IMG/VR virus record: IMGVR_UViG_3300042890_001450
Span: 1 to 25,407 of that record
DNA length: 25,407 nucleotides
Source of the DNA: a virus
Direction: 5' to 3' (one strand)
The notes beneath the pieces were generated by a model that saw only the letters and a list, made by a program, of their open reading frames with translations, was not told where the DNA came from and did no database searches. Below, in pieces: positions 1 to 25,407 of this stretch; position 1 is the stretch's first letter; every line of letters begins with the position of its first letter. The translations under genes and the position numbers were made by a program.

Positions 1-81
1 GGTTTTACATCAGGGGGGGGCTGACTCACGGATCACTCACACCAGAGCGAAACTCTATCCTTCGATCAAAGTCGGGAGAGG

Positions 82-90
82 TGTGGATAA
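82..90 (-). promoter_or_regulatory. Perfect DnaA-box sequence
   Basis: TGTGGATAA on the plus strand is the exact complement of the consensus DnaA box TTATCCACA. It is a single copy with no obvious neighbouring box, so it may be fortuitous. Its place in a gene-free, signal-rich stretch makes it worth noting as a possible host-initiator contact. Confidence 0.4.
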
Positions 91-136
91 CCTTAACACT
101 TCCCAAACCCATCCCACCTAAGGGTGTAAACACTTT

Positions 137-148
137 TATCCTAGGATA
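137..148. promoter_or_regulatory. 12-bp perfect palindrome, possible operator
   Basis: TATCCTAGGATA reads identically on both strands and lies 11 bp upstream of the candidate -35 element. TATCC occurs again at 154-158. The position fits an operator for a dimeric repressor or activator, but no regulator is linked to it by sequence alone. Confidence 0.35.
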
Positions 149-158
149 GAAGTATCCT

Positions 159-186
159 TTGCTTATTCTAGCGTATCAGCTATAAT
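159..186 (+). promoter_or_regulatory. Sigma70-like promoter
   Basis: TTGCTT (159-164), a 16-bp spacer and a perfect TATAAT (181-186). The predicted transcription start, about 7 nt past the -10, falls inside the first codons of the annotated gene at 187. Either the gene starts a little later or another promoter serves its first codons. The -10 is excellent and the -35 moderate. Confidence 0.5.
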
Positions 187-558
187 ATGGCATCGGCGGG
201 AGCTGTGACCAGGTGGTCGCAGGTTCCGCTGAGACCTGAGGGGCTGGGTGGTTACCACTTCCCAACCCACGCCAACGTTAAAGTTGACCACAACATGATA
301 CACGTAACATTAACCTACGAAGGCCGCACAGTGCCAGAAACCTGTGCAATCGCTGAACTCCACCTTGTGAAACACTTGGTGCGTTTCAGTCTGAACGCCC
401 GCCTCACAGCCATCACACTATCCGCGGACAATGTGCTGATTCACCTCGGGGAGTTGGAAGTTTCCAACCTCCGCACCCACGCGAAGCGGCTGATGTCGAA
501 CGGTGCCGTTGCACCAATCCTCGGTTCCCTTACCCGGAAGGAGGTCGCCAGTGCATGA
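187..558 (+). CDS. Hypothetical protein (123 aa)
   Basis: I do not recognise this 123-residue protein. The ATG at 187 directly follows a TATAAT hexamer, with no ribosome-binding site. Transcripts from that promoter would begin after the ATG, so an in-frame GTG at 205 or ATG at 295 is possible. The product is soluble, with alternating strand-like segments and no membrane segment or known motif. Its last bases overlap the next gene: the TGA (556-558) lies inside the first copy of the 25-bp dyad repeat and 5 nt past the GTG start of the next gene, implying translational coupling. Confidence 0.6.
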   Translation: MASAGAVTRWSQVPLRPEGLGGYHFPTHANVKVDHNMIHVTLTYEGRTVPETCAIAELHLVKHLVRFSLNARLTAITLSADNVLIHLGELEVSNLRTHAKRLMSNGAVAPILGSLTRKEVASA

Positions 559-575
559 GAATAATTCTCCCCAAC
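551..575. repeat. Dyad site copy 1 (25 bp)
   Basis: GTG-cat-GAGAA-taa-TTCTC-ccc-AAC. The inner arms match perfectly and the outer arm has one mismatch (GTG against AAC). The copy carries the GTG start codon of the gene at 551 and the TGA stop of the previous gene, so a protein bound here would sit on the gene junction. Confidence 0.8.
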
Positions 576-1528
576 CGTTGGTTTCGCCGGTGAGCGTAAG
601 CAACGGGACAACAGAAACTTCCCCAAGTTCCGCTACCACATCCCACATCCGAATCTCGGAAGGTCAGCTAGACGAGGTGGTTACCACCTTAGTGGGCCGA
701 CCCCGCGAAGAGGTGGTGAGAACGTTGCTGGACCTCGCCGGGAGGACGGTGCGACAGCCTGGGGCTGGGTATGAAGTCCCACACAACCCTCGGGATCAAT
801 TCGAGGGTTTGATCGGGTTGTTGAGACTCAAATCTCTGCGAAGGGACTCCAGGAATTTCAACTTCCTAGTCGAGGAGGTTCAGCAAGCGTTTTGGAAACT
901 AGCCGGAGCGAATGACTTCGCCCAGAAAGTGAACCCACTTACAGTTGCTCCGAGTTCAAAACGCTCCAAGATCGACCCCGAGGAAGTTTCTCACGAGAAC
1001 CTGGGAACGCTAGTGATTGATGCTAATGGTCAGTTCTGGAAATGGAACTGCGGGTGGATGCTGGTGAACCGTAAAGGGGAACCGCGAACAATCAAAGTCG
1101 CAGCGTCCCGAGTGGGTAAAACACGAATCCGCGAGAGGGTAATCCCCATGCGGTTGTCTCATGTTCAATTCGCTTCCATCCCCAAAGCGACCCGACTCCA
1201 ACTCAACACCCACGATATTCAAGTCGCTCGGCCCGCCGGCGAGTGGAGACGCTGGTGCAATGACCACGTGTTCGGGACACCGACATTATTCTACCACGAG
1301 ATTTACAAGCACGTTCGCGTGCTCGCCTCCGATGGGGTTCATGCGGTGGTTAGAAACTACTACCAGGATGATGCACCTCGCAAGGAGGTGTTCTTCTCAT
1401 CACTCAGCGAACTCAAGATGAGCGAGACCAAGAAATCCTTGGTCCACAAAGAAAAGAAAGCAAAACCAGTTGCCAATGCTGTCAACCTTGTTATCTCCGA
1501 CGAACTCCTCAAAGAACTACTGAAATGA
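551..1528 (+). CDS. Hypothetical protein (325 aa)
   Basis: Unknown function. I chose the GTG at 551 over an upstream in-frame ATG (503) because AAGGAGG (538-544) lies 6 nt before it. This is the only strong Shine-Dalgarno sequence seen in the window, and this start makes the overlap with the previous gene only 8 nt. The N-terminus (about 45 residues) is Ser/Thr/Pro-rich and probably disordered. A helical segment follows (about 50-120), then a mixed region with many Trp and Arg (about 155-265). The C-terminus is lysine-rich and ends in the helical peptide DELLKELLK, resembling the end of the product at 6876-7100. The next gene overlaps by ATGA. Confidence 0.75.
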   Translation: MHENNSPQPLVSPVSVSNGTTETSPSSATTSHIRISEGQLDEVVTTLVGRPREEVVRTLLDLAGRTVRQPGAGYEVPHNPRDQFEGLIGLLRLKSLRRDSRNFNFLVEEVQQAFWKLAGANDFAQKVNPLTVAPSSKRSKIDPEEVSHENLGTLVIDANGQFWKWNCGWMLVNRKGEPRTIKVAASRVGKTRIRERVIPMRLSHVQFASIPKATRLQLNTHDIQVARPAGEWRRWCNDHVFGTPTLFYHEIYKHVRVLASDGVHAVVRNYYQDDAPRKEVFFSSLSELKMSETKKSLVHKEKKAKPVANAVNLVISDELLKELLK

Positions 1529-1785
1529 AAACCACTCGATACTATAACCAACCAACCAAAGCCGAGCGTCGAGCAGCAGCATTACGTGACGCAATCGACT
1601 ACCTCGAACCTGCCCAATGGCGGGTGTTAAAGCGCTTTGCGGTCAATTTACATTGGTCAAAACTCACCTTGCACGAACGTAAGGGGAGTTTTAGTTTTAT
1701 CCTCATAGGACTTGAAATGGCTGGTGTTAACGGTCTTCCAGCCTCTACACTTGCCCGCCACCTTATTACCAAATACTCCAAATGA
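1525..1785 (+). CDS. Small hypothetical protein (86 aa)
   Basis: It starts at an ATG overlapping the previous stop (ATGA) and ends in the same arrangement, so it is the middle of a coupled run. The product is basic and mostly helical, with ERRAAALRDAIDYL near the N-terminus and no membrane segment. No family recognised. No ribosome-binding site is visible, and re-initiation from the upstream gene is the likely mode of translation. Confidence 0.65.
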   Translation: MKTTRYYNQPTKAERRAAALRDAIDYLEPAQWRVLKRFAVNLHWSKLTLHERKGSFSFILIGLEMAGVNGLPASTLARHLITKYSK

Positions 1786-2117
1786 ACTACATCCTATTTC
1801 CTCAACGCTCCAACTCTTGGTTCATACCAAACTGGTTGTGGAAACGCCTCCCGGACAACTCCAAAGGGCGGTTCCGCTGGCATCGTTCGCACAAACGTCC
1901 TTGCATGGTGCACCTCAAAACGCTGGACCTCACCGTCCCACGTTACCGAGTCCGCCTCCTGCGTGACTCCGAACTGCAATCACCCATCGTGGCTTACGGT
2001 CGCACGCTCGAGGAACTCACCCCAACCCTCAAGCTCTACCAAGGCCGCTCGCCTTTGGTTGAACGCTACGACAGCTTAACCTCCAAGTGGAACTCTTACA
2101 CCTCCTGCAAGCTATGA
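1782..2117 (+). CDS. Hypothetical basic protein (111 aa)
   Basis: It overlaps its upstream neighbour by ATGA and its downstream neighbour by ATGA. The product is rich in Arg, Trp and Tyr, with no recognised domain. The C-terminal half (TLEELTPTLKLYQG and following) looks helical. Codons are strongly C-ending, like the surrounding genes, which supports real coding in this frame. Confidence 0.65.
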   Translation: MNYILFPQRSNSWFIPNWLWKRLPDNSKGRFRWHRSHKRPCMVHLKTLDLTVPRYRVRLLRDSELQSPIVAYGRTLEELTPTLKLYQGRSPLVERYDSLTSKWNSYTSCKL

Positions 2118-2359
2118 CCTGCGCCTGCGGATCACCAATTCACCCCGAGCGTGTCGAACTCGGGTTCCACTTCTGTATCGACTGTTCAAACGTCGAGAAA
2201 CCCCTTGGAGTCAACCTCTACGGCGGCAAAACCGCTGGAGAACTCCAAATCCACCAGACGCGGGATTCCTACATCCAGTTCAAACAAGACACCTACCGCG
2301 CCGGTAAAAAGACCGGCATGATGTTGTCTAAAACCTCCAAAACCCGGACAAAATTCTAA
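2114..2359 (+). CDS. Small Zn-finger protein, DksA/TraR-like (81 aa)
   Basis: The start at 2114 is an ATGA overlap with the previous gene; an in-frame ATG at 2087 would overlap far more. The N-terminus holds C-x-CG-x-PI-x-PERVELG followed by C-x2-C, the layout of the DksA/TraR C4 finger (CxxCG..I...RL.....C..C), except that the first pair is C-x-C. The gene at 4587 encodes a related finger. Basic C-terminus. Proteins with this finger can bind RNA polymerase, but here a regulatory role is only inference. Confidence 0.65.
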   Translation: MTCACGSPIHPERVELGFHFCIDCSNVEKPLGVNLYGGKTAGELQIHQTRDSYIQFKQDTYRAGKKTGMMLSKTSKTRTKF

Positions 2360-2380
2360 CCAATCTGAGACTCCAATTAT

Positions 2381-2417
2381 GGCTGTCTCCCCGTGACGGT
2401 GGTCTTTAAGGGAAGCC
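2381..2417 (+). other. RNA hairpin in the 2360-2515 gap
   Basis: GGCT (2381-2384) pairs with AGCC (2414-2417) and TCCC (2388-2391) with GGGA (2410-2413), separated by a 3-nt bulge. It stands 30 nt before a second, stronger hairpin. The 156-nt gap holds no gene. The two hairpins may form a small structured leader or trailer. Confidence 0.35.
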
Positions 2418-2447
2418 TTTGCACGTTACCTAAACCCACCTCACATG

Positions 2448-2501
2448 AACCGGGGTCACCTACAACATGGCTGCTGTCCGTGGCCCCGGTTCTTTATTCT
2501 T
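2448..2501 (+). terminator. Rho-independent terminator-like hairpin
   Basis: A 12-bp stem (2448-2459 with 2480-2491, one G·U pair) with a 20-nt loop is followed by a T-rich tract, CTTTATTCTT. It ends only 14 nt before the next ATG, leaving no room for a separate promoter. It may therefore act as an attenuator or processing site rather than a full stop. Confidence 0.65.
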
Positions 2502-2515
2502 ACCAACTCCTTCCC

Positions 2516-2734
2516 ATGACAACCAACCCCTTCCGACGCAGATCTTCGTATGACAAACTCTGCATTTGGTTCGACGACCACGGCAAACCAACCCGCCGTT
2601 ACTGCACTCGAACCTACCGCACCTCCGACGGAGCTTTAGGTCTCCAACGCTGCAAACCAAACGGTCAACCAATCATCTCCACTGCAGCTCACAGTGCGTT
2701 AATCCACCCAGTAGTTTTAATTCAAAAAATCTAA
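2516..2734 (+). CDS. Small hypothetical protein (72 aa)
   Basis: The ATG at 2516 follows the hairpin at 2448-2501. An earlier in-frame GTG (2393) would place the hairpin inside the gene and is less likely. The product is basic, with a KLCIWFDDHGKPTRRYC stretch, two further cysteines and no recognised domain. No ribosome-binding site. Confidence 0.55.
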   Translation: MTTNPFRRRSSYDKLCIWFDDHGKPTRRYCTRTYRTSDGALGLQRCKPNGQPIISTAAHSALIHPVVLIQKI

Positions 2735-2745
2735 CCTCTCATCCT

Positions 2746-3309
2746 ATGTATCGCAAACCTTCTACCCGTGTCGGTCGTTCCGACGCCCAACTCACTGACT
2801 TCACAACTCTCCACGAACTGTGGTATCGTCGCATCTGTGACATACTCCAAACCCGTCGTTGCACCCCTTCCGCAAGTTTCAAACAACTCTACACCGAGGT
2901 CCAACTCAACGCCCTCGACATCCCTTCCTCCGAGCTACAAAACTTTCGCCCGGAAGTGTTACCAAACCAACACCAAACTCTGATGAAACTCTCCGCACTC
3001 CTCACCGCTTGCTTCTACCACCGCTTCCACCTTAACCACCTAGCCCTCCTAACCGTCCTCAACCTCCACCACACCCACGCCTTCTCCATTCAAACTCTCA
3101 ACTCCTACACCGGAATCAATCCCAAAACAATCCCTCGTCTCCTAGCCCAACTTCTGCAAGTCAACCTCATCACAATCCAACCTGGCTCAAAAGGCGGTTC
3201 CACCCCGCGGCCCCACTTCTTCAGAGCAATCGTTCATGAGAACTATTCTCCTGAACTATACTCAGTCCAACGTCGGAAGTTAATCTCATTGAAACAATTC
3301 ATCTCATGA
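2746..3309 (+). CDS. Probable winged-helix protein (187 aa)
   Basis: I used the ATG at 2746, 11 nt after the previous stop; an in-frame ATG at 2566 lies inside the neighbour. Residues about 90-165 read like a winged helix-turn-helix: leucine-rich helices, then SIQTLNSYTGINPKTIPRLL as the turn and recognition helix, then a strand (LITIQPGSKG) and a wing. The pattern is closest to MarR-type regulators, but the assignment rests on pattern only. Dyad-site copy 2 lies in its 3' end and is translated as VHENYSPEL. It overlaps the next gene by ATGA. It is a candidate binder of the dispersed dyad sites. Confidence 0.6.
   Translation: MYRKPSTRVGRSDAQLTDFTTLHELWYRRICDILQTRRCTPSASFKQLYTEVQLNALDIPSSELQNFRPEVLPNQHQTLMKLSALLTACFYHRFHLNHLALLTVLNLHHTHAFSIQTLNSYTGINPKTIPRLLAQLLQVNLITIQPGSKGGSTPRPHFFRAIVHENYSPELYSVQRRKLISLKQFIS
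3232..3256. repeat. Dyad site copy 2 (25 bp)
   Basis: GTT-cat-GAGAA-cta-TTCTC-ctg-AAC: both inner and outer arms are perfectly complementary. It lies within the coding sequence of the winged-helix candidate, about 50 nt before its stop. Confidence 0.85.
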
Positions 3310-3485
3310 AAAGTCGAACTCTCAATCTCAATGCACTTGTTGCATCCGGTATCACCCTCGAACAGTGGCTTGACGCTGACGAAGCTCAACAATCCCTTTG
3401 GTTTGACCAATTTCCAGGACCAGTTGTAGAACTTTCCAAAGAAACCGATGAAGAGTATTCCACACGTATCAGCCAACTAAACTAA
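3306..3485 (+). CDS. Small acidic protein (59 aa)
   Basis: It reads from an ATGA overlap with the previous gene to a TAA that overlaps the helicase start (TAATG). The acidic product (about 59 residues) begins MKSRTLNLNALVASG and contains EQWLDADEAQQSLWFD. No family recognised. Its fit between two genes, coupled at both ends, is the main evidence that it is real. It may be co-translated with the helicase. Confidence 0.65.
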   Translation: MKSRTLNLNALVASGITLEQWLDADEAQQSLWFDQFPGPVVELSKETDEEYSTRISQLN

Positions 3486-4564
3486 TGCAACTTACACCAC
3501 ACCAATCAGACGCCATTGACTACATTCTCAGAACCGTAGTCGATGACGAATGTTCCTTCATTCTTGGAGGTTATGCCGGCACCGGCAAGACCTTCCTGCT
3601 GTCGAAACTCATCCCGATGCTGCAAGACGATCACAAACTCAAGGTCAAAATCGTTGCACCAACCGGCAAGGCTGCAAGTGTCCTCCGTTCTAAAGGCGTC
3701 CCAGCCACCACCATCCACCGCTTGTGCTACGAAATGGTTTGCCCCAACCCACTCACCTTTGAGAAGGTTGCCAAACTCGACTGTGATGTTATCATCTGCG
3801 ACGAGTCGTCAATGATTCCTTCCGACATCTACAACGACCTCCTCTCTTACAACATCCCGATCCTCTTTGTCGGTGATCCCGGTCAGCTTGAACCCGTGGG
3901 GAAAGATCCCAACATCATGAAGAACCCTGACTTCACTCTCACCGAGGTCCACCGCCAAGCTCTCGACAACCCCATCATCGCCTTCGCAACGTTCCTTCGA
4001 GAGAATCCGTGGGAGTTTGCATTTCGGTTCAAACACCACCTTGACTCCCCAGCTCTTTCAATCCGTCGAGGACTTGTTCCTGACCACCTCCCTATCTTTG
4101 ACCAAATCATTGTCGGCACCAACAAGTCCCGCGTCACCTACAACACCCGCCTTCGCAAACTCCTCAACCACACTGGACCACCTCAACCCGGCGAGCGTCT
4201 CATCTGCCTTTCCAACTCCCGCCGCTTCAACCTGTTCAACGGCCTCCAAATCACCGTGGGTGAACGCGGATGTAACACAACAACAGAAGAACTCCACATC
4301 CTCCGCGATGACTTCAATCAAATCGACAATGAACTCATCCCTATCAACCTCGACGCTCTCAACGTCGAAAAGTTCACTCCTGACTTCTCCCGTCGCACCA
4401 ACCAAGTCCCATTCGACTTTGCCTACGCCATCACATGTCACAAATCCCAAGGCTCCGAGTGGGACAAAGTTCTGGTCATCGACCAAGCCTTTGGAACCCC
4501 GCCAAATCGTTGGCGTTACACCGCCGCAACCCGTGCCAAAGCCTCACTCGTCTGGTCCTGTTAA
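3485..4564 (+). CDS. SF1B DNA helicase (RecD/Dda family)
   Basis: Predicted 5'-to-3' DNA helicase of 359 aa. Walker A is G-YAGTGKT (residues 29-36), followed by motif Ia (APTGKAA, about 58-64), Walker B CDESSM (105-110), motif III GDPGQLEPVG (about 130-139), a late TCHKSQGSEWD motif (about 320-330) and motif VI YTAATRAK near the C-terminus. This order is characteristic of RecD2/Dda-type helicases. At 359 aa it is somewhat shorter than T4 Dda, with little sequence beyond the two RecA folds. Likely roles are replication initiation, strand displacement or recombination. It starts by TAATG coupling to the small gene upstream. No ribosome-binding site. Confidence 0.92.
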   Translation: MQLTPHQSDAIDYILRTVVDDECSFILGGYAGTGKTFLLSKLIPMLQDDHKLKVKIVAPTGKAASVLRSKGVPATTIHRLCYEMVCPNPLTFEKVAKLDCDVIICDESSMIPSDIYNDLLSYNIPILFVGDPGQLEPVGKDPNIMKNPDFTLTEVHRQALDNPIIAFATFLRENPWEFAFRFKHHLDSPALSIRRGLVPDHLPIFDQIIVGTNKSRVTYNTRLRKLLNHTGPPQPGERLICLSNSRRFNLFNGLQITVGERGCNTTTEELHILRDDFNQIDNELIPINLDALNVEKFTPDFSRRTNQVPFDFAYAITCHKSQGSEWDKVLVIDQAFGTPPNRWRYTAATRAKASLVWSC

Positions 4565-4586
4565 CCCTTTAAACATCTCCTCTAAT

Positions 4587-4790
4587 ATGTGTTCCATCTG
4601 CACCCGTCCAATCGAACCCGAACGACTCGAACTCGGCCTCCTACTCTGCTTCGCCTGTGCTGACTCCCTCGACGAACGTCACTACCCCAAAGCCGTAATC
4701 CACAGCACATCTCCCGAAGGTGACTACGAAGTTGAAATCGTTTCCGGCACTGAATACACCAAACTAAAACACTACAATGACCACTCCTGA
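4587..4790 (+). CDS. Small Zn-finger protein, DksA/TraR-like (67 aa)
   Basis: ATG at 4587 (a long open frame continues upstream but overlaps the helicase). The product starts MCSICTRPIEPERLELG and continues with a second C-x2-C at 21-24, matching the DksA/TraR-type C4 finger closely. The PERxELG core is shared with the product at 2114-2359, so the two are probably paralogues. The C-terminal 40 residues are mixed and hydrophilic. It overlaps the next gene by 14 nt. An RNA-polymerase-directed role is possible but unproven. Confidence 0.7.
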   Translation: MCSICTRPIEPERLELGLLLCFACADSLDERHYPKAVIHSTSPEGDYEVEIVSGTEYTKLKHYNDHS

Positions 4791-5061
4791 CGAACCCGAC
4801 TGCCTTTCACGTTTCACACCCGATCAAATCGACCGCGCTGACCGCCTCCACGACGAACTTCGTGACCGTCAGTGGGAAGAATCCAACGCTTGCCCTTGCG
4901 GTTCAGGTTTTCTTTCCGACCGCCTCTACGATGCACGCGGTATTTACTGCTGTCGCTATTGTGAAATCTGTGAACCAAACGTCCGCGCTAAATACCGCAC
5001 CGACGTTCTCACCGACTCTAACTATTCTTGTGACGAACCAATCGAACCAGAAGACTACTAA
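4777..5061 (+). CDS. Cys-rich small protein (94 aa)
   Basis: Acidic product with a helical N-terminus (about 1-38) and a cysteine cluster CPCGSG...CCRYCEIC (about 39-64) that could bind zinc. Further acidic residues close the C-terminus. No named family. It overlaps the previous gene by 14 nt and stops 1 nt before the next ATG. It is the third of four consecutive or nearby Zn-ribbon-like small proteins. Confidence 0.65.
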   Translation: MTTPDEPDCLSRFTPDQIDRADRLHDELRDRQWEESNACPCGSGFLSDRLYDARGIYCCRYCEICEPNVRAKYRTDVLTDSNYSCDEPIEPEDY

Positions 5062-5062
5062 C

Positions 5063-5269
5063 ATGACCTGCTCACGCTGTGGCTCACGCTACCCCAATCC
5101 CTACTGCCCCGTCTGTCAAGACGACGCTCTGCCACCTCAAGAGACTCCAGACTCCGAAGGTGGTTCACTCCTCAAGACTCTCAACCGCTTAATCAAATTC
5201 GTTCGAGAGAATAGTTCTCTTCAACCATTGCCTTCAACTACTTCTATCCTTCCCTCAAAGTCCCTTTGA
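5063..5269 (+). CDS. Zn-ribbon small protein (68 aa)
   Basis: I start it at the ATG at 5063, right after the previous stop. The first 20 residues hold two CxxC pairs (CSRC and CPVC) as in a rubredoxin-type ribbon. A Leu-rich helix (LLKTLNRLIKFV) and a Ser/Pro-rich tail follow. Dyad-site copy 3 lies inside and is read as VRENSSLQ. The stop codon lies inside the -35 hexamer of the promoter for the next gene. Confidence 0.6.
   Translation: MTCSRCGSRYPNPYCPVCQDDALPPQETPDSEGGSLLKTLNRLIKFVRENSSLQPLPSTTSILPSKSL
5201..5225. repeat. Dyad site copy 3 (25 bp)
   Basis: GTT-cga-GAGAA-tag-TTCTC-ttc-AAC, with perfect inner and outer arms. It lies inside the Zn-ribbon gene, about 40 nt upstream of the -35 element of the promoter at 5266-5293, a sensible distance for a transcription regulator. 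Confidence 0.85.
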
Positions 5270-5293
5270 CTTTTGCAAGGTATCGCTTATAGT
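5266..5293 (+). promoter_or_regulatory. Strong sigma70-like promoter
   Basis: TTGACT (5266-5271), a 16-bp spacer and TATAGT (5288-5293): five of six matches in each hexamer. It predicts a leader of about 50 nt for the gene at 5351, with A/C-rich sequence just before the start. It makes that gene a separate, probably strongly expressed unit. Confidence 0.65.
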
Positions 5294-5350
5294 TCCTTTC
5301 GCTGGACGCAAGAGCCGCCCAGCATTTAACCGCAAAACAACAAAACAACA

Positions 5351-5995
5351 GTGAAAACAGTATCGCAATCAACCCTCGGTCTCGTTGTCCTTATCGCCGG
5401 TGTGCCTTCGAGCGCACAGGAATACGATGAAATGGCCAAGGAGGTCGGAGCATGTGTCGAAGACGCGTGTGACAATGTCATCTACCGCAGCTGGTTGGCT
5501 AACTTCCGCCCCAAACTGGCCGAAGCCCTGAACGCCAAGTTCGGTTCCACCCTCGCTTGGAACTTCAAGGAAGAAACCACCCCCAAGGGTGCGGTCAAGA
5601 AGATCTACGACAAGGAGACCACCTACCTGGGTCTCCTCAAGGAAGCTCTGACCACTTCCCTCGGCGGTGAGCAGTCTGCTCTCGACGCCATCCAAGACGT
5701 TGCAACCGAAGTCGCAGCTCGGTTCCCGTTCACTCTGGAACGCACCCGCACTGGTGGTAAGATCTCTGCTGAACACCTCGCTTCGGCTGACTCCCTTATC
5801 GAAACCATCGAGGCTGCTGGTGGTGACTACACCCGCTTCATGTCGAACATCAAGGCGAAGCTTCCGTCTTACGTCTTCGCCATCGACGAGTCCACCTCCA
5901 ACCCAACCCGCGAATCGGTGGCACTTGCCATTCGTGGGGTGCAGGAGCAGGCCATCCGTGCCGCGAAGGAATCCGCACTGGCTTCCCTGAGCTAA
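5351..5995 (+). CDS. Phage protein of unknown function (214 aa)
   Basis: A GTG start preceded by the unstructured leader AAAACAACAAAACAACA and no Shine-Dalgarno. With a strong promoter upstream and a 14-bp terminator downstream this is a stand-alone unit. Its codon use is more balanced (more G) than the neighbouring C-ending genes, as expected for high expression. The product is soluble and helical. The N-terminus (VVLIAGVPSSAQEYDEMA) could be mistaken for a signal peptide, but it runs directly into a charged helix (EVGACVEDACDNVIYRSW) and is more likely a buried segment. I do not recognise a named domain. Confidence 0.7.
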   Translation: MKTVSQSTLGLVVLIAGVPSSAQEYDEMAKEVGACVEDACDNVIYRSWLANFRPKLAEALNAKFGSTLAWNFKEETTPKGAVKKIYDKETTYLGLLKEALTTSLGGEQSALDAIQDVATEVAARFPFTLERTRTGGKISAEHLASADSLIETIEAAGGDYTRFMSNIKAKLPSYVFAIDESTSNPTRESVALAIRGVQEQAIRAAKESALASLS

Positions 5996-6005
5996 ACCCC
6001 CCAAG

Positions 6006-6047
6006 GGGTGGGCGAGCGGTGCAAACTGTTCGCCCACCCTTTTCTTT
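6006..6047 (+). terminator. Rho-independent terminator
   Basis: A 14-bp G/C-rich stem (6006-6019 with 6026-6039, two G·U pairs), a 6-nt loop and the tract TTTTCTTT. The next ATG (6051) follows after 3 nt, so the next gene has no space for its own promoter or ribosome-binding site and depends on read-through. Confidence 0.85.
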
Positions 6048-6050
6048 ACC

Positions 6051-6602
6051 ATGCCCGCTCTAACTCCTGCTGGCTACTCGTCCACCTTTTCCGCAGCGGC
6101 GTTTCGCCAATGGGAAAAGGTAATCCACCAAGCAGTAGAACAATTCCCAACTCCAGTTCTTGTCCAATGCGAGCACCGCCGGCCTGATACTGTTTGTTCC
6201 CGCATCCGCGACGCAGCTAGAGGCTACTGGACTCACAACTACTCCTCTTATGTCAATCGCATCGACTTCTCCGAACGCTGGCCGCTCATCACAGTTACTC
6301 CAGCTGCAAACAATCAAGTCATCATTGGCGACAAAACGCACTTTTCAACTCCAACCACTGTTGAACAAGCTCTCTCTGGCACCAAAGCTGCCTCGCTTGA
6401 CGTCACCTTCAACTGCACCACCCTTGATCAACTCAAGTCTTTTCTCTTCCTAGCCGACTCTTCTTGCTTCAACTCAACTCCAGTCAAATTAACCGGTCTC
6501 ACACTGCCTTGCACCAACTTCCTTCTCAATGGAACCTACCAATTAACCTACCCCAACACATTCGTTGACGTTCTCTCTGCCAACGAAGCAATCATTCTCT
6601 AA
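6051..6602 (+). CDS. Hypothetical protein (183 aa)
   Basis: No family recognised. The product has Thr/Asn/Phe-rich, beta-strand-like segments after about residue 75 and no membrane segment. Its ATG sits 3 nt after the T-tract of the terminator. Codons are C-ending as in the neighbours. It is followed after 2 nt by the gene at 6605. Confidence 0.65.
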   Translation: MPALTPAGYSSTFSAAAFRQWEKVIHQAVEQFPTPVLVQCEHRRPDTVCSRIRDAARGYWTHNYSSYVNRIDFSERWPLITVTPAANNQVIIGDKTHFSTPTTVEQALSGTKAASLDVTFNCTTLDQLKSFLFLADSSCFNSTPVKLTGLTLPCTNFLLNGTYQLTYPNTFVDVLSANEAIIL

Positions 6603-6604
6603 CC

Positions 6605-6901
6605 ATGACATCTCTAACCAGTCCATACGGCGCGGTTGACCCGGAACACAAAACCCGAGTGCAATGCAACCTGCCAACCTCACTCTATCAAGAACTCTTT
6701 CTTCAAAGGTTCCCAATGCGCGGGGCACAAGATCGCATTACAGCGTCACTCTTGGTCTGGTTCCACAACGAAATGAACCGCAACGAAGTTCCTTCAACCT
6801 TCGAACTTGATAACGAAGCTTCGGCACAGGCGTTTCTTAACCAACTTAAGTTTACAAACATTCAACTAACAACACATGAACCTGCAACAACCACCATCTG
6901 A
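6605..6901 (+). CDS. Small hypothetical protein (98 aa)
   Basis: Unknown product. The central part (LYQELFLQRFPMRGAQDRI and following helix) suggests a compact helical domain, perhaps ribbon-helix-helix-like, but nothing decisive. It overlaps the next gene by 26 nt. No ribosome-binding site. Confidence 0.6.
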   Translation: MTSLTSPYGAVDPEHKTRVQCNLPTSLYQELFLQRFPMRGAQDRITASLLVWFHNEMNRNEVPSTFELDNEASAQAFLNQLKFTNIQLTTHEPATTTI

Positions 6902-7100
6902 CATCGACTACTCAGAGTCGCCACTACTAACCCTGCTCCAGCGTGACCCTTCTCAAATGTCGGACGCTGAACTCGATACCCACCTCAACGAACTGAACCA
7001 ACTCAACGCCTCCCACCACGAGACTAAAAAAGCCATCGCCAACTCCCCGAAGAAACCCAAAGGTCTTGATCCTGAACTTCTCAAGTCACTACTGCAATGA
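6876..7100 (+). CDS. Small acidic helical protein (74 aa)
   Basis: The sequence is dominated by Asp, Glu, Gln, Asn and Leu with a coiled-coil-like centre (AELDTHLNELNQL). The last nine residues, PELLKSLLQ, resemble the end of the product of 551-1528. It overlaps both neighbours (26 nt and ATGA). Function unknown; an adaptor or partner of the downstream nuclease is possible by position only. Confidence 0.6.
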   Translation: MNLQQPPSDIDYSESPLLTLLQRDPSQMSDAELDTHLNELNQLNASHHETKKAIANSPKKPKGLDPELLKSLLQ

Positions 7101-8170
7101 ACCTCGACCTCTCTAACCTAGGCACCGTCACTCTCGACGCACCATCACTCCGCCCCGCACCCAACGGTCCAGCCTCCCCCTTCCTAGTCCCGCATCCAAC
7201 CGAACCCAACTCCTACATCCTCCGGGTCGACAACTCCACCCTCACTAAATTCCAAACCTGTCCTCGCGCCTCGGAATACTACAACCTATTCCGACGCACC
7301 TCCAACACTTCCCCCGCACTCGTCTTCGGCGGTGCAATCCACCAAGGTCTTGAAGTCCTCTACCGCAACGGGTTCACCGAAGAGTCACTTCTCATTGCCA
7401 AACAACGTTGCGCTCAGCACTTCGTCGACAACCCAGTCATCATGGACTGGCGCACCGACGCTCACGCTCTGACCTGTATCGACAAATACTACGACACCTT
7501 CAAGCACGACGACTCGATCTCCATCTTCCAATACGACGGCGCGCCCTTTGTCGAACGCTCCTTTGAAGTTCAAGTAGGTCACATTGACATTGAGGACTAC
7601 TTTCCCTACGAACCAAAGCTCTTGCTTGGTCACTACTACGACGAAATCAAACACTGTGGTCCAAGTCTCCTCATCTCCAGACTCCACATCCACTGGATCG
7701 GTAAGATCGACGCCGTCGTCCACCACTACGGCAAGCTCATGGTCATGGATCACAAGACCACCACCATGCTAGGCGACACCTTCTTCGCCGACTTCGACCT
7801 CGGTCAACAACCAATCGGTTACACATGGGCTTGCCAACAAATCCTAGGTTACCGTCCAGACGGCTTCCTCGTCAACCCTCTTGCCCTTCGCAAACCCACA
7901 CCCACCGGCAAGTCCTTCGAGTTCCCACCACGTAAACCCTACTACTACACTGACGCCCAACTCACCGAGTGGCATCAGAACACCATGACCCTAGTCTCCG
8001 ACTTCGTCTCTCACACCCTCCGCGGGTTCTTCCCCATGTCCACAGTCTGGTGCGTTGGTAAATACGGCATGTGCCCATACCACCAAGTCTGCACCCTCCC
8101 CACATCCCAACGCCCCATCATGCTCTCAACCTCTAACTTCTCCAACGTTACCTGGGACCCAACCACATGA
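7097..8170 (+). CDS. RecB/Cas4-like PD-(D/E)XK nuclease with Cys cluster
   Basis: Predicted DNA exonuclease of 357 aa. It shows the RecB-family layout: TKFQTCPRASEYY (50-62) with C55, then GGAIHQGLE with H82, then GKID with catalytic Asp 205 and MDHKTT with Asp218/Lys220, then a QQPIGYTWACQQ helix (the QxxxY-type motif). Three more cysteines (319, 326, 332) close the chain. C55 plus these three is the arrangement that holds a 4Fe-4S cluster in Cas4 and AddB-type nucleases. It probably resects DNA ends together with the downstream Sak4-like ATPase and the SSB. It is ATGA-coupled to both neighbours. Confidence 0.88.
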   Translation: MNLDLSNLGTVTLDAPSLRPAPNGPASPFLVPHPTEPNSYILRVDNSTLTKFQTCPRASEYYNLFRRTSNTSPALVFGGAIHQGLEVLYRNGFTEESLLIAKQRCAQHFVDNPVIMDWRTDAHALTCIDKYYDTFKHDDSISIFQYDGAPFVERSFEVQVGHIDIEDYFPYEPKLLLGHYYDEIKHCGPSLLISRLHIHWIGKIDAVVHHYGKLMVMDHKTTTMLGDTFFADFDLGQQPIGYTWACQQILGYRPDGFLVNPLALRKPTPTGKSFEFPPRKPYYYTDAQLTEWHQNTMTLVSDFVSHTLRGFFPMSTVWCVGKYGMCPYHQVCTLPTSQRPIMLSTSNFSNVTWDPTT

Positions 8171-8325
8171 AACTCCCCGTCATCCACGACCGAAACCTCC
8201 GCCACGACCGTCACCAACTCTACCTCGACTCCATCGCCGACCGTATCCACCACCGCCGTTGGCTCCACCGTCACAATCTTAACTCACGCTTCCGCCGGTG
8301 CGTCCCCGCTTACCAACTTGTTTGA
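8167..8325 (+). CDS. Small basic protein (52 aa)
   Basis: ATGA-coupled to the nuclease gene, it encodes 52 residues very rich in Arg and His (for example DRIHHRRWLHRHN). The TGA (8323-8325) overlaps the outer part of dyad-site copy 4. There is no family match. The basic composition suggests nucleic-acid binding. C-ending codons match the neighbours. Confidence 0.55.
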   Translation: MKLPVIHDRNLRHDRHQLYLDSIADRIHHRRWLHRHNLNSRFRRCVPAYQLV

Positions 8326-8344
8326 GAGAACTATTCTCATGAAC
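8320..8344. repeat. Dyad site copy 4 (25 bp)
   Basis: GTT-tga-GAGAA-cta-TTCTC-atg-AAC, with perfect inner and outer arms. The left spacer is the stop codon of the 52-aa gene and the right spacer is the ATG of the next gene. The site thus fills the intergenic junction exactly. Confidence 0.88.
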
Positions 8345-8701
8345 GACCCACGCAAACCTGTCTCTAACTTCCAATTCCACGAGATTGCATGGCGGGGTTT
8401 CTACCTTGCTATGACATCCCACGGTCGCATCCACCCACGTATCCCAGTTCAATGTCACAAACTCTCACTCTCCCGCCCAACTTCATTGTTCGCTTGCTTA
8501 GGCTCCGACGTGTTGCCAACTGGAGAGTTAACCGACCCCATTCTCAATGACCTTGAGACAGCCTTTATCACTGGTCTTGAATACCAAGACTACGACACCT
8601 ATCACGCAACCTTTAAAACAATCCTTAAACGTCATGAAAAACTCGTCTCAACTGGCCGTCAAGAGACAGCTGGCTCTCTTGCTGGTTGGTTCACCCGGTA
8701 G
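8339..8701 (+). CDS. Hypothetical protein (120 aa)
   Basis: I use the ATG at 8339; a TTG at 8318 in the same frame would add seven residues read from the dyad site. The product is mixed alpha/beta, with a hydrophobic aromatic stretch (FHEIAWRGFYLAM) and a helical C-terminus. No family recognised. It overlaps the ATPase gene by 68 nt, an unusually long overlap here. Confidence 0.6.
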   Translation: MNDPRKPVSNFQFHEIAWRGFYLAMTSHGRIHPRIPVQCHKLSLSRPTSLFACLGSDVLPTGELTDPILNDLETAFITGLEYQDYDTYHATFKTILKRHEKLVSTGRQETAGSLAGWFTR

Positions 8702-9434
8702 TGGTAAGACCACTCTCGCCCTACAGTTTCCCAAGCCTTATGTGTTTGACTGTGACGGCAACCTCCAAGGGCCAGATGCGTATCTCCAACGTGAGAAGCG
8801 TTCAGCACCCTTCTTCTGGGACTCCGCGTTTACTGATGATGACGGTAAAGCCATCGCTCCGTTCCAACGCTATCTCCACTTCGAGAAGTGCATGGCACGA
8901 GCGGCGACTGACCCTAACATCGAGACGATTATCCTCGACTCTCTCACAGGGTTTGCCGACATTGTAAAGGATGACATTCTCCGGCAGCGGTCGGCCAACC
9001 CGAGTGTTGGTAAGGCTGCCGTCCACGTCACCGAAGCAACCCGCGGCATGACTCCAATGATGATGCCCGAGTGGGATACGTTTGGGTTCTACTTCCGTAA
9101 CATCGTGACGCAAATGCGAACCCTTCCGAACAAGAACTTCATCCTCACTGCTCACATGGAGCAGGTGCAAAATGAAGCGGACAAGGTGTTCTACGAGTGT
9201 CTTGCACTCCAAGGTAACTCTCGTTACAAACTCTCGGGGTTCTTCACCGACACGTGGCAGACGCTTATTGCAGCAAGTGGTTGGGGTGACACCGCCAAGG
9301 TCGAACGTAAAATCCGCACCATTGCTTCGGGCGCTTCCGACATGAAAGGGAACAAGACAAGTCTCAACCTTCCTCAAGTGTTCTCAAATGAAGGTGACGC
9401 TGCAATGAAACTCATTCTCCCACAGATACAATGA
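8634..9434 (+). CDS. Sak4-like RecA-fold ATPase (AAA_24)
   Basis: 266 aa from the ATG at 8634; an earlier in-frame ATG (8547) would lie deep in the neighbour. LLLVGSPGSGKTTLALQF (Walker A 19-26) followed by PYVFDCDGNL is the signature of the AAA_24/Sak4 phage family. Walker B is ETIILDSLT (Asp about 102). Such proteins promote single-strand annealing or exchange in phage recombination and usually work with an SSB. The DUF669-like protein at 10425 is the natural partner, with the RecB-like nuclease just upstream. G use is more balanced than in neighbouring genes, suggesting higher expression. Confidence 0.85.
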   Translation: MKNSSQLAVKRQLALLLVGSPGSGKTTLALQFPKPYVFDCDGNLQGPDAYLQREKRSAPFFWDSAFTDDDGKAIAPFQRYLHFEKCMARAATDPNIETIILDSLTGFADIVKDDILRQRSANPSVGKAAVHVTEATRGMTPMMMPEWDTFGFYFRNIVTQMRTLPNKNFILTAHMEQVQNEADKVFYECLALQGNSRYKLSGFFTDTWQTLIAASGWGDTAKVERKIRTIASGASDMKGNKTSLNLPQVFSNEGDAAMKLILPQIQ

Positions 9435-9589
9435 AACCGAAAATTACCATCACCATCACAGGTAAACCCGCCACGGGCAAAACTCAGTTGATCAACCACC
9501 TGTGCCGTCTGTTGTTGGAACATCCCTTTGAACCTAAAGGCGTGGAACAGAAACCCGAGTTGAAAATTGTTGAGAAACTTTCCAGATGA
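9431..9589 (+). CDS. 52-aa P-loop mini-protein
   Basis: ATGA-coupled at both ends. The 52 residues start MKPKITITITGKPATGKTQL: a beta strand, a full Walker A motif (GKPATGKT) and one helix, then a short charged tail. Nothing corresponds to Walker B, so this is a P-loop fragment, either a remnant of a kinase or ATPase or a mini-protein that needs a partner. Short P-loop proteins of this type occur in other phages, but their function is unknown to me. Confidence 0.6.
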   Translation: MKPKITITITGKPATGKTQLINHLCRLLLEHPFEPKGVEQKPELKIVEKLSR

Positions 9590-9777
9590 AACGCCGCGCT
9601 CTCGTCGTAACCCTTCAAGTCGATGACACCATCCCAGATGACATGCTTGCTCAAGATGTTCTCGATGACCTCGTTGACGCAGGTTACACCGTAGAAACCG
9701 TCAACCCTTTTGGTGGTGAAACGGAAACTGTTACACCTTCGCCGCTCTTTGGTTCTTTCTTCAAACCTAGTCTGTAA
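9586..9777 (+). CDS. Small acidic protein (63 aa)
   Basis: RALVVTLQVDDTIPDDMLAQ and then a helix (DVLDDLVDAGYTVETV) suggest a small alpha/beta fold. It is rich in Asp and Val. No family recognised. ATGA-coupled to the P-loop mini-protein. Ends 5 nt before the next gene. Confidence 0.55.
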   Translation: MKRRALVVTLQVDDTIPDDMLAQDVLDDLVDAGYTVETVNPFGGETETVTPSPLFGSFFKPSL

Positions 9778-9782
9778 CTAAC

Positions 9783-10049
9783 ATGAACGCCTTGACTATC
9801 CAACGTTTAACGACCAAACTCCACAAAGAATTACCTAAATTAGGTTCTGTTTGTGTTGAACGAAATCTTTGGTTTGATAAAACAACCTCTTACAAAAACC
9901 ACGCTAACTCCCACTATCGTATTAGTGTTTTTGATTCTTCAGGTAACTATATCTCAGGAAGCAACATTGCCTTCGATGCTTCTTACAAACTAATGGAACA
10001 AACCATTCGGGAAATTTACAACATTGCGTTTCCCCTAGCTGTTGTTTAA
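9783..10049 (+). CDS. Hypothetical AT-rich small protein (88 aa)
   Basis: The base composition is visibly more A/T-rich than its neighbours, suggesting separate acquisition. The product is alpha/beta with a strand pair HYRISVFDSSGNYISG and a C-terminal helix. No family recognised. It is the last protein gene before the structured RNA region. Confidence 0.55.
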   Translation: MNALTIQRLTTKLHKELPKLGSVCVERNLWFDKTTSYKNHANSHYRISVFDSSGNYISGSNIAFDASYKLMEQTIREIYNIAFPLAVV

Positions 10050-10066
10050 AACTGTGCCATACCGCT

Positions 10067-10249
10067 CACATACCGGTGCCCTGTATGTGGCCACATTTCT
10101 GATACCGCGAATGCCTGTATGACTACATATAAGCAAAACCTGTAGGTCGTTGGTTCGAATCCAACCGTGCATCGGATGCACGTAGCTCAGTGGTAGAGCA
10201 ACTGGACAAAAGGTCATCCAAACTACTTGTCGCGGTGTCAGAAATGTGG
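10067..10249 (+). ncRNA. Permuted tRNA-like RNA, Y-RNA (YrlA)-like
   Basis: Strands 10091-10110 and 10230-10249 form a 20-bp helix with one G·U. Inside, GGTCAT (10212-10217) pairs with ATGACT (10119-10124). Then comes a tRNA in permuted order: anticodon-like stem 3' strand (10139-10143), variable region AGGTC, T-arm (10149-10165, loop TTCGAAT), acceptor 3' strand (10166-10172), a 3-nt cap CGG, acceptor 5' strand (10176-10182, 7 bp), TA, D-arm (10185-10199, AGTGGTA loop) and stem 5' strand (10201-10205, one T·T mismatch). There is no U33, no clear anticodon and no CCA. A 7-bp hairpin (10067-10089) precedes it. Bacterial YrlA Y RNAs are described as carrying such a tRNA mimic, which makes this the best family guess. 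A permuted functional tRNA is the alternative. No Ro60/Rsr gene is in the window. Confidence 0.7.
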
Positions 10250-10424
10250 TGAAGCTAGATAACCACACCAAGATTTGCTGATCTCATGGTAATAAGAGAC
10301 TGCCGGTGGGTTTCAGACACGTAGAATTAAAGAGCAGGTGTCGCTCGCCCACTGTTCACTTTCCCCACAACTGTGGAAACGCCGAGGGTCGAACCCTCAC
10401 TCAACAAAACAAAACAACACTGAT
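10250..10424 (+). other. Structured gene-free leader after the tRNA-like RNA
   Basis: No protein frame is credible here. Visible pairings are GTGTC (10235-10239) with GACAC (10315-10319) as an alternative to the outer helix, GTGGT with ACCAC (10246-10250 with 10262-10266), GAGC/GCTC with a 7-nt loop (about 10332-10346), CCAC-AACT-GTGG (about 10365-10376), and GAGG/CCTC closing a GTCGAAC loop (about 10384-10398) that resembles a T-arm missing one T. It ends in the leader ACAAAACAAAACAACAC before the gene at 10425. It may be the 3' part of the RNA, a 5' UTR with switching structure, or both. Confidence 0.4.
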
Positions 10425-10886
10425 ATGTCAGACCAACCCCTGCTCAACCTGTCCGTAGACATCGCCGGCCACGACGCCACCTACCCCTTGATCCCACCTG
10501 GTGATTACCCATTCACCATCAAGTCCCTCGGAGTCGATGACAACAAGGACAAGACTGGGCGTAACCTTGTGGTGGAATTCTCCACGGCGCAACCACTTAC
10601 CTCCACTCGCGGTAAGGCAATCGCCGTTGGGCACACCCTCAAGAACTTCTTCCCACTTCAAGCCACTCCCGACGCAATCGAGAAGGGCACGCCTAACAAG
10701 TGGAAAGACCGTATCTGCCTCCTCATCGACGCTGCGTTGTCGACCAACGAAAGCAACCGACCCAACCTCACCCCAGAGGTCGCTGCTGCTCTCATTGGTA
10801 AAACCCTCCTTGGCTCAGTGGCCATCGAGTCGTCTGCACAATACGGTGATCAAAACCGTCTTGGCAACGTCAAACCCTTGAGCTAA
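10425..10886 (+). CDS. SSB-like protein (DUF669-like)
   Basis: I use the ATG at 10425; earlier in-frame codons fall inside the structured RNA region. The 153-residue product opens with a strand-rich domain containing IPPGDYPFTIKSLGVDDN and TGRNLVVEFS, the pattern of the DUF669 family of phage single-strand-binding-like proteins, which accompany AAA_24/Sak4 ATPases. The rest is helical. It would coat single strands during replication or annealing. An A/C-rich leader instead of a ribosome-binding site, balanced codon use and a dedicated terminator suggest strong, separate expression, as for the gene at 5351. Confidence 0.65.
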   Translation: MSDQPLLNLSVDIAGHDATYPLIPPGDYPFTIKSLGVDDNKDKTGRNLVVEFSTAQPLTSTRGKAIAVGHTLKNFFPLQATPDAIEKGTPNKWKDRICLLIDAALSTNESNRPNLTPEVAAALIGKTLLGSVAIESSAQYGDQNRLGNVKPLS

Positions 10887-10897
10887 TCCCAACCATT

Positions 10898-10939
10898 ACC
10901 GGGTGTAGGTCTAACCAACTTACACCCGGTTTCTTTTTG
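10898..10939 (+). terminator. Rho-independent terminator
   Basis: A 12-bp stem (10898-10909 with 10919-10930, one G·U), a 9-nt loop and TTCTTTTTGT. The ATG of the next gene (10942) follows after 2 nt, so the downstream gene depends on read-through. Confidence 0.85.
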
Positions 10940-10941
10940 TC

Positions 10942-12540
10942 ATGACTGCAAATACTACAATCCCCTTCTCATACCCCCGCGAGGCAACTCTCGTCGAATT
11001 CTCCCTCATTCGTATCAAGGACGACCGCACCTCCTTCGAACGCTCGCGTGAAGACTTCTCACACGTCCAAGAACTAGCGGACAACATTTCCAAATATGGT
11101 CTCATCCACCCACCACTTCTCTCCGCAGAACACATCCTCGTTGCCGGTGAGTGCCGCATTCGTGCGATGCAGCTTCTCCAAACCCCACTCTTCCCCGTCC
11201 TCTACCGTGAGAACCTCACCCCATCCGAGGTCGCTGAACTCGAACTCATGGAGAACCTCAAGCGCCGCAACTTCAAGTGGCAGGAGACGGTTCTCAACAT
11301 GCGCAAGGTTCACAAACTCAAATTCTCCGAAGGTCTCACCACCGGCAAAGAGTGGCTGCAATCCGAGACCGGCGCGCTCTTCGGTTACCACCGCACCTAC
11401 GTTGGCAACGCTCTCCGCGTAGCCGACCTTATTCTCGCTGGTGACAAAGAACTCCTCGAAGCTAACGGCATCAAGGAAGCATTCGACATCCTCAAGACAC
11501 GTGCTCTTTCCCGTGCCGTCGCAGAGAAAGCCCTTCGCACCTCCCAAAGTTTGGGTCTCTCCAACCCAACGCCACTCCCGTCCTCAGGTGCATACATGAT
11601 CAACCTCGACGGCACGGCCCCGTCTTCTTTCCAACAACTCCCATCCCTTCCCGAGTCCGAGAGAACTATTCTCACTGACCTCGATGGGCCTAAAGAAGTT
11701 AGCCATGCGCCGGTGGAAAACACTGTGGACTTTAGTCAGTTGTTTATCTTTGGTGACTCGATCGAAGTCATGCGGGGTATGAGTGATAAAAGTGTTGATT
11801 GTATTGTCACCGACCCGCCTTATGGAATTGACATGGCAAATCTGGACACCAACAAGGATCTCCACCGGACGGTGAACGAACACGGTGTGGAAGAAAACCT
11901 CGAACTCCTTCCGCGGTTTCTGGAACAAGCATTCCGGGTGTTGAAAGACGACTCGTTCTGTGTGTTCTGGTATGACATGGAACATCACCAGAAGCTGGTT
12001 GACTGGGCGGAAGGGGTAGGCTTTGACGTTCAACGCTGGCCGCTGATCTGGGTGAAGACTCATCCGTGTCGTAACTCCGCACCGTTCCACAACTACACCA
12101 AAGCCACCGAGGCTGCTATGGTGTGTCGCAAAGGCAAACCCAAGTTAAAGAAACCTATGGTGAAGAACTACATCATGGCGGACGGTATGGCTGAGCGCAA
12201 GATGTATGACCATCCGTTTATTAAACCACGTGACGTGTGGAACTTTATCCTGGAAGGTGTTGCGTTTGCTGGTCAGACAATCCTTGATCCGTTCGCCGGT
12301 CAAATGTCGTGCCCGCGTGCTGTGTTGAACGCCGGTATGCGCCCACTTGCCATTGAGAAAAACCCGTATCACTTCGTGCAGGGTGTTGGTCACATGGAGA
12401 AGTTGTTCAAAGAAATGACTCTCAACAAGTGTAACATTGTCAACGATCCACGTGGTAACATCCCAGTGGAAGCGTTCCAACCTGAGCTTAAGCCAGTGCT
12501 GGATTCTATCCAAGCTGACATTGATTCCTTAATTGCGTAA
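10942..12540 (+). CDS. ParB-like domain / DNA methyltransferase fusion
   Basis: 532 aa. Residues about 10-130 are a ParB/sulfiredoxin-like domain (HVQELADNISKYGLIHPPLL; VAGECRIRAMQLL; ELMENLKRRN). A helix-turn-helix-like part follows (about 140-165, GALFGYHRTYVGNALRV). After a linker comes an S-adenosylmethionine-dependent methyltransferase with motif IV DPPYGID (291-297) before motif I DPFAG (449-453), the beta-class order. DPPY favours N6-adenine as target. Such fusions occur in phages and plasmids, where they may protect DNA or mark sites. Dyad-site copy 5 lies in the linker (about residues 239-246), and codon use switches there from C-rich to G/T-rich, suggesting that the two halves were joined. 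Confidence 0.88.
   Translation: MTANTTIPFSYPREATLVEFSLIRIKDDRTSFERSREDFSHVQELADNISKYGLIHPPLLSAEHILVAGECRIRAMQLLQTPLFPVLYRENLTPSEVAELELMENLKRRNFKWQETVLNMRKVHKLKFSEGLTTGKEWLQSETGALFGYHRTYVGNALRVADLILAGDKELLEANGIKEAFDILKTRALSRAVAEKALRTSQSLGLSNPTPLPSSGAYMINLDGTAPSSFQQLPSLPESERTILTDLDGPKEVSHAPVENTVDFSQLFIFGDSIEVMRGMSDKSVDCIVTDPPYGIDMANLDTNKDLHRTVNEHGVEENLELLPRFLEQAFRVLKDDSFCVFWYDMEHHQKLVDWAEGVGFDVQRWPLIWVKTHPCRNSAPFHNYTKATEAAMVCRKGKPKLKKPMVKNYIMADGMAERKMYDHPFIKPRDVWNFILEGVAFAGQTILDPFAGQMSCPRAVLNAGMRPLAIEKNPYHFVQGVGHMEKLFKEMTLNKCNIVNDPRGNIPVEAFQPELKPVLDSIQADIDSLIA
11655..11679. repeat. Dyad site copy 5 (25 bp)
   Basis: GTC-cga-GAGAA-cta-TTCTC-act-GAC. The outer arm differs from the consensus GTT/AAC on both sides, but in a compensatory way that keeps the symmetry, which argues for selection on the dyad rather than on the protein. 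It sits at the domain border of the ParB/methyltransferase gene. Confidence 0.85.
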
Positions 12541-12544
12541 CATC

Positions 12545-15070
12545 ATGACCTTTGACCTTAACATATCCGCTCCTCAACCAACCCGCAAATACGTCCCTAA
12601 TGAAATCCCCACTGCTGTCGCACCTTACCGCATCATGCTCCTTGGTGACATACCCGGAGAAACTGACTATGAAGCTCAGTTACCGTTCATGGGACACGCC
12701 GGACAATTGCTTTCACAGGTGCTTTCTGGGTCTGGTATCCAGCGATCTGGGTGTTATATTGCCAACGTTGTTCAATACGTCCCTGAGCGTAACAACATTG
12801 GAATGTTTCACCCGCACGGGTTTGAGTTCACTGAGTCAAGAAAGAACATTGAGCGGGAGTTAACTTCCTTCCGTCCCAACCTCGTCGTCCTTCTGGGTGA
12901 CGAGGCTTTGAAGTTTGCAGGTCACGGGGACAAGAAGGTAGCCAAGTGGCGAGGTTCAATTCTCCAATGCACTCAAGTCGGTAATCCCTTGTTCGGGCTT
13001 AAGCTCTTACCAACCTACCACCCTAGTTCAATCCTCCGGGTATGGGACGACTTGCCGTTGTTTACGTTTGACATTCGAAGGGCATTGGTGCAAGGCCAAG
13101 ACCCTGTCATCAACCGACCAAACCGACATCTTGTTACAACTTACAGTGTCGGGGACATCGTCGCCCGCTTCCAGAAACTCCGTCAAGAAGCCAAGCTTGT
13201 CACTCTCGACATTGAAGGTTACGTCTACGCGGTAAGTTGTATTGCCTTCGCCACCTCACCAACCGAAGGCTTCTGCGTCCCGTTGTTCTCTTTGAACCGT
13301 GCCGATCTCCGTATTGTCCTCCGTGCAATGTGCGAATTCCTCAAGGACCCAGACGTCCCAAAGGGTTTGCAAAACGGTATGTATGACGCCACGGTCCTCG
13401 CTCTCACCTACAACGTCCTGATCCGTAACTTCTCCCAAGACACCCTCCTCGCCTCGTGGGAGATCTACCCGGAGTTAGCCAAAGACCTGGGCACTCAAGC
13501 CTCGATTTGGACCGACGAACCCTACTACAAGTTCGAGCGCAAGACAGACGACATGGCTATCCACTACAACTACTGTGCCAAGGACGCAGCTGTGACGTTT
13601 GAAATCCTGGAAAAACAAACCAAAACCATGGACCCTGTGGCTACGGGGCATTACAACTTCAACGTTCGTATGCTACGACCCCTGCTCTACATGCAGATCA
13701 AAGGCACGCGTTTCAACGTAGACCTTGCTAAACAAATCGAAGCCGAGAACCGTGTCCGTGTCTCCGAAGTGTCTGACCGCCTCAAGCAACACGCCTGTGA
13801 CCCTAAGTTCAACCCCAACTCACACACTCAGGTTAAGAAACTCCTATACGACAAGTTCCGTCTACCCAAACAATTCAAGAAAGTCGCAGGACGCAAGACT
13901 GCTGATGTCATCTCCGACGTAAGCTCACTCCTCCAACTCCTCAAGACCTACCAACTCCCGGTCATCATCGACCTGCTTCTCTACTCCCGCCTAAACAAAC
14001 GCTCCCAATACATCAACATGAAATACGACCGGGATGGTCGAATGCGTTGTTCTTACAACGTAGTCGGTTCTGAAACCGGGCGCCTCTCCTGTTCCAAAGC
14101 TGCCAACGGCACGGGAGACAACCTCCAAACCGTTCCCCGTGACCTCCGTAAACTATTCCTCGCTGATGAAGGTTATGAATATTTCCAATGCGACCTTGCA
14201 GGCGCTGATGGTTGGACTGTTGCTGCTGAATGTGCCGCTCGTGGTGACCGACGGATGCTTGACGACTATCTCTTTGGTCTCAAACCGGCAAAGATTATAG
14301 CCCTGTTGTTTTTGTGTTCCCACTACCACCACAACGCTGACCTCGCCAAACTCAAGTTCCCACTACTCCATGAACTCGAACCTTACTTTGCTGCTAACCC
14401 ACGTAACGTCAACGACTGGTCCCGCGATCAACTCAAAGCCGCCTCCAAGTTCGTCACTGAAGACGGACCAGCAGGATGGCTTTACTTTACATGTAAGCGC
14501 ACGCAGCACGCCACAAACTACGGCACAGGGACAGACACAATGGTTGATCAAGTCTTGTTGGACAGCTACAAAGTCCTAGGCAATCCAGTCATCATTCCCA
14601 AGACCGACGCCTCAGTCCTCCAAGACCTCTACAACATTCGTTACCCCGGCGTTAAGTTCTGGCAGGACGATTGCAAATACAAACTCAAACACTCCCGAGG
14701 TTTCCCCGAACAAGTCGACGCCTCAGGTCACATCCGTAAGTTCTTCGGTCGCACCACCGACCACGCCACTTACCGTTCATGGCTCTCTCACCAACCCCAA
14801 GCAAACACAACCTATGCAACCAACCTAGCAACCGAAAAACTCTGGATGGACCCCGGCAATCGCTCTGGTCCATCTCTCACCATCCAACCACTCCACTCAG
14901 TTCACGACGCCCTTTGCGGTCAATGGCCCATTTGGTTTCGTGACCAAGCTCAACTTATGGTAAAATCCTACTTCGAAAACCCAATCACCATCGCCGGCAC
15001 AACCTTAACAATCCCCTACGACGGTGGCTACGGTCCATCTTGGGGAGAAGCAAAGACTCCATTCCAATAA
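12545..15070 (+). CDS. DNA polymerase A with N-terminal UDG-like domain
   Basis: 841 aa from the ATG at 12545. Residues about 28-180 resemble family 4/5 uracil-DNA glycosylases: GDIPGE (34-39), PFMGHAGQLL, LLGDEAL and YHPS (about 157-160). The usual Fe-S cysteines are not visible and the usual GE at the active site reads GD. Then a 3'-5' exonuclease domain (DIEG about 222-225; QNGMYDAT; YCAKDAAVTFE) and a family A polymerase: SETGRLSC, motif A CDLAGADGW (Asp550), motif B around RTQHATNYG and motif C HSVHDA (Asp788). SPO1-type phage polymerases carry a comparable UDG-like domain. It is the replicative polymerase of this phage. The gene is 4 nt from its upstream neighbour. Confidence 0.92.
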   Translation: MTFDLNISAPQPTRKYVPNEIPTAVAPYRIMLLGDIPGETDYEAQLPFMGHAGQLLSQVLSGSGIQRSGCYIANVVQYVPERNNIGMFHPHGFEFTESRKNIERELTSFRPNLVVLLGDEALKFAGHGDKKVAKWRGSILQCTQVGNPLFGLKLLPTYHPSSILRVWDDLPLFTFDIRRALVQGQDPVINRPNRHLVTTYSVGDIVARFQKLRQEAKLVTLDIEGYVYAVSCIAFATSPTEGFCVPLFSLNRADLRIVLRAMCEFLKDPDVPKGLQNGMYDATVLALTYNVLIRNFSQDTLLASWEIYPELAKDLGTQASIWTDEPYYKFERKTDDMAIHYNYCAKDAAVTFEILEKQTKTMDPVATGHYNFNVRMLRPLLYMQIKGTRFNVDLAKQIEAENRVRVSEVSDRLKQHACDPKFNPNSHTQVKKLLYDKFRLPKQFKKVAGRKTADVISDVSSLLQLLKTYQLPVIIDLLLYSRLNKRSQYINMKYDRDGRMRCSYNVVGSETGRLSCSKAANGTGDNLQTVPRDLRKLFLADEGYEYFQCDLAGADGWTVAAECAARGDRRMLDDYLFGLKPAKIIALLFLCSHYHHNADLAKLKFPLLHELEPYFAANPRNVNDWSRDQLKAASKFVTEDGPAGWLYFTCKRTQHATNYGTGTDTMVDQVLLDSYKVLGNPVIIPKTDASVLQDLYNIRYPGVKFWQDDCKYKLKHSRGFPEQVDASGHIRKFFGRTTDHATYRSWLSHQPQANTTYATNLATEKLWMDPGNRSGPSLTIQPLHSVHDALCGQWPIWFRDQAQLMVKSYFENPITIAGTTLTIPYDGGYGPSWGEAKTPFQ

Positions 15071-15079
15071 ACAAACAAC

Positions 15080-15373
15080 ATGAACACAACAGACTCCGTC
15101 TCTTCCGTCGCAGCTACCCTCGCCCAACGCCAAAACGTCCACGGTGACTTCAGCGACAACTCGTTAGCTACTCAGCGTTGTATGGACGCCTTGATGCTTT
15201 GTCCATCATGGCATGAAATGAGTCCCAGCGCCAAAACCGCAACCTTCCTCATCATCCAGAAACTCTCCCGTGCTGCGTCCGGCAACCCTTGGCACTCCGA
15301 CCACTGGCATGACATCCAAGGCTACGCCAAACTTGTCGAGGATCGTCTTAGCCCACCACAAACACCGCAATGA
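15080..15373 (+). CDS. DUF6378-like protein (97 aa)
   Basis: LAQRQNVHGDFSDNSLATQ at the start and IIQKLSRAASGNPWHSDHWHDIQGYA at the end give the pattern (rHGdf ... Kl.R...gn...D.w.DiaGYa) of the small phage DUF6378 domain. It is all-helical and related in appearance to MazG-type nucleotide pyrophosphohydrolases, but no function is established that I can state. ATG follows AACAAACAAC, an A/C-rich leader. It overlaps the next gene by ATGA. Confidence 0.7.
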   Translation: MNTTDSVSSVAATLAQRQNVHGDFSDNSLATQRCMDALMLCPSWHEMSPSAKTATFLIIQKLSRAASGNPWHSDHWHDIQGYAKLVEDRLSPPQTPQ

Positions 15374-15684
15374 CCCCACCACCTGAACACATCCTCAAAG
15401 CCGCTCACCTCATCAACGATTGGGCGGTTAAAAACGGTCTCACCGACTACGTCATCGGCCCTGTCTGTTCCATCACCTGCCTCAACACCTCTCACTCCCT
15501 TGTCAAACTCTACAAACACTACCTCAAAACCCAAGTTGACCCCGCCCTCCTCGAAGGTGCACCCACCCCGACACCCGGTCCATCCGAACCCTACCCCACA
15601 CCCGTCCACGAACTAACCCCCGCAGAACGTCTCTACTTAATGGCACACCCTAAGGTTGGAGAGAATAGTTCTCTCGAACGATAA
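15370..15684 (+). CDS. Hypothetical protein (104 aa)
   Basis: The N-terminal 60 residues look helical (ILKAAHLINDWAVKNG; LVKLYKHYLK), followed by a Pro/Thr-rich linker and a short helix. The last residues, VGENSSLER, are read from dyad-site copy 6. No family recognised. ATGA-coupled to the previous gene. Confidence 0.6.
   Translation: MTPPPEHILKAAHLINDWAVKNGLTDYVIGPVCSITCLNTSHSLVKLYKHYLKTQVDPALLEGAPTPTPGPSEPYPTPVHELTPAERLYLMAHPKVGENSSLER
15655..15679. repeat. Dyad site copy 6 (25 bp)
   Basis: GTT-gga-GAGAA-tag-TTCTC-tcg-AAC, with perfect inner and outer arms; C/T-rich sequence continues on its right. It overlaps the last codons of the 104-aa gene, 14 nt before the hairpin at 15693. Confidence 0.88.
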
Positions 15685-15692
15685 CCCATAAA

Positions 15693-15723
15693 GTCTCGCT
15701 CTAGGATCGCTCTAGAGCGAGGC
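15693..15723 (+). terminator. Hairpin, possible terminator
   Basis: A 12-bp stem (15693-15704 with 15712-15723, one T·G) with a 7-nt loop. The following sequence (TTCCACCTTCCCT) is pyrimidine-rich but lacks a T-run, so termination would be weak or factor-dependent. Part of the stem is the palindrome GCTCTAGAGC discussed next. Confidence 0.5.
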
Positions 15724-15795
15724 TTCCACCTTCCCTAGTCCATGCCCCACCCTACCCCTTTCCTTTGCTCTAGAGCCTTAGTATCGCCCTCTAGA
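15699..15795. promoter_or_regulatory. Cluster of CTCTAG(A) palindromes, possible operator
   Basis: Two perfect 10-bp palindromes GCTCTAGAGC lie at 15709-15718 and 15767-15776 (58 bp apart), with CTCTAGG at about 15699 and CTCTAGA at 15789-15795. They lie just upstream of a probable winged-helix gene. Repeated palindromes before a regulator gene suggest autoregulation, but this is inference. Confidence 0.45.
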
Positions 15796-16074
15796 CCCCA
15801 CCCACCCGCTAGAATCCCCGGCTCTCCCGCCAATTATAAGTTTCTTCTCGGCAAAATACTCTTTCTCAATCATGAAACTGACACTCTTTACGACGCAGAA
15901 ATTAGAAACATTCCCGTCCACCTCGTCAATGTTATCTGTTCTGTTTTCAATCTTCACGGTATCACGCTCTATTATACTATCTCGCATCCTCCTGTGGGCC
16001 GAGCAAACCCAACTCCGCTCGCCAATCCCCCGTCCATCCCTGCTGATACTCTCGCTGATATACTCGCACCATAG
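15742..16074 (+). CDS. Hypothetical protein (110 aa), start uncertain
   Basis: The first 30 residues (MPHPTPFLCS and following, Pro-rich) are read through the CTCTAGA cluster and look non-coding. From about residue 31 (YKFLLGKILFLN) the sequence looks like a genuine compact domain (TLYDAEIRNIPVHLVNVICS). No in-frame ATG lies between, so the start is unresolved. It overlaps the next frame by up to 203 nt. No family recognised. Confidence 0.45.
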   Translation: MPHPTPFLCSRALVSPSRPHPPARIPGSPANYKFLLGKILFLNHETDTLYDAEIRNIPVHLVNVICSVFNLHGITLYYTISHPPVGRANPTPLANPPSIPADTLADILAP

Positions 16075-16261
16075 ACCACTCTCCAACAAAGAGATCTTTC
16101 ACTTCTGCTCCGTCTACGGTCTCATGACTCAAAAAACCGTTCGTCACTACCTCATTGAACTCCACGCAGACAACCTACTCTCAGAACAACGTCGCGACGG
16201 AATTGCTTTTTACTCCCTAACCGAAGGTGGTGAATTTATCCTTAACAAACTTGCCGCTTAA
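15872..16261 (+). CDS. Probable winged-helix regulator, start uncertain
   Basis: The C-terminal 75 residues look like a winged helix-turn-helix: LLILSLIYSHHRPLSNKEI, then a turn and recognition helix (GLMTQKTVRHYLIELHADN), then a wing (LLSEQRRDGIAFYSL). The first 45-50 residues overlap the gene at 15742 in another frame and are Ser/Leu-rich. An in-frame ATG at 15929 is an alternative start. It lies after the CTCTAGA cluster and before dyad-site copy 7, so it could bind either. Confidence 0.5.
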   Translation: MKLTLFTTQKLETFPSTSSMLSVLFSIFTVSRSIILSRILLWAEQTQLRSPIPRPSLLILSLIYSHHRPLSNKEIFHFCSVYGLMTQKTVRHYLIELHADNLLSEQRRDGIAFYSLTEGGEFILNKLAA

Positions 16262-16264
16262 CTT

Positions 16265-16289
16265 GTAAGAGAGAACTATTCTCATCAAC
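16265..16289. repeat. Dyad site copy 7 (25 bp)
   Basis: GTA-aga-GAGAA-cta-TTCTC-atc-AAC. Inner arms perfect, outer arm two of three. It lies in the 32-nt gap between the winged-helix gene and the ligase gene. G/C skew on the plus strand flips here (one 60-nt line before: 14 C to 9 G; one 60-nt line after: 5 C to 19 G). Confidence 0.82.
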
Positions 16290-16293
16290 GATT

Positions 16294-17163
16294 ATGAAAC
16301 CAATGTTAGCACGAGCGTTTAACGCGTCGTTAATAAAGTGGCCAGGGTTTGTGCAGCCGAAGTTAAACGGGCTGAGAGCCATGTGGTTACATGAAGAAGA
16401 AGTGTTGTTGTCTCGAGATCAGCATGTGTGGAATGAAAGTGTATTGCCCCATGTGTTTGAAGGTTTAAGACAACTCACCGAACACATTAAGTTCTTTTTT
16501 CCACAAGACGCTTGTATGGGTATTGATGGAGAAATTTATTGTCATGGAATGAGTTTACAACAGATAAATAGTCGTGGTAGTGTCAATCGTAAAAGCCCAC
16601 ACGCTGATTACGCAAAGTTAAAATTCAATGTGTTTGATGTTGTGTCTTTATTACCCCAAGAGAAACGCTTTGAGTTTCTTGATTATTTAGCTGGTCAAAG
16701 TTTTCCAGGTGTTGAAGAAGTTTCGACACATCTTTGCCACAGTCAAGAAGAGTTCGACCGACTGTATGATCTCTATCTGAACAAGGAACGCTACGAAGGT
16801 GTAATGTGGCGTGATCGGACAGCTCCTTATGGGTTTGATTTCATGTGTGGAAACAAAGAGAATCGCTGGAACACAATCGTCAAAAGAAAACCCCGCCAAG
16901 ATTTGGTTGCCCGAATCCTGAACAGGGTTGAAGGTGAAGGTAAGCACGCTGGGATGGTGGGTGCTTTTGTGTGTCAGCTGGATGACGGAAAGACTTTCAA
17001 TGTAGGGTCAGGGTTGTCCGATGCTCAACGCAGGCAAATCTGGGACATGCCACTGGAAAAGGTTGTGGGTGTTCCCCTCCGCATTGACTACGAGGTTCTG
17101 TCTGATGGCGGAATTCCGTTGAAACCGACCATTGCGTGTGTTGAACTCTTACTAATGGACTGA
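16294..17163 (+). CDS. ATP-dependent DNA ligase
   Basis: 289 aa with the nucleotidyltransferase motifs in order: KLNG (adenylated Lys23, 23-26), IDGEIYC (motif III), EGVMWRD (motif IV) and WNTIVKRKP (motif V), then a short OB-fold (GAFVCQLDDGKTFNVGSG). The size matches T7-type minimal ligases. It seals nicks in replicating DNA. The gene is G/T-rich, unlike the C-rich genes before it, with the change at dyad-site copy 7, suggesting a different origin or local selection. TGA is followed directly by the ATG of the next gene. Confidence 0.92.
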   Translation: MKPMLARAFNASLIKWPGFVQPKLNGLRAMWLHEEEVLLSRDQHVWNESVLPHVFEGLRQLTEHIKFFFPQDACMGIDGEIYCHGMSLQQINSRGSVNRKSPHADYAKLKFNVFDVVSLLPQEKRFEFLDYLAGQSFPGVEEVSTHLCHSQEEFDRLYDLYLNKERYEGVMWRDRTAPYGFDFMCGNKENRWNTIVKRKPRQDLVARILNRVEGEGKHAGMVGAFVCQLDDGKTFNVGSGLSDAQRRQIWDMPLEKVVGVPLRIDYEVLSDGGIPLKPTIACVELLLMD

Positions 17164-17349
17164 ATGAAGATTAAATGTTTCATCAAACTGCAAACCGACA
17201 AAGCAATACTAATCGAAACCCTTGAACTCTCCCGACCGACTTGGATTCCGTTGAGCGTGGTTGAAACGGTCCACCTTAAAGAGGACAACCCCGGCGAGAC
17301 TGAGATCGAAATCGCTGACTGGTTTTGGGATAAACACTTTACAGACTAA
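17164..17349 (+). CDS. Small hypothetical protein (61 aa)
   Basis: It begins right after the ligase stop and overlaps the next ATG (TAATG). The product, MKIKCFIKLQTDKAILIETL, then ETVHLKEDN and EIEIADWFWD, is strand-rich, possibly a small beta barrel. No family recognised. Position suggests translational coupling of ligase, this protein and the ATPase. Confidence 0.6.
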   Translation: MKIKCFIKLQTDKAILIETLELSRPTWIPLSVVETVHLKEDNPGETEIEIADWFWDKHFTD

Positions 17350-18692
17350 TGAGCTTTCTACAAGATTATAAAATTTACTCCTCAGGGAATGAGGCACCGG
17401 AAATCTTCCACGACTGGGCGGCGTTGAGTGCATTAGCGTGCTTTGTCTCCCGTAAGGTTTGGGTGCCGCAGGGGTTCCTCACGGTAATCCCCAACATGTA
17501 TATCCTCTTCGTGGGTAACCCCGGTAACGGTAAGTCCACAGCCATGAAAATTGGACAGGATCTTGTGAGGGGTCTTGAAAAGTATTGTCCAATCGTTCCG
17601 AGTTCCATCACGAAGGAAGCTCTCACACAGGAAATGGGAGCTAAAGACTCGACCTACAAGAAGTCTTATTCCCACCTTAACCAAACCCACGAATACGTTC
17701 CAGCATTGATTTTTGCTAACGAACTCGTAACGCTGTTAGGCACCGATCCACTGGGTATGATTAAGTTCTTGACTGACATCTGGGACGAACCCACAGAGTT
17801 TAAGGTCAAGACCAAGAACAAAGGCTCAGACCACATTCCTCAGCCTTTCGTAAACCTTCTAGGTTGCATGACTCCAGAGACTACATCCAACCTCCTCAAA
17901 GAGTCCATCATCTCTGGGGGATTTGCACGACGGTGTATTTTTGTCTACGCCCAGCGGAGGGGTAACCCCGTGCCTCGTCCAGTCACCACAGTTGAACAGA
18001 TCGAAGCTCGTGACCGTTGCATCAAACATGGTGCACTACTCTGCCACACCACTGGTTCCTTTACATGGTCAAAAGAAGCCGAGGTTGTGTTCGATAAGTG
18101 GTATTGTGAGAACCACGAGTTTGTCCAACGGAACGCTGACCTGTGGATGAACGGGTATTACACCTCAAAGTCCAACCTCGTCCTCAAGGTCGCCATGCTG
18201 TTGGCCCTCAGTGAAACCACCGATCTCATCCTCCAACCTTCTCACATCACACATGCCCTTGACATGTTGGCTCGCAACGAAGTAGACATGCACCGAGTCT
18301 TCGACGGGACAGGAAGAAACCCCGAAGCTACTGTGGCAAGTCATATTATGACCATGCTAGAACAGCAGTCCGGGGTTGTTCCGTTGAAACAAGTCTTTGT
18401 CAAGATGTATACTCACGGTTCCAATGACGAGATCACTCGCGCCATTGACCACCTTAAGCAAGCTGACAAGGTTTCGGTTTTTGACTACACCCCACCGGGT
18501 GCAAACAGCACTCGCACGGTCATAGGAAGGCGTCAAGTAGTGGAAGACTTTGCTCGTCAACTCCGCCAGTCAACCCAGAAGCTACAGCACGAGCTGCCGG
18601 CACCGTCAAACCTCGTGTCTTTACCAACTGATCGACCAACAATGCTTGAAGTAAACCTGACTGGACATCGCCCGGCATCTGACCAAGACTAG
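17349..18692 (+). CDS. DUF3987-like P-loop ATPase, probable helicase
   Basis: 447 aa. Walker A is GNPGNGKST (56-64) and a Walker B-like segment is PALIFANELVTLLG. Sequence and layout (LLGCMTPETTSNLL; ISGGFARRCIFVYAQRRGN as an arginine-finger region) resemble DUF3987/YfjI proteins, thought to be replicative helicases or loaders in phages and plasmids. The C-terminal third is helical, with a winged-helix-like stretch (about 335-390). The last 57 codons overlap the giant gene on the other strand by 173 nt. It starts by TAATG coupling. Confidence 0.75.
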   Translation: MSFLQDYKIYSSGNEAPEIFHDWAALSALACFVSRKVWVPQGFLTVIPNMYILFVGNPGNGKSTAMKIGQDLVRGLEKYCPIVPSSITKEALTQEMGAKDSTYKKSYSHLNQTHEYVPALIFANELVTLLGTDPLGMIKFLTDIWDEPTEFKVKTKNKGSDHIPQPFVNLLGCMTPETTSNLLKESIISGGFARRCIFVYAQRRGNPVPRPVTTVEQIEARDRCIKHGALLCHTTGSFTWSKEAEVVFDKWYCENHEFVQRNADLWMNGYYTSKSNLVLKVAMLLALSETTDLILQPSHITHALDMLARNEVDMHRVFDGTGRNPEATVASHIMTMLEQQSGVVPLKQVFVKMYTHGSNDEITRAIDHLKQADKVSVFDYTPPGANSTRTVIGRRQVVEDFARQLRQSTQKLQHELPAPSNLVSLPTDRPTMLEVNLTGHRPASDQD

Positions 18693-21600
18693 CTCGTGCC
18701 TTCGTTCGCTCGCCGAACATACTAACCTCATCCACCATTTGCCCTTCAAACCTGTTACCAAACGTTTCCAAGATCGCCATATGTGATTTAGCATCCTGCA
18801 CATTACCAGCTCGGTTCGGTGAAAGACCAAACTTTCCTCGAGTCAAGTAATCCACTACTGCGTCAACCCCGGCCGCTTCACTGTAGCCGGGGTTTTCTTG
18901 TGCCCTTTTTGCCAGCATTTGACGTGCTTGAGCTGGATTGGTTTTAGCAACCTTCGCGATGTCTTTGTGCACCCGCTCGTTCTCTTCCTGCCGCGCACGA
19001 CTGGATTTGAACTGCAAGCGTTGGGCTTCCTTGAACGCCGTCACCCGACTCGGTGCAAACCCCATGGCCATCATGGCTTGTTCACCTTGGGTCGCTTGCA
19101 TAACACCCTTGCCTCTCTTATCCGTCACAGCACCATCGTTGGCCCACATGTTCCAGACTCGTTTGAACGCAGGCGGCAAACCTTCCCCCATGGCAGCGGT
19201 CGCATCGCCCTTGACCATAGAACTCGCAGCGTTGGAAAGACTTTCCCCAACACTTCCTACTGGCCCCAACAACGCCTTAGCGCTCCAACCCTCATACGAG
19301 TTGAAACCTAAAATCCCATTCATTGCAACACGTTGAGAGATGTCAATGGGCATTCCCATCGCGTAAGCAATCCCGTGAGTCGCGGTATCCGCAACGAACG
19401 TGCCACCTTCTTTACCAGCGAACTCCTCTCCAAGTTTGAACGCACCCTCGCGGATGTTCTTTTCAACTTCCCAGTCCGTGTGTTCATCCAACAGTGCCAT
19501 CAGCGGACCCATGAACGGAATCCCACCAATCACCCCAGCGGCACTGATAAGGTGCGCGAACGCCATGATCCCAGCACCTCTAGCACGTTTTTGTTGTTCA
19601 GGTGTAAGCCCTGCAATGTCTTTACCCATGCCATGTTTGACATACCTCCACAGGTTGCTCAACGCACCGGCGTTGTAACTCCCCAGCGCATACATCATCT
19701 GACTCGCCGTCCTCCAACTTCCTTGAGTAGAAAACCATTCCACCGGCCGACCGATTCGACCCGCGTTGGAGTTGGACACCGTCACAATGCGTGCAGCTTC
19801 CTGATACAACTGTTCAAACTCCTTACTGGTAAGGACCTTCTTATCCCCGAACAACTGCTTGTGCTTCAGGTCGAACGCAGCGATGAAACTTAACTTTTCG
19901 TTGAAACTAGCAAACGTGCCATACAGCTTGGAACTTAGGTTACCATACTGACCAACCATTGTCGTAAGCGCACCTTTACCCCTGGCCTGATTCCCAACGC
20001 TCATATTCCCAAGGTCTAGCATCGTCTCATAGTCCATTTGGCGAATCTCTTGTTGAAGACCCAGTCCAATCAGACCTTCGGCTTCCCCACGGTTGATCAA
20101 CGCTTGGTAAACATCAACGTTCTTTCCGTTCTTCAGGACCGTCCTACCAGACTCCCACTTCCCGGTGACGTTGAACTTCCCAATCTTGTTGGCCGCGGCA
20201 AAGGGCAACGTGTAAGCCTCACTAACACTCGCTCCTTCTTCATACAACTTAGGGCTCAAACTCAACGGCGCTTGAGTCGCCTCAATTAGCGCACTACTCA
20301 AATTCATACCCATGAACCAGTGGAACATCCCCTTCGTGATCTTGTTCCCCATAGCCGTATCGGGGTTCCGGAAATTCTCCAACCCCTTCTCGGCTTGTTC
20401 CAACGCCTGCCAACTTTCCAGGTCATTCACAATCGCTGGGTCCATCTTGGCAAAACGCAACTCCGCGTTTGTTTCAACACGTGGTAATGCCCTACTCAGC
20501 TTGTGCATATACCTCATGTGCTGTTCCAACATCATGAGATTCTCACGACCCTTGCGGTGCTTCCTGTTAGGGTTAATCGCTCCCAACATCGCTTCCACAT
20601 TCTCTGAACTCAACGCACTATGGAAGTCTTCCCGACTCTTCATCAACTCTTGGTGAGTCTTTTTGTCAATCTTACCACTTGCCAACAACTTATCCAACAC
20701 GGGGAAAATTGTCTTCTTCTCCGCCCCAACCATAGCCTCATCAATTTGGTCACGGATTTTCTTCATGTTATGCCCACGCCCAAACGAATCCTTATAACCC
20801 GTCCGAGGATAGATCAACTCCCAACCATTAGCACGTGCTTCCTTAACAAACGCCGCCGCTTGTTCTTCAGTATCAAAGTCCCGCAGCCCCGGCAGTGTTC
20901 CAGTCTTATCATCATACCTGACATGGAACTGTTTCATTCGTCGCTCAGTTACAAAGTAAGGCTTCTGGTCAAACAACTGCTTTTTCAACGCAATGGCATT
21001 AACCACCGGTTCCATCCACTCGCCCAGCATCACAACATCCAGACCAAGTTTTCTGCTCAAGTTACTAAACTCAGTCAAACTACCAGTCGCCCGTCCCCTT
21101 CTAAACGTCTCATACAATCCTTTGGCAACATCACTCACCTCCTGATTTGTTCCACCCAACTTTCCACGCAACAGAATCGCCAACTCGCTCACCGCAACTC
21201 TGTGATTTGAGTCTAGAATCGCCCCTTGGTTAAGCTTGTTGCTTTCTTCAACACGCTTCAACGTGCTAAGCACGTCGCCCTTCTGCTTATCCGTCAACCC
21301 TTGCAAGGCCGCAACTCTAGCTGGATCTGTATCTGGCAACGCCAAAAACGAATAACCCTTCAACTGCATATCAAGAAGCAGGTCATCCACCAACGTACTA
21401 GTCTTACTATCCCTCAGCACCCTTCCAACATTCCCACCATCTTTCGGAATAACTGGTTTTCCACTAGCCTTCCACCCAGCGCCGAACATAATAACTTCAT
21501 TCGTCCGCACCAACGCATTCGCCGTCCCTTGTTCCCCACGGAACACATTACTCAAATGCCTCAGCGCTGGGTGCCGCTCCATCTTGTGCAACAACGGCTC

Positions 21601-24600
21601 GACAAAGTTACTCACCTTATCTCCCAACATCATTGCATCCGCAGCAAACTCCAACGCCCGGTTACCCTCAAACTTCAACAGACTTGCATCAATGCTCCCA
21701 GCGTCCCTAAACCGTGTATACCCTCCAGGAGTCAGCATGTCAACATTCTCCATCATTCGTTGCTGAGTATTATTCTCACGCACGAGCGCATCGAGGGTGG
21801 AGTTGAAGTTCTTGGAATAGGAGTGGAGAAGGGTGAGGGTTTCACCGGGGACTTTGCCAACTAACCGGCGGTATCCCACAGCGGTCTTCGTTGCGTTCAG
21901 CATCCTCCGGAACCACCGACCAAAGTCGATCATGACAGACAGGATTGGTTGTGGGATAAACTTGGAGTTGGCTAGGATGTTTTGTTTGGAAGTGAAACCG
22001 TATGCAAGCAGAGCTTGGAGGTTGGCGAGGGATTCCGATTCCGACGCAGCAGTGCCTTCCATGAGTTGATCAAGTTTGAGTTTGATTTTACCGGGAAGGA
22101 CAGAATCGGAAAGCTGACGCAGCATGGCATAGCGTTCCTCGGGAGAAGCACGAACCCAACCGTCTTTGAGTTCGGTGTAGTGACGCGACATCGGACCGTC
22201 GAGCATACCTGCTTGGTGCATGTAGTCAAAGGTGTGGCCTAACATTTCGTGAGCCGCAACGAACCCTTGGTAGTCTGGGTGGGTCGCGGGGTCGAGGAAG
22301 ACTTCACGGCGCAGTGGGTTGTCACGGGCGAGACCAGAAACTTGACCCTCTCCGTTACGAATGGTGCCGATCGCGATGTCCTTGCCGGTGAGTTGTTGGA
22401 AGATCTCTGCGACCTGGACAACCGCGGGGGTTAGGACGCGGGCGTTGGACGGGGTTTCACCGTGGAGCAAGAGGGCTTGTTCGGCTGCTTCGGTGGCGGT
22501 GAATTGGCGTTGGCCTCGGTCACCGAAGAGGAAGTTCGACGAGAACGAGATGTTGTTCAGTGGGTAGGCCCGTCCGGTGACGGAGGTCTTGGGAGTGCCG
22601 TCGGGGTTGCGGAATACTGGAGAGCCTGCTGGAGGTCCTTCCGGAATACGAACTCGTAAAGTAGTTTCACCAGTAATGGCGTTGCCTGACCTTGTTACCT
22701 CAGCACCTGGGTGAAGTTGTTCCAATTCTTGAAAACGTTGTGTAGCTTGCTCGTTGGGAACTGTTTCTGTAATGTTAACAGTTTCTCGTGTGTTCTTATG
22801 AACTCCCAAATCCACCACTTCCCCTTCACTCTGCGTCAACCGCTTGGCCTCACTTGGGAGAGTAGTGTCGTAATGGAGGCGCATACCGCCCTCTTGTTTA
22901 GGGCGTTCTACAATAATTGAATAACCAGACGAAACTCTACTTACCATCCGAAGATACTCTTCAGCTCGTTCTTTAGTGTCAGCACTAAAGACTTTACTTC
23001 CTTGAGAGTCTATAACAGTATAAGGAGCTTGGATTACACTATCATGCTTCTCCGTCATCATCGCACTCTCACCATCAGAGATTACGAGTGTGTCAATCCC
23101 TTGTTTCCGTGCCTCGGCGATGACGGCTTTGAGAACAAGGGAGTGTTGGATGTCGAGAAGGGGGTGAACTTCTACTCCAAGTAAATCATCAGTGATGGCT
23201 GAACGTAACAACTTTTCGTCAACAACTTGCTCCATGACCTTTGGTCCATGAAGTTCAATAAGTTTACGTCCAGCTTCGCTAGCAGGTGAGAAAACATTCT
23301 TAACAGGTTGACCAAGTTTATATTCCCAGTTTTGATAAACTTTTTTAAACTGTTGTTGTTTTGTTTGACCCCAACGACTTTGCTGTTCACCAACAAACAT
23401 CACATTCTTCCCTGTCCGTGGGTCAGGCACAACCTGCACCATAGCCCAGCCAAGAGTGTTGGGGAGATTTTCGTGAAGGTCGTCTTGGCGCCACAAAGCA
23501 GAGTTATACTGTTCTTCTGCATCCGAACGCATTTCAAAACTTTCACCAGTTGGGCGTCCAAAAACTTCGACAGTGTAACCATCAGTAGAGTTCCCTAAGA
23601 TTTTAACACCGTCTTTTAAGTTGTTAGCGCTTGTTGGCAACGCCACATCAATCCGCTGCACGGGATACTTTGTCGTGTCGAACGGGGAGATTTGGTTGTA
23701 GTAGGAAGTGGCTCGTGGGGAGTTTGGGTCAACCGACCTACCTTCTTCAGCAGCTGACGAAAGCTCAGCATAACGTTGAGCGGTTGCGATGTTAGTTTCA
23801 TCCCAACCAGAGTCACGTAATTCAGTTGCTAAAACTTCTGGAGTAACGTTACCATCGTAATCAGAAGCAACTTCAAGAGCGTCTTCTAAACGACTATGTT
23901 GTTGTCCTGTCAAATTATCATACCAATTGTGGTTTAAAGCAGCTAACTCGTTCTCTTGAGCAGTGACTTCTTTACCACCCTGACCATACTCCACAACCTT
24001 TACCACCGGCTCGGCCTTCTCCAACCCCGTGACCAGCTTGTTCAGATCAACCTTATCACCCTGGAAAGCGTCAGGCACCAACATCTTCCACATTTCCAAC
24101 TCACCTTTTTTGAGTTGCTTTCCGTTGAAACCACTCAGGGTTTCGAGAGACTTTAGCTGAACCATTCCGTCCTTCCCGCTTAACAACTTCCCGAACTTCA
24201 CCTGACCGTTGGCCTGAACGGTATACTCCGGCACGTTCCAGTAGAACTCCAGGTTCTCTGACGCTCGCAACTTCATCGCATCCAAATACCCGCCAGGACC
24301 TTCCTCGTCGTTCAACAACTTATGACCTTGGTCGACAGAAATGTCCTGCCAAGCCTCAGCCTCACCCGGGGAATCGATCAACCCGCGACGGGCACGGGTG
24401 CGTTGGGCCTCGAGCTTGAGGTTGTTAAAAGCTTTGGTAAAGCCCATTTGCAACTCTTCAATTTTATGTGTCCCAGCCTTATCCCACCACTGCCGCATGA
24501 CTTGAATACCTTTAAGACTCACGTCCATGTCTTCAACCCCACGGCTTGCTCTGTCTACAAAAGCGTTATACGCTTTCATGGCTGCTGCTTGTAATTCAGG

Positions 24601-25407
24601 AGACAACTTGTCCATGTCGTCCTGCAATTTAGCTACACCCCCACCCTCTTTACCAAGAGCTTCATCAAGTTGCTCCTGATTCATGTTCTTCAGCCCCTTA
24701 CGGCCAACTGCAGCAGGACCACTTTCTTGTGCTTCAGCTTTATCTAACCGATTACCAAAAGCCTCAACCTTTTTGAGCCTTGCTTTGAACCCTTCAAGGC
24801 TAAACGTTCCATTACGTTTAATAGAGTCCTTCATCTCTGCAAGTTCTACCATTAGCTTTTCCACAACCCTCCCATCAAAGTTAAACTTTTCAAGAATCTT
24901 TTGTGCTTTAACTTGAATAGGTTTAAGTTTGATGTCTTGACTCAATTCACTGAACCCTTTGGTAATAAGTCCAACCTCTTCTTGCACCTCACTAGGCACG
25001 TCAATGATCACGGCTTCTTTAGCCTTTTTGACCGTTTTAGCTGCCCCGTTCTTCACAACTTGAACCGCCCGTTGCACAGCACTGTCAGCATCCTCTCCCA
25101 GTTCCGCTTGCTTCTGAACCTCACTACGCAAGACTACGTCCGTGACAGGTTTCTCCGCCACGACATCCAGAACTTTGTTAACCTCTTTGATCTGAGTCTT
25201 AACCTCTTCCACGGTTTGTGGAACCACGTCTGCAATCTTCTTGAGTGGGGCTTCGGCGACTACTTCAATCAAAGGTGCGTAATCAACTTTAGGAACTCCT
25301 GGAGTTAGCTTAACAATGTCGTTACCAAAGTGATACCTCCCATAACCTTTATCATCTTTGTTCCACAGTTCCAACGGCATTAAACCAACTTGAGGTTCAG
25401 TGCTATA
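18520..25407 (-). CDS. Giant polyvalent phage protein (5' end beyond window)
   Basis: A reading frame of 2286 codons from an ATG at 25380, open for nine more codons to the window edge, so the true start may lie outside. Parts in order: a charged, helical N-terminus (about 30-320); a domain with FVGEQQSRWGQ (about 660-670) and MRLHYDTTLPSEAK (about 830), matching the EIQSDW-type domain of phage polyvalent proteins; a zincin-like site AAHEMLGH (about 1043-1048, HExxGH); long helical stretches (about 1100-1700); a hydrophobic pair MAFAHLISAAGVIGG and FMGPLMALLD (about 1935-1960), and a C-terminal helical domain. This is the plan of large polyvalent virion-associated proteins. Several blocks differ in base skew; dyad copy 8 marks one border. 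It is probably expressed late. Confidence 0.85.
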   Translation of the reverse strand, partial: YSTEPQVGLMPLELWNKDDKGYGRYHFGNDIVKLTPGVPKVDYAPLIEVVAEAPLKKIADVVPQTVEEVKTQIKEVNKVLDVVAEKPVTDVVLRSEVQKQAELGEDADSAVQRAVQVVKNGAAKTVKKAKEAVIIDVPSEVQEEVGLITKGFSELSQDIKLKPIQVKAQKILEKFNFDGRVVEKLMVELAEMKDSIKRNGTFSLEGFKARLKKVEAFGNRLDKAEAQESGPAAVGRKGLKNMNQEQLDEALGKEGGGVAKLQDDMDKLSPELQAAAMKAYNAFVDRASRGVEDMDVSLKGIQVMRQWWDKAGTHKIEELQMGFTKAFNNLKLEAQRTRARRGLIDSPGEAEAWQDISVDQGHKLLNDEEGPGGYLDAMKLRASENLEFYWNVPEYTVQANGQVKFGKLLSGKDGMVQLKSLETLSGFNGKQLKKGELEMWKMLVPDAFQGDKVDLNKLVTGLEKAEPVVKVVEYGQGGKEVTAQENELAALNHNWYDNLTGQQHSRLEDALEVASDYDGNVTPEVLATELRDSGWDETNIATAQRYAELSSAAEEGRSVDPNSPRATSYYNQISPFDTTKYPVQRIDVALPTSANNLKDGVKILGNSTDGYTVEVFGRPTGESFEMRSDAEEQYNSALWRQDDLHENLPNTLGWAMVQVVPDPRTGKNVMFVGEQQSRWGQTKQQQFKKVYQNWEYKLGQPVKNVFSPASEAGRKLIELHGPKVMEQVVDEKLLRSAITDDLLGVEVHPLLDIQHSLVLKAVIAEARKQGIDTLVISDGESAMMTEKHDSVIQAPYTVIDSQGSKVFSADTKERAEEYLRMVSRVSSGYSIIVERPKQEGGMRLHYDTTLPSEAKRLTQSEGEVVDLGVHKNTRETVNITETVPNEQATQRFQELEQLHPGAEVTRSGNAITGETTLRVRIPEGPPAGSPVFRNPDGTPKTSVTGRAYPLNNISFSSNFLFGDRGQRQFTATEAAEQALLLHGETPSNARVLTPAVVQVAEIFQQLTGKDIAIGTIRNGEGQVSGLARDNPLRREVFLDPATHPDYQGFVAAHEMLGHTFDYMHQAGMLDGPMSRHYTELKDGWVRASPEERYAMLRQLSDSVLPGKIKLKLDQLMEGTAASESESLANLQALLAYGFTSKQNILANSKFIPQPILSVMIDFGRWFRRMLNATKTAVGYRRLVGKVPGETLTLLHSYSKNFNSTLDALVRENNTQQRMMENVDMLTPGGYTRFRDAGSIDASLLKFEGNRALEFAADAMMLGDKVSNFVEPLLHKMERHPALRHLSNVFRGEQGTANALVRTNEVIMFGAGWKASGKPVIPKDGGNVGRVLRDSKTSTLVDDLLLDMQLKGYSFLALPDTDPARVAALQGLTDKQKGDVLSTLKRVEESNKLNQGAILDSNHRVAVSELAILLRGKLGGTNQEVSDVAKGLYETFRRGRATGSLTEFSNLSRKLGLDVVMLGEWMEPVVNAIALKKQLFDQKPYFVTERRMKQFHVRYDDKTGTLPGLRDFDTEEQAAAFVKEARANGWELIYPRTGYKDSFGRGHNMKKIRDQIDEAMVGAEKKTIFPVLDKLLASGKIDKKTHQELMKSREDFHSALSSENVEAMLGAINPNRKHRKGRENLMMLEQHMRYMHKLSRALPRVETNAELRFAKMDPAIVNDLESWQALEQAEKGLENFRNPDTAMGNKITKGMFHWFMGMNLSSALIEATQAPLSLSPKLYEEGASVSEAYTLPFAAANKIGKFNVTGKWESGRTVLKNGKNVDVYQALINRGEAEGLIGLGLQQEIRQMDYETMLDLGNMSVGNQARGKGALTTMVGQYGNLSSKLYGTFASFNEKLSFIAAFDLKHKQLFGDKKVLTSKEFEQLYQEAARIVTVSNSNAGRIGRPVEWFSTQGSWRTASQMMYALGSYNAGALSNLWRYVKHGMGKDIAGLTPEQQKRARGAGIMAFAHLISAAGVIGGIPFMGPLMALLDEHTDWEVEKNIREGAFKLGEEFAGKEGGTFVADTATHGIAYAMGMPIDISQRVAMNGILGFNSYEGWSAKALLGPVGSVGESLSNAASSMVKGDATAAMGEGLPPAFKRVWNMWANDGAVTDKRGKGVMQATQGEQAMMAMGFAPSRVTAFKEAQRLQFKSSRARQEENERVHKDIAKVAKTNPAQARQMLAKRAQENPGYSEAAGVDAVVDYLTRGKFGLSPNRAGNVQDAKSHMAILETFGNRFEGQMVDEVSMFGERTKARASLGQMPGDVQSGLLQALLVDQLVKTRGLTVPAARAVASGLTGGVDEQSLPLLDAFL
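21759..21783. repeat. Dyad site copy 8 (25 bp, divergent)
   Basis: On the plus strand GTT-gct-GAGTA-tta-TTCTC-acg-CAC: one mismatch in the inner arms and one in the outer. On the coding (minus) strand it is read as VRENNTQ, like copies 1 and 3. It is the only copy found in the minus-strand gene. Plus-strand skew changes sharply here: the 60 nt of 21661-21720 hold 20 C and 8 G, the 60 nt of 21781-21840 hold 6 C and 27 G. Confidence 0.65.

Follow-up and report, generated by a model that had tools for sequence, protein, structure and literature searches.

Bacterial Y RNAs have hardly ever been described apart from Ro60, and what they do is still little understood. In YrlA, the stem tethers the Rsr/Ro60 protein while the tRNA-like domain binds PNPase, giving RYPER (PMC8394870); DusA and TruB modify this RNA (PMC8394870), and another suggestion is that it competitively inhibits a tRNA nuclease (PMC7790460). 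On the viral side, TROVE proteins are found in some jumbo phages (reviewed in PMC7824862), and a Listeria phage paper (PMC12282133) both puts forward a phage-encoded pair of Rsr and Y RNA and notes, citing Chen 2014, Y RNAs in mycobacteriophages. Our analysis of the 25.4-kb virus record IMGVR_UViG_3300042890_001450 (hereafter ‘the window’, i.e., the whole stretch of DNA analysed) leaves hardly any doubt, as far as sequence comparison can tell, that it encodes a YrlA-type bacterial Y RNA and so adds a new, phage-borne member to that family. YrlAs of phages are already known; what is unusual here is the genomic context, the RNA occurring in a small phage as an apparent orphan. A phage possessing the RNA but apparently not Ro60 separates the two parts, and such an orphan YrlA makes it easy to test whether the virus benefits from the RNA by itself in concert with host proteins.

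Bacterial YrlA (Rfam RF02553), encoded in an Rsr/Ro60 operon, and the window RNA share a permuted tRNA-like domain, a basal stem that joins the ends, an inner helix, and the GAAUGC, CUAC and CUUGUC motifs. In the window these elements lie on the + strand within 10091-10249, where, inside a basal helix of 20 bp, the T arm, a CGG-closed acceptor of 7 bp and the D arm follow each other in circularly permuted order, just as an earlier note on this DNA had described them. The coordinates given in that note, 10067-10249, contain the YrlA RNA but also take in a separate 7-bp hairpin (CACAUAC...GUAUGUG, 10068-10089) directly 5' of the basal helix, which does not belong to the family. The 5' strand of the basal (outer) helix (10091-10110) ends in the conserved GA of GAAUGC and pairs over 20 of 20 positions with the 3' strand (10230-10249), a strand delimited by pairing, covariation and pair probabilities; 19 of the pairs are Watson-Crick and one is G-U, an extra terminal pair is formed by G10090 and U10250, and at spacings of up to 250 nt this helix is the longest inverted repeat of the window. 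The GAAUGC motif (10109-10114), with its first G and A within the helix and its AUGC matching the Rfam YrlA consensus, lies in the internal loop of the stem and is followed by the 5' strand of the inner helix (UGUAUGAC, 10116-10123), which forms seven of eight pairs with its partner (GUCAUCCA, 10213-10220). UACA (10124-10127), invariant among the aligned phage RNAs, marks where the stem gives way to the tRNA-like domain. The subsequent linker (UAUAAGCAAAACCUGUAGGUC, 10128-10148) stands where the 3' side of the anticodon and the variable loop would be, and contains most of the insertion relative to the Rfam YrlA, which amounts to 15 nt in the Rfam alignment. The T arm (10149-10165) comprises 5 bp (GUUGG, 10149-10153; CCAAC, 10161-10165) and the loop UUCGAAU (10154-10160); the acceptor helix (10166-10182), 3' strand first, pairs CGUGCAU (10166-10172) with AUGCACG (10176-10182) at seven of seven positions around the closing loop CGG (10173-10175); and the D arm (10185-10199) consists of 4 bp (GCUC, 10185-10188; GAGC, 10196-10199) and the loop AGUGGUA, which includes the GG pair. 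Finally, CUUGUC (10226-10231), likewise part of the Rfam YrlA consensus and having an invariant GU and a nearly invariant next C, leads into the 3' strand of the basal helix. When compared with bacterial YrlA, the window RNA is distinguished by a basal helix of 20 rather than about 7 bp and by the insertion before the T arm, and it is phage-borne with no Ro60 gene nearby.

At its curated threshold Rfam does not report the window, and the YrlA match was obtained by applying an E-value threshold to the region. The Rfam model then aligns over its full length (1-114 of 114; 10104-10239) with 54.4 bits (E=1.4e-11), which bears out the resemblance to YrlA proposed earlier from the sequence, while the score falls short of the gathering score of 69, a database cut-off and not a biological trait. 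Since the score is below 69 and tandem tRNA genes reach up to 40.8 bits with the same model, we built an independent covariance model from 14 phage RNAs that come from IMG/VR contigs and share this layout, with the window excluded. This phage model assigns 97.7 bits (E=2.9e-22) to the window RNA, compared with 48.9 bits for the best tandem tRNA control; these controls are genes which made up most of the catch of an early loose DNA pattern and were reused as negatives. Bacterial YrlAs, collected by a sequence-motif search of GTDB genomes and mostly adjoining Ro60 genes, score up to 105 bits with the phage model, most of them 60-105, so that the window RNA lies within their range. Conversely, Rfam's model yields 83.9 down to 36.7 bits for the copies at eight bacterial YrlA loci, and the best copies of several Ro60-linked loci attain only 63.6-68.4 bits, indicating that the gathering cut-off of 69 is strict. 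When whole records are scored, this cut-off misses the window RNA along with every other phage YrlA scored, and phage Y RNAs are therefore probably under-annotated.

The structure of the window RNA is under constraint across its relatives. In 16 sequences, which were picked partly for pairing of the acceptor and basal helices (so that these figures are to some extent circular), the 22 tested pairs are 99.7% paired, 83 cells are changed on both sides, and the covariation score is 0.714 versus 0.186 after shuffling and no more than 0.169 when the structure is slid. Covariation in related phages, on which the earlier note had let its proposal depend, is strong in the basal, T and acceptor helices: the inner seven pairs of the basal helix are 100% paired with two-sided changes at six of seven, and all six aligned acceptor pairs covary. 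The D stem is invariant in the relatives and hence carries no covariation evidence. Two checks avoid the circularity of this selection. The inner helix, which played no role in the selection, is conserved and also covaries, as it forms 129 pairs with its own partners in 18 sequences as compared with a mean of 99.7 for swapped partners (0 of 5000 swaps as high), and 12 loci picked by sequence motif alone form 7.8 of 9 basal pairs versus 5.6, and at maximum 6.75, with swapped partners. Moreover, all 31 positions that are invariant among the relatives are kept in the window RNA, and the AAU of GAAUGC is invariant in the phage alignment. The window RNA itself folds with -79.2 kcal/mol versus -53.3 kcal/mol in shuffles (z = -6.0), and the minimum-energy fold includes the basal helix (pair probabilities of about 0.7-1.0) as well as the T arm, acceptor and D arm (0.75-1.0; T arm >0.98). 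The inner helix has a U-C mismatch in the window and is missing from this fold, forcing it costing about 5.5 kcal/mol.

RNA genes in which the acceptor 3' part precedes the 5' part are also represented by the permuted (two-piece) tmRNA gene and by the permuted tRNA genes of algae and archaea. A tmRNA was rejected, the window RNA having apparently no tag-coding domain and only 6.9 bits with the Rfam tmRNA model, for which 47 are needed. That a genuine permuted tRNA gene is processed here to a working tRNA is suggested by the canonical T, acceptor and D arms, but is extremely improbable: a U33-bearing anticodon arm and CCA are both absent, ARAGORN finds zero tRNAs in the window and Rfam makes no tRNA call, in agreement with the earlier statement that this is no ordinary tRNA, and the full-length YrlA match, which extends to the stem motifs (the basal stem with GAAUGC and CUUGUC, the inner helix and then UACA), makes a tRNA reading unlikely. 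Re-ordering the permuted halves for ARAGORN was uninformative, as the program likewise called a tRNA in 280 of 295 shuffled constructs. The probability that the structure is due to chance or is an artefact, made of the remnants of two adjacent tRNA genes, is practically nil. The YrlA model does pick up tandem tRNA genes, yet the highest score of such genes lies well below the 54.4 and 97.7 bits of the window RNA, and this explanation is further refuted by the fully complementary acceptor strands and the 20-bp helix, by the recurrence of the same RNA in a second contig, and by covariation.

The RNA lies between ORFs of 88 and 152 aa in an intergenic region of 378 nt, as a single copy amid replication genes with no tRNAs around. 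The window encodes an SF1-type helicase, a PD-(D/E)XK nuclease, an N6/N4 methylase, an ATP-dependent ligase, DUF3987, UDG plus a family A polymerase, and a Sak4-like annealing protein, and both its gene content and gene order match those of phages of 40-45 kb, among them Microcystis phage Mel-JY34 and MW202489. In Mel-JY34, a giant gene encoded on the opposite strand comes after methylase, polymerase and DUF3987 and is succeeded by the structural genes, and the same arrangement, with giant and structural genes on the opposite strand after polymerase/DUF3987, is seen at the right end of the window. This synteny implies that the window probably holds nearly the whole early region, and judging from it the unseen remainder of the genome would consist mostly of structural genes. 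Mel-JY34 and MW202489 are themselves without the YrlA RNA, which is thus not essential to this phage type. A second contig (L145/L190) with a 99% identical polymerase carries the RNA unchanged across 10067-10249, with substitutions just outside; as this sole close relative is nearly identical, the window's own lineage of phages offers no covariation. Genes shared by the window with other phage loci that carry a YrlA are limited to single weak matches, and a promoter and terminator scan found no promoter and no signal above chance. As a separate observation, UDG and polymerase are fused in one 845-aa protein (12533-15070), a uracil-DNA glycosylase domain being joined to a family A DNA polymerase, and the MW202489 match to this protein covers both parts. 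Downstream of the YrlA and before the 152-aa ORF, there is a T-arm-like hairpin with a 5-nt loop (GAGGG-UCGAA-CCCUC, 10384-10398) as well as two further hairpins; a second structured RNA at 10245-10430 was rejected, since a fold z of only -1.3 is not better than chance.

Of 62 YrlA loci of bacteria, 55 have a Ro60-like ORF in the sequence that was fetched (8 kb at most). The earlier note had advised looking for a TROVE-domain (Ro60) gene elsewhere in the genome, and that search came back empty: neither Pfam nor a profile of nine phage Ro60 proteins finds one in the window, where 10.1 kb upstream and 15.2 kb downstream of the RNA are free of Ro60, or in the near-identical second contig. A self-sufficient phage Ro60-Y RNA-PNPase machine is therefore not indicated, and although the contig is a fragment, this phage quite probably has no Ro60 of its own; the virus may then borrow that of its host. 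The window RNA can be contrasted with Ro60-linked phage YrlAs (CcrColossus, Atuin, BRock, Xanthomonas 10KY502B and, in the literature, mycobacteriophages), which have the same architecture but a Ro60/TROVE gene within a few kb, and several of which, where checked, sit in tRNA arrays. Among 39 phage records whose YrlA is strong, scoring at least 60 bits with the phage model, 23 encode a Ro60 recognized by Pfam or the nine-protein phage profile and about 16, several of them short fragments, do not detectably do so, fractions that are no census since the records were found by motif. Nevertheless, the records without Ro60 include the complete RcXuper genome (148 kb) and contigs as long as 286, 184 and 127 kb, and the link between YrlA and Ro60 is looser in phages than in bacteria. 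A 720-aa protein adjoining the YrlA of RcXuper was considered as a divergent Ro60 and rejected, there being no match. The window appears to be a clean small-genome example of an orphan phage Y RNA, and one may speculate, albeit tentatively, that phages repeatedly carry Ro60-less Y RNAs as RNA-only effectors which capture host Ro60 and its decay partner, or titrate tRNA-targeting defence enzymes.

By analogy with other YrlAs, the explanation that we regard as the probable one for the whole is that phage YrlA binds host Ro60 via its stem and an exonuclease via its tRNA mimic. The RNA would be cut from an early transcript of the + strand, with RNase III acting on the long perfect helix as a plausible candidate for this step; its tRNA-like head would be recognized by PNPase and tRNA-modifying enzymes; the stem would owe its retention to the continued binding of a Ro60/Rsr protein, which would necessarily be supplied by the host; and during infection the RNA may re-target or occupy the host Ro60-PNPase RNA-decay machinery. 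The full retention of the stem-specific invariant positions favours continued Ro60 binding, and for host Ro60 being the actual partner of the window RNA we put the chances at a little under even. Its main rival, which we consider rather unlikely, is a Ro60-independent tRNA decoy whose head titrates a host protein that binds or cleaves tRNA, for example an antiviral tRNA nuclease, and whose long helix merely protects the RNA. Such a decoy would agree with the lack of a Ro60 gene in the window and in about 16 of the YrlA-bearing phage records, complete RcXuper included, and with the lengthening of the basal helix, but GAAUGC, UACA and CUUGUC, stem motifs without a counterpart in tRNA, are fully retained, which argues against the RNA being a tRNA decoy only, and without an intact anticodon arm the RNA would lure an anticodon nuclease only poorly. 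Distinctly less probable still is a complete phage Ro60-YrlA-PNPase system with its Ro60 gene outside the sequenced part of the genome: the contig is a fragment, and the majority of phage records with a YrlA have a Ro60 gene as well, frequently close to the RNA, yet Ro60 is missing from both flanks of the RNA and the Mel-JY34 region beyond the coverage of the window consists of structural genes.

YrlA genes often occur in tandem, with up to six in Nannocystis (L336, L380) and further cases at L302, L171 and others, and several copies are found within single phage contigs. The complete 43-kb genome of Xanthomonas phage 10KY502B (L321) contains two YrlA-like RNAs, one of which overlaps an annotated tRNA-Thr, and an adjacent 439-aa Ro60 protein. 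In many YrlAs the segment from UACA to the T arm forms an anticodon-arm-like hairpin with a 7-nt loop, U33 and a purine at 37, whereas the window RNA is devoid of U33. Such hairpins are found in 22 of 99 bacterial YrlAs (e.g., L331, L390, L396, L340) and 8 of 27 viral ones (e.g., L034, L182, L223, L227), as compared with 4.5 and 1.5, respectively, in shuffles, which hints at a descent of YrlA from whole permuted tRNAs.
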